A stretch of 64,000 nt of DNA. It comes from an uncultured Dokdonia sp. Its GTDB lineage: Bacteria > Bacteroidota > Bacteroidia > Flavobacteriales > Flavobacteriaceae. Position numbers and translations under genes: made by a program. The stretch is taken from positions 372,001-436,000 of the forward strand of contig NZ_CANLNH010000002.1 in NCBI RefSeq assembly GCF_947492535.1, given 5' to 3'. Below are positions 1-64,000 of this stretch, piece after piece (position 1 is the first letter of the stretch; every line of letters begins with the position of its first letter). Below the pieces are notes generated by a model. It had not been told where the DNA came from and did not search any database. It was given only the letters and a program-made list of their open reading frames with translations.

Positions 1-2
1 AA

Positions 3-554
3 ACAACGAGAGAACTTGCTGAATTTTTTAATGAGACATTAGGATTCTGCCCTAATTCTGTCCTGACGATGCAGCGTCGTCCAGATATCTCTCGTGCATT
101 TATAAACCTTAATAAAGCGGTAATGGCTAACCAAGGAAATGTTACTTCTGCTCTAAAGCGTATGATTGCTTGGGTTTCTAGTAATGCAACAGGATGTCGT
201 TATTGTCAAGCACATGCTATACGAGCAGCAGAGCGTTATGGAGCAGAACAAGAGCAATTAGATAATATATGGGAATATAGAACGCATGCTGCGTTTTCTG
301 ATGCAGAAAGAGCTGCACTAGACTTTTCATTGGCAGCAAGTCAAGTGCCTAATGCTGTAGATGACAAAATTAAAGAAGAGTTATATAAGTATTGGAATGA
401 AGGCGAAATTGTAGAAATGTTAGGAGTGATTTCTTTATTTGGATATTTAAATCGTTGGAATGACTCTATGGGAACTACCCTAGAAGGAGATGCTATTGAA
501 AGTGGAAATCAATATTTAGGAAAACACGGGTTTGAAGTAGGAAAACACGTTTAA
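3..554 (+). CDS. AhpD/carboxymuconolactone decarboxylase-family protein, 5' end outside window
   Basis: The reading frame is open from the first bases of the window (codons from position 3), so the ATG at 69 is probably internal and the true start lies upstream. The sequence has the family's redox motif GCRYCQAH (CxxC followed by His), about 60 residues after the ATG at 69, in an all-helical protein. Family members act as alkylhydroperoxidase-like thiol peroxidases or decarboxylases; the CxxCxxH pattern favours a peroxidase-like or uncharacterised AhpD role. Substrate cannot be told. A hairpin terminator follows at 585, so the gene ends its transcript here. Confidence 0.8.
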   Translation, partial: TTRELAEFFNETLGFCPNSVLTMQRRPDISRAFINLNKAVMANQGNVTSALKRMIAWVSSNATGCRYCQAHAIRAAERYGAEQEQLDNIWEYRTHAAFSDAERAALDFSLAASQVPNAVDDKIKEELYKYWNEGEIVEMLGVISLFGYLNRWNDSMGTTLEGDAIESGNQYLGKHGFEVGKHV

Positions 555-584
555 ATACATACTATAAAAAGAACCAAATATTTT

Positions 585-632
585 ATGCAAGAAAGATAAA
601 CTTAAAAGAGAATCTTTCTTGCATTTTTATTT
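585..632 (+). terminator. Intrinsic terminator after the AhpD-like gene
   Basis: A perfect 13-bp stem (585-597 with 612-624, arm ATGCAAGAAAGAT) is followed by a T-rich run (TTTTATTTTA). It sits 30 bp after the stop codon at 554. Confidence 0.8.
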
Positions 633-924
633 TATAAACCATCAAAAATAAAACGTTCTTTAGGTTTAATTATTAGTTTTTAGAATTTTAAACTATAAAG
701 CGATATTAAAAAACCTTATGGCTATTACGGAAAAAACGTAATTTTTTCTTATGTTTGGCGAACAATTCTTACTTAATAGAATTTAAAAAGTCTTTAAAAA
801 GCATATTTATCGGTTAAAAAGCATTGAATTGTTAAAAAACAGATCGATTACATTTTTAAATAAATAAAAGACTCATTAATTCTATATTTACGTGAGATTT
901 TTTGAAATAAATAATATGTATAAT
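633..924. other. Intergenic stretch with one orphan hairpin
   Basis: I see no coding frame with protein-like composition here. The only structure is a small hairpin at 724-742 (ATTACG...CGTAAT) followed by six T, resembling a terminator but with no gene directly before it on this strand. Upstream of 925 there is only a weak match to a Bacteroidota -7 box (TATATTTA near 883). Confidence 0.4.
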
Positions 925-1992
925 ATGAAAAAACAAATACTACTTTTAAGTGTTTTTGCTTCTGCTTTTTTTGTTTCTTGTAGTGATGAAGAAATAATTA
1001 CTAGTAATGATGCTATTACAGATTTTGAAGTTACTATTGAACAAATTGAACAAATAGACTTTGATCCGGAAACGGCAGAACCTAATAATAGATTTAATGA
1101 TGCAAGCGAAGGTCTTTATCATGGAGTTATTGTTACTGTAGAGCCAGGACAATCAGATAACCTTCACGGTAAAATCTGGATAAACATTAACAATGATGGT
1201 CATTATAATGCTACGGTTGTAACAAATCAAGGAGATCGATTTAAATTTTTAGGGAAGCCAGTAAATTTCGATAACAGTAAATTTGTTTTTAGAGGAAAAA
1301 GAGGCACTTTTGATTATGATATAAGTGATATAAATAATCCTGTTGCAACTAATGTAATCGTAGATTCAAAACCAGGTCATGTGGCTTCTGTAAAAGACAG
1401 AGCAGGGCAACGTGCTGCGGCTATATTAGGAACATTTGCAACAAATGATAATCCTGATGATATTATTTCAGGAACTTGGGACTTACTTACAGACGGAACA
1501 CCAAATCCTGATGCATTTAATTTTCCATTATTAACAGAAGTTGTGATTACAGTTACCAATAATGGGAATGTATATTCAGATACAGATTTCGAAATGTTTA
1601 ATTACCTCTGTTTTTTTGAAACTACTATTACAGAGATAGCCCCTGTGTTTTTACATGAAGATCCTATGACTACACCAAATGGGCGTAATGAGTTTTGGGC
1701 ACAAAATCAATCATTTCAATTAGGAAATGCTACGTTAGAATATTGGTTAGGGCAAAGTAGCGGATTAGTAGATAGCAATGGATCTACTTTTGTTAATCAT
1801 GGATTCCACAATAGTGATTTTGCAGACCCTCCATCAAATGTATGTACAGCGATAGATGGACAAAAAGGGATATGGACATGGAATGGTCGTACAGGAACTT
1901 CTTCTTTTGACGATCCATTTGATGTGCCAATGTTACATTCAGAAAATGTTGATTACGAAGCATTCAAGCAAGTACTTAGACAGAACAACTAG
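925..1992 (+). CDS. Secreted lipoprotein of unknown function
   Basis: The protein is 355 residues from the ATG at 925, which begins MKKQILLLS. An in-frame ATG at 892 would put 11 polar residues before the signal peptide, so I prefer 925. Residues 1-18 are a lipoprotein signal and the lipobox ends FFVSC with the acylated Cys at 19, followed by Ser-Asp-Glu-Glu. The mature part is rich in Asn, Asp and Thr, has beta-type composition, and contains a few cysteines late in the chain. I do not recognise a family. It is probably on the cell surface or in the outer membrane. It is monocistronic, with a terminator at 2039. Confidence 0.8.
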   Translation: MKKQILLLSVFASAFFVSCSDEEIITSNDAITDFEVTIEQIEQIDFDPETAEPNNRFNDASEGLYHGVIVTVEPGQSDNLHGKIWININNDGHYNATVVTNQGDRFKFLGKPVNFDNSKFVFRGKRGTFDYDISDINNPVATNVIVDSKPGHVASVKDRAGQRAAAILGTFATNDNPDDIISGTWDLLTDGTPNPDAFNFPLLTEVVITVTNNGNVYSDTDFEMFNYLCFFETTITEIAPVFLHEDPMTTPNGRNEFWAQNQSFQLGNATLEYWLGQSSGLVDSNGSTFVNHGFHNSDFADPPSNVCTAIDGQKGIWTWNGRTGTSSFDDPFDVPMLHSENVDYEAFKQVLRQNN

Positions 1993-2038
1993 AACTATAC
2001 ATAAGGTTTTATAATAGAAATCTTATTAAATTATAGCG

Positions 2039-2070
2039 CCTCCATAGCAATATTGTTATGGAGGTTTTTT
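2039..2070 (+). terminator. Intrinsic terminator after the lipoprotein gene
   Basis: Stem CCTCCATA (2039-2046) pairs with TATGGAGG (2057-2064) and is followed by TTTTTT. Confidence 0.85.
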
Positions 2071-2155
2071 ATGTAAAAAAGAGTCAGTTTTACCCTTGAT
2101 TTTAATGAAGATTATAACAGTCTAGAAACCTCTTATTTTTCATACAAAAATTCCG

Positions 2156-2163
2156 TAAATTCG
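2156..2163 (+). promoter_or_regulatory. Possible -7 box for ileS
   Basis: TAAATTCG is one base off the Bacteroidota -7 consensus TAnnTTTG and lies 25 bp before the ileS ATG. I see no clear -33 element. Confidence 0.3.
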
Positions 2164-2187
2164 CTCCCTTATTTAAAAGCATATAAA

Positions 2188-5100
2188 ATGAGCGCTAAGT
2201 TCACTGAATATAAAGGATTAAACCTTCCTCAAGTAGCCGATGAGGTTCTTGCCTTCTGGAAAGAAAATAAGGTATTTGAAAAGAGTATCACGACACGTGA
2301 AGGAGCAACTCCTTATGTGTTTTTTGAAGGACCTCCATCTGCTAATGGACTTCCTGGGGTACACCATGTATTAGCGCGTGCTATCAAAGATATCTTTCCA
2401 AGGTATAAAACCATGAAAGGATTTCAAGTAAAACGTAAGGCAGGATGGGATACACATGGCCTTCCCGTAGAACTCGGTGTAGAGAAAGAATTAGGGATTA
2501 CCAAAGAAGACATAGGTAAAAAAATCACTGTCGAAGAATATAATGAGGCGTGTAAAAAAGCAGTCATGCGTTACACAGATATCTGGAATGACCTAACTGA
2601 AAAGATGGGTTACTGGGTAGATATGACTGATCCATATATCACATACAAGTCTAAGTATATGGAAACTGTTTGGTGGTTACTCAAGCAGATTTATAATAAA
2701 GATTTACTATACAAAGGATATACAATACAACCGTATTCTCCTAAAGCAGGTACTGGGTTGAGTTCGCATGAACTTAATCAACCTGGATGTTATAGAGATG
2801 TAACTGATACCACGGTAGTTGCTCAGTTTAAAATGACAGCAGAAGGCACGAACCCTCTTGCCAAAGAATTAGCCGATGGGCAAACCTATTTCCTAGCTTG
2901 GACGACTACCCCTTGGACCTTACCTTCTAATACAGCACTTACGGTTGGAAAGAAGATAGGCTATATGCTAGTTGAGACGTATAACCAATATACACATGAG
3001 CCTGTCAAAGTCATTTTGGCAAAAGCGCTTGTCGGGAAGCAGTTTTCTGGGAAGTTTTATGAAGTTGGAGGTGATACCGCTTTCGCGAAAGCGGACTTAG
3101 AAACATATACCGCAGGAGACAAGAAAATACCATACCTCGTAACACGTGAATTTAAAGGAGCCGATCTTTTAGAATTACGTTACGAACAATTATTTGATTT
3201 TGTACAGCCACACGATAATCCTCAAGATGCTTTTAGAGTCATTGCTGGAGATTTTGTAACCACCGAAGATGGTACTGGTATTGTACATACAGCGCCTACT
3301 TTTGGAGCAGATGATGCCTTGGTAGCAAAGCAAGCATCTCCAGAAGTACCACCATTATTAATTAAAGATGAGAATGATAATTTAGTTCCGCTTGTAGATT
3401 TACAAGGAAGATTTCGTCCTGAATTGAAGGAGTTTGGAAATAAATATATCAAAAATGAATACTATACTGATGGCGAAGCTCCAGAAAAATCAATGGATGT
3501 TGAGCTTGCTATTCGTTTGAAAGAAGAAAATAAGGCATTTAAGGTAGAGAAGTATGTACACAGTTATCCACACTGTTGGCGTACTGATAAGCCTGTATTG
3601 TATTATCCATTAGATTCTTGGTTTATCAAGGTAACTGATTTTAAAGATCGTATGCACGAGCTTAATCTAGGCATTAATTGGAAACCTAAAGCTACTGGAG
3701 AAGGTCGTTTTGGAAACTGGCTTGCCAATGCAAATGATTGGAACTTATCCCGTAGTCGTTTTTGGGGAATCCCATTACCGATATGGCGTACTGAAGATGG
3801 GAAAGAAGAACTCATTATAGGTTCTGTAAAAGAATTGAAATCAGAAATCAAAAAAGCAATAGATACTGGAGTGATGAATAGCGATCCTTTTGAAGGATTT
3901 GTTGCTGATGATATGAGTGAAGAAAACTATGACCTCGTAGATCTTCATAAAAATGTAGTAGACCGTATTGTATTAGTATCACCTTCAGGACAACCTATGA
4001 ATCGTGAGAGCGATCTTATCGATGTGTGGTTTGATTCAGGGTCTATGCCGTATGCACAATGGCATTATCCTTTTGAAAATAAAGAACTTGTAGAAGAAAC
4101 TTGGCGTAAAGCAGATTTTATCGCCGAAGGAGTAGATCAAACAAGAGGTTGGTTTTATACATTGCATGCCATTGCAACGATGATTTTTGATGATGTTGCG
4201 TATAAAAACGTAGTTTCTAATGGCCTTGTATTAGACAAGAACGGGCAGAAGATGTCTAAACGTCTAGGGAATGCAGCAGATCCATTTGAAACACTTGCCA
4301 CCTATGGACCTGATGCTACACGCTGGTATATGATCAGTAATGCAAATCCATGGGATAATTTAAAGTTTGATTTAGCAGGAATAGAAGAGGTAAAGCGTAA
4401 GTTTTTTGGAACACTTTATAATACGTATGGCTTCTTTGCATTGTATGCAAATCTTGATAATTTCACCTATGCTGAAGCAGAAGTGCCGTTTGCCGAACGT
4501 CCAGAAATAGACCGTTGGGTACTTTCAGAATTACATACGCTTATTGCAAAAGTAGATACGTTCTATGCAGAATACGAACCTACAAAAGCAACGAGAGCTA
4601 TAGATACTTTTGTACAAGAAAACTTATCTAACTGGTTTGTAAGATTAAGCCGTAGACGATTCTGGAAAGGATCTTATGGTACAGATAAGATAAGCGCGTA
4701 CCAAACACTATATACATGTCTTGTTGAAGTGGCAAAACTAGCAGCTCCTGTAGCACCATTTTTTATGGAGAGACTCTATAAAGATTTGAATGCAATAACA
4801 GGAAAAGAAAAATTTAATAGCATACATCTGTCACATTTTCCAAAAAGTGATACTAATTACATAGATAGTACGTTAGAGCACAAGATGGAAAAGGCGCAAA
4901 CAGCTAGTTCATTGGTGTTATCACTTCGTGCAAAAGAAAAAATTAAAGTACGTCAGCCATTACAGCGTATTATGATTCCTGTATTGTCAGATACAGATCG
5001 CGAAGAGATTTTAGCAGTTGCAGATCTTATAAAATCTGAGGTAAATGTTAAAGAAATTGAGCTTATAAGTGATGATTCTGGCATATTAGTTAAACAGATT

Positions 5101-5610
5101 AAGCCTAATTTTAAAGTTTTAGGACCTCGATTTGGAAAAGACATGAAGCTGATAGCTAGTGCTATACGAGAGTTTGGTGCTGATGAAATTGCAAAAATTG
5201 AGCGTGATGGTAAAATTGAGATAGAAATTAATGGAAAAATGACTACATTAGAATCGGGTGATGTAGAAATTTCTTCTCAAGATATAGACGGCTGGTTAGT
5301 TGCAAGTCAGAATGGAATGACCGTAGCACTAGACATTACAATCACAGAAGAGCTTCGTAAAGAAGGTGTGGCACGAGAATTGGTGAATCGTATTCAGAAT
5401 TTACGTAAAGACTCTGGATTTGAAGTGACAGATCGGATTCATGTTGTTTTACAGAAAGAATCGCTTATTGAGCAAACTGTAAAAGATAATGCAACGTATA
5501 TTAAAACAGAGACACTAGCAGATTCTCTTGAAGTAGTAGAAAAAGTAACAGATGGGCTTGAAATAAGCTTTGATAATATAACAACATATTTAACCATATC
5601 AAAACATTAA
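2188..5610 (+). CDS. ileS: Isoleucyl-tRNA synthetase (long, type 2)
   Basis: Charges tRNA-Ile with isoleucine in the cytoplasm. The class I signature is present as GLPGVHHVLAR around residues 54-64 (HIGH motif) and KMSKR at 688-692, with the CP1 editing domain between them and the anticodon-binding helical domain after. At 1140 residues it is about 200 longer than the E. coli enzyme. The long C-terminal extension and the HIGH-region variant fit the eukaryote-like type 2 IleRS usual in Bacteroidota, a type often insensitive to mupirocin. A TTTCGCGAAA palindrome at 3077-3094 lies inside the CP1 region and encodes AFAKA in frame, probably an inserted surface loop. The dksA-like gene follows after 5 bp. 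Confidence 0.97.
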   Translation: MSAKFTEYKGLNLPQVADEVLAFWKENKVFEKSITTREGATPYVFFEGPPSANGLPGVHHVLARAIKDIFPRYKTMKGFQVKRKAGWDTHGLPVELGVEKELGITKEDIGKKITVEEYNEACKKAVMRYTDIWNDLTEKMGYWVDMTDPYITYKSKYMETVWWLLKQIYNKDLLYKGYTIQPYSPKAGTGLSSHELNQPGCYRDVTDTTVVAQFKMTAEGTNPLAKELADGQTYFLAWTTTPWTLPSNTALTVGKKIGYMLVETYNQYTHEPVKVILAKALVGKQFSGKFYEVGGDTAFAKADLETYTAGDKKIPYLVTREFKGADLLELRYEQLFDFVQPHDNPQDAFRVIAGDFVTTEDGTGIVHTAPTFGADDALVAKQASPEVPPLLIKDENDNLVPLVDLQGRFRPELKEFGNKYIKNEYYTDGEAPEKSMDVELAIRLKEENKAFKVEKYVHSYPHCWRTDKPVLYYPLDSWFIKVTDFKDRMHELNLGINWKPKATGEGRFGNWLANANDWNLSRSRFWGIPLPIWRTEDGKEELIIGSVKELKSEIKKAIDTGVMNSDPFEGFVADDMSEENYDLVDLHKNVVDRIVLVSPSGQPMNRESDLIDVWFDSGSMPYAQWHYPFENKELVEETWRKADFIAEGVDQTRGWFYTLHAIATMIFDDVAYKNVVSNGLVLDKNGQKMSKRLGNAADPFETLATYGPDATRWYMISNANPWDNLKFDLAGIEEVKRKFFGTLYNTYGFFALYANLDNFTYAEAEVPFAERPEIDRWVLSELHTLIAKVDTFYAEYEPTKATRAIDTFVQENLSNWFVRLSRRRFWKGSYGTDKISAYQTLYTCLVEVAKLAAPVAPFFMERLYKDLNAITGKEKFNSIHLSHFPKSDTNYIDSTLEHKMEKAQTASSLVLSLRAKEKIKVRQPLQRIMIPVLSDTDREEILAVADLIKSEVNVKEIELISDDSGILVKQIKPNFKVLGPRFGKDMKLIASAIREFGADEIAKIERDGKIEIEINGKMTTLESGDVEISSQDIDGWLVASQNGMTVALDITITEELRKEGVARELVNRIQNLRKDSGFEVTDRIHVVLQKESLIEQTVKDNATYIKTETLADSLEVVEKVTDGLEISFDNITTYLTISKH
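3077..3094. repeat. TTTCGCGAAA palindrome (18 bp) in ileS
   Basis: Perfect palindrome CCGCTTTCGCGAAAGCGG, read in frame as AFAKA within the IleRS editing-domain region. Confidence 0.9.
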
Positions 5611-5615
5611 TTAAT

Positions 5616-6002
5616 ATGGCAGATACAACAAAAGGACAAAGATATAGCGATGCCGAATTAGAAGAATTTCGCATCATCATTCAAGAAAAAATAGATAAAG
5701 CGCAACGCGATTTAGATTTAATAAAAAGCGCTTATCTTAACGATGGCACAAATGGTACAGACGATACATCTCCTCAATTCAAATCTTTTGAAGAAGGAAG
5801 TGCAACGATGAGTAAAGAAGCTAATAGTGCACTTGCGATTAGGCAAGAGAAGTTTATTAGAGATCTTAAAAATGCGATTACGCGTATCAATAATAAAACA
5901 TATGGTATTTGTCGTGTCACTAAAAAACTTATTAATCCTGAGCGATTAAAACTAGTACCGCATGCAACACTTAGCATTGAAGCTAAAAATATGCAGAGCT
6001 AA
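5616..6002 (+). CDS. DksA/TraR-family protein with degenerate zinc finger
   Basis: A 128-residue protein with the DksA/TraR layout: N-terminal helical coiled-coil (about 10-95), then the C-terminal finger region reading YGICRVTKKL...RLKLVPHATL, with a conserved Bacteroidota tail. Only one of the usual four zinc-binding cysteines remains, so zinc is unlikely to be bound. DksA proteins bind the RNA polymerase secondary channel and modulate transcription with ppGpp. It is 5 bp after ileS and almost certainly co-transcribed with it. An intrinsic terminator follows at 6012. Confidence 0.88.
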   Translation: MADTTKGQRYSDAELEEFRIIIQEKIDKAQRDLDLIKSAYLNDGTNGTDDTSPQFKSFEEGSATMSKEANSALAIRQEKFIRDLKNAITRINNKTYGICRVTKKLINPERLKLVPHATLSIEAKNMQS

Positions 6003-6011
6003 CACTATAAT

Positions 6012-6034
6012 AGCGTCTTTCGGGACGCTTTTTT
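6012..6034 (+). terminator. Terminator abutting the next start codon
   Basis: Stem AGCGTC (6012-6017) pairs with GACGCT (6024-6029), followed by a T6 run that ends exactly where the ATG at 6035 begins. Read-through would be needed for the next gene unless it has its own promoter. Confidence 0.75.
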
Positions 6035-6667
6035 ATGAAATATTACTTCTTCTTCTTTACACTATTAGTTGCGTTTCCAAGTACTACATTTGCGCAAAAA
6101 AAACTATTTAAAGAATATGATGTAGGCAGTACGCACACATTGTACATTGATAGTGATGAGATTTTTCAAATTAAAGTCACGACAAGTCAAACAGATAAAA
6201 TAGAGATATATACTCAAATAGAAGGAGAAACTTTTGAAAGTACATTACTTCACACGGTACTTAAAGATGGAACCTTAAAAATTACGACAGGTCGCACACC
6301 AGATTTTATTCCTTTTAACGATAAACTATCAGCCCATAAGGTATTATCTATTGTATTAGATATAACCCTTCCAGAAGGACTCACTCTTGATGTGTATTCA
6401 ACACTAGCAAGTGTAGAAGTGCAAGGAGATTATAATCAAATACGTGTTAATTTAGAAAAAGGAAGATGTTATTTATCCAGTTTCCGCTTTCGCGAAAGCG
6501 TATATATCAATACAATATCTGGAAATATTGATCTAGAAACAAAAAATGTAAATATAGACGCGCAATCTCGCAACGGAATGATCGTTATTCCTAAAGGGAT
6601 GACTGGAGCCAAAACATTGTATTTACAGAGTATCGATGGTGATATAACAGTTATAAATTCACAGTAA
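6035..6667 (+). CDS. Secreted beta-rich protein, adhesin-like (DUF4097-like)
   Basis: 210 residues with a clear signal peptide cut near TTFAQ/KK (residue about 21). The mature part is short alternating strands (VYSTLASVEVQG, NTISGNIDLETKNVNID), the pattern of the DUF4097/DUF2807 right-handed beta-helix family, which is exported and uncharacterised. The start codon lies directly at the end of the terminator at 6012-6034, with no visible ribosome-binding site. A TTTCGCGAAA palindrome at 6485-6500 is read as RFRES and probably extends a turn. It shares general fold with the gene at 54537. lspA follows after 33 bp. Confidence 0.7.
   Translation: MKYYFFFFTLLVAFPSTTFAQKKLFKEYDVGSTHTLYIDSDEIFQIKVTTSQTDKIEIYTQIEGETFESTLLHTVLKDGTLKITTGRTPDFIPFNDKLSAHKVLSIVLDITLPEGLTLDVYSTLASVEVQGDYNQIRVNLEKGRCYLSSFRFRESVYINTISGNIDLETKNVNIDAQSRNGMIVIPKGMTGAKTLYLQSIDGDITVINSQ
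6485..6500. repeat. TTTCGCGAAA palindrome (16 bp) in the 6035 gene
   Basis: CGCTTTCGCGAAAGCG, read in the second frame as RFRES. Confidence 0.9.
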
Positions 6668-6700
6668 AAAGACGTATTTTTACCACCTTAAATAAATTGT

Positions 6701-7321
6701 ATGTCACTAAAAAAAGCAGGACTTATTGTCTTTTTAATACTTCTTGTAGATCAATGTATCAAGATTTATATAAAAACACATTTTCATTTAAATGAATCAA
6801 TTAAAGTTTTCGGATTGGATTGGTTTCAAATTTATTTTGTTGAAAATGAAGGTGCTGCTTGGGGTGCGCAATTACCAGGAGAATACGGTAAAATTATACT
6901 TTCATTATTTCGCTTAATTATCGCGCCATTAATTGGATATTGGCTCTATAAATCAGTAAAAGATAACGCTCCAAAACTTCTTATTATTTCTGTCTCTCTA
7001 ATATTTGCAGGCGCTGTAGGTAATATTATTGACTCTTTATTGTATGGCGTATTTTTTGAATCTAGTGATAACGGAAATATAGCAAACTTCTTACCTGGAG
7101 GAGGAGGGTATGCAAAACCATTATATGGTAATGTGGTCGATATGCTTTATTTTCCATTTATAAAAGACGCAACATTTCCTTCTTGGATTCCTTTTATAGG
7201 AGGGAAAACATTTACTTTTTTTAATGCTATTTTTAATATAGCAGATATGGCAATAAGTACTGGTGTGGGAATACTTCTTGTTTTTAATAAAAAAGTATTT
7301 CCAAAAACCGAATCTGCTTGA
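6701..7321 (+). CDS. lspA: Lipoprotein signal peptidase (signal peptidase II)
   Basis: Inner-membrane aspartic protease that removes signal peptides from prolipoproteins. The conserved ENEGAAWG motif follows the first membrane segment, and the two catalytic aspartates are in GNVVDMLYF and FNIADMA. Four membrane segments are visible. At 206 residues it is longer than the usual 160 or so, because of a Gly-rich insert (about residues 115-145) before the first catalytic Asp, a form common in Bacteroidota. The window's lipoproteins (925, 12039, 44086, 44853) would be its substrates. Confidence 0.95.
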   Translation: MSLKKAGLIVFLILLVDQCIKIYIKTHFHLNESIKVFGLDWFQIYFVENEGAAWGAQLPGEYGKIILSLFRLIIAPLIGYWLYKSVKDNAPKLLIISVSLIFAGAVGNIIDSLLYGVFFESSDNGNIANFLPGGGGYAKPLYGNVVDMLYFPFIKDATFPSWIPFIGGKTFTFFNAIFNIADMAISTGVGILLVFNKKVFPKTESA

Positions 7322-7400
7322 AATGATTTATAATTAATAACGACCATAGTATTCCTAGTCAATCTCTATATACACTAAGAATATTAAAATTGTTATTAAA

Positions 7401-10127
7401 ATGAAAAAAATTACGTATGCTTTAGCATTCCTGTCCTTAGGAGTGTTTTCCTATTTACTCGTAAATAGAGGAGCTAATGGAGAAAGACAAAATAAAGAGT
7501 TACATTTAGTAGTTCCTACTCCTGCCAAGACAAAGAAAAAAACAATAGAAGAAAAATACGAACATACTCAAGATCGTGTAGAGTATGAATTTAATCTTCA
7601 GAAAGATCCCGTTTCTGGAGAAGTTCCAAAAATAGAACGAGCTCTAGAGTTAAATATAGGATTAGAAAAACTAAGTACTACTAATATTACTCAAGCTTCT
7701 GAGAATTCATATACCCTTAGAGGGCCATCAAATTTAGGAGGAAGAACAAGATCTATTATTATTGATATTTCTGATTCAACAGGAAATACCATGTTAGCTG
7801 GTGGTGTGAGTAGTGGTGTTTTTAGAACAACAAATGGTGGCGAGAGCTGGACTAAAGTTACACCTAATAATGAAATTCATAACGTCGTATCAATTGCACA
7901 AGATCCTCGTCCTGGATTTCAAAATATAATGTATTATTCTACAGGAGAACCATTAGGAAATTCAGCATCATTGGGTGCTGGATTTCTCGGACAAGGAATA
8001 TGGCAATCTGTAGATGGAGGGGTTACTTGGACTCAAATACCAGGCACAGATTCTACATTTGAAGCATTTGATTCACCTTTTGATCTTACATTTTCACTTG
8101 CAGTTAGTCCTATTACAGGAGATCTCTTTGTAGCAACTATCAACTCTATTATGCGATATGATGGAGCTACCTTTACAACAGAACTTAATGCAGGAGGAAA
8201 CAACTTTACTGATGTAGATATAGATACAACCGGCCGTGTTTATGCTGCTATAGGAGGAACAGGAGTTAATAATGGTGTTTATACCTCTGAAACTGGTGAT
8301 GGAACCTGGATACGCATTGCTGAAAATGGAGATCCTACAGGTTGGTCTTCTGTTGGAAGAGTTGTTGTTGCGACAGCACCATCAGATACGAATGTCCTTT
8401 ATGTTATTTATGGGAATGGAGCAAGTAGTGCTGCAAATCAAGTAGAGTCAGATATATGGCGCTATGATTTAGCTGCAGATGAATGGACTGATTTTACCTC
8501 AAAAATGCCTAATTTACCAGGAGGTCCTATAGGAGGTGTTGACCCTTTTTCTATCCAAGGAGGATATGATTTAGATATTGTTGTTAGGCCTGATGATGCA
8601 AATTATGTAGCAATTGCTGGCACAAGTGCTTATCGTATTGAAAATATTGAAACAGATAATTCGTTTGAGATTATAGGAGGGTATAACGGAGCTATGATTG
8701 CACTTTATGACACTCCAAATGGAGATACACATCACCCAGATGTTCACAGTCTAGTTTTTAGTCCATTTGATACTAATGTCTTTTTTACAGGATCTGATGG
8801 AGGAGTTCATAGAACAGATGACATTAATGCCCCAACAGTTGATTGGGTAAATCTTAATAATAATTATCAAACATATCAGTATTATGATGTTTTCCTAGAT
8901 CAATTAGAGGGGTCTGATTTTGTAATTGGAGGTGCTCAGGATAATGGAACCACTGGAGGTGGTGTTAGTGTTGGATTACCTAATGAAACAGAGATGCTTA
9001 CTATTTTTGGAGGTGATGGAGTTTCTGTTGGAATAGGTAGAACTGAAGGGAATCTTATTGGGTATTTTGGATCTCAATTAGGATTGATTTTAAGACAAAA
9101 CTTTACAACAGGAAATTTGGTAAATATTCAGCCTACTAATACTAATAATAGTCTATTTGTGACGTTATTCCATTTAGATCCTGATAATAATAATGCATTG
9201 TATTATGCTAATGGAGGACAATTATTTGGAACTACAAACGCGAGTACAGTTAATTCAAGTACTTGGAATAATTTAGGATTTTTACCAACTAATGAACTTT
9301 TAAGATCATTTGCAACAACTAGAGGAACTTATGACCCAGCTACAAGTTATTTATTAATTGGAGGACAAAATGGAGGGGTTTTCAGGTTAGATGACCCTCA
9401 AAATGCATCTAGTTTAGGTAATGCAATTAATATAACACCCCCAGCAGCTTCGACGGTGCAAGGGTCAATTGTTAGTGCAATGGCAATCCATCCAACAAAT
9501 CCTGATATTGCAATGGTTGTGTATGCTAATTATAACATCCCTAGTATTTTTATAACTTCAAATGCAACAAGTGACACGCCTGATTGGACGTTAGTAGAAG
9601 GTAATATAGCTCCTAACTCTATGAGGTCAGCTCAAATTTTAGAAGTTGAAGGTCAGATACAATATTTTGTAGGGACTGCAAGAGGTTTATATAGTAATAT
9701 TGATCCAGAAAATATTGATTGGGAACTAGAAGGAGGAAGTATATTAGGTATTCCTGTTGTAAGTGATTTAGAGTATCGTCCTTCAGATAATACTTTATTA
9801 ATAGGAACTCATGGAAATGGAATGTTTGCTACAGAATTAACAACCGTACTTGCTGTAGATGATTTTGCAGAAAATGATGCAGATGAGAATATACTACGAG
9901 TATTTCCGAACCCTACAAGCGACATATTGAACTTTAGAACTTCTGGAGCTAACAATATTAGAGAATATCAAATCATAGATTATACAGGAAGAATTCTGGA
10001 AGGAGGAGATGTAGCTAATCTTTCTCAAGGTACAATAGATGTAAGTGGATATACAAATGGAGTATATTTTATACGTGCTATTACTCAGAATAATGCAACA
10101 GTTACTACTCGATTTATTAAGAGATAG
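7401..10127 (+). CDS. Type IX-secreted sortilin/BNR-like propeller protein
   Basis: 908 residues: an N-terminal membrane or signal segment (residues 1-22), then repeated BNR/VPS10-like blades such as FRTTNGGESWTKV and QSVDGGVTWTQI between about 110 and 800, then a type A type IX secretion sorting domain from VFPNPTSD (about residue 835) to the end (VTTRFIKR). The protein should cross the outer membrane through the PorSS machinery and be attached or released. No catalytic residues can be assigned; homologues are annotated as glycosyl hydrolase-like without proof. A bidirectional terminator separates it from the convergent aminopeptidase gene. Confidence 0.88.
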   Translation: MKKITYALAFLSLGVFSYLLVNRGANGERQNKELHLVVPTPAKTKKKTIEEKYEHTQDRVEYEFNLQKDPVSGEVPKIERALELNIGLEKLSTTNITQASENSYTLRGPSNLGGRTRSIIIDISDSTGNTMLAGGVSSGVFRTTNGGESWTKVTPNNEIHNVVSIAQDPRPGFQNIMYYSTGEPLGNSASLGAGFLGQGIWQSVDGGVTWTQIPGTDSTFEAFDSPFDLTFSLAVSPITGDLFVATINSIMRYDGATFTTELNAGGNNFTDVDIDTTGRVYAAIGGTGVNNGVYTSETGDGTWIRIAENGDPTGWSSVGRVVVATAPSDTNVLYVIYGNGASSAANQVESDIWRYDLAADEWTDFTSKMPNLPGGPIGGVDPFSIQGGYDLDIVVRPDDANYVAIAGTSAYRIENIETDNSFEIIGGYNGAMIALYDTPNGDTHHPDVHSLVFSPFDTNVFFTGSDGGVHRTDDINAPTVDWVNLNNNYQTYQYYDVFLDQLEGSDFVIGGAQDNGTTGGGVSVGLPNETEMLTIFGGDGVSVGIGRTEGNLIGYFGSQLGLILRQNFTTGNLVNIQPTNTNNSLFVTLFHLDPDNNNALYYANGGQLFGTTNASTVNSSTWNNLGFLPTNELLRSFATTRGTYDPATSYLLIGGQNGGVFRLDDPQNASSLGNAINITPPAASTVQGSIVSAMAIHPTNPDIAMVVYANYNIPSIFITSNATSDTPDWTLVEGNIAPNSMRSAQILEVEGQIQYFVGTARGLYSNIDPENIDWELEGGSILGIPVVSDLEYRPSDNTLLIGTHGNGMFATELTTVLAVDDFAENDADENILRVFPNPTSDILNFRTSGANNIREYQIIDYTGRILEGGDVANLSQGTIDVSGYTNGVYFIRAITQNNATVTTRFIKR

Positions 10128-10147
10128 TAAACAATAATATATACAAT

Positions 10148-10177
10148 AAAAAATCCCGCTATTAAAGCGGGATTTTT
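10148..10177. terminator. Bidirectional intrinsic terminator
   Basis: ATCCCGCT (10153-10160) pairs with AGCGGGAT (10166-10173), with an A run on the left and T run on the right. It serves the convergent genes at 7401 (+) and 10194 (-). Confidence 0.9.
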
Positions 10178-10193
10178 GTTTTTTGGAAATAGC

Positions 10194-12032
10194 TTACTTT
10201 CTCCAATCGTTATTTTCTCGATTTATATCTGCCATCAATGTGCTAGGATCAATAGTCATTGATTTTATTTTTGACATAGGAACATCAATGGTAAATGTAT
10301 AGGTTGGATTTGTCCAAGGCCAATCTTCTAATTGAGTATAATTCGTTGTATTAGGTTTTTCTCCACGCATGATTCGTAAAGGTACGTAATACATTGATTC
10401 TCCTTTAGTCGTTGTAATCTGTAAATCTATAGGCATAGGCATCTCACCTTTTCGCGAAAGCGTAATTTTCGTTTTATTACCATCTTCAACAACTTCTGTA
10501 ATAGCATAATCTATTGTATTGGTAGTTTGTGTCCAATCGGTTAGATACCAATCTAATTGTATGCCTGATACTTTTTCTGCAGTACGCTTGATATCATTAG
10601 GCGTAGGATGTTTGAATGCAAAATCAGCATAATACCTTTTTAAGGTTTTTGCCAAGTTTTCTTCACCAATAATATAGCCTAATTGAGATAGGAAGATGGC
10701 TCCTTTACTATACGCTGCTACTCCATAAGCAAAGTTTCTATTATAGCGATCTGCATGCGTTGTCTGTGGCTGCTCATATCCACTTTCAACTAATCTATAA
10801 TATCCGCTATAAGATCCAGAAACAGGGTTTTCTCTGTTTTGTTCCATCACTTCATTCATGGCTTTTGCAGAGATATACGATGTAAAACCTTCATCCATCC
10901 ATTCGTGTTTTGCTTCGTTTGTTGCTAATAAGAATTGAAACCATGTGTGGGCAAATTCATGAGCAGTTACTCCTACTAAACTTCCAAAGCTTCGTTCTCC
11001 AGTAATTAAAGTACACATTGCGTACTCCATACCACCATCACCTCCTTGTATAACAGAGTATTGTTTGTATGGGTATTTGCCTACATGTTTATTAAGATAA
11101 GAAAGGATAGCTGCTGTTTTAGATTGTAGATTTTTCCAGTTTTCTATTATTTCTGGATTGTTCTTATATAAGAAGTGTAGTTCTACACCATTTTCACCTA
11201 TAATAGTATCATGTCTATAATTTGGATCTGCAGCCCATGTAAAATCATGTACGTTTGGTGCTACAAAATGCCAAGTGTATTTTCCTCTTTTTGTTTTAGG
11301 AGTAGCAGAAGCTCCTTCATCTTGGTAGCCATGTCCTACTTTATTTCCATTTTGCACATAACCAGTTCCTCCTAGTGTAAAGTCGGCATCTATTGTGATT
11401 TTCACATCAAAATCGCCCCATACCCCATGAAATTCACGTCCGATATAAGGATCTGCATGCCATCCTTCAAAATCGTATTCGGCAAGTTTAGGATACCATT
11501 GGGTCATAGATAATGCAACACCTTCTTTATTATTGCGGCCACTACGACGTATTTGTACAGGCACTTGTCCTGTAAAATCCATCTTAAAAGTGGTTTTTTG
11601 ACCAGGTAAAATAGGTTGAGCCAATATTACTTCTAGTACAGTTCCAGCAACAGTATAAGAGGTGTTTTTTCCATTTTGACTAAGGCTATTTACTTTCATA
11701 AATCCAATTTCATCAGGGGCTAATTTGCTTATTCGATCACCTACGCGAGGATCTGGATCGGCAATAGAGCGTGATCGTATATCCATTTCGCTTCCTGGTT
11801 GAAAGGCATTAAAATAAAGGTGATAAAACACCTGAGTTAGGGTGTCAGGAGAGTTATTGGTATACGTTAACTCTTGTTTTCCATCGTATTGATAGTTATT
11901 TACATTCATGTCGATTTCCATTTTGTAATCAACATGTTGTTGCCAATATGAGGTGTTTTGTGCAATACTATTTGTGATAAAAAAGGCACATAGGCCTACA
12001 AAAAGAAAGCATTTTAGAATAGGTTTGATCAT
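10194..12032 (-). CDS. M1-family zinc metallopeptidase, exported
   Basis: 612 residues with a signal peptide (cut near NSIAQ, about residue 25). The M1 zinc site is intact: HEFAH, 18 residues, then Glu in WMDEGF, preceded by the GGMEYAM exopeptidase motif. It should be an aminopeptidase in the periplasm or on the surface, degrading peptides for uptake. Only 6 bp separate it from the subtilase gene upstream, so the two are probably one operon of secreted proteases. The palindrome at 10450-10462 encodes TLSRK in the C-terminal beta domain. Confidence 0.93.
   Translation of the reverse strand: MIKPILKCFLFVGLCAFFITNSIAQNTSYWQQHVDYKMEIDMNVNNYQYDGKQELTYTNNSPDTLTQVFYHLYFNAFQPGSEMDIRSRSIADPDPRVGDRISKLAPDEIGFMKVNSLSQNGKNTSYTVAGTVLEVILAQPILPGQKTTFKMDFTGQVPVQIRRSGRNNKEGVALSMTQWYPKLAEYDFEGWHADPYIGREFHGVWGDFDVKITIDADFTLGGTGYVQNGNKVGHGYQDEGASATPKTKRGKYTWHFVAPNVHDFTWAADPNYRHDTIIGENGVELHFLYKNNPEIIENWKNLQSKTAAILSYLNKHVGKYPYKQYSVIQGGDGGMEYAMCTLITGERSFGSLVGVTAHEFAHTWFQFLLATNEAKHEWMDEGFTSYISAKAMNEVMEQNRENPVSGSYSGYYRLVESGYEQPQTTHADRYNRNFAYGVAAYSKGAIFLSQLGYIIGEENLAKTLKRYYADFAFKHPTPNDIKRTAEKVSGIQLDWYLTDWTQTTNTIDYAITEVVEDGNKTKITLSRKGEMPMPIDLQITTTKGESMYYVPLRIMRGEKPNTTNYTQLEDWPWTNPTYTFTIDVPMSKIKSMTIDPSTLMADINRENNDWRK
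10450..10462. repeat. TTTCGCGAAA palindrome, one arm shortened
   Basis: TTTCGCGAAAGCG in the aminopeptidase gene; the left arm outside the decamer has diverged. Confidence 0.8.
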
Positions 12033-12038
12033 TGGTAC

Positions 12039-13706
12039 TTATTTATTTAGTGCTGCCAATTTAAAGGCATTATACATATTTACTATTTTTCCTGATTTAG
12101 AAAGTTCATCAAAACGAGCTCTTTTAGATGGATCTCCAGATACAATTACAGAGTTAGTAGTCAGTGATCCACTTTTCATAATAATGTCTTTTATTTGACT
12201 TGCTTTAAGCTTAGGGTAATAACTTCGTAACATAGCAGCAACTCCGGCTGTATTTGGAGCCGCCATAGACGTTCCTTGTAGAAATTCATAGGTGTTATTA
12301 GGTGTTGTTGACCAAATACGAACTCCAGGAGCAAAAACATCTACATTGGACTTTCCATAGTTGGAAAAGTTTGCAACCATTTCACCTCCGTATTTTTTAT
12401 TCAATGCGCCTACTGTTAGAAATGTATTACTTATTTCGGGATTATTACCCCATTGATCATTAGGAAATACTCTATGTGTAGCATCATCTAGATTATATCC
12501 TTCATTCCCAGCAGCATTCACAATAAGCACATCTTTTTTGGCAGCATATTTAATCGCATCATATACCCATCCTGGGTTTTGAGAATAATACTTACCAAAA
12601 GAAGTGTTGATTACTTTGGCTCCATTATCTACAGCATAACGAATAGCCAATGCAATATCTTTGTCGTACTCATCTCCGTTAGGAACAGCGCGCAATACCA
12701 TAAGTTTGATATTGCTATTGGCAATGCCATCCATACCTTTACCATTATTGCGTTGTGCAGCAATAATACCCCCCACATGTGTACCGTGTCTAGCTCCTTC
12801 AGCTTCAGGTCCAGTAACATTATTGTCTCCGTATCCTTTATCTTCTATATCATAGGGGTTATCTCCTAATACTTTTCTGAAAGATGCATTTAAACTGTAA
12901 TTAACAAACTGATCTTCAATTTGTTCTAAATCTTTCCCTATTAATGTTATAATATCAGGAATACTATCACTAAACTGGAACATTTGCGTTAAAAAACCAA
13001 TATGATTCTGCATTTCTTCATTTGGATTTTTAATAGCGTTTAATTCTTTAAGACTATAATCTTCCTTCCCTAATTTTTTTGATACAACTGTATGTGATGC
13101 TTCTACTTGTTGTTTTATTTGGGTAGTACGTTGTAAAACACCTTGAAGCTCTTGTATTTTTTCAGAATGTTCAGATTTTGCTTTTTGATAAGACAGGAAA
13201 ACATCTTTTTTATTTGCTGGAATTTGAGCAACTGTTTTTCCTTTAAACTCAGAATCGTAGCGATCTACAATTCTGGAAAGTTCTAATTGTTCGTCTGTAA
13301 TGTTTCCTAAGAAATTCCATCCATGAATATCGTCTATATATCCATTATTATCGTCGTCTTTTCCATTACCAGGAATCTCTTTAGAGTTTGTCCAAATGGA
13401 GTTTTTAAGATCTTCGTGAGTAATATCTATTCCACTATCAATAACAGCGACAATAGTTTGAACACCTGATTTTCCTGGAAGGATTTCGGCATATGTCTTT
13501 TCAACACTCATACCAGGTATAGTGTCATTCATCAAATCTTTAGAACTCCACGATTTTTCTTGTGCTTCTGAAAGTGATTTAACTTTTAAAGGATTGTTGT
13601 CTACATTTACTTCTGCCACAGAAACTAAAGGAGCAGGAGTATCACAAGCTACTATAAGAGTAGCCATTGTAATGATAAGGGTGATTTTTTTATAAATAGT
13701 ATGCAT
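12039..13706 (-). CDS. Subtilisin-like (S8) serine protease lipoprotein
   Basis: 555 residues. The signal ends in a lipobox (TLIVAC, Cys at 21), so the protease is lipid-anchored. The catalytic triad is intact: Asp about 90 in AVIDSGIDITH, His about 307 in RHGTHVGG, and Ser about 479 in GTSMAAP. The Asp-to-His spacing of roughly 215 residues is far greater than in subtilisin. The extra part (about 150-265) is Lys/Glu/Gln-rich and looks helical, perhaps an exosite or prodomain-like insert. It is upstream of the M1 peptidase and 17 bp downstream of the MBL hydrolase gene. Confidence 0.93.
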   Translation of the reverse strand: MHTIYKKITLIITMATLIVACDTPAPLVSVAEVNVDNNPLKVKSLSEAQEKSWSSKDLMNDTIPGMSVEKTYAEILPGKSGVQTIVAVIDSGIDITHEDLKNSIWTNSKEIPGNGKDDDNNGYIDDIHGWNFLGNITDEQLELSRIVDRYDSEFKGKTVAQIPANKKDVFLSYQKAKSEHSEKIQELQGVLQRTTQIKQQVEASHTVVSKKLGKEDYSLKELNAIKNPNEEMQNHIGFLTQMFQFSDSIPDIITLIGKDLEQIEDQFVNYSLNASFRKVLGDNPYDIEDKGYGDNNVTGPEAEGARHGTHVGGIIAAQRNNGKGMDGIANSNIKLMVLRAVPNGDEYDKDIALAIRYAVDNGAKVINTSFGKYYSQNPGWVYDAIKYAAKKDVLIVNAAGNEGYNLDDATHRVFPNDQWGNNPEISNTFLTVGALNKKYGGEMVANFSNYGKSNVDVFAPGVRIWSTTPNNTYEFLQGTSMAAPNTAGVAAMLRSYYPKLKASQIKDIIMKSGSLTTNSVIVSGDPSKRARFDELSKSGKIVNMYNAFKLAALNK

Positions 13707-13723
13707 TTTAATAGGTAATAAAT

Positions 13724-14581
13724 TTAAAGAATTTCATTTAGAGCAAAAGTATCTTTAAGACGGACTCCTTTTTCGGTATGCTGTACAGTAATGATAGGAT
13801 TATGAGCATCATGTTCTAGCCATAAATAATATCCTTTATCTGCAGCAGTATTTAAAAAGAGTTCTTTCTCGTCTAAAGTAAGTAGCGGTCGCGTATCATA
13901 CCCCATTACAAAGGGCAAAGGCAAATGCCCCGCAGTAGGGAGTAAATCTGCCATAAAAACAATTGTTTTGTCTTGGTATGTAATATGAGGAATCATTTGT
14001 TTATCTGTATGCCCATCTGCAAAAAAGATACCAAAACCCAGTTCTGATGTTTCTTGAAAATGAGTTCCTTCTCTTGAGATAAATTGTAATTGGCCACTTT
14101 CTTCCATAGGAAGAATGTTTTCTTTTAAGAAAGAAGCACGTTCTCTTCTATTAGGTTGTGTTGCCCATTTCCAATGATCTTCATTACTCCAAAAGGTAGC
14201 ATTTTTAAACGCAGGTTCGTATCCTGTTCTGTCTTTATTCCATTGTACAGAGCCTCCACAATGATCAAAGTGAAGATGCGTCATAAACACATCTGTAATA
14301 TCATCTCGATGGAAACCATGCTTTGCCAATGAAGTATCTATAGTATAATCCCCCCATAAATGGTAATAACTATAAAACTTTTCAGATTGCTTATTTCCCA
14401 TTCCCGTATCTATAAGAATAAGACGATCCCCATCTTCTATAAGCATACAGCGCGCAGCAATATCAATCATATTGTTTGCATCTGCTGGATTGGTACGTGT
14501 CCATAACGTTTTAGGAACTACGCCAAACATAGCGCCACCATCTAATTTAAAATGACCAGCTTCTATGGGATATATTTTCAT
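13724..14581 (-). CDS. MBL-fold metallohydrolase
   Basis: 285 residues with the metallo-beta-lactamase metal site HLHFDHCGG (about residues 100-108), a downstream GHT and a late His. No signal peptide, so probably cytoplasmic. Sequence type resembles N-acyl homoserine lactonase/quinoprotein-like MBL proteins, but the substrate cannot be told from sequence. First gene of the leftward block with the two proteases; the divergent antiporter starts about 215 bp away. Confidence 0.85.
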   Translation of the reverse strand: MKIYPIEAGHFKLDGGAMFGVVPKTLWTRTNPADANNMIDIAARCMLIEDGDRLILIDTGMGNKQSEKFYSYYHLWGDYTIDTSLAKHGFHRDDITDVFMTHLHFDHCGGSVQWNKDRTGYEPAFKNATFWSNEDHWKWATQPNRRERASFLKENILPMEESGQLQFISREGTHFQETSELGFGIFFADGHTDKQMIPHITYQDKTIVFMADLLPTAGHLPLPFVMGYDTRPLLTLDEKELFLNTAADKGYYLWLEHDAHNPIITVQHTEKGVRLKDTFALNEIL

Positions 14582-14633
14582 AAAATCTATTTGTATATTT
14601 AAAAAGAGCGTAGATAAAATAGGTGTTGATCTG

Positions 14634-14657
14634 TATACGCTTTCGCGAAAGCGTATA
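14634..14657. repeat. TTTCGCGAAA palindrome, 24 bp, intergenic
   Basis: The longest perfect copy in the window: TATACGC + TTTCGCGAAA + GCGTATA. It lies between divergent genes, 53 bp upstream of the MBL gene start. Confidence 0.9.
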
Positions 14658-14699
14658 AAACCATCTTTTTCTCATATCTAAAATCTATGCAAAATAAGG

Positions 14700-14741
14700 A
14701 AAAAGGCATTTTTACAAAGATTTCTCGATGCCTTTTTAACA
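14700..14741. terminator. Terminator-like hairpin in a divergent gap
   Basis: AAAAAGGCAT (14700-14709) pairs with ATGCCTTTTT (14728-14737) around an 18-nt loop. Neither neighbour gene ends here, so it may be a leader hairpin for the antiporter gene or the end of a small RNA. Confidence 0.45.
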
Positions 14742-14796
14742 AAGAATTGTATATTCCTTATTTGTGAAGTAGCTTTAACATCTAAATGGAGCGTAT

Positions 14797-16647
14797 ATGT
14801 TAGAATTAGCAGGAATTATTATTCTAGGAATTATTGCACAGTGGGTGGCTTGGCGATTAAAATTGCCTGCAATTCTACCGCTTATACTGATAGGCCTTTT
14901 AGTAGGACCTTTTTCTACATTATTTTCTGATGATGGAACAAAGTGGATAGAACCCATATGGAATGGAGTAGAAGGGTTTTTTCCAGGAGAAAGTCTTTAT
15001 TATTTTGTTTCATTAGCCATAAGTATTATCCTCTTTGAAGGAGGACTTACGCTTAAACGGTCTGAACTTCGTAATATAGGTCCTGTAATAACCAAACTTA
15101 TTACTCTTGGTAGTATCGTAACTTTTGTAGGAGCTGGCGCTGCTACTTATTTTATTTTTGGACTTAGTCTTAAGATTTCTTTTCTGTTTTCTGGGCTTAT
15201 TATTGTAACAGGCCCTACGGTGATTTCTCCAATTTTACGTAACATTCCCCTTAAAAAGGATGTATCTTCTGTATTAAAATGGGAAGGGATATTAATAGAT
15301 CCTATAGGTGCATTAGTTGCTGTATTAGTATATGAGTTTATTTCAGCAGAGGGAGGAGGAGAATTTACAGTCACAGCACTTAAAGAATTTGGTAAAATTG
15401 TTCTTTTTGGAAGTACATTTGGTTTTTCTTTTGCACATGCACTAGCTTTTGCAACTAAAAAACATTTGATTCCGCACTACCTCCTTAATGTAGCTACATT
15501 ATCTGCTGTATTAGGTGTTTTTGTGATGTCAGATGCGTTTGCACATGAATCTGGATTACTTGCAGTTGTAGTAATGGGAATGGTGCTTGGGAATATTAAC
15601 TTACCTAATTTAAAAGAGCTCTTATATTTTAAAGAATCGTTAAGTGTCTTATTAATTTCTATTTTATTTATACTTCTATCTGCAAATATTAATATAGAAG
15701 ACCTACAATTACTGTATAGATGGGAAACAGCTGTTTTGTTTCTTGTTGTTGTGTTTGTAATACGACCCATAGGCGTATTTCTTAGTACAAATGGCTCTGA
15801 TCTCAAAATGAATGAGCGTATTTTTATCAGTTGGGTAGGACCTCGTGGTATTGTCGCTGCTGGTATTGCTTCCCTGTTTGGTTCAAAATTATTATTAAAA
15901 GGAGAACCAGGAGCAGAGTATATTACTCCGTTAGTTTTTATGATTGTATTAGGAACAGTATTATTAAACGCTACTACAGCACGAATCTTTGCTAAAGCAA
16001 TAGGCGTTTTCCTTAAAAAATCTGATGGAATCTTAATTGTAGGAGCCTCAGAGGTATCACGATTAATTGCTAAATATTTACAAAAAAATGATAGGCATGT
16101 AGTACTTTTAGATAGTAATGGAGCAAATGTTCGTATGGCAAAAGAAGCAGAATTAGATGCTATCGAAGCCAACATATATTCTGATGATGTTACAGATAAT
16201 GTTGAGCTTAGTCATATAGGTTATTTAATGTCACTAACGGGAAGTAGTGAAGTGAATAACTACGCAATAAACCGATTTAGAAAACAGTTTGGTGAGAATG
16301 GCGCTTTTAGACTTATTTCAAAAAGAGAGATGGACGATCCAAATAATATTCCTAAAGAGGGTCTTTTTTCTACAACAGACGATTATATCAATCTAATAGA
16401 AGTCGCTAGAAAATATCCAACTATTCAGGAAGTTCCTGTAAATTCTCAAGAAGAGTTTACATCTATAACGGAAGTATTATTACAGGAAAAGGAAATGATC
16501 CCTCTATTCATTAAAGAGAAAGATGGGTATATTGATATTATAAGCTCCCGTATAGAAGAGATAGAATCAAAATCTTTTGAAGGTTGTAATGTGGTATATC
16601 TAGGAAAGCCGATGATTAACAAACTTGAGAAAACTGCAAATGAATAG
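14797..16647 (+). CDS. CPA1-type cation/proton antiporter with C-terminal TrkA-N domain
   Basis: 616 residues: about 12 membrane segments (1-400) with the antiporter core, then a Rossmann nucleotide-binding RCK/TrkA-N domain beginning GILIVGASEVSRL (about 408). It exchanges Na+ or K+ for protons across the inner membrane and is probably gated by NAD(H) or a nucleotide. The ATG at 14786 is out of frame, so the start at 14797 is favoured. It is convergent with the MATE gene, with only 4 bp between the stop codons. Confidence 0.9.
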   Translation: MLELAGIIILGIIAQWVAWRLKLPAILPLILIGLLVGPFSTLFSDDGTKWIEPIWNGVEGFFPGESLYYFVSLAISIILFEGGLTLKRSELRNIGPVITKLITLGSIVTFVGAGAATYFIFGLSLKISFLFSGLIIVTGPTVISPILRNIPLKKDVSSVLKWEGILIDPIGALVAVLVYEFISAEGGGEFTVTALKEFGKIVLFGSTFGFSFAHALAFATKKHLIPHYLLNVATLSAVLGVFVMSDAFAHESGLLAVVVMGMVLGNINLPNLKELLYFKESLSVLLISILFILLSANINIEDLQLLYRWETAVLFLVVVFVIRPIGVFLSTNGSDLKMNERIFISWVGPRGIVAAGIASLFGSKLLLKGEPGAEYITPLVFMIVLGTVLLNATTARIFAKAIGVFLKKSDGILIVGASEVSRLIAKYLQKNDRHVVLLDSNGANVRMAKEAELDAIEANIYSDDVTDNVELSHIGYLMSLTGSSEVNNYAINRFRKQFGENGAFRLISKREMDDPNNIPKEGLFSTTDDYINLIEVARKYPTIQEVPVNSQEEFTSITEVLLQEKEMIPLFIKEKDGYIDIISSRIEEIESKSFEGCNVVYLGKPMINKLEKTANE

Positions 16648-16651
16648 TGAT

Positions 16652-17980
16652 TTAGTTTCTTTTGGCTAATTTATAATAGGTGTTATGATACTTAATGATT
16701 AGAGCGCCAGTTCTAATAAACATCCATACAACAAAAGCGATCCAAATTCCCGTAAGACCCCACCCCATATATTTACTAAGGTATATCATAGGAATAAACC
16801 CTAAAAAAGTAGCACTTAGTAAAGTGTTACGTAAATAAGCGGTTTCTCCTAAGCCTTTAAATATAGCATCTAGTGTAAAGGTGATAGAATTAAGAGGCTG
16901 CATAAGAATCACAATAAAGAAGACCGTATAAAAGATTTCAAGTACACTTTCATCTTTACTAAACAGAAGGCCTGAGGATTTATAAAATAAAAAGGCAGTA
17001 ATCATTAATAGCCCTGCAACCACTAGATTATATAGATTAAGTCGTTTCGTTAAGGTCCAGAGGTCTTTATAGCTTTTTGCTCCAAGTAATCTTCCTCCTA
17101 ATACATTACCAGCAGCACCGTATCCATCAATAAAAAAGGCTGTAAATAACCAAATATTAGCAGCAATGGTATGTGCGGCAATCGTTTCTTTTCCTAGTGC
17201 CGTGGCTTCTTTTACAGCCAGAACAATAGCAATATTTAGCGACAAGGAACGCACAAATAAATTAAGACTCATACCAATAAGTCTATTAATTTCTTTATGT
17301 AAGGGAAAGCGTAAACGCAATGAAACATCGGTCTTTATGAGCACAAAAATAAGTGCCATAATTGCCATAAAAATTTGTGAAATAAGACTTGCCCATGCAG
17401 CACCTTTAATACCCATAGGGGTTATTACATCTTCAACACCATATACAAGAACAAAGTCGAGTCCTATATTAATAAGCGCGCCAGACATAGCAACAATCAT
17501 AGGCCAAAAGGTATTTTGTAAACCTCTAAAAATACCAAAAATAGCAAACGTAAATAGGGTCAACGGGAATCCCCATACTCTGATATTATAGTACTCTAAA
17601 CTTAAGTCTAAGATCATTCCTTTTGCCTTCAGTACCCTAAAAATTTCTTCAGCAAAAAAGTAAGTGCTTCCCAAAACGATAAAACTGAGGATGATATTAA
17701 AATAGACAGCTTGCGCAGGTAAAACTTTAATATCGTCTAGTTTTCCAGCACCTAAATTTTGAGAAATAACAGCAGATATTGCACTTCGCGTTTGTCCTAA
17801 TATCCAAATGAGTGACGACAAAAAAGCGCCTACAATCCCTACAGCAGCAAGTGATTCTGTACTATAAGCATCCATGTTTCCAACAATAGCAGCATCTGTA
17901 CTAGAAAGAACAGGCTCTGCGATACCAGCAATAATAGCGGGTATTGCCAGCTGCTGAATACGCTTAAAGGAAATATTTAT
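16652..17980 (-). CDS. MATE-family efflux transporter with atypical start
   Basis: Na+ or H+-driven multidrug/toxin efflux protein. The first in-frame ATG (17875) would delete the first membrane helix. Upstream the frame stays open and conserved-looking (FKRIQQLAIPAI...EPVLSSTDAA) back to a stop at 18011-18013, with no ATG, GTG or TTG. The codon at 17980-17978, exactly where the family's start Met is expected (before N-I-S-F-K-R), is ATA. From there the protein has 442 residues, normal for MATE. So either ATA (or the nearby ATT) is used, or the gene is a recent start-loss mutant, or there is a base error. Confidence 0.75.
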   Translation of the reverse strand: MNISFKRIQQLAIPAIIAGIAEPVLSSTDAAIVGNMDAYSTESLAAVGIVGAFLSSLIWILGQTRSAISAVISQNLGAGKLDDIKVLPAQAVYFNIILSFIVLGSTYFFAEEIFRVLKAKGMILDLSLEYYNIRVWGFPLTLFTFAIFGIFRGLQNTFWPMIVAMSGALINIGLDFVLVYGVEDVITPMGIKGAAWASLISQIFMAIMALIFVLIKTDVSLRLRFPLHKEINRLIGMSLNLFVRSLSLNIAIVLAVKEATALGKETIAAHTIAANIWLFTAFFIDGYGAAGNVLGGRLLGAKSYKDLWTLTKRLNLYNLVVAGLLMITAFLFYKSSGLLFSKDESVLEIFYTVFFIVILMQPLNSITFTLDAIFKGLGETAYLRNTLLSATFLGFIPMIYLSKYMGWGLTGIWIAFVVWMFIRTGALIIKYHNTYYKLAKRN

Positions 17981-18034
17981 GGAGGAATTATCTTCGATAT
18001 GTAATACGTTTTAGTAAGTGAATTACGTGTTAGT

Positions 18035-18538
18035 CTAGGTTAAGAGAAGTTCATAACAATAAAAAGGAAATTCGCTTTGTTTAGGGAAATAAATATTGCC
18101 GAGGCGTTTGTAGCCTCTTTGCTCATAAAATCTTTGATTTCTAGGATTCTGACTAAACGTATCTAATCGTACGGAAATGGCATTATTCGCTTTCGCGAAA
18201 GCTTCCGCATATTCCATTAATTGAATGGCATACCCTTGTTTTTGAAACGATGGATGTACGGCGAGCCTATGAATGTAAAGATTCTTTTCATTTGGCGAAA
18301 GCCAATTTACAGTGGTGTACTCATCATCCATGAAGGTAGAAATGACAATTGTTCCTATAATCTGATTTTCTTTTTTTAAAAGATAGAGTTCATTACGTTT
18401 TATATCCCTTTCAAAAGCCTTTTTTGATGGATAATGCTCATTCCATTGGTAGATTCCTTTAGAGATCATAAAGGCAGCGCAAGCCTTAGTAAGCGATAGA
18501 ATTTCAGGGATTTCCGAAATTTTTGCGGGTACAATCAC
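18035..18538 (-). CDS. GNAT-family N-acetyltransferase
   Basis: 167 residues with the acetyl-CoA loop motif as VHPSFQKQGYAIQLMEYAE (about 103-121) and the late YEQRGYKRLG motif. The substrate is unknown. A palindrome copy at 18189-18202 supplies AFAKA directly after the acetyl-CoA-binding helix. The divergent universal stress gene starts 50 bp away, and its -33 box lies inside this gene's first codons. Confidence 0.88.
   Translation of the reverse strand: MIVPAKISEIPEILSLTKACAAFMISKGIYQWNEHYPSKKAFERDIKRNELYLLKKENQIIGTIVISTFMDDEYTTVNWLSPNEKNLYIHRLAVHPSFQKQGYAIQLMEYAEAFAKANNAISVRLDTFSQNPRNQRFYEQRGYKRLGNIYFPKQSEFPFYCYELLLT
18189..18202. repeat. TTTCGCGAAA palindrome (14 bp) in GNAT gene
   Basis: GCTTTCGCGAAAGC, read on the minus strand as AFAKA. 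Confidence 0.9.
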
Positions 18539-18556
18539 AGATATAGAGTATTTTTG
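18523..18556 (+). promoter_or_regulatory. Probable promoter of the universal stress protein gene
   Basis: TTG (18523-18525) and TATTTTTG (18549-18556) match the Bacteroidota -33 and -7 boxes, with 23 bp between. The ATG is 31 bp further on. Confidence 0.4.
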
Positions 18557-18587
18557 CTTTATATACAGCTAAAATAAGTCTTATTCT

Positions 18588-19382
18588 ATGAAAAATATAC
18601 TTGTTCCTATAGGTTCATCTAATGGTGCCATTACGACACTACAATATGCAATTGATCTTGCCGAAAAGATAGATGCTAATGTATATGTTATTTCTGTTTT
18701 TCAAGAGTTTTCAAGAGTTGGTGGTATGTCAAAAGTAAATACCCTACTTAAAGAAGAATCTGAAAATCGTATTGATACGGTACTTAACTCTGTAGATAAG
18801 AAGAGTGTATCTGTTATAGCACACCCTATTAAAGGAGAAATATTAGAAGGTGTAGAACGCTTTAATAAACATGTTCCAGTAGATTTAATGATACTATCAC
18901 CTCGTAGTAACTCGCAAAGAGATGAGGTGTATCTAGGAAAAACCTCTGGAAAACTTGTTAAAGACACTAATATTCCAGCACTTGTTGTTCCTGTAAATGA
19001 AGTGTTTAAAGCACCAGAAAAAATACTAATGGCATTCAAGTATGGAAAATTCTCTAAAAAGAGAATGCTAGATCCTATTTTTAAGTTCCAAAAACATTTT
19101 GATAGTAAAGTACATCTTTTACATGTTGAGACACCAGATAGCACTCCAGAAATGCTAGAAGTGAGTGGTAAACTTAAAAGAATAATATCTTCATATACCC
19201 AAACAAAAAACGCAACTACGTATCAAGGTGTTTTAGAACATTTCCAATCTCACGATCCAGATATGATTTGTGTAGTACAAAGGAAACGAGGGTTTTTCAA
19301 AAAGCTTTGGGAGACAGATGCTGTCTTGAAAAAAGATTTTTATACGACAAAACCGTTGCTTATTTTACGAGTAGAAGAGTAG
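18588..19382 (+). CDS. Universal stress protein (UspA family)
   Basis: 264 residues: an N-terminal Usp domain (MKNILVPIGSSNGA..., ending with PALVVPV about residue 140) and a second, more divergent half, the tandem form common in Flavobacteriia. Such proteins accumulate under stress or starvation; many bind ATP. The glycine motif for ATP is not clear here. Monocistronic. Confidence 0.87.
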   Translation: MKNILVPIGSSNGAITTLQYAIDLAEKIDANVYVISVFQEFSRVGGMSKVNTLLKEESENRIDTVLNSVDKKSVSVIAHPIKGEILEGVERFNKHVPVDLMILSPRSNSQRDEVYLGKTSGKLVKDTNIPALVVPVNEVFKAPEKILMAFKYGKFSKKRMLDPIFKFQKHFDSKVHLLHVETPDSTPEMLEVSGKLKRIISSYTQTKNATTYQGVLEHFQSHDPDMICVVQRKRGFFKKLWETDAVLKKDFYTTKPLLILRVEE

Positions 19383-19391
19383 TATTTATAT

Positions 19392-19423
19392 GCTTTCGCG
19401 CCTGCCTATCGGCAGATAGGAAA
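19392..19423. repeat. Nested palindromes: hairpin inserted in a TTTCGCGAAA copy
   Basis: GCTTTCGCG (19392-19400) is interrupted by CCTGCCTATCGGCAGATAGG (19401-19420, arms CCTATC/GATAGG) and followed by AAA (19421-19423). Removing the 20 bp restores TTTCGCGAAA. Confidence 0.6.
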
Positions 19424-19441
19424 TCGTATTTAGCATATGTC

Positions 19442-19515
19442 GGGGATGTAGCTCAGCTGGCTAGAGCGTTTGACTGGCAGTCAAGAGGTCGTGGGTTCGA
19501 GTCCCATCTTCTCCA
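19442..19515 (+). tRNA. tRNA-Ala (GGC)
   Basis: A 74-nt cloverleaf: acceptor GGGGATG/CTTCTCC, D-arm GCTC/GAGC, anticodon stem TTTGA/TCAAG with loop CTGGCAG (anticodon GGC after U33), T-arm GTGGG/CCCAT with loop TTCGAGT, and discriminator A. The acceptor carries the G3-U70 wobble pair that identifies alanine tRNAs; position 6-67 is a U-U mismatch. CCA is not encoded. Confidence 0.93.
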
Positions 19516-19529
19516 CATCAATTAGAAAA

Positions 19530-19550
19530 CACACGAGAGTGTGGTTTTTC
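19530..19550 (+). terminator. Terminator after tRNA-Ala
   Basis: CACAC (19530-19534), loop GAGA, GTGTG (19539-19543), then GTTTTTC. Confidence 0.7.
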
Positions 19551-19668
19551 TTTTGGAGAAAACCGAAAGGTCCCCTTTCGAGTTTTTGAAAAAACAATAC
19601 CAAGGGATGCGCTAGCATTTCTGGTTTTCTATTTGCAGTAGCGGTGTTTATGGGCCCAACGAAGTTAA

Positions 19669-19683
19669 TCCCATCTTCTCCAC
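19669..19683 (+). repeat. 15-bp direct repeat of the tRNA-Ala 3' end (possible att remnant)
   Basis: TCCCATCTTCTCCAC repeats exactly the tRNA's T-arm/acceptor end at 19502-19516, 167 bp downstream. The 150 bp between hold the terminator and no gene. Confidence 0.55.
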
Positions 19684-19734
19684 TTTTAAATATTAAACAA
19701 TGGCTTTTAAGGTTAGCATACTTAAAAGCTTTTG

Positions 19735-22458
19735 TTATTTGATAAGCTGTTCCTCAAAAACATACTCCTGACTTCCAATTTCACAGATCAATTGCGTCAA
19801 TACTTTTTCAAACTCCAGTAAGGTTTCTTTTGTGATGTCACTATCCTTCCCGAATTTAAAAGGCATAAAACCATTTTTAAGCCTCTTAAAGGATATAATA
19901 CCCGCTTTTGCAGGAAAGGTAATGCCGTTTGATTTGTAGAGCATGTAGGTGTATAAGAGTACTTGGAATGCTTTTTCATAACGGCCTTCAGGAAGTAAAA
20001 GATCAGACCATTCTTTGATGATAAGATCAGCTCTATCTACACTACCTGATTTATAATCTATAATACGAACTTCATTATTTCGTATTTCAATACGATCAGC
20101 GGTTCCTTTTAAAACGGTTGTAAAAGGTAACTGATCTTGCTGTAAAGGGGTTTGTAATTGTTGCTCTAGTTGAATAATACGTATGTCGTCTCCTTTTTGA
20201 ATACTTTGTTTTTCAAATGCTAGGAAATTAACTAAGTATCGCTGTATAACTTCATAGATAATTAAATTCTTTCCTTTAGAAAGGTTCATACTCTTAAAAA
20301 TAAGATCAAATTGTGCTTTGATCACTGGGGTTATTTTAGAGAGCATGGTATCAATATGTCCGGTAGTCAGTTTTGTATTGACATACGGTTTATATAGATA
20401 TTCTAATGCATTGTGAATAATGGTTCCCATGGTATTGGCAGCCACAATTTCTTCTACTTCATCCAACTCTTTAATACCTAATACGTATTTGTAATAAAAC
20501 TCTAATGGATTTCGTAAATACGTTCCTATTGCAGAGGGTGATAAGCCAGATGCAAATAAGCCTTTGAGACTTTCTATAACAGCAGTTGTTTTTGTGATGG
20601 ATTGTGATGGAAGCGTTGTCATAGTTACTGCTGGCGTTGCAACTTCATGACGAATAGGGTGGATTCCTTCTAATTCTAACTGTAGTATAAAACGACTCTT
20701 CTCTGTAGCCCCGACACCTTCTGTTGCTGAGGTATACACTAAATGAATGTGTTCTGATCTGTGTAATAAACGATAAAAATGATAAGCATACACGGCATCT
20801 TTCTCTTGATACGTCGGTAGGTTATGCATGTATTTTAAATCGTATGGAATATAAGAGTTGCTACTTTTCCCGGCAGGCAGAATGCCTTCATTAAGCGATG
20901 TAACAATTACATGCTTAAAATCTAGAAGTCTAGATTCTAGCATTCCCATAATCTGCAATCCTTGGTAAGGATCTCCTTGCAAATCTATAGTTTCAGAAGA
21001 GATGGTATCTCTATAGAATCGTATAAACGTAGGGATATCTTCTATATACGTATGTGTAGTATTTAATGTAGATAATTTATTAAAGGTTTTATAAAAACCA
21101 AATAGATATTCTAAGTTAAGTGCATCTTCAGAAGGATCTAATGTGTTTTTAAGGAGTTGAATGAGTGTTAAACAATTTTTTATAGCCTTTGCAGGATTGT
21201 CTTCCCAAATATCAAATAGTGTCACAATCGCTTCAGGAAGTTGTTCTGTCTTTACTATTTCTTTTAGATCTTCATTATTGATATAAATAATATTTGATTG
21301 TTGGATCGCAGTAATAATCAGTTCAGATTGACCTAAGAGAAGTTTATGTATAATAGGTTGTTGTAATAGAGTAATTACATTTTTATAATAAAACCCTTTT
21401 TGATTATGCTCTTTTTTTAGTACAAAAAAATGTTCAAACAAAGACGCTAGCGGTGTTTGTCTTAACGGAATACCCATGGTAACATTAATGTTTTTAATAT
21501 TTTTTGGGAGGGCATTAATAATAGGTAATAAAAGTGACTCGTCACCTAATACTAAAACAGTTTCATTTAGTTGTTCTTTAGAGTATGAAGAGAGTACATT
21601 TCCAATATATTTTGCAAGTTGTAATCCTTGAGTAACTTCTGTAATTGTTATTTCTTTCTGTTGGTTATAATGAGTATAAACTGTTTCGAAAGGATGTGAT
21701 TTAAAATAAGGCCAATTTTTTATATGTTCCCTCATAAATAGGGATGCCTCATGAGCTTTATTATCCATAAAATAAGCTTCAGCATCCCAATAAATTTTAG
21801 AGTTGCCAGTAGCTAAAAGTGCCTGTATAAGATGTTGTTCAGAAGTATTTAAGGCATTAAAACCTAAAAACACATGTCTTTTATCTGCATTGTTATTAAT
21901 GTAATGTTCTATATCTTCTGCAGCTTTCCTATAGATAAGTCCTTGGTGTGCTGTATTGGCTTCAAGCAGTATTGAAGTAAAATGGGTATAATAGTCAGGG
22001 AGTAGTTTCCAGAATTTAAGATAATTCTTAATGAGAGAAGTTGTGTCTTTTTCCTTAGACCAGTGATTTAAGTCTTGTATAGCACTTAGGTAATCAAAAA
22101 AAGAGGTGTGATCTACAAGATATCTGTCTATCTCATTAAAATCACTTAAAATAGTTTGTGCCCAACCATAAAAGATAGAGAAAGATTCTTTCTCCTTTGG
22201 AGGTGTTATTTTTAAATATGCTTGATATAATGCAAATATTTGATCTGTTTGTGATGCCTGTTTAAGACCAGATAAGTATTCTATAAATTCTTCAATACTA
22301 TATATTTCAGGAGAAAAAATAGATTTCTCTAAATGAATTGCAATACGATTACGAAGAAAACTTCCCGCACGTCTACTAGGAACAATAAATGCTACAGAAG
22401 AAAAATCATGTAATTCTTCTATACATTTAGTGATAACGTCTTCTATAAATGATTGCAT
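19735..22458 (-). CDS. AddB/RecB-like PD-(D/E)XK exonuclease subunit
   Basis: 907 residues. The C-terminus has a RecB-type nuclease: GTIIHNALEYLY (about 680), TADRIEIRNN and IIDYKSGSVD (about 800), then a QVLLYTYML helix. The N-terminus (SVAFIVPSRRAGSFLR) looks like a helicase fold that lost Walker A. This is the architecture of AddB, which with AddA resects double-strand breaks for RecA. The AddA-like partner is at 25318-28476, separated by an OmpA gene and kbl. I see no Fe-S cysteine set as in Bacillus AddB. Confidence 0.85.
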   Translation of the reverse strand: MQSFIEDVITKCIEELHDFSSVAFIVPSRRAGSFLRNRIAIHLEKSIFSPEIYSIEEFIEYLSGLKQASQTDQIFALYQAYLKITPPKEKESFSIFYGWAQTILSDFNEIDRYLVDHTSFFDYLSAIQDLNHWSKEKDTTSLIKNYLKFWKLLPDYYTHFTSILLEANTAHQGLIYRKAAEDIEHYINNNADKRHVFLGFNALNTSEQHLIQALLATGNSKIYWDAEAYFMDNKAHEASLFMREHIKNWPYFKSHPFETVYTHYNQQKEITITEVTQGLQLAKYIGNVLSSYSKEQLNETVLVLGDESLLLPIINALPKNIKNINVTMGIPLRQTPLASLFEHFFVLKKEHNQKGFYYKNVITLLQQPIIHKLLLGQSELIITAIQQSNIIYINNEDLKEIVKTEQLPEAIVTLFDIWEDNPAKAIKNCLTLIQLLKNTLDPSEDALNLEYLFGFYKTFNKLSTLNTTHTYIEDIPTFIRFYRDTISSETIDLQGDPYQGLQIMGMLESRLLDFKHVIVTSLNEGILPAGKSSNSYIPYDLKYMHNLPTYQEKDAVYAYHFYRLLHRSEHIHLVYTSATEGVGATEKSRFILQLELEGIHPIRHEVATPAVTMTTLPSQSITKTTAVIESLKGLFASGLSPSAIGTYLRNPLEFYYKYVLGIKELDEVEEIVAANTMGTIIHNALEYLYKPYVNTKLTTGHIDTMLSKITPVIKAQFDLIFKSMNLSKGKNLIIYEVIQRYLVNFLAFEKQSIQKGDDIRIIQLEQQLQTPLQQDQLPFTTVLKGTADRIEIRNNEVRIIDYKSGSVDRADLIIKEWSDLLLPEGRYEKAFQVLLYTYMLYKSNGITFPAKAGIISFKRLKNGFMPFKFGKDSDITKETLLEFEKVLTQLICEIGSQEYVFEEQLIK

Positions 22459-22520
22459 GTATCTAAAATAATCACTTATTCTATAAATGGAGCATTGTCC
22501 TAGAATAAATTAAGGAAAAT

Positions 22521-22550
22521 AAAAAAGCCTTGCGTTAGCAAGGCTTTTTT
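22521..22550. terminator. Intrinsic terminator after the OmpA gene
   Basis: Perfect 13-bp arms AAAAAAGCCTTGC / GCAAGGCTTTTTT (22521-22533, 22538-22550) around GTTA. It lies between the OmpA gene and the next leftward gene; its symmetry allows use in either direction. Confidence 0.92.
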
Positions 22551-22571
22551 TAATATATGTTTGTTTTTCTA

Positions 22572-23978
22572 TTACTTAAGAATAGAAAGCTGTACACGTC
22601 TGTTTTCTTGACGTCCAGCAGCAGTTTTGTTAGAAGCGATTGGTTGTGACTCTCCAAAACCTTTAGACTCTAAACGAGAAGCATCAATACCATGACTAGT
22701 TAAGTAATTTTTAACTGAAGCTGCTCTTTCGTTAGAAAGGTTTAAGTTATAAGCATCACGTCCTCTATCGTCAGTATGTCCTTCGATTAAGAAACGAGTC
22801 TTAGGATATTCTTTCATGATTTTAGCAACATTATCAAGAGTTGCATTAGATTCTGCACGAACAGTAGCCGCGTTGTAATCAAAAAGAACTGATTTGAACT
22901 GTACGTTAAGTTCGTTAAGAACTTCTACAGATACTTCAGGACATCCATTATTTGCAACAGTACCAGCAACGTCTGGACACTCATCATCTTTGTCTAATAC
23001 ACCGTCACCATCTTTATCTTGGTAAGGACATCCGTTGTTAGCACGAGGACCAGCCTCATTTGGACAACCGTCATCAGCATCTTTAATTCCATCGCTATCA
23101 GCATCTGGACATCCACCTAAAGCAGCAACACCAGCTACATTTGGACACGCATCTTTAGGATCAGGGATTCCGTCACCATCAGTATCAGGACATCCTTCAA
23201 ACTCAGCTGAACCAGCTACAGTAGGACAAGCATCTTTAGAATCTTGGATACCATCTCCGTCAGAATCAGGACATCCGTCAAATTCAGGAATACCAGCAAC
23301 TTCTGGACAAGCATCATCTTTGTCATAGATTCCGTCACCATCTGTATCTTTTCCTCCAAAAGAGAATCCTAAAGAAGCAGAATGCTGAAAGTGCTTAGGT
23401 CCTGTTTCTTCTTCAAATACATGCTTATATAAAGACTGTAATCCTACGTTAAAGTTTTCAGATAACCAGAAACGTACTCCAGCACCTCCGTTAGCAGTTC
23501 CAAATCCAGGAGTTCCTCCTGTTAATTCACTGTCTATCCAAGTATAACCAGCTCCAACCGATAAATATGGGTCAAACCAAGTAGTTCCGATAACTTCTTT
23601 AAGACTATATGAAACAGCTCCATCTACAGCATAATGTTGTAATTCACTTGAAGGAGAAGCATCACCTAATTTATCTATTCTGTTTAATGTTCCAGTTACT
23701 CCAACGATAAATCCGTCACCAACATATCTAGAAATGTTAATATAAGAAACTGAAGGAACGATGTTCCAGTGATCATTTACATTATAAAATTCTTCAAATA
23801 AGCCCCCTCTAAGTTCAAGGTTTGTTCCAGCTTGACGAGCACGGTCTCCAACCGGATAAGTGTCAATAGCATTGGCACCGACACTGATTGCCCAAGGGTT
23901 ATTTTGGTCTTGTGCATTCACCGATCCGATTACCATGATCAGAAGCGAAGCAACTAAAAATCTGCTAAGATGTTTCAT
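22572..23978 (-). CDS. OmpA-family outer membrane protein with thrombospondin type 3 repeats
   Basis: 468 residues: signal peptide (cut after SVNA, about 22), an eight-strand-type N-terminal beta-barrel (about 25-210), five or so calcium-binding type 3 repeats of the form DxDGDGxxDxxDxCP (about 212-345), and a C-terminal OmpA peptidoglycan-binding domain (IEGHTDDRGRDAYN...NRRVQLS). It links the outer membrane to the cell wall and is likely abundant, in line with its perfect promoter (24012-24042) and strong terminator. Confidence 0.95.
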   Translation of the reverse strand: MKHLSRFLVASLLIMVIGSVNAQDQNNPWAISVGANAIDTYPVGDRARQAGTNLELRGGLFEEFYNVNDHWNIVPSVSYINISRYVGDGFIVGVTGTLNRIDKLGDASPSSELQHYAVDGAVSYSLKEVIGTTWFDPYLSVGAGYTWIDSELTGGTPGFGTANGGAGVRFWLSENFNVGLQSLYKHVFEEETGPKHFQHSASLGFSFGGKDTDGDGIYDKDDACPEVAGIPEFDGCPDSDGDGIQDSKDACPTVAGSAEFEGCPDTDGDGIPDPKDACPNVAGVAALGGCPDADSDGIKDADDGCPNEAGPRANNGCPYQDKDGDGVLDKDDECPDVAGTVANNGCPEVSVEVLNELNVQFKSVLFDYNAATVRAESNATLDNVAKIMKEYPKTRFLIEGHTDDRGRDAYNLNLSNERAASVKNYLTSHGIDASRLESKGFGESQPIASNKTAAGRQENRRVQLSILK

Positions 23979-24011
23979 TGTTTATTCTTAATTTTAAGTG
24001 TTAATTAAAAG

Positions 24012-24042
24012 CAAAAGTAAGTTGTTAAAACTAATCAACAAA
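24012..24042 (-). promoter_or_regulatory. Promoter of the OmpA-family gene
   Basis: On the minus strand TTTG (24042-24039), a 19-bp spacer, and TACTTTTG (24019-24012) match both Bacteroidota sigma-A boxes. The ATG is 34 bp downstream. Confidence 0.7.
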
Positions 24043-24093
24043 GATAAAAGTACTAAAATTTTAGAAATTCCATTGACTATAGTGTAAAGTTTG

Positions 24094-25290
24094 CTAATTA
24101 ATAACGCCTAATTCTTTTCCCACTTTTGTAAATGCCTCTATTGCCTTATCAAGATGTTTTACCTCGTGAGCAGCGCTTAATTGTACACGTATACGGGCTT
24201 TATCCCTTGGTACAACAGGAAAAAAGAAACCAATAACGTAGATTCCTTCCTCTAAAAGAGCATCTGCCATTTGTTGAGAAAGTTTTGCATCATATAACAT
24301 GACAGGAACAATCGCAGAATCGCCATCTATGATATCAAATCCTGCATTTTTCATCCCATTTTTGAAATATGCTGTGTTTTTAGCCAGTTTATCACGTAAC
24401 GAGGTGTCATTTTCTAACATCTCAAAAACTTTAATAGAGGCGCCAACAATTGCTGGTGCAAGAGAATTTGAAAAAAGATAAGGTCTACTGCGTTGACGTA
24501 AGATCTCGATAACTTCTTTTTTAGCCGTTGTATATCCTCCCATAGCACCGCCTAATGCTTTCCCAAGCGTACCTGTGATGATATCAATACGTCCCATCAC
24601 TTCTTTTTCTTCAAGTGTCCCTCTTCCAGTTTCTCCAATAAACCCAGTAGCATGACACTCATCTATCATCACCAGCGCATCGTATTTGTCTGCCAAGTCA
24701 CAAATTTTATCTAGAGGAGCAACGAGTCCGTCCATAGAAAATACACCATCGGTTACAATAATTTTATGACGTGCTCCTGCTTCGTTTGCTTTTATAAGCT
24801 GTGCTTCTAAATCTTCCATATCATTATTTTGATAACGATAACGAGCTGCTTTACATAAGCGTACTCCATCTATAATAGAAGCATGGTTTAAAGAATCTGA
24901 AATAATAGCATCTTCTTTACCTAATAAGGGTTCAAATACACCTCCATTGGCATCAAATGCAGCAGCATATAGTATGGTGTCTTCTGTTCCATAAAAATGG
25001 GCAATCTTTTGCTCTAGTTCTTTATGTATGTCTTGAGTACCACAAATAAAACGTACAGAACTCATTCCAAAACCATGTGTATCCATGGCATCTTTTGCTG
25101 CTTGGATCACTTCTTTATTTGACGAGAGGCCTAAATAGTTGTTTGCACAGAAGTTAATCACTTCTTCTCCTGTAGAAATTTTAATTACCGCATCCTGTGG
25201 CGAGGTAATAATACGTTCTTTTTTATAGAGTCCAGCTTCTTTTATAGAAGCTAATTCGTTTTGTAAGTGCTCTTGTATTTTTCCGTACAT
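24094..25290 (-). CDS. kbl: Glycine C-acetyltransferase (2-amino-3-ketobutyrate CoA ligase)
   Basis: PLP enzyme that converts 2-amino-3-oxobutyrate and CoA to glycine and acetyl-CoA in threonine breakdown. The PLP lysine is in [13 protein letters not shown] and the cofactor Asp in [11 protein letters not shown] start at 25290 (MYGKIQEHL, 398 residues, same length as E. coli Kbl). The ATG at 25308 would lie inside the -7 box TACATTTG at 25306-25313. It lies between the two AddAB-like genes with no obvious functional tie; no threonine dehydrogenase gene is in the window. Confidence 0.95.
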
Positions 25291-25305
25291 GGTTTTAGTT
25301 TTTTG

Positions 25306-25313
25306 CAAATGTA
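25306..25313 (-). promoter_or_regulatory. -7 box for kbl
   Basis: TACATTTG on the minus strand, 15 bp before the kbl ATG at 25290. It overlaps the end of the helicase gene upstream. No clear -33 box. Confidence 0.4.
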
Positions 25314-25317
25314 TATA

Positions 25318-28300
25318 TTACACCTTAATAATAGTTACTTCTTTATTAATGTATATTAAGAATAATTGTTTTATCACAATATCCATTTCACGTAATAACA
25401 GTGCATATTGCTGTATTTGAAATGCATGAGTTTCTGAAGGAATTCCCGTTTTATAATCCATAATAACAGCATCTCCTTCAGGAAGAATTTCTATTCTATC
25501 AGGAATGTGAATTGTCCCATCGGCCGAAAGGATTTGTCGTTCATTATATACGGTATGTGCCCGAGAAAAATAAGACTGTAATTCAGCGTGATCTACAACA
25601 CTAGAAAGGATACCTCTTACCACTTCTTTTTCATCTTCAGCAATCATTCCTTCATATACAGCTTCTGTAACCGCGTGATCTATATCTTGACGGTCTATCA
25701 CTTTAGCCATTAACTCATGAATTAAGTTTCCATAAGCTATAGCGTTTTGGCGTTCTTCATTCCATAAAAACCCGGCTTTTGTAATGGTACGAATGTTATG
25801 TGATTCTTTTGAAGAAGATAAGAAAGGAATGGTTACTGCTTTTTTAGTGTCTTCTATATCATTTTGAACTTTTATTTGAGCCTCTCCATATATATATGGT
25901 TTTTCGGGCCCTTCCCAAATTCCTTCCTGATGCAGATATGCTATAAATAGATCACCAAATGTTTTTGGGTCGCTAGTGGTATTAGTTTTGAGTGCGCTTT
26001 CGCGAAAGCGTGATAAGACATACACCCGTTCTACAGCTCTGGTTAAGGCTACATATAAGATATTAATAGCGTCAAATTGTTGTTGCGAGATACGTTCTTC
26101 ATATAAAACACGCCCGTGATCGCTGTATGATGATACATCTGTTTTATGACCTATTAGTAAATGTTCAAATCCTGCAAAATCAGATGCGCTTGTAGGGTAC
26201 CAGTGGTGCTCATTACGATGTGTATACAATTCTGAATCGGCATATGGATAAATAACAACATCAAATTCCAACCCTTTTGATTTATGCACACTCATGATTT
26301 GTATGGCATCACTTTGCGGAGGTGCAACAATACTGAGTTTGTCTTTCTTTTCTTCCCAATAACTTAAAAACCCAATGAGTCCGCCATTATTTCGTTGTGT
26401 ATATTCAAAAATGGTATTGAGATATCCAAAGAGATAGGCGTCGGCTTCTTTTTCAAGATGAAAAGCACGTATGATATATTCTACACCTTCATAAAGAGGT
26501 AATGATTCAAATAAAGAAGGGGAATAGTAAATATGTTTTTCTTCCAGGCCTTTTAGAAAATCAGTTGTAGGCGCTTTTGCCCATTGATTGTAAAAGTCAT
26601 GAGTGTCTTCAATTTGAAATCTATGTGCTAAAAACGAAAGGAGTTTCAGGGTGATTTGAGGCGTATTAGGTTGTAGCTGTAATTCTAAAACGGAATGAAC
26701 AAATCGTACTGTCGGAGCACTATATATGAGTAAGCTTTCTGAAGAAACCACTTTCACTTGATGTGCAGCTAGATATTGTGCAATATGAGCCCCATGTTTA
26801 TTACTACGGGTAAGAATACAAATATCACTTTTAAGAAATCCTTGTTCTATAACCGTATTAATGATTTTTAATACTTCTTCGGGATACATTTCATCTGCAT
26901 CCTGAGTTGTTTCTGCTTCTATAAATTGTAAAGAAACGAGACCTCCTTTTCTATGATTATATCCTTGGTTATTATCAGTCTTATAAATAGAGGTATATGT
27001 TGGGTCTTTAAAAAAAGAAGAGAGGTATGTGAAAAAGCCATTATTAAAAGCAATGATTTCAGAATAGCTTCTATAATTAGTGTCTAGCTGTTCTACCGTT
27101 GTATGCTCTATAGAAAAAGGATGTATCTTATTAGAAAGATCTATGAATTGTTCGGCTTTTCCTCCACGCCATCTATAAATGGCTTGTTTTGGATCTCCAA
27201 CAAGCAATAAGCTATTCTTGACAGTATCTTGCGTCTCTGTCGTTATCGCACTATCTACTAAAGGTATTAAATTATGCCATTGCACTACCGACGTATCTTG
27301 AAACTCATCAATAAAGTAATGTACATAGCGTTCTCCAAGACGTTCGTAAATAAAAGCAGCAGGTTGTTCCCTAAGCGATTTATAAATTAAGGCATTAAAA
27401 TCAGAGATTAAAAGAATATTTTCATCTTCTTTAATTTTTTGAAGTTCTTTCTGTATCAATTGTAATACAGAAAGCGGAACTACCTTTTTTGTAAATGCAT
27501 TGACGAGTTGGTATTTATAGTATAGGTTTTTAGTTTGCTTAAAACAATCAATAAGCTGATCTCGTATACTATCTATAGCATCTTTTATAGGTTGTTTTTC
27601 TGCCTTTTTATAGAATGTATAGTTGTCAATATCTTGTTTCCATTTTGCTTTATAATCTACTTCTAGCGGGTTTTTTTGAAGTTTGACTAAGTGATTATAA
27701 AAATATTTTCCTGAAAAATGGGTTTCGTCTAGTTCTAAACTATGTAGTAGGTCTAAATGTGTTGTTGCGCTATGTTCTATACCTGCTTTAAGCGAAACTT
27801 CAAATTGAGTCAACTCCTTTTTTAAAGTATCAAAATCATCTAATGTTTTAGATTGTAATTGAGCAACATAAGGAGCATCATTTTCACTAGAAAGCAATTG
27901 AGCTATTTCATTAAGATCTCTGGTGATATCCCAACTTTTATCATCATCCGCTTTTTGAAGTGCAAATGCTACGAGAATATCAGTAATACGCTCATCTTGG
28001 CCTGCACTATCAATAAGTGCATCTACGGCTCTAGCTTGTAGTGTTTTTGTGTCTAATGATACTTCAAAATTTCCAGAGATTTCTAAATCTTTAGAAAATG
28101 TTCTTAAAATACGATGTGTTAACGTATCTATGGTTACCACATCAAAAGCAGCATAATTATGTAAAATAGCATTTAGAATGTGTGATGCTCTTTTTGCAAT
28201 GGTGGCTGGAGACAGTGCAGTTTCCTTAGCAATGGTAGCCATCATATCATGAATGGAATCTTGTTCTTTATACGTACTAAACGTATGCAGCATTTTCAAG

Positions 28301-28476
28301 ATACGTTCTTTCATTTCCTGAACCGCCTTATTGGTAAACGTGATTGCTAGAAGCTGTCTGTATTTTTTTTGGTTCTCACTTAAAAGTAAGGTCGAGATAT
28401 ACGCTTTTACTAAGCTATAGGTTTTTCCTGAGCCTGCCGAAGCATTTAATACCGTTAAACTATTTGAAGATACCAT
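25318..28476 (-). CDS. UvrD/RecB-type helicase-nuclease (AddA-like)
   Basis: 1052 residues: SF1 helicase with Walker A ASAGSGKTYS (about 12-21), DEFQDT Walker B (about 392), GDPKQAIYRWRG (about 425), and HKSKGLEFD (about 735), then a C-terminal PD-(D/E)XK nuclease with IMDYKTG (about 1018). It is the ATP-driven subunit of a RecBCD/AddAB-type end-resection complex; its probable partner is at 19735-22458. A palindrome copy at 25995-26010 is read as RFRES just after the helicase motif region (VLSRFRESA). Confidence 0.92.
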   Translation of the reverse strand: MVSSNSLTVLNASAGSGKTYSLVKAYISTLLLSENQKKYRQLLAITFTNKAVQEMKERILKMLHTFSTYKEQDSIHDMMATIAKETALSPATIAKRASHILNAILHNYAAFDVVTIDTLTHRILRTFSKDLEISGNFEVSLDTKTLQARAVDALIDSAGQDERITDILVAFALQKADDDKSWDITRDLNEIAQLLSSENDAPYVAQLQSKTLDDFDTLKKELTQFEVSLKAGIEHSATTHLDLLHSLELDETHFSGKYFYNHLVKLQKNPLEVDYKAKWKQDIDNYTFYKKAEKQPIKDAIDSIRDQLIDCFKQTKNLYYKYQLVNAFTKKVVPLSVLQLIQKELQKIKEDENILLISDFNALIYKSLREQPAAFIYERLGERYVHYFIDEFQDTSVVQWHNLIPLVDSAITTETQDTVKNSLLLVGDPKQAIYRWRGGKAEQFIDLSNKIHPFSIEHTTVEQLDTNYRSYSEIIAFNNGFFTYLSSFFKDPTYTSIYKTDNNQGYNHRKGGLVSLQFIEAETTQDADEMYPEEVLKIINTVIEQGFLKSDICILTRSNKHGAHIAQYLAAHQVKVVSSESLLIYSAPTVRFVHSVLELQLQPNTPQITLKLLSFLAHRFQIEDTHDFYNQWAKAPTTDFLKGLEEKHIYYSPSLFESLPLYEGVEYIIRAFHLEKEADAYLFGYLNTIFEYTQRNNGGLIGFLSYWEEKKDKLSIVAPPQSDAIQIMSVHKSKGLEFDVVIYPYADSELYTHRNEHHWYPTSASDFAGFEHLLIGHKTDVSSYSDHGRVLYEERISQQQFDAINILYVALTRAVERVYVLSRFRESALKTNTTSDPKTFGDLFIAYLHQEGIWEGPEKPYIYGEAQIKVQNDIEDTKKAVTIPFLSSSKESHNIRTITKAGFLWNEERQNAIAYGNLIHELMAKVIDRQDIDHAVTEAVYEGMIAEDEKEVVRGILSSVVDHAELQSYFSRAHTVYNERQILSADGTIHIPDRIEILPEGDAVIMDYKTGIPSETHAFQIQQYALLLREMDIVIKQLFLIYINKEVTIIKV
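25995..26010. repeat. TTTCGCGAAA palindrome (16 bp) in AddA-like gene
   Basis: CGCTTTCGCGAAAGCG, read on the minus strand as RFRES. Confidence 0.9.
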
Positions 28477-28509
28477 TGATTAACCCAGTATAAAGGGAGG
28501 TATAAAGAT

Positions 28510-28542
28510 AGAAAAGCTACCCGAGACGCGAGTAGCTTTTCT
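28510..28542 (-). terminator. Orphan terminator-like hairpin in a divergent gap
   Basis: An 11-bp stem (28510-28520 with 28532-28542, arm AGAAAAGCTAC) stands in the 332-bp gap between the divergent helicase and sod genes. On the minus strand it is followed by a T-rich stretch, then the helicase ATG 34 bp on. It may be a leader attenuator or the end of an unannotated small RNA; nothing else in 28543-28760 looks coding. Confidence 0.5.
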
Positions 28543-28764
28543 AAACAAACCTAACTAACCAACTTAAAATGTAAGAATGTGACTAAAACCAACACCGTTA
28601 CATATATAAAAGACGGAAGATTATCAAAAGGGTTGCTTTATTTTATAGATTTTTTATTGAAAAGATTAAAAAAGGCCCAATAATCATATGTGTTATATCA
28701 ATCCTGTCTATACCGCAATATGATATTTATAGCTGTAAGCATTTTAATTACTCTTACTATTACG

Positions 28765-28772
28765 TAACTTTG
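28765..28772 (+). promoter_or_regulatory. -7 box for sod
   Basis: TAACTTTG matches TAnnTTTG, 37 bp before the sod ATG. No good -33 box at the expected distance. Confidence 0.45.
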
Positions 28773-28808
28773 TGAACAATCGATTTATTCACTTAAAATT
28801 ATACAGAT

Positions 28809-29417
28809 ATGTCATTTGAGTTACCAAAACTGAACTATGCATATGATGCATTAGAGCCACATATAGACGCACGCACTATGGAGATACACCATAGCAAACA
28901 CCATAATGGATATACTTCGAAGCTTAATGCAGCTGTAGAGGGAACAGACTTGGCTGGAAAGACCATAGAAAATATATTGACAAATCTTGATATGTCAAAT
29001 GGAGCTGTACGTAATAACGGAGGCGGTTTTTATAACCACCGTTTATTCTGGGAAGTGATGTCTCCTGAAGGAGGTGGAGAGCCTACTGGAGAGCTTGCTA
29101 ATGCGATCAACGAAGCGTACGGAAACTTTGAAGCTTTTAAAGATGCATTTTCAAAAGCAGCAGCGACTCAGTTTGGATCTGGATGGGCATGGTTGTGTGT
29201 ACACGAAGGAGGAAAAGTAGAAGTGTGTTCAACACCAAACCAAGACAATAGTTTAATGCCAGGTGTAGGATGTGGAGGAACCCCTATCTTAGGAGTAGAT
29301 GTATGGGAACATGCGTATTACTTAAACTACCAAAACAGACGTCCAGATTATATCAATGCATTTTTTAATGTAATTAACTGGGAAGCAGTAAGCGCAAAAT
29401 ATGCAAATAACAAGTAA
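28809..29417 (+). CDS. Superoxide dismutase (Fe/Mn family)
   Basis: 202 residues; converts superoxide to hydrogen peroxide and oxygen. Metal ligands are visible: His in MEIHHSKHH, His in GFYNHRLFW, and Asp and His in [11 protein letters not shown]. The start of the protein ([16 protein letters not shown]) has no signal, so it is cytoplasmic. Fe versus Mn cannot be settled by eye. Monocistronic, with its own -7 box and terminator. Confidence 0.97.
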
Positions 29418-29440
29418 GAGATTACTGTTGTAAATACTGA

Positions 29441-29468
29441 AAAGCCACTCATTTGAGTGGCTTTTTTA
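29441..29468. terminator. Terminator after sod, shared with the convergent gene
   Basis: AAAGCCACTC (29441-29450), loop ATTT, GAGTGGCTTT (29455-29464), then T. Its T run overlaps the TAA of the convergent cytochrome reading frame. Confidence 0.85.
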
Positions 29469-29891
29469 ATTATGTATTTGAATATATGCTTTTAAAGCAC
29501 TGGCTTCTTTATAGCTTAAATGAGGAAATGGATTTGCTCGTGTGGAAGCATTGTGTTCAAGACTATCGAGAACTTTTTGTCCCTTTATAAACGCATGGAA
29601 TATAGAGTCTGAAGGAAATTTTTTCATAGACTCATACACAGCAGGACCAGTCGCTCTCTTATAAATTTTATGGCAAGCAGCTCAGTTCGTTTTAAATAAA
29701 ACCTTTCCTTCTATTTCTAGTTCAGTAGCTGGTTGCGGATGCATAGAAATAACACCACCACAAAAGTTGTTATTAACCGCTACAGGTTCTTCAGTAGGTT
29801 GTTCTGAATAATCAAGATTCCATAGGATATAACTTAATAATGCGATACCTATGAGTGTAACCGCATATATGAGTACGGTATTATCTTTCAT
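29466..29891 (-). pseudogene. Membrane-anchored cytochrome c interrupted by TGA at the haem-binding Cys
   Basis: The ATG at 29891 opens a frame with an N-terminal membrane anchor (residues 6-25), a linker, then GKVLFKTN-TGA-AACHKIYK, and continues without further stops to a TAA at 29466 (141 codons). The TGA (29684-29682) stands exactly at the first Cys of CxxCH, one base from TGC or TGT. After it come cytochrome-like features (ATGPAVY, a C-terminal helix ALKAYI). The usual distal Met appears to be missing (STRANPFPHLS). I take it as an inactivated gene; selenocysteine is an outside possibility. It is 1 bp from hemB and probably co-transcribed. Confidence 0.75.
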
Positions 29892-29892
29892 A

Positions 29893-30882
29893 TTATCCTA
29901 ATAATTTTACTACATCTTTTGCAAAATAACTTGCGATCATATGAGCGCCTGCTCTTTTAATGGCTGTGATTTGCTCTAGCATCACAGCATCATGATCTAA
30001 CCAACCTTGTGCAGCAGCAGCTTTCAGCATAGCATATTCCCCACTTACTTGGTATACAGCTACAGGAACATCTACAGCATCGCGTATATCACGTACAATA
30101 TCAAGATAGGCAAGTCCAGGTTTTACCATGACAATATCGGCACCCTCTTCGATGTCCATAAGCGTTTCTTTAACCGCTTCATCACGGTTTGCAAAATCCA
30201 TTTGATAGGTTTTTTTATTTTTAGGAACATCTTGTATATCTGCAGGAGCACTATCCAAAGCATCTCTAAAAGGGCCATAAAAAGCAGAAGCATATTTCGC
30301 ACTATAACTCATAATGCCTGTATTATAAAATCCTTCATCTTCTAATAAGGTTCGGATTTCAAAAATACGTCCATCCATCATATCACTAGGCGCCACAATA
30401 TCGGCTCCAGCTTTTGCATGAGATAAAGACATTTCTGCGAGAATTGCATTGGTATCATCATTTACAATCTGACCATGACCCACAACACCATCATGTCCAT
30501 AACTAGAATATGGATCTAAAGCCACATCAGTCATGACAAGCATTTCAGGACAGGCATCTTTTACTACCTTGATAGCACGTTGCATCAATCCGTCGGGGTT
30601 GATAGCTTCAGTTCCGGCATTGTCTTTTAAATTATCAGGAACTTTTACAAACAGCAATACAGATTTGAGACCCATTGCCCAAAGTGCTTTTACTTCCTTT
30701 CCAAGAAGGTCTAAACTCTGTCTATAGTAATTAGGCATCGACGGAATTTCTTCTTTAATTCCTGTGCCTTCTACGACAAACAACGGAACAATAAAGTCGT
30801 TAGGCGTGATACTAATTTCTCTTACAAGGCTTCGTATGGCCTCAGAAGTTCTTAATCTACGATTTCTTCGTAATGGATACAT
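29893..30882 (-). CDS. hemB: Delta-aminolevulinic acid dehydratase (porphobilinogen synthase)
   Basis: Joins two 5-aminolevulinate molecules into porphobilinogen. 329 residues, full length. Active-site lysines are in YSAKYASAFYGPFRDA (about 198) and MVKPGLAYLD (about 251), and the family's APSDMMDGR motif is present. It lies apart from the main hem cluster (36.4-43 kb), and the helicase gene is divergent from it. Confidence 0.97.
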   Translation of the reverse strand: MYPLRRNRRLRTSEAIRSLVREISITPNDFIVPLFVVEGTGIKEEIPSMPNYYRQSLDLLGKEVKALWAMGLKSVLLFVKVPDNLKDNAGTEAINPDGLMQRAIKVVKDACPEMLVMTDVALDPYSSYGHDGVVGHGQIVNDDTNAILAEMSLSHAKAGADIVAPSDMMDGRIFEIRTLLEDEGFYNTGIMSYSAKYASAFYGPFRDALDSAPADIQDVPKNKKTYQMDFANRDEAVKETLMDIEEGADIVMVKPGLAYLDIVRDIRDAVDVPVAVYQVSGEYAMLKAAAAQGWLDHDAVMLEQITAIKRAGAHMIASYFAKDVVKLLG

Positions 30883-30949
30883 AAAATACTGTATTTTGCT
30901 ATTCCTTATTATAGTGCAAATTTACCAAATTAAAAATCGAGTCTGTAGT

Positions 30950-33613
30950 TTGATATCATTACAAAAAACCTTTCAGTTTAAATATGAGTGGCGTAGTTAT
31001 CAACGTCGCTTTCTAGAAGGGTTTGATACTCATTTTGAAGATCGTCATTTACATGTTGTTGCTCCACCAGGTTCTGGAAAAACGGTGCTAGGTTTAGAAA
31101 TGATACGACGTGTAGATCAGAAGACAATCGTATTTGCCCCAACGTTAACTATACGAAATCAATGGGAAGAACGCATGTTTGAATGTTTTGTAGATAAGGG
31201 GCGTTGTGATATTCCGCTTTCGCGAAATATAAAACAGCCCGCACATATTACGTTTTCAACCTATCAATCATTACACGCATTTTTTAAAAATGAAATGGAG
31301 AGTGATGGAGAGAAACTTGTGGGTTTTTTCGCGAAAGCGGGCATAAAAAATATCGTATTAGATGAAGCACATCATCTTAAAAACGAATGGTGGAAACCGC
31401 TGTTTGCTTTAAAAGCATTACCTGAATGCTCCTTAATCGCCCTTACGGCAACGCCACCCTATGATAGTGAGCAACGCGAAATTGCTAAGTATTTTGAATT
31501 ATGCGGCCCTATTGATGTAGAGATTGGTGTGCCAGAATTAGTCAAAGAAGGAAATTTGTGTCCGCATCAAGATTATATCCATTTTTCACAACCAGATGAA
31601 GCACAAGTACAATATATCATTGCGTATAGAATGAAGTTAATGACTTTCATTAATAACCTTGTAGCCGACGTAGCGTTTAAAAATTTCATCCTTCAACATC
31701 CTTTTTACACCCAAACTTCTGAGGAATTAGAAGCTATTTATGACCATTCCGATCTGTATGCAGCCATGTTGATTTACTTGAATGCCACAAAAACAGAAAT
31801 TCCTTTAGAAAAATTGGAAGTTCTAGGTGTTAAAAGTAAAAAAGCAATCATTCCTGATTTTACCTACACCTGGGTGACTTCGTTACTACAACCGTTGTTG
31901 GTTGAGCATAGAGAGGCATTATTTGAGCATGAGGCATTACTTTCAAGTATCGAAAAAGAACTACGAAAAATAGGAGCTTTTCATAAGAAGCGTGTTCATC
32001 TGGAAGGAAAGAACGAACTCTATAAATCCTTAGCACAAAGCCCTAACAAACTCAAAAGCATACAAGAGATTATAGCTTTTGAGTCAGCACAATTAAAAAC
32101 CGGTTTACGTGCAGTTGTACTTGCCGATTATATACGGAAAGAGTTTTTAGATACTCCTGAAGAGCAATTGAACACGATTAATAAGTTAGGTGTTGTTCCA
32201 ATATTTCAATATTTAAAAGCTTCTTTAAGGCGAGATCCTGAAAAATGGCAAGCTACCAATAGACAAGAGAAACTAGCTGTTCTGACAGGAACTTTAGTTA
32301 TTATACATGACCGTATGCGATCTCATTTGGATGCTGCTATTCCTTCAGATTATTATTCGGTAGCGCCTTTGGGAGAAACAGACTTTTTAATTATCACGCC
32401 CAGAGAAAAAGGAAAAAGTCAGATTGTAAGCGTGATGACAGAGCTGTTTGAAAAAGGACATATAGAAGTATTGATAGGGACTACATCTTTATTAGGCGAA
32501 GGATGGGATGCGCCTGCCATTAATACGCTAGTGCTAGCTTCTTATGTTGGGTCTTTTGTGATGTCTAATCAGATGCGAGGGAGAGCCATAAGAGTACTTG
32601 CAAAAAATCCAGATAAGGTAGCATCTGTATGGCATCTCGGATGTATTGACCCTACAGTTGCAGACGGAGGAGAAGATATTAAAAAGTTATATAAAAGATT
32701 TGAGGCTTTTTGTGGTGTTTCTCTTACAGGTAATCCTTTTATAGAAAATGGTGTTGATCGTTTTGCGATTCCTAAAGAGCATTTAGATAAAGACACTCTT
32801 AATACACAGATGTTTTCATTTGCGGCACAACGCCAAGAAGTAAAAAGTAGATGGGATATAGCAATTGCTAAAGGGAATATTCTCGTAAGAGAATTAAAGC
32901 TAAATTTAGAGAATCTTAAAGGAAGATCAGGACAGAAGAAAGTATACTATAAAGATGTAGTAAAATATACCTTTATTGAGTTAGTCACACTCGCAACGTT
33001 TACATTACCAGAACTGTTTTTTAAAAATTTAGGCACCTTTTTATCCCGTGGAGCATTATACTTTTTTTATGCGATACTTTCTGGGTTGGCTATTCTTTTT
33101 CTTCCTAAAACGTATAAGGCAATTGTACTTTACATAAAATATGGGCGTATTGATAAACAACTCTATAAAATAGGACAGGCACTTCTTAAGACAATGTATG
33201 ATAAACACCAGATTATAACACCTATATCACACATACAATTACAAATAGAAAAATTTGATACAGGAGAGGTTTCTTGTTTTATATATGGTGCGACTGCCAA
33301 AGAGGAGTTATTGTTTGTAAATAATCTAGAAGAAATCGTTGAAAGAATAGATAGTCCAAGATATATGATCGCTCAGTCTGGCTGGTTACAACGCAAATTT
33401 GGCTTTTCAAATTATTTTGCTGTGCCTGCTGTTTTTGCAGAGCGTAAAGAAGATGCCTTGCTGTTTTTTAACTATTGGAAAATCTATAAAGGATCTGCTA
33501 AGTTAATTTTTACTAGAAATACAGAAGGTCGTAAAAAACTATTAAAAGCACGTTTCCATTACTTAAATACGGAAGGTGGTTTTAAAACAAAGACGGCAGC
33601 TATTTGGAAGTGA
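30950..33613 (+). CDS. SF2 DEAH-type helicase with C-terminal membrane segments
   Basis: Walker A APPGSGKTVLG, Walker B VLDEAHHL, motif III ALTATPP and motif VI QMRGRAIR define a superfamily 2 helicase of the restriction/repair (ResIII-like) type. After about residue 680, two hydrophobic stretches (TLATFTLPELFF and FFYAILSGLAILFLP) suggest membrane anchoring, which is odd for a helicase. No ATG fits: the one at 30836 lies inside hemB. TTG at 30950 begins right before the conserved YEWRSYQRRF segment and gives 887 residues. Two palindrome copies lie at 31214 and 31327. Its 3' end is duplicated in degraded form at 36129-36266. Confidence 0.8.
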   Translation: MISLQKTFQFKYEWRSYQRRFLEGFDTHFEDRHLHVVAPPGSGKTVLGLEMIRRVDQKTIVFAPTLTIRNQWEERMFECFVDKGRCDIPLSRNIKQPAHITFSTYQSLHAFFKNEMESDGEKLVGFFAKAGIKNIVLDEAHHLKNEWWKPLFALKALPECSLIALTATPPYDSEQREIAKYFELCGPIDVEIGVPELVKEGNLCPHQDYIHFSQPDEAQVQYIIAYRMKLMTFINNLVADVAFKNFILQHPFYTQTSEELEAIYDHSDLYAAMLIYLNATKTEIPLEKLEVLGVKSKKAIIPDFTYTWVTSLLQPLLVEHREALFEHEALLSSIEKELRKIGAFHKKRVHLEGKNELYKSLAQSPNKLKSIQEIIAFESAQLKTGLRAVVLADYIRKEFLDTPEEQLNTINKLGVVPIFQYLKASLRRDPEKWQATNRQEKLAVLTGTLVIIHDRMRSHLDAAIPSDYYSVAPLGETDFLIITPREKGKSQIVSVMTELFEKGHIEVLIGTTSLLGEGWDAPAINTLVLASYVGSFVMSNQMRGRAIRVLAKNPDKVASVWHLGCIDPTVADGGEDIKKLYKRFEAFCGVSLTGNPFIENGVDRFAIPKEHLDKDTLNTQMFSFAAQRQEVKSRWDIAIAKGNILVRELKLNLENLKGRSGQKKVYYKDVVKYTFIELVTLATFTLPELFFKNLGTFLSRGALYFFYAILSGLAILFLPKTYKAIVLYIKYGRIDKQLYKIGQALLKTMYDKHQIITPISHIQLQIEKFDTGEVSCFIYGATAKEELLFVNNLEEIVERIDSPRYMIAQSGWLQRKFGFSNYFAVPAVFAERKEDALLFFNYWKIYKGSAKLIFTRNTEGRKKLLKARFHYLNTEGGFKTKTAAIWK
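31214..31227. repeat. TTTCGCGAAA palindrome, right arm lost
   Basis: CCGCTTTCGCGAAA, read as PLSRN in the helicase. Confidence 0.85.
31327..31340. repeat. TTTCGCGAAA palindrome, left arm lost
   Basis: TTTCGCGAAAGCGG, read as FFAKAG, directly before the Walker B strand of the helicase. Confidence 0.85.
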
Positions 33614-33615
33614 TG

Positions 33616-34830
33616 TTACTTAAAAATATTTGCAGTCCATGTAAATATAACCATGATTAAGAAAGCGGCACCTCCTATTGTGGCAATACTGCTTGTGAAT
33701 AAGAATCCAAAAATCCCTATACATATAATAAGTGCGCCTACAGAAATTCCAAAATAGCGTGCCTTCTTGGAGTATTCCAGAAAAGCTCTTGGTAATGGGA
33801 TTAAAGCAGATAAACTAGCGATAGCCAGAGGGAGAAAATAATCTATTTTAAGAGTATAAAACACAAGAATAGATAGGAGTCCAAGGGTGATTAATCCAGT
33901 AAAAAAATAACCACTTAATTGTTCTTTGCTACTTAATAGATATTTCCCATAGGAGTTAAAACCTAAGATAGCATTGGACATAGGTTCCATAATCCAACTT
34001 CCTAACGCAAATAATAAATAAGCAATAAGAAGAGGAATTGCTAAGTATGTAAGGCCATTTGCACTTAAAAACTTAAATGAGAAGCGATACACTATATAAA
34101 TTCCTATGAGAATTCCCCATTGGTTTTTTGTAGATTGTTTACTAATCCAAAAAGAGTATTTTAAATAATTACGATAGATAAAATTTTTTGCTTTTAGGGC
34201 AGTACTCATGCCTTCTCTAGCATACTGATAATTAGGATCGATTTGTAATGCTTCTTTAAAGTGAGATAATGCGGTATCTATTTTATTGTTTTCAAGAGCT
34301 ACCCAACCCACATTTGCATGCGAATAAGAATCTTCAGGATTTTCAAATAAAATATCTTCAATAGTATGCCCTGCTTCTGATACGCGATTTAACTTTGTAA
34401 GTAATTGTGCTCTTATATTAAGACAAAAGCTATTTTTAGGATCTATATGTAAACCTTCATTAGCATTTTCTAATCCTTCTTCATACTTTTTTAATTGGAG
34501 AAGTATTGCAGCTTTAAACCCAAAGTAATTCGAATCATAAGGATCTATTGAGATCGCTTCATTAATGTTTTGTAATGCTTCTTGTTCTTGATCTTGTTGT
34601 AAAGCGATGCGCGCTTTTAGATAGAAGACATCTTGATCATTTGGAGATTCAGAAAGTAATCCCTCTGCAAGGTCTGCTGCTTTTTTATATTCAGAAAGCA
34701 TATAATAAGACTGTGCCAGATAAAATCTACTTTCCCAATTTTTTAAATCTTTTGCAAAATACGTAACCGCATCTTGATATCTGCCTAATTCATATAATTG
34801 TACTCCTCTCAGTAAATCTGATGATTCCAT
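33616..34830 (-). CDS. TPR protein with C-terminal membrane domain
   Basis: 404 residues: about five tetratricopeptide repeats (residues 1-195, e.g. QYAREGMS after SHANVGWVALENNKIDTAL), then four to six membrane helices (about 225-404). It is 7 bp downstream of the TPR/AAA+ gene and surely co-transcribed. The TPR part probably recruits the AAA+ protein to the membrane. No family with known function is recognised. Confidence 0.78.
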   Translation of the reverse strand: MESSDLLRGVQLYELGRYQDAVTYFAKDLKNWESRFYLAQSYYMLSEYKKAADLAEGLLSESPNDQDVFYLKARIALQQDQEQEALQNINEAISIDPYDSNYFGFKAAILLQLKKYEEGLENANEGLHIDPKNSFCLNIRAQLLTKLNRVSEAGHTIEDILFENPEDSYSHANVGWVALENNKIDTALSHFKEALQIDPNYQYAREGMSTALKAKNFIYRNYLKYSFWISKQSTKNQWGILIGIYIVYRFSFKFLSANGLTYLAIPLLIAYLLFALGSWIMEPMSNAILGFNSYGKYLLSSKEQLSGYFFTGLITLGLLSILVFYTLKIDYFLPLAIASLSALIPLPRAFLEYSKKARYFGISVGALIICIGIFGFLFTSSIATIGGAAFLIMVIFTWTANIFK

Positions 34831-34837
34831 CGTATTC

Positions 34838-36130
34838 CTATTTGGTTAATTTTAAATAATCAAGAATATCATCATACAATCCTCCATCATTAGCATATAA
34901 AGCATAATTCTTTGCAGATCTAAACCATTCTTTTGTGGTAGGTTTCGACTTTTTTATCCCTTTTAAAATATCCTTTGTACTAAGTGGTTTAGGAATACCA
35001 TCTTTAAAAGAAGCTTGTAATTTATGTTCTACAGCAATATCAATAGCTGCCATAATATCTGCTCCTGAAAATTCTTTAGATGCTTTTGCTAGTGATTTGT
35101 AATCTATAGGATCTGTAGGTTTTTGTTTGAGATGGATGTTAAAAATAGCTTCGCGTGCTTCTGCATCAGGTGGTGACACAAAAATAATTCTATCAAAACG
35201 ACCTGGTCTTCTAAACGCAGGGTCCAAATACCATGGGGCATTGGTTGCGCCTAAAACAAGGATGCCATCATTATCAGATTCTAAACCATCTAATTCTGCT
35301 AAAAATTGATTAATAACTGTTCGACCAGCTGTTTTATTGACATCATTTCGATTGGCGCCTAAAGCATCTATCTCATCAATAAAAATAACACAAGGTTTAT
35401 TTTTACGAGCGACTTCAAAAATTTCGTGTAAGTTACGTTCAGAACTTCCTATCCACATGTCTAGAATATCATTAATTCCTACATTAATGAAACTAGCATT
35501 AATCTCTCCTGCCGTTGCTTTTGCTAGGTGAGTTTTTCCACAGCCAGGAGGTCCATATAACAAAATACCTCCTCCAATTTTCTTGCCATACGCTTTGTAT
35601 AAATCTTGATGTTGTAATGGCTTAATAATTTTAAGAGAAATTTCTTCTTTTACAAGATCCATACCACCTACATCACTAAAAGAAGCATCAGATTTGCTAA
35701 TAAAAGAAAGCGCATCTTCATCTGTAAAATCAGCATCTGGAGTAGTACTTACTTTCATATACTGATCAAAATCTTCATTGCTATATGAAGGGTCTATAGA
35801 AAGAATGACTTGATATGTTTTTTGTGCTTCGGCAATATCCTTTTGGTTAAGCTGACAATAACAAAGTAATTCCAAGTGTTTTATATCACTAGAGTTTGAT
35901 GTTATCTCTTCTAATAGTACAAGAGCAGCAGGTATTTTGTTCTGCTTGTAAAAGCAAGTAGCTAAGATAAATTTTGCCTGTTTATGAGTGCTTTCTATAT
36001 TGAGTACTTCAATTAAGTGTTGTTCGGCTTCTGTAAAATCACCCTGATCAATATAGAGCTTGGCCACTTGTATTTTAAGTGGAATATTGTTAGGAGAAAA
36101 TTGAAGTGCTTCTAATAAACTTTCTAGCAT
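34838..36130 (-). CDS. AAA+ ATPase with N-terminal TPR domain (Cdc48/FtsH-like module)
   Basis: 430 residues: TPR repeats (about 1-120), then a single AAA module with Walker A GPPGCGKTHLAK (about 190), Walker B VIFIDEIDALG, and RRPGRFDRIIF containing the arginine finger. The module resembles Cdc48/VAT/spastin ATPases rather than MoxR. It probably remodels or unfolds protein complexes. Partner: the membrane TPR protein directly downstream. Its start codon overlaps the start of the helicase remnant on the other strand. Confidence 0.85.
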   Translation of the reverse strand: MLESLLEALQFSPNNIPLKIQVAKLYIDQGDFTEAEQHLIEVLNIESTHKQAKFILATCFYKQNKIPAALVLLEEITSNSSDIKHLELLCYCQLNQKDIAEAQKTYQVILSIDPSYSNEDFDQYMKVSTTPDADFTDEDALSFISKSDASFSDVGGMDLVKEEISLKIIKPLQHQDLYKAYGKKIGGGILLYGPPGCGKTHLAKATAGEINASFINVGINDILDMWIGSSERNLHEIFEVARKNKPCVIFIDEIDALGANRNDVNKTAGRTVINQFLAELDGLESDNDGILVLGATNAPWYLDPAFRRPGRFDRIIFVSPPDAEAREAIFNIHLKQKPTDPIDYKSLAKASKEFSGADIMAAIDIAVEHKLQASFKDGIPKPLSTKDILKGIKKSKPTTKEWFRSAKNYALYANDGGLYDDILDYLKLTK

Positions 36131-36266
36131 GGAGAATAAATTATTTTTTCAAAAATATTATTTAGAACTCATCTTGACTTTTATAAGAAGTAAAGAGAGA
36201 CTAAAAATACGTTTTCATTATTTAAATATAGAAAGAGGACTTAAAATAAAAACAATTGATATTTAG
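36129..36266 (+). pseudogene. Degraded copy of the 3' end of the SF2 helicase gene
   Basis: A 45-codon frame ends with LKIRFHYLNIERGLKIKT, closely matching the helicase C-terminus LKARFHYLNTEGGFKTKT at 33540-33600, and the matching frame extends upstream (FFQKYY versus FFNYW). It is in the same orientation as the helicase but on the far side of the TPR/AAA+ pair. Confidence 0.7.
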
Positions 36267-36434
36267 AAATAGATATATAGTTGCAGTAGTACTATATATT
36301 TTTATTTTTTCAATTCTTTAATAAGTTTGGAAACCTCACTATAATTAGAAAGATTATCTATTATATATAAATTTTGGTCAAAAGTGATGCCTCTCCTTCT
36401 AAATAGGTATTAATCGTATTCAAGAATTAAAAAA
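36267..36434. other. AT-rich gap with a possible gene scrap
   Basis: On the minus strand a 35-codon frame (36409-36302) reads like the C-terminus of a protein (RRRGITFDQNLYII...KLIKELKK, then TAA) but has no start. It may be another decayed fragment. I see no promoter or RNA gene. Confidence 0.3.
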
Positions 36435-37337
36435 TTACACCCACTCCTTTGGATTTTTCAATACTTCTAGAAGCCTAGCTTCTTCACTTCCTTCTTCAGG
36501 GTGATGATCATATTTCCATTGTACTACAGGAGGAAGACTCATTAAAATACTCTCGATACGGCCATTGGTTTTAAGACCAAATAGGGTGCCTTTGTCGTGT
36601 ACGAGATTAAATTCTACATAGCGGCCACGACGTACTTCTTGCCAATCTTTTTGTGCTTTCGCGAAAGCGGTATCCTTTCTACGCTCTACTATTGGAATAT
36701 AGGCTTCTAAAAAGCTATCTCCAACGGTCGTCACAAAATTGTACCAATCTCGCATAGACATTTCTTCTGTCTTTTTGAGATAGTCAAAAAACAGACCACC
36801 TAAACCACGACCTTCATTGCGATGTGCATTATAAAAATACTCATCACAACGTGCTTTATATTTTGGGTAAAATGCAGGATCATGTGCATCACAGGCATTT
36901 TTACATACCGTATGAAAATGAATGGCATCTTCATCAAATAGATAATAAGGCGTTAAGTCCTGACCTCCACCAAACCACTGATCTACGATCTCCCCCTCTT
37001 TATTATACATTTCAAAATAGCGCCAATTTGCATGTACCGTTGGCACCATGGGGCTTTTTGGATGTAATACAAGAGACAGTCCGCAGGCAAAGAAGTTAGC
37101 ATCTTTTACGCCAAAATACTGCTGCATGGTTTCTGGTAATTTCCCGTGAACTTCAGAGATATTCACGCCTCCTTTTTCAAATACATTCCCATTTTCAATC
37201 ACACGCGTACGACCACCCCCACCTTCAGGACGTTTCCATAGATCTTCTTGAAATGTGGCTTTACCATCTATAGTTTCTATAGCTGTTGTAATAGTGTCTT
37301 GTAAGTTTTTAATGTAGGATACAAATTGGTCTTTCAT
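36435..37337 (-). CDS. hemF: Coproporphyrinogen III oxidase, oxygen-dependent
   Basis: Converts coproporphyrinogen III to protoporphyrinogen IX using O2. 300 residues with the conserved VPTVHANWRYFEM, WFGGGQDLTPYY, FNLVHDKGTLFGLKTNGR and SLPP segments. It is last in the leftward haem operon. Palindrome copy at 36655-36668 encodes TAFAKAQ in the region before QEVRRGRYVEF. An aerobic lifestyle is implied; no hemN is in the window. Confidence 0.97.
   Translation of the reverse strand: MKDQFVSYIKNLQDTITTAIETIDGKATFQEDLWKRPEGGGGRTRVIENGNVFEKGGVNISEVHGKLPETMQQYFGVKDANFFACGLSLVLHPKSPMVPTVHANWRYFEMYNKEGEIVDQWFGGGQDLTPYYLFDEDAIHFHTVCKNACDAHDPAFYPKYKARCDEYFYNAHRNEGRGLGGLFFDYLKKTEEMSMRDWYNFVTTVGDSFLEAYIPIVERRKDTAFAKAQKDWQEVRRGRYVEFNLVHDKGTLFGLKTNGRIESILMSLPPVVQWKYDHHPEEGSEEARLLEVLKNPKEWV
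36655..36668. repeat. TTTCGCGAAA palindrome in hemF
   Basis: GCTTTCGCGAAAGC plus GG, read on the minus strand as AFAKA. Confidence 0.9.
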
Positions 37338-37351
37338 AAGGTACTTTCTTC

Positions 37352-38131
37352 TTAAGAGAGTTGTTTGTTTTTTTGAGATGCGGGAAGCTGTTGTTTTGTG
37401 TCAGGCTCTAATAACTCAATAGTTTGTTTAGTAGCTGCAGTTACAGAAAGCGGTAATACAAGAATAACCCCAACAATTGGAATTAATAAAAACAGCATAA
37501 ACACAATACCATTTCCTATCGCTTGTCCTTTATTTTTACGAACAAATTGTATGCTTTTATCATAGTCATAATGACGTTCTAAGGTATAATCCATATTACC
37601 AAAACCAGCATAATACGCTTGTGTTAAAAATAAGAGTACTGTCGAAATAAGACCAATCACAGGAATAAGTCCTAGTAACAGTATAGGAATCGTCAAGAGC
37701 AATTCCATACTTAGGTTACGTACGTTTATTCGAATACCTCGCCAGAGTTGTGCCTTAAAGCTCGTCTCTCTATGCGTATGATTTGCTCCGGATAAATGGG
37801 CTTCAATTTTTTCTGATACAGGACTCATAAAAGGAGCACTTAATGCCATGACAATGTGTTTATATAAGATGAATCCAATTGCAATGATGAATAATGCACT
37901 TAAGATTTCGGCAAATACAAAAAAGGCATGTTTTCCAAATTCCCAAGGCCAGATTTGTTCTATCCAATGTCCAATATTATCAGAAAGGCTATAAGCAGAA
38001 ACGCCTATAATAATAGCAGTGAGTAAGCTAATAGTCATCGGAATGGCAAAATATTTCCAAAGACCTAGTTTAGTCACAAGCCCAAAAGAGCTGCCGTAGG
38101 TTTTAAGTCCGTTAAGAATACCTTTAATCAT
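37352..38131 (-). CDS. EI24/CysZ-like membrane protein
   Basis: 259 residues with about four strong membrane segments, a conserved MSPVSEKIEAHLSG loop after the second, and an LLGLIPVIG-type segment, typical of the EI24/CysZ family. E. coli CysZ is a sulfate channel; the role of Bacteroidota members is not known. The start overlaps the stop of the upstream gene by 8 bp, so it is in the haem operon transcript. Confidence 0.75.
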   Translation of the reverse strand: MIKGILNGLKTYGSSFGLVTKLGLWKYFAIPMTISLLTAIIIGVSAYSLSDNIGHWIEQIWPWEFGKHAFFVFAEILSALFIIAIGFILYKHIVMALSAPFMSPVSEKIEAHLSGANHTHRETSFKAQLWRGIRINVRNLSMELLLTIPILLLGLIPVIGLISTVLLFLTQAYYAGFGNMDYTLERHYDYDKSIQFVRKNKGQAIGNGIVFMLFLLIPIVGVILVLPLSVTAATKQTIELLEPDTKQQLPASQKNKQLS

Positions 38132-38612
38132 CTTCTATATGTGTTAATGTGTCAGGGTGCTCCTGCATTTGTTCTATAGTGGTATGCTTTCGCGAAAGCG
38201 GAATCAACACCATCACCAATTGTACGAGTTGGCTCTCACTTGCATCTGTATGTTTCATTGCAAAGGTACGTCCTACATGATTATTATGTAAATCCATAGC
38301 TCTTGCTAAAGGTGCGTTTACAGAAAAATCTTCATGCCAATCGGTAATACGTTTTGCCCATGAAGCAGCTTTTTCTATAGAAGACCATCGTTTGCATCTG
38401 CGGATAATTAAAACATTCCATAGCGCATGTCTAAACGCATTAGCACGACCATTTTTATGATGTGCTTTTCCGAATTTTTGGTCACAAACCTTTACTGTTT
38501 TACGAGTGGCCGTATACGTTGGAATCACATACAATGGATGTCGTAAGCAAAACCCGGCAAGACTCCAGAGCTGCTTAAAATCCATTGATTTTATGACCTT
38601 ATTGAGGTTCAC
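38124..38612 (-). CDS. Conserved protein of unknown function (DUF6973-like)
   Basis: 162 residues, basic, with the conserved NAFRHALWNVL and WHEDF...MDLHNNHVGR segments that I associate with DUF6973; metal-binding His residues are plausible. An internal ATG at 38585 is an alternative start. The gene starts 1 bp after hemE and overlaps the EI24 gene. The palindrome at 38186-38199 is read as PLSRK near the C-terminus. Confidence 0.65.
   Translation of the reverse strand: MNLNKVIKSMDFKQLWSLAGFCLRHPLYVIPTYTATRKTVKVCDQKFGKAHHKNGRANAFRHALWNVLIIRRCKRWSSIEKAASWAKRITDWHEDFSVNAPLARAMDLHNNHVGRTFAMKHTDASESQLVQLVMVLIPLSRKHTTIEQMQEHPDTLTHIEDD
38186..38199. repeat. TTTCGCGAAA palindrome in the DUF6973-like gene
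   Basis: GCTTTCGCGAAAGC, read on the minus strand as PLSRK. Confidence 0.9.
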
Positions 38613-38613
38613 A

Positions 38614-39645
38614 CTACTCTTTGTATTCTTTTACAGCTTCTATAAAGGCACCTGCATTTTCTAAAGGTACATTAGGTAAAATACCATGCCCAAGATTTAC
38701 AATGTATTTATCTTTTCCAAAGGCACGAATCATCTCTGTAACCATTCGTTTAATTTCGCTCGGAGGCGAAAACAAACGTGTAGGATCAAAATTACCTTGT
38801 AATGTAATGTTTCCACCCGTTAAATAACGCGCATTACGAGCACTTACAGTCCAGTCTACACCTAATGCTGAAGCACCCGATTTTGCCATCGTATCTAACG
38901 CAAACCAACATCCTTTTCCAAAAGCAATCACAGGAGATTCGTCTTTAAGCGCATCTATAATTTGCTGGATATATTGCCATGAGAAGGTTTGATAATCTTC
39001 TGGAGAAAGCATGCCTCCCCAACTATCAAAAACTTGTACAGCATTCACACCTGCTTTTACTTTCTCTTTAAGATAAGCAATCGTCGTATCTGTAATTTTT
39101 TGTAATAATGTATGCGCTGCGAGCGGTTGTGTAAAACAAAACTCTTTAGCTTTATCAAAGTTTTTTGATCCTTGTCCTTGCACACAATAGCAAAGAATTG
39201 TCCACGGACTACCAGCAAAACCAATCAACGGAATTTCATCATTGAGTTTTTCTTTGGTCATTTTGATCGCATCCATCACATATCCTAATGTTTCCTGAAT
39301 ATCTGGAACAATCACCTGTTCTACATCTTTTGCAGATCGAATAGGGTTAGGTAACCACGGACCAATATTTGGTTTCATCTCTACATCTATATTCATAGCT
39401 TGTGGAATCACGAGAATATCTGAAAACAAAATGGCAGCATCCATCCCGTAACGACGTATAGGTTGTACGGTAATTTCACTAGCTAGTTCAGGTGTTTGAC
39501 AGCGTGTAAAGAAATCATATTTTGCTTTGATTTCCATAAATTCAGGGAGATATCGTCCTGCCTGACGCATCATCCATACGGGAGGACGCTCTACAGTTTC
39601 TCCTTTTAAAGCTCTTAAAAATAAATCGTTTTTTAGTGTACTCAT
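38614..39645 (-). CDS. hemE: Uroporphyrinogen decarboxylase
   Basis: Decarboxylates uroporphyrinogen III to coproporphyrinogen III. 343 residues with the active-site [15 protein letters not shown] near the N-terminus and GHGILPNVP near the end. The frame is open to 39726, but the extra 27 residues come from an intergenic inverted repeat, so the start is the ATG at 39645 ([10 protein letters not shown]). Confidence 0.97.
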
Positions 39646-39660
39646 AATGTTATGTCTGTT

Positions 39661-39717
39661 CGAGCGCAGTCGAGAACTAAAATAATATGTTGTTTGTTGG
39701 CCTCTCGACTGCGCTCG
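39661..39717. repeat. Inverted repeat between hemD and hemE
   Basis: CGAGCGCAGTCGAGA (39661-39675) and its exact complement TCTCGACTGCGCTCG (39703-39717) flank a 27-bp AT-rich loop. It has the look of an interspersed flavobacterial intergenic repeat and could form a strong hairpin in the hem mRNA. Confidence 0.8.
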
Positions 39718-39742
39718 AGGGGACACATTTGTTTTGTTAAAC

Positions 39743-40864
39743 TTAACTAGTTAATTTTTTTAATGTATTTACCGCTTTTGCGATGGTACTTTCTATGGTT
39801 GTTGCATTAGATACAATCACTTGATTTGTGTATTTTCTTGCTTCGGTTGCTGTGGTTTCTCCAATGCAGAAAAACCTCACCCCCAGCCCCTCTCCTTGAG
39901 GAGAGGGTAGCTTTTTATTTGCACTAAAGTAACTTTGTACTCCACTGGGACTATAAAATAAAATTCCGTCAAACGCCTGATGAAATACCTGCTCATTTCT
40001 ATGAGTTTCATAAGTCACAATTTCGTTACAAGGAATCTTCGCTTGTTTTAAAATTGTAGGCAATTCGTCTCTACGTTGTTTACTACAGAAATACGTAAAA
40101 TGCTCGTTTTTATAGTTTTTTGCTATAAAATGTGCTAATTCTGCTCCATTTTGAGCTGTTTTGGCTACTTTATAACTGTTTTCTTCTAAAAGAGCCGTTG
40201 TTTTATTTCCAACGCAAAAACACCTCACCCCAGCCCTCTCCTCAAGGAGAGGGAGCTTTTTAATCACATTTAAAAATGCTTTAGCCCCGTTTTGACTTGT
40301 AATAATGACATTCTGAATATCTTTTGGAATCTCAAAATCGATGGGTTGTACAGAAATCGCATCATATTCCACAAAACTGACACCTGCATTGAGAAGGAGT
40401 TCTCGCTGGTTTGAGAGTAGTTTTTTTGTGGATAACACCCTCATCCCAACCTTCTCCCTCAAGGGAGAAGGAGCTTTTTCTCCTTTTCTTTTGATAATAT
40501 CATCATAAATAACTTGAATGCTTTCAAGAGCTATTTTATTTGGATAGCGTAGTACACGATATCCTAATCCTCTTAAATGAGTATCTCTAAGTTCATCCTT
40601 TTCTTTTTGATCTTTCTTATTGTGATATGCTCCATCAAGCTCTATGACAAGCATAATTTCTAGAGAACAAAAATCAACGATGTATTCTTTTATAGGATGT
40701 TGTCTTCTAAATTTAAGATTTTCAAATTGCCTGTTTCTTAGTAATTGCCATAGATGCTCCTCGGCAGGTGTTTGTTCCTGTCTTAAGTGCCGAGCGATAT
40801 CTTTTTTGGTAGCTTTTTTCATAATTTCCCTTCTCAGCGGGAGAAGGGTTAGGGATGAGGGCAT
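39743..40864 (-). CDS. hemD: DUF559 nuclease domain fused in frame to uroporphyrinogen-III synthase
   Basis: One open frame of 373 codons. Residues 15-125 are a DUF559 (VSR-like PD-(D/E)XK) domain: [49 protein letters not shown]. Residues 141-373 are HemD, which closes hydroxymethylbilane into uroporphyrinogen III. Three starts are possible: 40864 (3 bp after the hemC stop, probably the ancestral hemD ATG), 40822 (native DUF559 start) and 40444 (M141, HemD alone, 233 residues). HemD contains two repeat-derived insertions, [11 protein letters not shown] and [12 protein letters not shown], each just before a conserved FC[VI]G strand. Activity is expected because hemD is needed, but it should be tested. 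Confidence 0.85.
39875..39907 (-). repeat. GGGaTGAGG-type hairpin repeat, copy A (in hemD)
   Basis: CCTCACCCCCAG followed by the hairpin CCCTCTCC-TTGA-GGAGAGGG; encodes [10 protein letters not shown] in frame. Confidence 0.85.
40223..40253 (-). repeat. GGGaTGAGG-type hairpin repeat, copy B (in hemD)
   Basis: CCTCACCCCAG followed by CCCTCTCC-TCAA-GGAGAGGG; encodes LLEERAGVR in the same frame as copy A. Confidence 0.85.
40438..40861 (-). mobile_element. DUF559 cassette bounded by inverted hairpin repeats
   Basis: A 424-bp unit with copy C at the left (40438-40471) and inverted copy D at the right (40828-40861). Reading inward from both ends gives CCCTCATCCC(T)AACC(C)TTCTCCC, i.e. terminal inverted repeats, each with an internal hairpin (CCTTCTCCC-TCAA-GGGAGAAGG in C). 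The single gene inside is a DUF559 nuclease starting at 40822. The right end abuts the ATG 3 bp from the hemC stop, and the left end supplies ATGAGGGTG as the present hemD start, consistent with insertion at the old hemD start codon. Confidence 0.6.
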
Positions 40865-40865
40865 T

Positions 40866-41783
40866 TTACTTCTTATTCATAGATGCTTTAATCTCTTTCA
40901 TGAGTTCGCGGCCTCCATTGTCTAATATTTCTAATGCACAGTCTACACCAAATCCTTGACTATGCGATATGGAAATAGACTGATTAACTTCTAATTTTAT
41001 CTTACCATCTAGTGAAAATAAAACACCTGTAAAATGAATCGTTTCATTTTCTATGGTAGCACTAGCTCCTATAGGAGCAGTACATCCTCCTTCTAACGTT
41101 CGTAAAAATTCTCTTTCTATATAGGTGCACAAGGCGGTTGCTTTGTGGTTTAATTTCGCGCAAGCGGTTTTAGAAAAATCATCTTCTTCTAGTGCAACAA
41201 TAAGCATGGCTCCTTGTGCGGGTGCGGGTGTCATCCAGTCCAATACTTCATAATTAGATGGAAGGACATTAATGCGTTCTAATCCCGCTTTCGCGAAAAT
41301 AGCCCCTGTCCAATCACTATCTGCTAGTTTTTGAAGTCGTGTGTTTACATTCCCTCGTAGATCTGTTGTCGTATGAGAAGGATATTTATTAAGCCATTGT
41401 GCTTGACGACGTAAACTTCCTGTTGCAATTGTACAACGCTGTGTATAGTCAGGATTCCCTTTATGAACTAAGATATCTTGTGTAGCGGCTCTTTCTAATA
41501 CAGCTGCTTGAACGATACCGATAGGAAGGGCTGTGGGTACATCTTTCATACTATGCACAGCAATATCTACTGTGCCATTAAGCATTGCAACATCAAGTGT
41601 TTTTGTAAAAATACCCGTGATACCGAGTTCGTATAATGGTTTATCTAGTACGAGATCACCTGTAGATTTTACAGGAACTAGCTCTGTTTTATAACCGTGA
41701 TCTTCAAGTTGTTTTTGTACGGTTGTTGCTTGCCACAATGCGAGCTCACTATCACGAGTCCCGATGCGTATGACTTTATTCAC
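40866..41783 (-). CDS. hemC: Hydroxymethylbilane synthase (porphobilinogen deaminase)
   Basis: Polymerises four porphobilinogens into hydroxymethylbilane. 305 residues with RGNVNTRLQKL and the dipyrromethane-bearing Cys in LEGGCTAPIGA. It overlaps hemA by 8 bp. A palindrome copy at 41285-41298 is read as FAKAG in a conserved AILAKAGLERL-type segment, where the resemblance to family sequence may be natural. A diverged copy is near 41154. Confidence 0.97.
   Translation of the reverse strand: MNKVIRIGTRDSELALWQATTVQKQLEDHGYKTELVPVKSTGDLVLDKPLYELGITGIFTKTLDVAMLNGTVDIAVHSMKDVPTALPIGIVQAAVLERAATQDILVHKGNPDYTQRCTIATGSLRRQAQWLNKYPSHTTTDLRGNVNTRLQKLADSDWTGAIFAKAGLERINVLPSNYEVLDWMTPAPAQGAMLIVALEEDDFSKTACAKLNHKATALCTYIEREFLRTLEGGCTAPIGASATIENETIHFTGVLFSLDGKIKLEVNQSISISHSQGFGVDCALEILDNGGRELMKEIKASMNKK
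41285..41298. repeat. TTTCGCGAAA palindrome, one arm, in hemC
   Basis: CCGCTTTCGCGAAA, read on the minus strand as FAKAG. Confidence 0.85.
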
Positions 41784-43026
41784 TGTCTGATTGTTCTAGT
41801 TGAAAAATAGCTTGTATGAGTTCAATACTCTGTTGTGTGCTACCGTTTGCAGTACGTAAGTGATTTGCAAATCTATTAGTGATCTTTTGGATAAGGCGAT
41901 CAGAAATTAGGTTTGCTTGCTCTTCATTAAAGCGTTCTATTTTCTTACGATGATTATTGAGTTCTAAGGTACTAATATCATTCAATTTTGATTTTAATGC
42001 TTGTATGGTTGGAGCAAATGCTCTTGTAGAAAGCCAGGCATTAAATTCTTTTGTGATTTGTGCTATAATAGCTTCGGCTTTAGGAATATATTTTTGACGA
42101 CGCTTTAAGGTATCATCCGTCATCTTAGAAAGTTGATCGAGATGAATAAGCGTTACGTTTTCTAAATCTGTTACATTACTTGATACATTTTTAGGAATGG
42201 ATAAATCAAGTATCAATAATGGTTTTTTTGTATAAATAAGCTCTTTTGTAATGGTAGGATTTTGAGCACCAGTAGCGACAACTAAGATATCTGTTTGTGA
42301 AATCTCACTTTGGATATCTGCATAATCTTTTACAAGTAAGTTGAATTTTCCTGCTATTTTCTGAGCCTTTTCCTTGGTACGATTTATAAGTGTGATATGC
42401 TCATTTTTGGTATGTTTAATGAGATTTTCACAGGTGTTACGTCCTATTTTTCCAGTTCCAAAAAGAAGAATGTTCTTTTCAGAAACATAAGGTACACGTG
42501 CCATGATGTATTGTACAGCAGCAAAGCTTACAGAAGTGGCACCCGATGAAATTTCTGTTTCTGTCTTAATACGCTTACTTGCTTGGATCACACTATTGAT
42601 TAATCGTTCCATAAAAGGATTGACCAAATTGTGTGCTTTTGCTTTTTTAAATCCAACTTTAAGTTGTCCGATAATTTCAAAATCTCCTAAAATCTGACTA
42701 TCAAGACCAGTCCCTACTTTAAATAAATGTTGAATGGCATCATCGCTTTCGTGTATGTATGATACTTTTTCAAATTCTTCTACGCTTCCAAGAGTGTATT
42801 TGCAAAGAAGTTGCACAAGTTGCGATGGACTCTGTGCAAAACCGTATAATTCGGTCCTATTACACGTAGATATTACAGTAAGTGCTTCTACTCCCGAAGC
42901 CTTAGCATTTGATAGGATGTGTTCTTGTGCGTCTTCAGAAACACTAAAATGTCCACGTACTTCGGCATCAGCTTTTTTATAGCTAAGACCAATGACATAA
43001 AATTCTGAAGACTCTGAAACTTTCAT
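41776..43026 (-). CDS. hemA: Glutamyl-tRNA reductase
   Basis: First committed enzyme of C5 haem synthesis: reduces glutamyl-tRNA to glutamate-1-semialdehyde. 416 residues with catalytic Cys in STCNRTELYGFA (about 53), NADPH-binding GTGKIGRN (about 185) and a helical dimerisation domain at the C-terminus. It leads the leftward hemA-C-D-E-x-x-F transcript. hemL (the next enzyme) is not in the window. Confidence 0.97.
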   Translation of the reverse strand: MKVSESSEFYVIGLSYKKADAEVRGHFSVSEDAQEHILSNAKASGVEALTVISTCNRTELYGFAQSPSQLVQLLCKYTLGSVEEFEKVSYIHESDDAIQHLFKVGTGLDSQILGDFEIIGQLKVGFKKAKAHNLVNPFMERLINSVIQASKRIKTETEISSGATSVSFAAVQYIMARVPYVSEKNILLFGTGKIGRNTCENLIKHTKNEHITLINRTKEKAQKIAGKFNLLVKDYADIQSEISQTDILVVATGAQNPTITKELIYTKKPLLILDLSIPKNVSSNVTDLENVTLIHLDQLSKMTDDTLKRRQKYIPKAEAIIAQITKEFNAWLSTRAFAPTIQALKSKLNDISTLELNNHRKKIERFNEEQANLISDRLIQKITNRFANHLRTANGSTQQSIELIQAIFQLEQSDSE

Positions 43027-43033
43027 AGTGGCG

Positions 43034-43041
43034 CAAAAATA
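43034..43041 (-). promoter_or_regulatory. -7 box very close to the hemA start
   Basis: TATTTTTG on the minus strand matches TAnnTTTG and ends 7 bp before the ATG, which would give a very short or absent leader. No -33 box at the usual spacing. Confidence 0.4.
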
Positions 43042-43157
43042 TCTTCCTTAGTCGAAAAAAAATAACGCTAGACGTTCCAAAATTGTCGAATTGAACAAAT
43101 TCAGGTATTTCTACGTGCAGATTTCTGTAAAACGCCTTATTTTAGAGGTGCTGTAAG

Positions 43158-43192
43158 CGATATGCATATATCGTTAATTAGAATGATTCTAA
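43158..43192. promoter_or_regulatory. Two inverted repeats between hemA and araC-type gene (Fur-like operator)
   Basis: TTAGAAT-G-ATTCTAA (43178-43192) is a perfect 7-1-7 inverted repeat, the geometry of Fur/PerR operators, 14 bp before the AraC gene's ATG. A second, CGATAT-GCAT-ATATCG, is at 43158-43173. Confidence 0.5.
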
Positions 43193-43206
43193 ATAAAATA
43201 GTAAAT

Positions 43207-44103
43207 ATGGCTCTACAAATAGATCAAAAAAGTGTCGCTCAAGGTTTAGAAACAGAAACTATATTAGAGTCTGGATTTTCTGTATTGACATTTTCTAATG
43301 TATTAGATGTCAACAGACAAATTGTACGCGAAGTAGATAGCAGTATTATTCAGTTTCATTTTTGTTTAAAAGGACAATCTATCTTTACATTTAATAATGG
43401 TGCGTATCATTTACCTATGCCAGAAGATCAATCATTATTACTGTATAATCCACAGCGAGATTTACCTATGAATCTTCAATTACAGCCTGATACATGGGTG
43501 GTTTCTATATTGATGTCTATTAAAAAGTTTCATAGTCTGTTTTCGCGTGAAGCAAATTATATTACCTTTTTAAGTGAAGAAAATAAAGATCGTAAATACT
43601 ATAAAGATGGTGCTGTAACGCCTAGTATGGCTATTGTCTTAAATCAGTTAATGAATTATAATTTACACCCTAGTATTAAAGAATTATACTTTAAAGGAAA
43701 AGCATATGAGTTATTGAGCCTTTACTTTAATAAACCTGTAGATGCAGATATTGCACAATGTCCTTTTCTGGCAGATGAAGATAATGTTACCAAGATCAAA
43801 AAAGCCAAAGAGATCATTATTGCTCGTATGACAGAACCTCCTACTTTATTAGAACTTTCCATAGAGATAGGTCTTTCTCTTAAAAAACTAAAAGAAGGAT
43901 TTAAGCAGATTTATGGAGATTCTGTATATAGCTTTTTGTTTGATTATAAAATGGAAGTGGCTCGGCAATTATTAGCCTCTGGTCAGTATAATGTCAATGA
44001 AGTCGGACTTAAAGTAGGGTATAGTACCTCTAGTCATTTTATCGCAGGCTTTAAAAAGAAATTTGGAACCACCCCTAAGAAGTATTTAATGTCTTTGGGG
44101 TAA
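43207..44103 (+). CDS. AraC-family transcription regulator (PchR-like)
   Basis: 298 residues from the ATG at 43207 (MALQIDQKSVAQ); an ATG at 43162 is in frame but lies in the putative operator region. The C-terminal 100 residues carry two HTH motifs (LLELSIEIGLSLKKLKEGFK and VNEVGLKVGYSTSSHFIAGF) and the typical FKKKFGTTPKKY end. The N-terminal domain resembles the PchR group, which often senses siderophores or iron status. Divergent from hemA, so it may control haem synthesis; this is inference. Confidence 0.88.
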   Translation: MALQIDQKSVAQGLETETILESGFSVLTFSNVLDVNRQIVREVDSSIIQFHFCLKGQSIFTFNNGAYHLPMPEDQSLLLYNPQRDLPMNLQLQPDTWVVSILMSIKKFHSLFSREANYITFLSEENKDRKYYKDGAVTPSMAIVLNQLMNYNLHPSIKELYFKGKAYELLSLYFNKPVDADIAQCPFLADEDNVTKIKKAKEIIIARMTEPPTLLELSIEIGLSLKKLKEGFKQIYGDSVYSFLFDYKMEVARQLLASGQYNVNEVGLKVGYSTSSHFIAGFKKKFGTTPKKYLMSLG

Positions 44104-44718
44104 TTTAACAATTAGTTTATTAAGTTTTATTTGTACGATTCCATTGACTCCTAAGCTTCCCCATAAATCTTTTCGAAGTGCCCTAGGCAAATAATATATT
44201 GATTGTATCGTATTAATATCTATTTCGTTGATAATCTTTTTCTGTTCATGTGGATCATAAATAGGTTTGTCATTAATAGTAATTAATGGACAAGAATTGC
44301 ATATTCTAGGTCTAACAGCAATATTAGAGACCTTATTGTTAAGTAGGTTTTTAATTTCTAACAGCTCTTTCTTCTTTTCTTTTTCCGATTGCTTTTCTGT
44401 TCGTATTACGGTTATATTTTCACAAGGTTTATGAGAAAAAGTATTTTTTATAAATTGGATGTATTCAATGCTTTTCTGATTATATCTCGATAGTACGGAA
44501 TCTATGTTAGATATATCATGAGGAACCCCATCAACTAAAATAAAATCACAAAAACTATCTTTATTAGAATCAATACTATGTAATACATACGCTTTTTGCT
44601 TTATGTCAGACAATGTATAAGGCTTTTTAACCTTCTCTTGATTACTATGAATTGTAGATTTACAGGAGATATTAATGCAAATTAGAATGCTTATTATTAC
44701 ATACGTTGAAAATTTCAT
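44086..44718 (-). CDS. Lipoprotein with TonB-plug-like C-terminus
   Basis: 210 residues; lipobox NISC with Cys at 19. The C-terminal third (ITINDKPIYDP...IDINTIQSIYYLPR...GSLGVNGIVQI) matches the core of SusC-type plug domains (DGxP, I-x-SI, YGSxGxNGVI), without any barrel. It overlaps the convergent AraC gene by 18 bp. Its role is unknown; it may dock to another outer-membrane protein. Confidence 0.65.
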   Translation of the reverse strand: MKFSTYVIISILICINISCKSTIHSNQEKVKKPYTLSDIKQKAYVLHSIDSNKDSFCDFILVDGVPHDISNIDSVLSRYNQKSIEYIQFIKNTFSHKPCENITVIRTEKQSEKEKKKELLEIKNLLNNKVSNIAVRPRICNSCPLITINDKPIYDPHEQKKIINEIDINTIQSIYYLPRALRKDLWGSLGVNGIVQIKLNKLIVKLPQRH

Positions 44719-44852
44719 AAAGTAGGTGCTTTAAACAAACATATATATTGTTGGAATACTATGAAATCCTAAATGAGGGATTTAGCGTTTTCAATGAGTA
44801 AAATAACATATATGTAGTAACTTTATCCTCTCATCCATTTTTTGAAGATATT

Positions 44853-45620
44853 ATGATAAATAAACTTTTTATAATAATCTGTATTACATTTCTTCTTTCC
44901 GCTTGCGCGAAAAAAAATACAGAAGCCACAACTACAAGTCTTGCTACCGAAAAGCAAACCCAAACAAAGAAGGTGTTGGTTTTTACGAAAACACTAGGGT
45001 GGCGCCATAAATCCATTGAAACAGGTATTGCTACCATAAAAGATTTTGGGAAAGCACATAACTTTGTAGTAGAACATACAGAAGATAGCACACATTTTTC
45101 AACCGCTTTTTTACCAAAATATGATGCAATTGTCTTTTTGAGTACTACTGGAAATGTATTGGATGATGACGCTCAAAAAAAGTTTGAAGCTTATATACAA
45201 GGAGGCGGAAGTTACCTAGGAATTCATGCTGCTGCTGATACTGAATATGAATGGCCTTGGTATGGAAAATTAGTAGGAGGCTATTTTGAAAGTCATCCTA
45301 ATAATCCCAATATTAGGAAAGCAACCCTACAAAAAACAACAAATAAGCACGGGAGTACAAAACATTACGAATCATCGTTTTCAAGAGACGATGAGTGGTA
45401 TAATTATAAGAACCTAAACCCTAATCTTACTGCCGTATTGCAACTTGATGAATCAAGTTACGAAGGCGGAACCAATGGAGATTTTCATCCTATTGCTTGG
45501 TATCATCTTTATGATGGCGGTAAAGCTTTTTATACTGGAGGTGGTCATACGAAAGAGTCGTATGCAGAAGTTGGATTTAGAAAACATCTTGAAGAAGCAC
45601 TTTTATGGTGTTTAGAATAG
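44853..45620 (+). CDS. ThuA-like lipoprotein (trehalose-utilisation-like domain)
   Basis: 255 residues with lipobox LLSACAKK (Cys at 19). The rest is one ThuA-like, glutamine-amidotransferase-fold domain: VLVFTKTLGWRHKSI, YDAIVFLSTTGNVL, YIQGGGSYLGIHAA, and the C-terminal GGGHTKESY. Catalytic Cys is lacking, as is usual for ThuA. Substrates are presumably sugars; unproven. Confidence 0.88.
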   Translation: MINKLFIIICITFLLSACAKKNTEATTTSLATEKQTQTKKVLVFTKTLGWRHKSIETGIATIKDFGKAHNFVVEHTEDSTHFSTAFLPKYDAIVFLSTTGNVLDDDAQKKFEAYIQGGGSYLGIHAAADTEYEWPWYGKLVGGYFESHPNNPNIRKATLQKTTNKHGSTKHYESSFSRDDEWYNYKNLNPNLTAVLQLDESSYEGGTNGDFHPIAWYHLYDGGKAFYTGGGHTKESYAEVGFRKHLEEALLWCLE

Positions 45621-45672
45621 TACTATCAAAAACTCTTATACGTTTCATAATGCGGTATTGTAAGATACTCCG

Positions 45673-45680
45673 TATTTTTG
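45673..45680 (+). promoter_or_regulatory. -7 box upstream of hemH
   Basis: TATTTTTG matches TAnnTTTG, 95 bp before the hemH ATG. No -33 box at the standard distance. Confidence 0.35.
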
Positions 45681-45774
45681 CGAATGAATTTTGTCTAAAC
45701 ATACTAAATAAAGGTTAGACATTTTGAATAAGATTTATTTCTACAACGTAGAGAGCTATTATAAAAGATAAAGA

Positions 45775-46809
45775 ATGAGCAAAGGTGTTTTACTCGTTAA
45801 CTTAGGATCTCCAAAAAGTACAGATCCTAAAGATGTAAAAAAATATTTAGGAGAGTTTCTAATGGATGAGCGTGTGATTGACGTTCCTTATGCAGCACGC
45901 GCATTGCTAGTAAAAGGAATCATTCTCAACACACGACCTAAACAAAGTGCTAAAGCCTATAGTAAAATATGGTGGGAGGAAGGTTCGCCACTTATTGTAC
46001 TTACAGAGCGTTTACAAAAGAAAGTACAATCTCATACACAATTACCTGTAGAAATTGCAATGCGTTACGGAACACCTTCTATTAAAGAAGGGTTGCAAAA
46101 GCTTCATGATCAAGGTGTAGATGATGTGATGTTATTACCTTTATATCCTCAATTTGCCATGGCAACTACAGAGACAATTCTCGTTTTAGCAGAAGAATTG
46201 CGCGCAAAGCATTTCCCTTCAATGAAAATTACAGATGTTCCTGCGTTTTATCATAGAGATGATTATATAAAAGTACTTTCAGAAAGCATAGGAGAACATC
46301 TTAAAGAACTAGACTACGAGCATTTACTATTTAGTTACCATGGTGTTCCCGAAAGGCATATTCGAAAAAGTGATGTAACCAAACTCCATTGTAAGATGGA
46401 TGGAAGTTGTTGTAGTGCAGCCTCAAAAGCACATGAGTTTTGCTATCGTCATCAGTGTTATGAAACCACGCGTAAAGTGGGGCAATATCTCAATCTAGAA
46501 CCAGGAACCTTTTCTACATCTTTTCAATCACGTTTAGGGTTTGATCCTTGGTTACAACCGTATACTGATCGTACTATAGAACGTATGGGAAAAGAAGGGT
46601 TTAAGAAAATGGCTATTGTTACTCCTGCATTTGTATCTGATTGTTTAGAAACCTTAGAAGAAATCGCCATGGAAGGGGAAGAAATCTTTCATGAAGCTGG
46701 AGGAAAAGAATTTACAACGATCCCTTGTTTAAATGATCGTGATGATTGGGCAGCCGTTATTGCAAGTTGGATTAAAGATTGGGAAGGTGTTAAAATGGAA
46801 GCGGTTTAA
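45775..46809 (+). CDS. hemH: Ferrochelatase
   Basis: Inserts Fe(II) into protoporphyrin IX, the last step to haem. 344 residues with LLVNLGSPKSTDPKDVKKYL at the N-terminus, active-site His in FSYHGVPERHIR, and CLETLEEIAMEGEE near the C-terminus. A Cys-rich stretch (HCKMDGSCCSAASK) after the active site is conspicuous. Not in the main hem operon but under 3 kb from hemA. Confidence 0.97.
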   Translation: MSKGVLLVNLGSPKSTDPKDVKKYLGEFLMDERVIDVPYAARALLVKGIILNTRPKQSAKAYSKIWWEEGSPLIVLTERLQKKVQSHTQLPVEIAMRYGTPSIKEGLQKLHDQGVDDVMLLPLYPQFAMATTETILVLAEELRAKHFPSMKITDVPAFYHRDDYIKVLSESIGEHLKELDYEHLLFSYHGVPERHIRKSDVTKLHCKMDGSCCSAASKAHEFCYRHQCYETTRKVGQYLNLEPGTFSTSFQSRLGFDPWLQPYTDRTIERMGKEGFKKMAIVTPAFVSDCLETLEEIAMEGEEIFHEAGGKEFTTIPCLNDRDDWAAVIASWIKDWEGVKMEAV

Positions 46810-46876
46810 TTTCACGTTCTATTAACACACTTTTTCAAAAAGTGGTTGCATCTTGCATATAACTAACACATAATTC

Positions 46877-48262
46877 TTGTCCAAAAAACAATCTACAGCT
46901 TTAGGCACAGAACCTATTTCAAAATTACTTGTTAAGCAGGCAGTACCTGCCTCTATAGGTATTTTGGTGATGTCTCTAAATATGATAGTAGATACCATCT
47001 TTGTGGGAAGATGGATTGGACCGCAAGCAATTTCTGCCATCACCGTTGTTATTCCGTTTACTTTTTTTATTGCGGCTATCGGTCTTGCTGTGGGAATTGG
47101 AGGAAGCTCTGTACTTTCTAGAGCCTTAGGCGCAGGAGATGAAGAAAAAGCATTACGTGTTTTTGGAAATCAAATCACAATTACCACACTCATCTCAGGC
47201 TCATTAGCCATTATAGGACTTGTGTTTCAAGACTTTTTTATAGAGTTTTTTGGTGCTGCCGATTCTTATAAAGAGATGGCACTTACCTATTATCGTATCG
47301 TACTTTACGGTATTTTGATGCTTGCTTTATGTATGATGGGGAATAACGTCATACGCGCAGAAGGGAAGCCAAAATTTGCTATGTATGCGATGATTCTTCC
47401 TGCGGTTGGAAATATTTTAATGGACTATATACTTATTAAAGTATTAGGATATGGAATGGAAGGTGCCGCTTGGGCTACATTTATAAGTTATGGGATCTGC
47501 TTTGGTTTTATCTTTTGGTTTTTTGTTGCCAAGAGTGAATTACGTCTTAAATTAAAATCATTTAAACTGGAACCCACTATTTTTAAAGAGATCAGCGGTT
47601 TGAGTGGTGTTACCTTAGCACGCCAAGGAATCATTAGTGTTTTAGGAATCTTACTTAATAATGTATTGATTACGTATGGCGATGCATTGGATCAAGCATC
47701 TTATGGAATCATAAGTAGGATGCTTATGTTTGCCTTATTTCCAGTAATAGGAGTCACGCAAGGGTTTATGCCCATTGCAGGATATAATTATGGAGCAAAA
47801 AAATATACTCGTGTAAGAGAGACTATTAATACGTCTATAAAATATGCAGGAATACTGGCACTACTCATCTTTGCGATTATTATGAGTTTCCCAGACTTTT
47901 TTGTGTCTATATTCTTAAGTGACAAAGGAGGCGATGCTCAAACCATTGCAGACAATGCAGAAATCTTTGCACGTACACCTAATGCCTTACGTTGGGTATT
48001 TGCCGCAACCCCTATTATTGTAGTACAACTTATTGGATCTGCGTATTTCCAATCTATAGGAAAAGCTGTGCCAGCCTTACTTTTAAGTCTAACAAAACAA
48101 GGATTCTTTTTAATTCCTTTAATCTTAATACTACCTCCATTTATAGGTGTTTGGGGTGTTTGGATCGCTTTCCCCATCGCCGATGTGCTTTCTACAGTAG
48201 TGACCGGGTTTTTCTTAAACAAAGAAGTAAAAACAAAACTTGCTCTTCAAGAAGAAGGATGA
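46877..48262 (+). CDS. MATE-family efflux transporter (TTG start)
   Basis: 461 residues with 12 membrane segments in two MatE halves (KLLVKQAVPASIGILVMSLN; the second half from about 240). The start is TTG at 46877 (MSKKQSTAL...), since no ATG fits. Drug/sodium antiporter of unknown substrate, only distantly similar to the MATE gene at 16652. Confidence 0.92.
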   Translation: MSKKQSTALGTEPISKLLVKQAVPASIGILVMSLNMIVDTIFVGRWIGPQAISAITVVIPFTFFIAAIGLAVGIGGSSVLSRALGAGDEEKALRVFGNQITITTLISGSLAIIGLVFQDFFIEFFGAADSYKEMALTYYRIVLYGILMLALCMMGNNVIRAEGKPKFAMYAMILPAVGNILMDYILIKVLGYGMEGAAWATFISYGICFGFIFWFFVAKSELRLKLKSFKLEPTIFKEISGLSGVTLARQGIISVLGILLNNVLITYGDALDQASYGIISRMLMFALFPVIGVTQGFMPIAGYNYGAKKYTRVRETINTSIKYAGILALLIFAIIMSFPDFFVSIFLSDKGGDAQTIADNAEIFARTPNALRWVFAATPIIVVQLIGSAYFQSIGKAVPALLLSLTKQGFFLIPLILILPPFIGVWGVWIAFPIADVLSTVVTGFFLNKEVKTKLALQEEG

Positions 48263-48269
48263 TGTATAT

Positions 48270-48283
48270 GCTTTCGCGAAAGC
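48270..48283. repeat. TTTCGCGAAA palindrome, intergenic
   Basis: GCTTTCGCGAAAGC, 8 bp after the MATE stop codon, with no T run. Unlikely to be a terminator. Confidence 0.85.
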
Positions 48284-48411
48284 GTACACAGCTATACTCC
48301 TTTTAAAAAGAACTATTATTCTCTTTTGTAGAATACGTTAAAAAACTCCCAAAAAAGAAATCCTTCTTAAGAATTCCTTAAATTTCTGTCAAAATACCAA
48401 ACTAAAATTCA

Positions 48412-51400
48412 ATGAAAACCAACATTCTCTTCCTTTTTCTGAGTATTTTCTCAGGAATGGTACTACAAACAAGTGCGCAAACCCCAGATGAATCTTCGTA
48501 TGAAGCCTTAGAATATCGATTAATTGGTCCTTTTAGAGGTGGCCGTAGTGCTGCTGTCACAGGAGTGCCAGGACAACCTGATTTATTTTATATGGGGAGT
48601 ACCGGTGGTGGTGTCTGGCGTACCACCAATGGAGGAAAGGAATGGGAAAATATTTCTGACGGTTTTTTTGGAGGAAGTATTGGAGCCGTAGAGGTTTCAA
48701 AAAGTGATCCTAATGTGATTTATGTAGGCGGAGGAGAAAAAACCCTTCGAGGAAATGTGTCTTCTGGATATGGTATCTGGAAAACAGTAGATGCAGGACA
48801 AACCTGGAGTCAGGTAGGACTAAAAAATAGTCGTCACGTACCTCGTATACGAGTACACCCTACCAATCCTGATATTGTATATGCAGGTGTGTTAGGTAAT
48901 ATCTATAAGCCTACACAAGAACGTGGTGTATATAAAAGTGTTGACGGAGGAAAAACATGGAGACAAACATTGTTTAGTAATTCAAATGCTGGGGTTGTCG
49001 ATTTAATCATAGATCCAAATAACTATAGAGTATTATATGCTACAACATGGAATGCAAGACGTACGCCGTATAGCTTGAGTTCTGGTGGCGATGGATCGGT
49101 ATTATGGAAAAGTACAGACGAAGGAGAAACGTGGACAGAACTATCTACTAATGATGGTTTTGCAAAAGGTATTCTAGGAATTATGGGTATTACCGTATCT
49201 CCTGTAAATAGCAACCGTCTCTATGCGATGGTCGAAAATGAAAAAGAAGGAGGTCTATATACCTCTAAAGATGGCGGAATGAATTGGTCTAAGGTAAATT
49301 CAGAACGTAAATTACGTCAGCGTGCATGGTATTATACACGTCTGTATGCAGATACAAAAGATGAAAATACCGTATATGTTTTAAATGTACGTTATCATAA
49401 ATCAACAGACGGAGGAAAATCCTTTAGTACCTATAACGCACCACATGGAGATCATCACGATTTATGGATTGCTCCAGAAGATCCAAATCGTATGATTATT
49501 GGAGATGATGGAGGAGCGCAAGTGACGTATGATGGTGGACGTAGTTGGAGTACGTATTTGAATCAGCCAACATCACAGTTTTATCGTGTAACAACAGATA
49601 ATGCTTTTCCATACCGTATTTATGTAGCACAGCAAGATAATAGTACCATCCGTATTCCGCACAGAACGGAAGGTGGAAGCATCTCTGAAGACGATTGGGA
49701 AAGTACAGCTGGAGGTGAGAGTGCTCACATTGCAGTAGATCCAAAAAATAATGAAATTGTATATGGAGGGAGTTATGATGGTTTCTTAACAAGAGTAAAT
49801 CACGAAAAAAACACGGTGCGTTCTATTTCAGTGTGGCCAGACAATCCAATGGGTCATGGTGTAGAAGATATGAAATACCGCTTCCAATGGAACTTCCCTA
49901 TTATCTTTAGTAAGCACAATCCTAATCGTATGTACACCTTTTCTCAAAATGTACACGTTACTGAAAATGAAGGGCAAAGTTGGAAAGTAATTAGTCCAGA
50001 TTTAACACGTAATGATCCAGAAAAGATGAAATCTTCTGGAGGACCCATTACGCAGGATAATACATCGGTAGAATATTACTGTACCATTTTTGCTGCAGCT
50101 GAGTCTCCTCTTAAAGAAGGATTACTTTGGGTAGGAAGTGATGATGGACTAGTACACGTGAGCCGTAATGGTGGTCAAACGTGGGATAATGTAACGCCTA
50201 AAGGAATGCCAGAATGGATGATGATTAATAGTGTAGAGCCTAGTGCTTTTGATGAAGGAACAGCTTATGTTGCAGGTACGCGTTATAAGTCGGGTGATTT
50301 TGCGCCGTATTTATATAAAACATCTGATTATGGAAAAACATGGAAGAAAATTACCAACGGAATTCCTTCAGAGCATTTTACACGTGTATTGCGTGAGGAT
50401 CCAAAACAAAAAGGGTTATTATATGCAGGAACCGAGACTGGAATGTATATCAGTTTTGACGATGGTCAACACTGGAAATCATTTCAGTTAAACCTTCCTA
50501 TTGTTCCTATTACAGATTTGACAATTAAAGACAATAATCTTATTGTAGCCACGCAAGGACGTAGTTTATGGATTATTGATGACCTTGGGATGTTACATCA
50601 GTCCGCTTTCGCGAAAGCGGGAGCAAACCACTTATTTAAACCAAAAGATACCTACCGTATGGGAGGTGGTGGTCGTGCTGGGAGTCTTACGACTGGAACC
50701 AATCACCCAAGCGGAGTCATGACCTATTTTAATTTGAAAGATTTTGATACCAAAAAAGATACCGTTTCATTGACTTATATGACAGTAGCAGGTGATACGA
50801 TACAGTCATTTAGTACAGGCGCTAAAGAGAAGAAAGATCAATTAAAAGCTGAAAAAGGAGGAAATTTATTCTCTTGGAATACACGTACCGATGGTGCAGA
50901 ACGTCTTAAAGGAATGATTCTTTGGTGGGCAAGTCTTGATGGACCTAAAGCCGTTCCAGGAAACTATAAAGTAGTCATGAATGTAAATGGAGAGGAGCAA
51001 ACGCAGTCGTTTGTGATCAAACCAAATCCAAATGCAGAAGCGACAGTGGCTGATATGCAACGACAATATGACTTTATAGCCGATGTAAATAAAACAGTAG
51101 ATCGTGCACATCAAAGTATTAAGAAAATTAGAAAGATTAATGCACAACTAAAAGCTTTTGAAGCTCAGTATAAAGACGATACTCGTACGGCTGATCTACG
51201 TGAAAAAGCAAAGAAAATGCAAGAAGAGTTCGGTAACATAGAAAAGGAATTATATCAAACGAAAAATCGTTCAGGTCAAGATCCTTTGAACTTCCCAATT
51301 AAATTAACAAATAAGTTAGGGCATTTAAATAGCCTTGTAGGAATGGGTGATTTTGGACCCACTGATCAAGATATTGCTGTTAAAAATGAACTCTCGGCAC

Positions 51401-51510
51401 AAATAAAAACACAACTCACAGCTTTTGACAACATGTTAGATGCTGAGGTGGCACAGTTTAATTCAGATTTTAATAACTTAAAATTGAATTATTTGTTTGT
51501 AGAGGATTAA
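48412..51510 (+). CDS. Exported sortilin/VPS10-like propeller protein
   Basis: 1032 residues; signal peptide cut after TSAQ (about 23). Many BNR/sortilin blades of the form S/T-x-D-x-G-x-T-W (WRTTNGGKEWEN, YKSVDGGKTWRQT, KSTDEGETWTE, YKTSDYGKTWKK) span about 30-740, followed by a strand-rich domain and a helical Lys/Gln-rich tail (about 880-1000). No sorting domain, unlike the 7401 protein, so likely periplasmic. Homologues are labelled glycosyl hydrolases, but no catalytic residue is evident. The palindrome at 50603 encodes SAFAKAG after the last propeller blade. Confidence 0.87.
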   Translation: MKTNILFLFLSIFSGMVLQTSAQTPDESSYEALEYRLIGPFRGGRSAAVTGVPGQPDLFYMGSTGGGVWRTTNGGKEWENISDGFFGGSIGAVEVSKSDPNVIYVGGGEKTLRGNVSSGYGIWKTVDAGQTWSQVGLKNSRHVPRIRVHPTNPDIVYAGVLGNIYKPTQERGVYKSVDGGKTWRQTLFSNSNAGVVDLIIDPNNYRVLYATTWNARRTPYSLSSGGDGSVLWKSTDEGETWTELSTNDGFAKGILGIMGITVSPVNSNRLYAMVENEKEGGLYTSKDGGMNWSKVNSERKLRQRAWYYTRLYADTKDENTVYVLNVRYHKSTDGGKSFSTYNAPHGDHHDLWIAPEDPNRMIIGDDGGAQVTYDGGRSWSTYLNQPTSQFYRVTTDNAFPYRIYVAQQDNSTIRIPHRTEGGSISEDDWESTAGGESAHIAVDPKNNEIVYGGSYDGFLTRVNHEKNTVRSISVWPDNPMGHGVEDMKYRFQWNFPIIFSKHNPNRMYTFSQNVHVTENEGQSWKVISPDLTRNDPEKMKSSGGPITQDNTSVEYYCTIFAAAESPLKEGLLWVGSDDGLVHVSRNGGQTWDNVTPKGMPEWMMINSVEPSAFDEGTAYVAGTRYKSGDFAPYLYKTSDYGKTWKKITNGIPSEHFTRVLREDPKQKGLLYAGTETGMYISFDDGQHWKSFQLNLPIVPITDLTIKDNNLIVATQGRSLWIIDDLGMLHQSAFAKAGANHLFKPKDTYRMGGGGRAGSLTTGTNHPSGVMTYFNLKDFDTKKDTVSLTYMTVAGDTIQSFSTGAKEKKDQLKAEKGGNLFSWNTRTDGAERLKGMILWWASLDGPKAVPGNYKVVMNVNGEEQTQSFVIKPNPNAEATVADMQRQYDFIADVNKTVDRAHQSIKKIRKINAQLKAFEAQYKDDTRTADLREKAKKMQEEFGNIEKELYQTKNRSGQDPLNFPIKLTNKLGHLNSLVGMGDFGPTDQDIAVKNELSAQIKTQLTAFDNMLDAEVAQFNSDFNNLKLNYLFVED
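50603..50620. repeat. TTTCGCGAAA palindrome (18 bp) in the 48412 gene
   Basis: CCGCTTTCGCGAAAGCGG, read as SAFAKAG. Confidence 0.9.
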
Positions 51511-51529
51511 AGAAAAGTATATACAATAG

Positions 51530-51569
51530 AAAATAAAAGCCCAGTCAATATTGACTGGGCTTTTATTTT
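51530..51569. terminator. Perfect 40-bp palindromic terminator
   Basis: 19-bp arms starting AAAATAAAAGCCCAGTCAA around a TA centre, with T/A runs on both ends, 19 bp after the stop at 51510. Confidence 0.9.
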
Positions 51570-51598
51570 GATGTTTTAAGTATTAAAGATGCCCTTCG

Positions 51599-51606
51599 TA
51601 TCTTTG
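51599..51606 (+). promoter_or_regulatory. -7 box almost touching the hemJ start
   Basis: TATCTTTG matches TAnnTTTG and ends 4 bp before the ATG at 51611. Transcription would begin at or in the start codon, implying a leaderless mRNA, as also suggested for hemA. Confidence 0.4.
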
Positions 51607-51610
51607 CCAT

Positions 51611-52162
51611 ATGGCAGAATACTACTTTTATATAAAAGCACTCCACATCATATTTATGGTAACGTGGTTTGCGGGTCTCTTTTATATGCCTCGGCTATTT
51701 GTATATCAAGTAGAGGCTAATGAAAAACCTTCCCCAGATCGTGAGATTTTAGGAAAGCAATTAGGCCTAATGGCAAAGCGTCTTTGGAAGATTATTACAG
51801 CCCCTTCATTAGTACTTTGCTCGCTATTTGCCTTCTTGATGTTGCATATCGCACCTACCTTATTAGAAAGCCCTTGGATGCAAATAAAATTAGGTTTTGT
51901 TATATTGCTATATATCTATCATGCTAAGACATGGAGTATATACAAGCAATTACAAAGAGGAGAATTTAAGCATTCTTCTAAATTTATGCGTATGTGGAAT
52001 GAAGGTGCCACCATTATTTTATTTGCTGTGGTTTTTCTAGCAGTTACAAAAAGCGCAACCAACTGGATTTATGGTGTCTTTGGAATTATAGGTCTAGGTG
52101 TATTGTTAATGCTTGGCATACGACTATATCGTAAGATTCAAGAAAAAAATCCAGATGCTTAA
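51611..52162 (+). CDS. hemJ: Protoporphyrinogen IX oxidase, HemJ type
   Basis: 183 residues, four or five membrane helices. The N-terminus KALHIIFMVTWFAGLFYMPRLFVY carries the family's conserved His and the WFAGLFYLPRLFVYH signature; the last His of that signature is Gln here. HemJ oxidises protoporphyrinogen IX to protoporphyrin IX, the step between HemF and HemH, so it completes the pathway in this window. Often mislabelled as CopD-like. Confidence 0.88.
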   Translation: MAEYYFYIKALHIIFMVTWFAGLFYMPRLFVYQVEANEKPSPDREILGKQLGLMAKRLWKIITAPSLVLCSLFAFLMLHIAPTLLESPWMQIKLGFVILLYIYHAKTWSIYKQLQRGEFKHSSKFMRMWNEGATIILFAVVFLAVTKSATNWIYGVFGIIGLGVLLMLGIRLYRKIQEKNPDA

Positions 52163-52234
52163 CAAAGTTATAAGTAGTATATAACCTTAATACAATAGTA
52201 TTCTTAGTACCTTAGTCATTCAACAAATAATAGT

Positions 52235-53686
52235 GTGCTGAATTTAAATAGTAAATCTTTAAGCTTTCGCATTTTTACCTCTATGCTCATATTGGTACTG
52301 ATTGCTTTTTCTTTAATTTCTGGGATTACTTATTTCCAGTATCGAGAGCAGATAAAAGATTATAATAAAGACCGTTTAGAACGTAAAGAGGTTGCTATAA
52401 AAAAAGACATAGATAGGACCCTTAAAGAAACAACATTCTTACTCCAAACAGATAAAATTCATTTAATCTTTAGAGATGAAATTTATGAGATTGCCCGTAT
52501 TCATGGAGAAAATATAACACTATATGATTTAGAAGGGAATCCCTTGATTTCTTCGACAGAAAATCTTTTCAAAAGCTATAATCAAGAGAATATATCTAAT
52601 CGTATTCTAGAAACCTTAACGGCTTCCGTTGAAAAAAGATATGTAGAGCGTGTAGACACAGAAATACCACAACAAATATCATATTCATACATAGATGATC
52701 CTAAGTTTAAACGATTAGCGATTCTTCAAATACAATATGAAGACAGTGAGTCGTTTATTAATAAAGAAATGCGCGAACTCCTCTTACGTATAGGTGTTGT
52801 AGCACTTATTGTCTTTATCACTGCTATTTTTCTTGCCTTTATTTTAGCGAGATATATTACGCTTCGTCTTAAGGATATAGAAGAAAAGATTAAGGAAACT
52901 CAACTTGATAAGCGGAATAAAAAAGTAGATACAAAAAGCCTTCCTACAGAGTTATTAACCTTAGTTTCTGCGTATAATGGAATGATAGATGAACTTGAAG
53001 AAAGTGCGGCACAGTTAGCTCAAAATGAACGTGAAGCAGCTTGGCGCGAAATGGCAAAACAAGTAGCCCATGAGATCAAAAATCCGTTGACACCTATGCG
53101 ATTAACGGTACAAAGTTTTGAGCGTCGTTTTGATCCTGAAGATCCAGAAATCAATACAAAAATCAAAGAATATAGTAATACACTGATTCAGCAAATAGAT
53201 ACTATGAGTAGTATTGCTTCGGCGTTTTCAAATTTTGCAGATATGCCTGCGCAACAAAGCGAGACGTTAGATGTCTCTAATGTGGTAAAACTAGCCTTAG
53301 ATATTTTTAGAGAACGTAATATCGCTTTCGCGAAAGCGGACTATGAAATACGCGCAAAGTTTGATAGAACTCAGTTAATACGAGTTGTCACCAACCTAGT
53401 TAAAAACGCAATTCAAGCGACTAAAAATACAGAATCCCCTAAGATTCTTGTTGATGTACAAACAATAGGATCTGATGTTCACATCAAAGTAAGTGATAAC
53501 GGAATAGGGATTACAGAAGAAAATAAACCTAAAATATTTGAACCTAAATTCACTACAAAAACCAGTGGAATGGGACTTGGACTTGCCATGGTAAAAAATA
53601 TTATGGAAACCTATAACGGAAGTATTAATTTTACATCCCAAGAAGGAAAAGGAACCGTATTTACGGTAACCTTCCCAAAAGAATAA
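52235..53686 (+). CDS. Membrane sensor histidine kinase (NtrY-like)
   Basis: 483 residues from a GTG start. Two membrane helices (about 10-30 and 184-207) bracket a periplasmic sensor region; then a HAMP-like linker, the phospho-His box VAHEIKNPLTPMRL (about 283), the N box NLVKNAIQA and G boxes DNGIGI and GMGLGLAMV. No response-regulator gene adjoins, so the partner is elsewhere. Palindrome at 53323 encodes IAFAKAD between the H and N boxes. Confidence 0.92.
   Translation: MLNLNSKSLSFRIFTSMLILVLIAFSLISGITYFQYREQIKDYNKDRLERKEVAIKKDIDRTLKETTFLLQTDKIHLIFRDEIYEIARIHGENITLYDLEGNPLISSTENLFKSYNQENISNRILETLTASVEKRYVERVDTEIPQQISYSYIDDPKFKRLAILQIQYEDSESFINKEMRELLLRIGVVALIVFITAIFLAFILARYITLRLKDIEEKIKETQLDKRNKKVDTKSLPTELLTLVSAYNGMIDELEESAAQLAQNEREAAWREMAKQVAHEIKNPLTPMRLTVQSFERRFDPEDPEINTKIKEYSNTLIQQIDTMSSIASAFSNFADMPAQQSETLDVSNVVKLALDIFRERNIAFAKADYEIRAKFDRTQLIRVVTNLVKNAIQATKNTESPKILVDVQTIGSDVHIKVSDNGIGITEENKPKIFEPKFTTKTSGMGLGLAMVKNIMETYNGSINFTSQEGKGTVFTVTFPKE
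53323..53338. repeat. TTTCGCGAAA palindrome (16 bp) in the histidine kinase gene
   Basis: CGCTTTCGCGAAAGCG, read as AFAKA. Confidence 0.9.
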
Positions 53687-53710
53687 ACAACACACCTAGA
53701 TAACATACAC

Positions 53711-54493
53711 ATGGATTATAACAACATTCTTGTAGATCAAAACAATGGTATTACTACCATTACAATTAATAGACCTTCAAAGTTAAATGCCTTAAATACC
53801 GAAACGATTGGAGAGTTGCATACCGCTTTCGCGAAAGCAAACGAAGACACCACCTCAAAAGTAATTATCATTACGGGAACAGGAGAAAAAGCATTTGTTG
53901 CCGGAGCCGATATTTCTGAATTTGCTGATTTCTCAGTAGAAGAAGGTGCTGAGCTTGCTAGAAAAGGACAAGAAGATTTATTTGATTTTGTAGAAAACCT
54001 CAGTACACCTGTGATTGCAGCCGTAAATGGATTTGCATTAGGCGGAGGTTTAGAACTCGCCATGGCAGCACATTTTAGACTAGCAAGTGATAATGCGCGT
54101 ATGGGATTGCCAGAAGTTTCTTTAGGCGTCATTCCAGGATATGGAGGAACACAACGCTTACCACAATTGGTAGGAAAAGGACGCGCTATGGAGATGATCA
54201 TGACAGCAGGCATGATAGACGCTCCTACAGCATTGAGCTACGGACTTGTAAATCATATAGTGACACAAGAAGAATTACTGCCGCTTGCTGAAAAAATCGC
54301 TGGAAAGATTATGCGTAATTCATCAGTAGCCATTGCCGAAGGAATTAAAGCGATTAATGCAGGATTTACAGATGGTGTAAATGGATTTGATGCAGAGATA
54401 GATGCTTTTGGCACATGCTTTGGTACAGAAGATTTTAAAGAAGGAACTACTGCTTTCTTAGAAAAACGCAAAGCCGATTTTCCTGGAAAATGA
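53711..54493 (+). CDS. Enoyl-CoA hydratase/isomerase family protein
   Basis: 260 residues with crotonase features: the oxyanion-hole GADISEF and NGFALGGGLELAMAAHFRLA, and catalytic Glu in GLPEVSLGVIPGYGGTQRL. Both catalytic Glu positions appear present, so true enoyl-CoA hydratase (fatty-acid beta-oxidation or butyrate-type metabolism) is likely. Palindrome at 53825 encodes TAFAKANED. It follows the kinase by 24 bp and may share its transcript. Confidence 0.93.
   Translation: MDYNNILVDQNNGITTITINRPSKLNALNTETIGELHTAFAKANEDTTSKVIIITGTGEKAFVAGADISEFADFSVEEGAELARKGQEDLFDFVENLSTPVIAAVNGFALGGGLELAMAAHFRLASDNARMGLPEVSLGVIPGYGGTQRLPQLVGKGRAMEMIMTAGMIDAPTALSYGLVNHIVTQEELLPLAEKIAGKIMRNSSVAIAEGIKAINAGFTDGVNGFDAEIDAFGTCFGTEDFKEGTTAFLEKRKADFPGK
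53825..53838. repeat. TTTCGCGAAA palindrome in the enoyl-CoA hydratase gene
   Basis: GCTTTCGCGAAAGC, read as AFAKA. Confidence 0.9.
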
Positions 54494-54536
54494 TATAGGG
54501 TTCCTTTTAAATACTAACCTATATTATTTGTAGAAG

Positions 54537-55367
54537 ATGAGAAGATTATGGATGATTTGCTTACTTTTAGTAAGCATGAGTGCGTTTGCACAACAATTGC
54601 CTAAAATTAAAGGGTCTGGAATTGTAACTCTAAAAGAAGTTGAGATTGAAGAGTCTTTTGATACGATTGATATCGATGGAGATTTTGATATTGAATTAAA
54701 TCAAGGAAACACAGATGTATACACCATAGAAACAGATGATAATCTTATAGATGTCATTCAGTTTACTGTAGAAGATAACACACTTAAAATATCGGCCACA
54801 CATCGTATTGTAAAAAAGAAAAGATTTAAAATTACAATCACCGCGAGTACGATTGCTGAAATTCATTTGAATAATGAAGCTCGCATAAAAGGGGAAGGGC
54901 TCATAACGGGAGAAAACTTAATACTTACAGCGGGTAAATCTTCAAAATTTGATCTCGATGTAGCCTATACAAACGCTATTGATGTTGAATTGTTTAGTGA
55001 TGCAGAAGGTACACTTAAAGCAAAATCTGAATCTAGTAAGGTAGCATTAGAAGGAAGAGCTACTTTAAAAATGTATGCTATTGTAAATAGATTAGAATCT
55101 CAAATAAGTGATACATCAAAACTGATATTAGACGGTACGCTAGAAACAACAAATTTCACCCTAGCAGGAAATGGAAAATTAACGGCTAAAGAAGCCTTAT
55201 TGACTACTACAGAAATCAATCTTTCAGATGATGCAGATGCCTATATTCAAGTGAAAGAAGCCATTACTTTATACGCCCAAGACAGTGCTGTTTTGCAACT
55301 TTATGGAGAACCTACCATAACGGTAACAGGATTAAAAAATAAGGCTAAGATTTTAAAGAAGGAGTAA
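54537..55367 (+). CDS. Secreted head-GIN domain protein (DUF2807)
   Basis: 276 residues; signal peptide cut after SAFAQ (about 19). The mature protein matches the putative auto-transporter adhesin head-GIN family: IKGSGIVTLKE, DGDFDIELNQG, IHLNNEARIKGEG, then repetitive beta-helix strands. Function unknown; envelope location expected. The general architecture resembles the 6035 gene. Confidence 0.85.
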   Translation: MRRLWMICLLLVSMSAFAQQLPKIKGSGIVTLKEVEIEESFDTIDIDGDFDIELNQGNTDVYTIETDDNLIDVIQFTVEDNTLKISATHRIVKKKRFKITITASTIAEIHLNNEARIKGEGLITGENLILTAGKSSKFDLDVAYTNAIDVELFSDAEGTLKAKSESSKVALEGRATLKMYAIVNRLESQISDTSKLILDGTLETTNFTLAGNGKLTAKEALLTTTEINLSDDADAYIQVKEAITLYAQDSAVLQLYGEPTITVTGLKNKAKILKKE

Positions 55368-55425
55368 GTTTGTATCTTTTTATACTTAAATTGGCGTAAT
55401 CGCCTTTTAAAGAAAGATTACATTT

Positions 55426-55935
55426 ATGAATGAGCAAGAAAAAGAAGCCTATTTCTGTCATACACATACAAACTTATTTTCTCAAAAAAAATGTAACGAA
55501 TGCTATAGAGGCATGTGTTATACTTGTTTGAACATGGACGAAAATATCTGTCCTAGTTGCAGAAATTATAGTTATAAACAAGGAGATTTCTATAAGAATA
55601 AGAGATTAGTTATAGGAATGCTTATTATTGCTGGGGTTATACTTGCGTTAGTTCATGCATATCAGTATAATACTAATGTATATGTATATGACAATGCAGC
55701 GTTTATAGGTGTCTTAGGAATCGTATTATTTTATACAATTTCTGTTGGATTTTCTTATTTCTTATTTGAAGATACAGATATCTTAAGTGAAATAAGAAAA
55801 GTTCCATTCCTAGGATTTAAGCTAATGATAGCTACACTTATAGTTACTATAATTATAGGATTACCTGTTTTTTACTTTCTCAATAAAGTATATCTTTTGT
55901 TAAGAGTAAAATATTCAAGGACACAGGTAAAATGA
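55426..55935 (+). CDS. Zinc-ribbon/B-box-like membrane protein
   Basis: 169 residues. The N-terminal 50 contain CHTH, CNECYRGMCYTC and CPSC, a set of Cys/His spaced like a B-box zinc finger; three hydrophobic helices follow (about 62-84, 92-115, 128-150). Probably an inner-membrane protein with a cytoplasmic zinc-binding head. Role not known. Confidence 0.75.
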   Translation: MNEQEKEAYFCHTHTNLFSQKKCNECYRGMCYTCLNMDENICPSCRNYSYKQGDFYKNKRLVIGMLIIAGVILALVHAYQYNTNVYVYDNAAFIGVLGIVLFYTISVGFSYFLFEDTDILSEIRKVPFLGFKLMIATLIVTIIIGLPVFYFLNKVYLLLRVKYSRTQVK

Positions 55936-55942
55936 TATTATA

Positions 55943-57355
55943 TTACAACTCCCATCCTTCTCGGTAGGCACGTTTTACCCATGCATTTGCAGCTTCGTAA
56001 TTGGTTACGCGCATATTAGCACCATCCCATTTTATGGTACGACGTCCAGGATACTCATATGGATCCCAATCACCCACTTTCTTCCCATCTTTTAAGGTTT
56101 TGTATTGAAATGCTTTAATAGCAAGATTACCCATTAGTACAGCCTCTGTAAGCGGCCCTCCATATGAAAAAGGAGAAGAGGTTGGTTTATTGTTTAGACA
56201 AGCTTCAATCCACTCGCCTGCATGCGATGTTGTAACCCTAGCAATGGTTTCTGCTGGACGTTTAAAATCCTTCATACGTTCGCTAGGTAGTAATCTAGGG
56301 TTACGAGAATACGTATCTGTAATCATAATACCATCCGTACCATAAAAGATACTTCCGCCGCCACCGTCACCAGGTTTTTCGCCATCTTTTAATTCAGATG
56401 GAAGATCGGGCATGATACCACCGTCGTACCAATTTAAAGAAACATCTCCCTGTGTAGGAGAGTCAAACTTTAAGCGTACAATAGAACTCGGAGGACAGGC
56501 TTCAGCATAATCGGCTTCTACAAAATCACCAGACCAAATAGTCGTACAACTTGCTTCTGCTTCATAAGGAAAACCTAACTCTAAAGTTTTAAACGGAGTT
56601 TCCATAATATGGCATCCCATATCGCCCATAGCACCCGTTCCAAAATCCCAGAAACCTCTCCATTTAAAGGGAAGGTAATTCTCATTGTACGGTCTATTGG
56701 CAGCAGGTCCTAGCCATAAATCCCAATCTAAATGATCTGGTATGGTTTGTCCTTGGGTAATATGCTTAAATCCTTGTGGCCATACTGGACGATTGGTCCA
56801 ACAGTCTACACGATGCACTTTTCCAATCACCCCAGCATTAATCCATTCTTGTGCAATACGAATCCCATCTCCAGAAGCTCCTTGATTTCCCATTTGAGTA
56901 ACAATACCCTGCTTTGCAGCGGTCTCTGCCATGAGGCGAGCTTCATAGATATTATGTGTAAGTGGTTTTTCTACATAGGCATGTTTCTTTTCACGCATAA
57001 AAGGAAGTGCAATAGTTGCATGTGTATGATCTGGTGTTCCCACCATAATCGCATCAATATCATTAAGATGATTATCATATATTTTTCTGAAATCACGGTA
57101 TTGCTTTGCTTTAGGATGTAACTTATAACTTCCCGCTCCCATTTTATCATCTACGTCACATAAAGCAACAAATTTCACCTTTCCATGATTGGTGAGATCT
57201 CTTACCACACCTCCTCCTCTTCCACCTACCCCCACAGCAGCGATATAGAGTGTGTCACTGGGTGGAATATGGTTTCCTCCTAATACAAAACTAGGCACAA
57301 TAGAGAAGGCTGCACTGGCAGCTGCAGATTTTTTTATAAAGGAACGACGTTTCAT
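55943..57355 (-). CDS. Gfo/Idh/MocA-family oxidoreductase, Tat-exported
   Basis: 470 residues. The N-terminus MKRRSFIKKSAAASAAF is a twin-arginine signal. Then a Rossmann NAD(P) fold (AAVGVGGRGGGVV, ALCDVDD), the conserved EKPLTHN with catalytic Lys (about 136), and the C-terminal dehydrogenase domain. Exported members use tightly bound cofactor to modify sugars in the periplasm; the substrate is unknown. Confidence 0.93.
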   Translation of the reverse strand: MKRRSFIKKSAAASAAFSIVPSFVLGGNHIPPSDTLYIAAVGVGGRGGGVVRDLTNHGKVKFVALCDVDDKMGAGSYKLHPKAKQYRDFRKIYDNHLNDIDAIMVGTPDHTHATIALPFMREKKHAYVEKPLTHNIYEARLMAETAAKQGIVTQMGNQGASGDGIRIAQEWINAGVIGKVHRVDCWTNRPVWPQGFKHITQGQTIPDHLDWDLWLGPAANRPYNENYLPFKWRGFWDFGTGAMGDMGCHIMETPFKTLELGFPYEAEASCTTIWSGDFVEADYAEACPPSSIVRLKFDSPTQGDVSLNWYDGGIMPDLPSELKDGEKPGDGGGGSIFYGTDGIMITDTYSRNPRLLPSERMKDFKRPAETIARVTTSHAGEWIEACLNNKPTSSPFSYGGPLTEAVLMGNLAIKAFQYKTLKDGKKVGDWDPYEYPGRRTIKWDGANMRVTNYEAANAWVKRAYREGWEL

Positions 57356-57397
57356 GTGATGAGATTTTTTTTAAAGTTAATTAATTCTTTTAAATAG

Positions 57398-57427
57398 TTG
57401 ATTATTTGGAATAATTCCATAATTTTG
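57398..57427 (+). promoter_or_regulatory. Promoter of the radical SAM gene
   Basis: TTG (57398-57400), 19-bp spacer, TAATTTTG (57420-57427) match both Bacteroidota boxes. A TTTCGCGAAA copy (57462-57473) lies between the promoter and the ATG at 57478. Confidence 0.6.
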
Positions 57428-57461
57428 TATTAAATCCAATTTTAATACAGAAGGTTTCTGT

Positions 57462-57473
57462 TTTCGCGAAAGC
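57462..57473. repeat. TTTCGCGAAA palindrome in a 5' leader
   Basis: TTTCGCGAAAGC, 5 bp before the radical SAM start codon, where it would occupy the ribosome-binding region. Confidence 0.85.
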
Positions 57474-57477
57474 ATAT

Positions 57478-58554
57478 ATGAAAGAATCTATAAAAGGACG
57501 TGGTGCTCAATTACATGTATCGAATCGCTTTTTTGAACATAGTGAGGAGATGCGTGATGATTTTTTAGAATTTTGCTTTCGCGAAAACGAACTTCCGAGT
57601 AACCCTAAAACGGTATACATAGACACCTTCCCGAAAACAATTGTAAACAAAGTAACCAGTCCAGATGTAGGTATGGGATATTCTTTAAATCCTTATCAAG
57701 GGTGTGAGCATGGATGTATTTATTGCTACGCACGAAACAGTCATGAATATTGGGGTTATGGCGCTGGACTGGACTTTGAACAAAAAATATTAGTAAAGAA
57801 AAATGCACCTGCATTACTAGAAAAAAAACTACAAAGTGCATCATGGGAAGCGGCTACAATTGTATTGTCAGGAAATACAGATTGCTACCAACCTATAGAA
57901 AAGAAATTAGAAATTACTAGGCAATTATTACAACTATTTTTAAAGTATAAACATCCTGTTGGGATTATTACCAAAAACGTTTTAGTAGAACGAGATATAG
58001 ATATCTTAAAAGCACTTGCTAAAGACAGCTTATGTAGAGTTATTTTTTCAGTGACAACTTTATCTGAAGAGACAAGACGTCTTATGGAACCACGTACAGC
58101 AACTATTAAAAGAAGGTTGCAAGCTATAGAACGGTTAAGTAAGGAAGGAATTCCTGTCATGGTCATGGCAGGCCCTATGATTCCTGGTATTAATACGCAT
58201 GAAATTTTACCTTTACTAAAAGAGATTGCAGATAGAGGGGCTTTAAAAGTAGGATATACGATTGTACGATTAAATGGAGCTATTGGTGGTATTTTTGAAG
58301 ATTGGATTCGAAAGGTTTTACCAGATAGAGCCGATAAGGTACTTCATCAAATAGCCGATTGTCACGGAGGTCAATTAAACGACTCTAGATTTGGACAACG
58401 TATGAAAGGAGAAGGACATTATGCAACACAAATTCATAAGCAATTTGAGATAGGAAGAAATCGATATTTTAAGGATAGAGAACTCCCTCCACTCAATACA
58501 AACCTATTTATAAAGACAAACAAGGGTCAATTGGGGCTTTTTAACAATCTTTAA
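57478..58554 (+). CDS. PA0069-family radical SAM protein (SplB-like)
   Basis: 358 residues with the 4Fe-4S motif CEHGCIYCYARNSHEYWG (about 77-94) and the fold common to SplB-like radical SAM proteins; family substrate unknown, possibly a DNA repair or RNA modification. Palindrome at 57575 encodes CFRENE near the N-terminus. Confidence 0.92.
   Translation: MKESIKGRGAQLHVSNRFFEHSEEMRDDFLEFCFRENELPSNPKTVYIDTFPKTIVNKVTSPDVGMGYSLNPYQGCEHGCIYCYARNSHEYWGYGAGLDFEQKILVKKNAPALLEKKLQSASWEAATIVLSGNTDCYQPIEKKLEITRQLLQLFLKYKHPVGIITKNVLVERDIDILKALAKDSLCRVIFSVTTLSEETRRLMEPRTATIKRRLQAIERLSKEGIPVMVMAGPMIPGINTHEILPLLKEIADRGALKVGYTIVRLNGAIGGIFEDWIRKVLPDRADKVLHQIADCHGGQLNDSRFGQRMKGEGHYATQIHKQFEIGRNRYFKDRELPPLNTNLFIKTNKGQLGLFNNL
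57575..57586. repeat. TTTCGCGAAA palindrome in the radical SAM gene
   Basis: GCTTTCGCGAAA, read as CFREN. Confidence 0.85.
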
Positions 58555-58608
58555 GATGCTTTTTTTACACGTTTTGCCATATTTGCAGCGTTAATGTACT
58601 TTTAAGGC

Positions 58609-61056
58609 ATGAAAAAGAAATATAGTATCTTAATTTTTGGACTTATTGCTATGGTGTTTTTACAAACACTTATGGCACAAACCGTGTTTAGAGGTAAGAT
58701 TTTAGATGAAGAAACAAAAGCTCCCATAGGAGATGTTAAGATTGGAATTACAGATCAAGGAGTTGGTGTTGTCACGAGTGCTAACGGACTTTTTAATTAT
58801 CGAAAATACCATCAAACTGTAGGCAATGCTTCTCGACTCAGAATTAGTGCCGCTGGTTATGAAACTATAGAATTAAGAGGAGAAAATATACGAGGCTTGT
58901 TTAATAAATCAAGTAAAATTTACCTTACAAAAACGAGCGACCCTCAAGTATCAAAAGCATTTGCTGATCAAAAAAATATAAAAATCTTTTGGGATGCATC
59001 TTTATCTTCAGATCGAAGAGATTTTAAAAAAGAATGGGGATTTATAGAAGCTTATTTTGAAGAACTAGGAGAAGTTAATGTGACTTTTGTTGTATTTAAT
59101 GAAGAGATACTTTCTACAAGAAGACACACTATTAATAAAGATATTTCTACGCTAAAAAAAGAAGTTGAAGGATTGGTATATGAAGGCACAACTTCATATG
59201 ATATTCTTACAACAGGTAATACGGATGCGGCTCTTTTATTTTCTGACGGAGAAGCAGTCTTAGGACAATGGGAAGGAGATAGAGATATTCCTTTTTATGC
59301 GATAAGTAGTCAGTCTAGAGCCAATCATACGTATTTACGATCATTGGCACGATTTACCTCTGGAAGTTATGTAAACCTTTCGGAAGCATCAATTGCAGAG
59401 AGTGTAGATCAGATTAAAAGAGGAATTCTTTTTAAAGATAAAAATGTTGCCATAGCATCTACGTTTAATGGGATTGTAAAAACAACCATAGGACCTATTC
59501 AAGGGGCTAGTATAACCATAAAAGGGGATTTAGAAGAATTTTTATCAAAATCAGATGGAAGTTTTACGGTTCCTGCAGAGGTAGGAGATGTGTTACAAAT
59601 ACGGTATTTAGGAATGCATCCTAAAGAAATGCTTGTAGAAAATAAAGAGACACTTCTTGTAGAAATGACACCTATAGATGAATTACTTAAAGAAGTTGTT
59701 ATTACAGGAAAAAGAGCAAAGAGTAAAGAAACATCTGATACGGGTTTTGGAGAGCGAAGTAAAGATCAAGTAGGAGTTTCTGTAAATACAATTACAAGTG
59801 CAGATATACGTCCTAACGCACAGTATTTAGCTGATATTATCCGAGGGCGCTTTGCAGGAGTTCAAGTATCAGGCTTTGGCAGTGAAGCCGTATTTACAAT
59901 AAGAGGAGGTAATAGTCCTAAACCAGCTGTTTGGATAATAGACGGTTCTCTTTATGAGCAAACTCCAAATTTTGTAGATCCTCAAAATGTAGCAAGTATT
60001 TCTATTTTAAAATCAATACAAGCATCTGCTCGTTATGGATCTATTGCTTCAGGAGGTGCTTTTATTGTAAAGACAAAAGCATTTGTAACTGTGGGTGATG
60101 ACGGAGAAATTGTAGATACAGCCTTAGTAACAGGGAATGATTATACAGAGCAAGTCGCACAACTTAATTTAGAGGCTTTAAAACCTAATTATGTAAAACA
60201 AATACAAGGGATAGAAGGTGTAGATGAGCAGTTTACAATGTATCAAAACCTTTCTAAAGCCAACACGACAAATGCGGCATTTTTTATAGATATGGCATTA
60301 TATTTTCAGCCATTAGATAGAGAAAAAGCAGCAACCATTAGATCAAGACTTGTAGAAGTTGCTCAAAAGAACCCTAAAGTATTACGAGTAGCTGCCTATT
60401 TATATGAAAGTGCAGGAGAGTATGATAATGCTTTAAAATTGTATGAACGTATTACAAGCATTGCTCCTCGTGAAGCGCAATCGTATCGCGATCTTGCAAA
60501 AGCCTATGAAGAAGCTGGAGTATATGACAAAGCCTTAGAGCTATATATTAACATGCTAGGAGAGCAAATTCTTGGGGTTGATTTTTCTGGGTTAGATAAA
60601 CCTTTAGGACATGAACTATTACATTTAGTCTCCTTACATAAAGATAAAATAAACACAGAAAGACTTCCGGAAGATTGGTTGTTGACTAGTTATAGTCTAG
60701 ACTTACGTATGGTATTAGAATGGTCTGATAGAGAAGCTCCTTTTGAGTTTCAGTTTGTCAACCCTAATAAGAAATACTTTAAATGGAATCATACACTATT
60801 TGATAATAAAGAACGCCTAGAAGCCGAAGTAAAATCAGGTTTTCAAACGGAAGAGTTTGTTATTGATGATGCTCCTCACGGCTTGTGGATTGTGAATATA
60901 GAATATTTAGGAGAAGAGACCTTTACAACCGTGCCACCATATCTCAAGTATACTATTTATAGAGACTATGGAACGTCTCGTGAGCGTAAAGATGTAAAAG
61001 TTATAAAACTTACCTCCGATATAGGAAAAGCCCAGCTTGACGAATTCTTGTTATAG
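58609..61056 (+). CDS. Multidomain envelope protein: CarboxypepD_reg, vWA-like, TonB plug, TPR, DUF2135-like
   Basis: 815 residues. Signal peptide (cut near LMAQ, 24); carboxypeptidase-regulatory-like domain (25-105); vWA-like domain starting KIFWDASLSSDRRD with ALLFSDG (124-280); a second regulatory domain ending ELLKEVVITGKR (285-370); TonB receptor plug (about 385-492, VWIIDGSLYEQ, ASARYGSIASGGAF) without a beta-barrel; TPRs (about 520-665); and a DUF2135-like C-terminus (LRMVLEWSDREAPFEFQFVNP). Function unknown; probably a periplasmic or surface-assembly scaffold. A paralogue lies directly downstream. Confidence 0.8.
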   Translation: MKKKYSILIFGLIAMVFLQTLMAQTVFRGKILDEETKAPIGDVKIGITDQGVGVVTSANGLFNYRKYHQTVGNASRLRISAAGYETIELRGENIRGLFNKSSKIYLTKTSDPQVSKAFADQKNIKIFWDASLSSDRRDFKKEWGFIEAYFEELGEVNVTFVVFNEEILSTRRHTINKDISTLKKEVEGLVYEGTTSYDILTTGNTDAALLFSDGEAVLGQWEGDRDIPFYAISSQSRANHTYLRSLARFTSGSYVNLSEASIAESVDQIKRGILFKDKNVAIASTFNGIVKTTIGPIQGASITIKGDLEEFLSKSDGSFTVPAEVGDVLQIRYLGMHPKEMLVENKETLLVEMTPIDELLKEVVITGKRAKSKETSDTGFGERSKDQVGVSVNTITSADIRPNAQYLADIIRGRFAGVQVSGFGSEAVFTIRGGNSPKPAVWIIDGSLYEQTPNFVDPQNVASISILKSIQASARYGSIASGGAFIVKTKAFVTVGDDGEIVDTALVTGNDYTEQVAQLNLEALKPNYVKQIQGIEGVDEQFTMYQNLSKANTTNAAFFIDMALYFQPLDREKAATIRSRLVEVAQKNPKVLRVAAYLYESAGEYDNALKLYERITSIAPREAQSYRDLAKAYEEAGVYDKALELYINMLGEQILGVDFSGLDKPLGHELLHLVSLHKDKINTERLPEDWLLTSYSLDLRMVLEWSDREAPFEFQFVNPNKKYFKWNHTLFDNKERLEAEVKSGFQTEEFVIDDAPHGLWIVNIEYLGEETFTTVPPYLKYTIYRDYGTSRERKDVKVIKLTSDIGKAQLDEFLL

Positions 61057-61220
61057 TAAACAACCTGTTTTTAAGTCTTTTAAAATTCATGAATACCTAT
61101 ATATACGCTAAGTAAGGATTTATCGGTATATACTAGAGGCAATATTTTATGAATTATCTTTAGTAAGTAATCATACATTATGTATACAATAATTTGATAC
61201 ATAACTAGTAACCATTGCTT

Positions 61221-64000
61221 ATGATAAAAAGTACGCTCTTATTATTTTGTTTCTTGGCATGTTGTGCTTATACAATAGATGTAAAAGCTCAATATATTTC
61301 TAATGATACAAACTCAAGCTTAAAAGCAAGAGTAATAAACCAAGACACAAAAAAACCTATTCCTTTTGTTAACGTTGGTTTTATTGGGAAAGGGATAGGA
61401 TCTGTAACAGATGGGCAAGGGTATTTTGAGCTCACATATGATTCCCGAAAGATCAAAGGTTCAGATATTATTCAATTCTCTATAATTGGATTTAAAACAA
61501 AGCAAATCCAAATTGCTTCTATTTCAACAATACTATCAAAAAACAATATCATTACGCTATCTCCAGAAAGATATAGTTTAGAAGAAGTAGTATTAGGAGA
61601 TACAAAAATTAAAAATGCGACGATAGGAAATTCAAAAATAGATGCTGAAAAATTCGGTTATTGGAAAAACGAATTAGGTTTAGGAGGAGAGATTGCCTCA
61701 AAAATTAAAATTAAAAAAGAGAAGACCCAACTAAAAAGTTTAAGCTTTCCAGTATTAGAAAATCTATCAGACAGTATACGAGTTCGCGTAAACGTGTATG
61801 ATATAGATCCTATTTTTAGGATTCCTCAAAATAATATTTTAAACACGACTATTTACCATACGATCTCAAGAAGAGAAGGTATAGAACGTATTCCTTTATC
61901 TAAATATAACATATTTACAGATACAGATATCATTGTCAGTATTGAGTTGATAGAAATTTATGGAGATCGTTTGGGGTTTGCTGTCGCAGGAAGCGCTAAT
62001 AAAAATGCGTCTTTTACAAGATCTATTAGCCAAGATTACTGGCAACCTCATAAAAAAGAGGCCATGGCTTTTACGATGGATGTGTCATATCCTTTAAAAA
62101 AGGGAGCTAAAGAAACCTTAGATAGACCATCACCTAATGCAATTACTGTTTTTTGGGACGCTTCCGCGAAAGCGAATAATCGAAACATATCTTTAGAATT
62201 AGAACTTTTAGAACGCTATTTGAGAGTACTAAAAAATGTAGACGTAACCGTTCAAAAGTTTGCATTTGGTTACCAAGAAACGCAAATATTTACAGTAAAA
62301 AAAGAGGCTTCAGATGCTGTTATAGAATATATAGAAAGCACTATATACGGAGGAACATCAGACTATAGCTTATTACGAGAGAAACCAGAACAACAACATT
62401 ATAATCTGTTATTTACAGATGGGAATTCGTTGTTTTCTGATTTACAACCTTCCTTTAATAATACAACCTTTACGCTATCTAGTGCAGAAAATATAGATAA
62501 AGAAGTCTTAGAAGAAGTCGCTTTGTATGCCGATGGAGTCTTTATAAATTTGAATACGTATACATCTAAAAAAGCATTAGAATTCCTTTTAAAAGATCTC
62601 CCAACCGATACTACAATACAAAAGCCAAATACACTAAAAGTTACTGGAAAGATTACTTCAGAAATAGGACTTCTTGATGGAGCTAGAATAGCAGTGCGGG
62701 GAACTTTTAATGAAGTAATTTCAGATAGTTTAGGAACTTTTGAAATAGAAGCACAAGTAGGAGACCAACTTGAAATTAGGTTTCCCGGTATGAAAACAAA
62801 GCTGATACGAGTAACATCAAATAAAAAAGTACAGATTGCTTTAGAAACAGAAGGAGATTGGCTAAAAGAAATTGTCCTTAAAGGTAAAAAGAAAGAAAAG
62901 GAAGAAGCGTTAGTACAAACCGCTAGTGGAAAAAAGAACTTTGATGCTGTTACTTTTAAAACAAACATTATTAGAGAGGAAGATATAAGTCCTGCATTTT
63001 TAACATTAGGAGATGTTTTAAAAAGACTTTCAAGTATTAGAGTAGAACAAAACCCTATTACAAGAGAAGAAGTATATATAAACCCACGAGCGATTAGCAT
63101 TACCCAGCAAGTATTACCTGTTGTTGTAGTAAACGGTGTCGTTTATGAACAAGCTAATGGTGGAGTACCTCCTATAAATCCACAAGATCTTCTCTCAGTT
63201 CAAGTCATTACATCATTACACGCAAATGCATTATATGGAACATTAGGAAGAGGAGGCGCAATCATTGTAGAAACAAAATCTGGTAATCCTGAATATTATG
63301 CACAAAAAAATCAAAGAGCTAAAATACCTTCAGCATTAATTAAGGGTAACGATTATGTTGCAGAAGATGTCGCTGTTTTAGATGATAACATAAACAAACC
63401 ATTTTACCTTATTCAATTAGAAAAAGCAACCACATTAGAAGAAGCCTTAAATACCTATTACGATTATAAGAATACAACCTTAGAAGATCCTATAGTATTT
63501 TATACAGATGTTGCTACGTATTTTCAAAAATGGAATAAGAATATTGCTCTACGTATCCTTTCTAATCTACCAGAAACACTTTCTGGAGATATTGAAGTTT
63601 TAAAACTAATGGCATATCACTTAGAATCTTTTAATGAATTCCAACTTGCGAATACGTTATATAAAAGGATTTTAACACTTGCACCAGATCGTATACAATC
63701 GTATAGAGATCTTGCTATATCGCATCAAGAAATAGGAAACTATCAACAGGCTTTCGAGTTGTTTAAACAAATATTAGCTAATGAAACTGTAGGACTCAAT
63801 TTCTTACCACTTAAAAAAACAGCAGAATATGAAATGATGCGATTACTCACGTTTCATAAATCAAAAGTCAGTTATGAAGATGTTTCTAATGAGCTACTTG
63901 TTGTAGGGTTTAAAAAAGACCGTCGTCTTGTTTTTGAGTGGACCAATCCTCAAGCAGATTTTGAAATTCAATTTGTAAACCCAAAAGGGAAATACTTTAA
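61221..64000 (+). CDS. Paralogue of the 58609 protein, 3' end outside window
   Basis: Open from ATG 61221 to the window edge (926 codons). Signal peptide with a Cys-rich end (FLACCAY), regulatory domain (about 40-115), an extra segment of roughly 180 residues not in the paralogue, vWA-like part (ITVFWDASAKANN, LLFTDG; about 307-470), second regulatory domain, plug (about 590-683), TPRs (about 730-860) and the start of the DUF2135-like domain (VFEWTNPQADFEIQFVNP). A mutated palindrome (62159-62174) sits right after FWDAS, where the paralogue has LSSDRRDF. Confidence 0.8.
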   Translation, partial: MIKSTLLLFCFLACCAYTIDVKAQYISNDTNSSLKARVINQDTKKPIPFVNVGFIGKGIGSVTDGQGYFELTYDSRKIKGSDIIQFSIIGFKTKQIQIASISTILSKNNIITLSPERYSLEEVVLGDTKIKNATIGNSKIDAEKFGYWKNELGLGGEIASKIKIKKEKTQLKSLSFPVLENLSDSIRVRVNVYDIDPIFRIPQNNILNTTIYHTISRREGIERIPLSKYNIFTDTDIIVSIELIEIYGDRLGFAVAGSANKNASFTRSISQDYWQPHKKEAMAFTMDVSYPLKKGAKETLDRPSPNAITVFWDASAKANNRNISLELELLERYLRVLKNVDVTVQKFAFGYQETQIFTVKKEASDAVIEYIESTIYGGTSDYSLLREKPEQQHYNLLFTDGNSLFSDLQPSFNNTTFTLSSAENIDKEVLEEVALYADGVFINLNTYTSKKALEFLLKDLPTDTTIQKPNTLKVTGKITSEIGLLDGARIAVRGTFNEVISDSLGTFEIEAQVGDQLEIRFPGMKTKLIRVTSNKKVQIALETEGDWLKEIVLKGKKKEKEEALVQTASGKKNFDAVTFKTNIIREEDISPAFLTLGDVLKRLSSIRVEQNPITREEVYINPRAISITQQVLPVVVVNGVVYEQANGGVPPINPQDLLSVQVITSLHANALYGTLGRGGAIIVETKSGNPEYYAQKNQRAKIPSALIKGNDYVAEDVAVLDDNINKPFYLIQLEKATTLEEALNTYYDYKNTTLEDPIVFYTDVATYFQKWNKNIALRILSNLPETLSGDIEVLKLMAYHLESFNEFQLANTLYKRILTLAPDRIQSYRDLAISHQEIGNYQQAFELFKQILANETVGLNFLPLKKTAEYEMMRLLTFHKSKVSYEDVSNELLVVGFKKDRRLVFEWTNPQADFEIQFVNPKGKYF
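62159..62174. repeat. Diverged TTTCGCGAAA palindrome
   Basis: CGCTTCCGCGAAAGCG, one base from perfect, read as SAKAN. Confidence 0.7.

What the first reader, a model, noticed from the sequence alone, without database searches (positions are those of the whole stretch)
40438..40861. DUF559 nuclease gene as a mini mobile cassette with terminal inverted hairpin repeats, inserted at the hemD start codon
Seen: the DUF559 gene (start 40822) is enclosed by two inverted copies (40438-40471 and 40828-40861) of a CCCTCATCCC-hairpin repeat, and the outer ends abut the hemC stop/hemD start. The same repeat occurs alone twice more inside hemD. Known: DUF559 is a VSR-like PD-(D/E)XK fold. I recall many flavobacterial DUF559 proteins ending in similar repeat-derived tails, but have not checked this. 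Inference: DUF559 may mobilise these repeats, as RAYT transposases do for REP elements, with solo repeats as non-autonomous offspring.
Basis: partly seen in the sequence, partly recalled or inferred. Interest (0 to 1): 0.85.

Follow-up and report, generated by a model that had tools for sequence, protein, structure and literature searches.

The report
Palindrome-bounded mobile nuclease gene cassette
A small nuclease gene, DUF559, often sits between mirror-image hairpin repeats and appears to move as a unit in many bacteria, at times landing in frame inside essential genes such as the leucyl-tRNA synthetase gene without breaking their reading frame.

Summary
The window's hemD frame carries a DUF559 nuclease domain bounded by two inverted hairpin repeats; 13 of 18 same-genus genomes lack it. 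The pattern is general: strong inverted repeats flank 59 of 126 DUF559 loci from Bacteroidota (random positions 1 of 1000) and 22 of 28 from Gammaproteobacteria (background 17 of 1862). Of 232 full-length loci, 45 have long open frame on both sides; hosts include LeuS, MetH, MetG, RecG, PheT, HsdR. At one leuS loop, five of 16 genomes are filled and need five independent changes. One pair shares a 98.6% identical cassette in flanks 87-88% identical. One genome has three similar copies. DUF559 matches a mobile-intron nuclease, 3r3p. In 30 of 232 loci a flank matches, within 2 mismatches, the intrastrand triplex motif of Holder et al. 2015, near which they found no mobility gene. Best reading: a nuclease-encoding mobile element ending in triplex-type palindromes, able to sit in frame without splicing. 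Mobility is well supported; that DUF559 drives it, and how, is inferred.

The parts
39743..40864 (-). DUF559-HemD open frame (373 codons from the first ATG; likely start ATG at 40822)
40490..40807 (-). DUF559 (PF04480) nuclease domain, residues 20-125 of the frame
   Evidence: E 3.6e-33; conserved E, D, ExDG, H residues
40828..40861 (-). upstream (5') terminal palindrome: CCCTCATCCC head plus C-rich hairpin, head at the outer edge; upstream of the likely DUF559 start
   Evidence: sequence; inverted-repeat score 30
40438..40471 (+). downstream (3') terminal palindrome, inverted copy; read in the fusion as [10 protein letters not shown] and carrying an ATG (40444-40442) in frame with hemD
   Evidence: sequence; in-frame ATG or GTG there in 5 of 5 filled genomes
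39782..40402 (-). HEM4 (uroporphyrinogen-III synthase, HemD) domain, the host gene
   Evidence: E 1.4e-31
40223..40253 (+). solo repeat inside hemD, in frame ([10 protein letters not shown]); by eye also in G011, G007, G015, and not in G012 or the 13 empty genomes
39875..39907 (+). second solo repeat inside hemD, in frame ([12 protein letters not shown]); absent in sister genome G011, shortened or diverged forms in G007 and G015
40866..41783 (-). hemC, whose stop codon abuts the cassette

Best explanation
A DUF559 gene and its two inverted, C-rich, triplex-type palindromes form one mobile cassette of about 0.4-0.6 kb. DUF559 is an EDxHD/Vsr-type nuclease. It most likely recognises its own palindrome type and cuts DNA at the palindrome and/or at a conserved target, so that the cassette is copied into new sites as a unit. 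Some lineages are site-specific (a loop in LeuS, in MetH, in RecG, in MetG, in HsdR, the hemD start) and behave like homing genes. Others stand alone between genes and can be multi-copy. Insertion into essential genes is tolerated because the palindromes can be read through as short Pro/Ser/Gly/Arg-rich linkers (or, in hemD, supply a start codon), so no splicing is needed. Solo and doublet palindromes would be non-autonomous derivatives. SHOWN by sequence: the bounded structure in about half or more of the loci, its spread over phyla, in-frame insertions, empty sites, repeated independent changes at one site, one recent transfer as a sharply bounded unit, and multi-copy in one genome. INFERRED: that DUF559 catalyses the movement, that it reads the palindrome, and the DNA chemistry.
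For: Inverted flanking repeats, score 30 or more: 59/126 Bacteroidota loci vs 69/2493 mispaired and 1/1000 random; 43/79 named loci of several phyla vs 160/1560 and 49/7621; 22/28 Gammaproteobacteria loci vs 115/539 and 17/1862. Own pair 40/86 vs other locus of the same genome 6/178. DUF559 similarity and repeat similarity correlate over 140 loci, r 0.39, 0 of 999 permutations as high. Of 232 full-length open loci 45 have at least 130 residues of frame on both sides; 24 of the 45 were scanned by Pfam and all 24 show another family besides DUF559. leuS: filled in 5 of 16 genomes, 5 changes forced by the starred branches; cassette 98.6% vs flanks 86.7/87.9% for G000-G014, sister G011 empty, G009 filled but its 94-96% identical relatives G008, G006, G013 empty. 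Cassettes cluster by host: 15 changes vs 32.8 shuffled, 0 of 200 as low. Three cassettes 89-98% identical at three places of one genome. Profile match to 3r3p 'Mobile intron protein' (E 7.7e-6) and 3hrl (1e-33). No Y1_Tnp match in this genome.
Against: No experiment. 67 of 126 Bacteroidota loci score under 30, among them L004, one of the six in this genome (score 19). Repeats occur without DUF559: 8 of 70 DUF559-free Bacteroidota genomes carry the CCTCACCCC..CCTCTCC type, one with 22 matches, and 81 of 101 listed matches in DUF559 genomes are over 3 kb from any DUF559; E. coli K-12 has 23 TM_ECO copies per Holder et al. while DUF559 rang in only 2 of the 14 control genomes, not E. coli. Head orientation is not constant: of 214 loci 20 had the CCTCA(C/T)CCC-type head on both sides; 7 both outward, 6 both inward, 7 otherwise, including 3 in direct rather than inverted orientation. 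No target-site duplication was defined. Among the leuS-filled genus members one pair shows a recent transfer; in the other nine pairs the cassette (71-76%) is less similar than its flanks (79-86%). In one search five of 11 host labels are not clustered beyond shuffles or only weakly (Eco57I_other, ISP, N6N4, hsdM; leuS2 25 of 500), and clustering may partly be vertical descent. In G257 homology runs past the palindromes into further inverted sequence, so the ends are not exact there, and one of the three copies has a stop in DUF559. 17 of 22 other DUF559-bearing genomes hold Y1_Tnp genes.
Confidence: 0.7

Rival explanations
1. Classical homing endonuclease gene: DUF559 cuts the empty allele and host recombination copies the cassette with its flanks; the palindromes are incidental leftovers. 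(Overlaps with the homing-like mode of the best explanation, so the odds are not exclusive.)
For: Kinship to a mobile-intron nuclease; host-specific lineages; five changes at one leuS site; insertion next to very conserved motifs.
Against: No flank conversion in the one pair that can be read: between G000 and G014 mismatches resume at the first base outside the left end and the sixth outside the right end. Several copies at different places in G257. The paired palindromes co-vary with the enzyme.
Confidence: 0.3
2. The palindromes are REP elements moved by RAYT (Y1) transposases; DUF559 is a passenger that inserts beside or between them.
For: Palindrome-with-head architecture resembles REP; 17 of 22 other DUF559-bearing genomes have Y1_Tnp genes.
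Against: No Y1_Tnp match in this genome and none in 5 of 22 others. The two repeats of a locus match each other far more often than those of other loci in the same genome. Repeat type follows DUF559 sequence.
Confidence: 0.08
3. DUF559 has been recruited as a useful domain of HemD, LeuS, MetH and others, and the repeats are ordinary linkers or terminators.
For: The fusions are open and the nuclease residues are kept; a diverged leuS insert (G019) persists without the ExDG motif and the repeats.
Against: Patchy presence in leuS with no clustering on the tree; many unrelated hosts; most loci stand alone (168 of 232 have under 130 residues of other frame on either side); transfer of the cassette alone.
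Confidence: 0.05
4. Triplex-forming palindromes are fragile hot spots that break and capture nearby DNA; DUF559, a repair-type nuclease, is simply found where breaks occur.
For: Holder et al. link the motif to genome instability; by eye five of 30 leuS loci hold other short palindromic inserts in the same loop.
Against: Does not predict mirror-image copies on both sides or enzyme-repeat co-variation, nor a unit moving between leuS alleles with sharp ends.
Confidence: 0.08

Closest known systems
EDxHD homing endonucleases (I-Bth0305I; PDB 3r3p, identity of the entry recalled)
   Same: Same nuclease superfamily by profile match; host-specific, patchy distribution in conserved genes.
   Different: No intron or intein around it; palindromic ends; no flank conversion in the one pair read; in frame in essential bacterial genes.
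REP/REPIN elements and RAYT (TnpA_REP)
   Same: A small nuclease gene flanked by inverted palindromes, with solo copies elsewhere.
   Different: EDxHD/Vsr-type nuclease instead of Y1 HUH; no Y1_Tnp match in this genome; in-frame insertion in genes.
Intrastrand triplex motif TM_ECO / PIT (Holder et al. 2015, PMC4666352)
   Same: The motif matches a flank in a subset of loci, e.g. 11 of 27 Gammaproteobacteria loci at 2 mismatches or fewer vs 2 of 190 distal controls.
   Different: They reported no associated mobility gene and, in E. coli K-12, only intergenic copies; here it can be paired around DUF559 and lie inside genes.
ShiLan domain in phage methylases (PMC11855218)
   Same: A non-splicing insertion with an endonuclease, open in the host frame, patchy distribution.
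   Different: ShiLan hides an HNH gene out of the host frame in phage methylases; here DUF559 is in the host frame, with palindromic ends, in several bacterial phyla.
Rickettsia palindromic elements (recalled)
   Same: Palindromes inserted in frame inside protein genes.
   Different: RPEs carry no gene and have no known mobiliser (recalled; only a search listing was seen).

Membership tests
EDxHD homing endonuclease gene | EDxHD/Vsr-type nuclease | tested here: met
   Profile of 20 DUF559 domains hits 3r3p at E 7.7e-6; E, D, ExDG, H and D invariant in that set. PMC9403480 (passages read) also assigns a DUF559 gene to EDxHD.
EDxHD homing endonuclease gene | allele-specific insertion, patchy and repeatedly gained | tested here: met
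   For leuS: five changes forced on the tree; gain rather than loss is inferred. Several but not all host labels cluster.
EDxHD homing endonuclease gene | co-conversion of flanks on transfer | tested here: not met
   one pair only, G000-G014
EDxHD homing endonuclease gene | cleaves the empty allele | not testable with these tools
   needs an enzyme assay
Intein | protein-splicing (Hint) domain | tested here: not met
   Pfam scans of 30 DUF559-bearing frames list host families, DUF559 and related nuclease families; no Hint/intein family at the thresholds used (1e-3, 1e-5)
REP/RAYT system | Y1 HUH transposase | tested here: not met
   0 matches to PF01797 in this genome; none in 5 of 22 other DUF559 genomes, present in 17
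REP/RAYT system | gene flanked by inverted palindromes with dispersed solo copies | tested here: met
Intrastrand triplex motif TM_ECO | CCCTCNCCC N3-6 GGGNGAGGG N3 GGGNGAGGG (third spacer searched as 2-4) | tested here: inconclusive
   Either flank, 2 mismatches or fewer: 0/44, 4/82, 15/79, 11/27 in four sets; the 44 include the window's own locus; 5/44 at 4 or fewer
Classical IS element | DDE/HUH/serine/tyrosine transposase and target-site duplication | tested here: inconclusive
   No transposase family in the 30 frames scanned; target duplications not resolved

The most novel reading that the evidence does not exclude
DUF559 defines a widespread class of mobile elements in which an EDxHD nuclease is bounded by triplex-forming palindromes. 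The nuclease mobilises the palindromes themselves. It is the missing source of the intrastrand-triplex repeats found across bacteria, and it can enter essential genes in frame with no splicing because its ends double as peptide linkers or start codons.
Probability: 0.5. Interest if true: 0.95.

Novelty: categorically new. Interest (0 to 1): 0.88.

Why it matters
It would give a role to a nuclease family still called 'unknown function' in Pfam. It proposes the mover of the G/C-rich intrastrand-triplex repeats, whose spread Holder et al. could not explain. It describes in-frame insertion into essential genes (LeuS, MetG, PheT and others) by an element that shows no splicing domain and leaves the frame open. 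It makes concrete predictions for enzyme substrates, and such cassettes could mark permissive loops in essential enzymes. The parts (DUF559, triplex motif, EDxHD nucleases) are each known. Their union as one element was not seen in the listings; these cover open-licence papers only, several listings were capped, and most papers were seen as listings, so prior description elsewhere cannot be excluded.

Tried and rejected
RAYT as mover: searched and not found in this genome. Terminator reading of the hairpins: not computed; it does not explain paired inversion or in-frame insertion. Alignment A1 failed as a scan query for lack of conserved stretches; the closer set A2 was used, so those loci are biased to relatives of A2, and only the best 80 of 578 were kept. 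L004 in this genome has no paired repeat (score 19); my note says all six appear flanked, the scores support five. A constant head orientation was looked for and not found. Structure prediction was not run because a structure of a close relative (3hrl) exists. Literature searches gave related pieces (Holder 2015, EDxHD, ShiLan) but not the linkage.

Rows dropped before counts: loci with short flanks or partial domains: 126 of 134 used, 79 of 80, 28 of 29 (some of these 28 have stops in DUF559; flanks only were scored). Weak partial DUF559 matches (L044-L048, L351-L360 and unfetched ones) were not put in the flank counts. From (a capped list) I fetched all listed matches with a frame of 250 or more and the shorter ones in order down to about E 1e-28, leaving out three (two at contig ends, one with a stop). 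From the 29 strongest besides the place already held as L243. In one search L347 was dropped as the same place as L240, and loci with a stop in the domain were dropped from the 232. G005 and G007 are missing from the leuS tree because one search found no leuS match there. Phylum labels were given by me from the record titles.

Full report
1. Observation. The sequence at 40438-40471 and 40828-40861 is an inverted pair of a C-rich hairpin repeat with a CCCTCATCCC head. Between them lies a DUF559 domain fused in frame to HemD. Two more copies lie in frame inside hemD. One pattern search of the whole genome with 3 mismatches gave 15 matches (8 for the reversed control); by eye six are of this type, four of them at hemD.

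2. Empty site. In all 18 same-genus genomes hemC is followed by hemD. In 13 of 18 hemD starts at or within about 45 bases after the hemC stop, with M(T/P)VLSTKKL or a similar start (one of them, G010, has another short palindrome in that gap). In 5 of 18 (G000, G011, G007, G015, G012) a DUF559 cassette stands before VLSTKKL or a close variant. The inner palindrome carries ATG (four genomes) or GTG (one) in frame with hemD, so HemD could be made as a fusion or from that codon; which is used is not known. By eye the first solo repeat in hemD is in four of these five and in none of the 13; the second is missing in G011, the nearest relative of G000.

3. The other DUF559 genes of this genome. There are six. 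Five of six have paired inverted repeats (scores 29-35; L004 scores 19), of different sequence types by eye. One lies in frame inside leuS.

4. Generality. Inverted-repeat score between the 300 bases on either side, threshold 30: Bacteroidota 59/126 vs mispaired flanks 69/2493 and random positions 1/1000; named loci 43/79 vs 160/1560 and 49/7621; Gammaproteobacteria 22/28 vs 115/539 and 17/1862. At threshold 28: Bacteroidota 23/43, Chloroflexota 8/10, Pseudomonadota 9/10, Cyanobacteriota 6/9, all others together 3/7. Mispaired scores are high where many loci share one repeat type. Within one genome the two repeats of a locus match (40/86 at 30 or more) but seldom those of another locus (6/178). 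Repeat similarity follows DUF559 similarity, r 0.39 over 140 loci, 0 of 999 permutations as high, also 0 of 999 with closer pairs removed. Shared ancestry of hosts is not removed by that test. The head orientation is not constant.

5. In-frame hosts. Of 232 full-length open DUF559 loci, 45 have at least 130 residues of other frame on both sides, 19 on one side, 168 on neither. 24 of the 45 were scanned by Pfam, and all 24 show another family: LeuS, MetH, RecG, PheT, HsdR, HsdM, type ISP and Eco57I-like methylases, N6_N4 methylases, a type I specificity subunit, MetG, an M23 peptidase and others. Pfam also names terminal fusions to HemD, QueG, an N-formylglutamate amidohydrolase and methylases; one scanned frame (L239) shows DUF559 alone. 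The rest were read by eye, among them a HisD fusion. The search finds DUF559 by its own frame, so insertions that break a host frame would look like stand-alone genes; the data do not say how often those happen.

6. leuS in detail. Six of 30 leuS loci read carry a DUF559 at the same loop, just before (I/V)FTTRPDTIFG; in one (G019) it has lost the ExDG motif. By eye five others have short palindromic inserts there. On a tree of hemC plus leuS flanks (16 genomes) the five filled genomes need five changes, and the well-supported branches force five. Eight of the 11 empty genomes keep a KDH-type segment that filled alleles lack, which argues for gains rather than losses (inference). Between G000 and G014 the cassette is 98.6% identical over 420 nt while leuS around it is 86.7% and 87.9%; G011, nearer to G000, is empty; G009 is filled but G008, G006 and G013, 94-96% identical in the flanks, are empty. 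Differences resume at the first base outside on the left and the sixth on the right, so the moved unit is the cassette itself. For the nine other filled pairs the cassette (71-76%) is less similar than the flanks (79-86%), which fits older events (inference).

7. Lineages and copies. On a tree of 207 DUF559 domains, 45 labelled by host gene or site need 15 changes against 32.8 in shuffles, 0 of 200 as low. metH, recG, metG and hemD groups are each one side of a branch; leuS1 and hsdRb need two changes each (0 of 500 shuffles as low); leuS2 two (25 of 500); Eco57I_other, ISP, N6N4 and hsdM are not clustered. The tree has few columns and many weak forks. In gamma genome G257 three cassettes, 88.7%, 91.0% and 98.3% identical pairwise over 534-638 bases, lie on three contigs. 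The shared stretch covers the palindromes and some further inverted sequence, and in one pair another repeat beyond it; one copy has a stop in DUF559. G135 has two copies (85.5%).

8. Nuclease. A profile of 20 DUF559 domains matches the solved endonuclease-like protein 3hrl (1e-33), 3r3p 'Mobile intron protein' (7.7e-6; recalled to be I-Bth0305I, the type enzyme of the EDxHD homing family) and, weakly, PvuRts1I (about 1e-3). E21, D50, E61, D63, H67 and D76 are invariant in that set. PMC9403480 (passages read) assigns a DUF559 gene to EDxHD.

9. The repeats. Holder et al. 2015 (PMC4666352; [quoted passage not shown] At 2 mismatches or fewer the motif is in a flank of 0/44, 4/82, 15/79 and 11/27 of four sets of DUF559 loci (30/232), against 0/500 and 2/190 background windows. 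The window's set reaches 5/44 only at 4 mismatches. In Bacteroidota the CCTCACCCC..CCTCTCC type is in 23 of 78 genomes with DUF559 and 8 of 70 without (Fisher p 0.008; relatedness not corrected), and 20 of 101 listed matches in DUF559 genomes lie within 3 kb of a DUF559 gene, 0.45 expected (capped list). Most copies are thus far from DUF559, as solo elements would be, and some genomes have many copies and no DUF559.

10. Mechanism. The data support a mobile unit ending in its palindromes. Two modes fit: homing-like re-insertion at one conserved site (host lineages, repeated changes, homing kinship) and movement to new sites (several copies in one genome). The nuclease is the only gene seen in the unit, so it is the natural agent, but host repair must do the joining. 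Why insertion is tolerated: the palindromes lack stops in the frame used and encode short polar linkers, and the sites are loops beside conserved motifs (inference).

11. Comparison. It works partly like a homing gene and partly like REP/RAYT, but fails a tested feature of each (no flank conversion in the one pair that could be read; no Y1 gene in this genome). No intein family was found in the frames scanned. The nearest published oddity seen is the ShiLan insert (PMC11855218; abstract and passages read). A survey of GTAG and CGTC palindromes (PMC3733652; passages read) does not mention DUF559 or triplexes in the words searched. I did not see the DUF559-palindrome union in the listings.

Noticed in passing
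window 39659-39720: An inverted pair of a different palindrome (TTCGAGCGCAGTCGAGA / TCTCGACTGCGCTCGAGG) lies between hemD and the hemE-like frame; by eye a similar sequence sits in frame in the leuS loop of G012, G015 and G017.
   Followed up: partly
L110 (G019) leuS loop: A diverged DUF559 insert in leuS has lost its palindromes and the ExDG motif but is still an open frame: a possible fossil of an old insertion.
   Followed up: partly
L305-L326, e.g. L317 2492-2959: Contigs classed as viral carry DUF559; 18 of the 20 with enough flank score 40 or more for inverted repeats. In L317 and L308 it lies between frames that look like a large terminase and a portal protein (by eye, recalled), as in phages or gene transfer agents: a possible vehicle.
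   Followed up: partly
L005 (G000 C11): Around this DUF559 gene several doublets of heads-outward palindromes, roughly 120 bases long, stand in a row, resembling REPIN doublets.
   Followed up: no
L362, L363, L335 (G257): The cassettes abut another repeat (GGTTTGTAACC / GGTTACAAACC) that recurs nearby, as if inserted into or beside a second repeat family.
   Followed up: no
L121, L123, L151, L155, L225, L271, L128, L256, L240: Restriction-modification genes (HsdR, HsdM, HsdS, type ISP, Eco57I) are frequent hosts; by eye one HsdR loop is shared by Bacteroidota and a cyanobacterium.
   Followed up: partly
L073 (G010), between hemC and hemD: This DUF559-free junction holds another short palindrome (CTCGAGCATAGCGAGAG) in the gap.
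   Followed up: no
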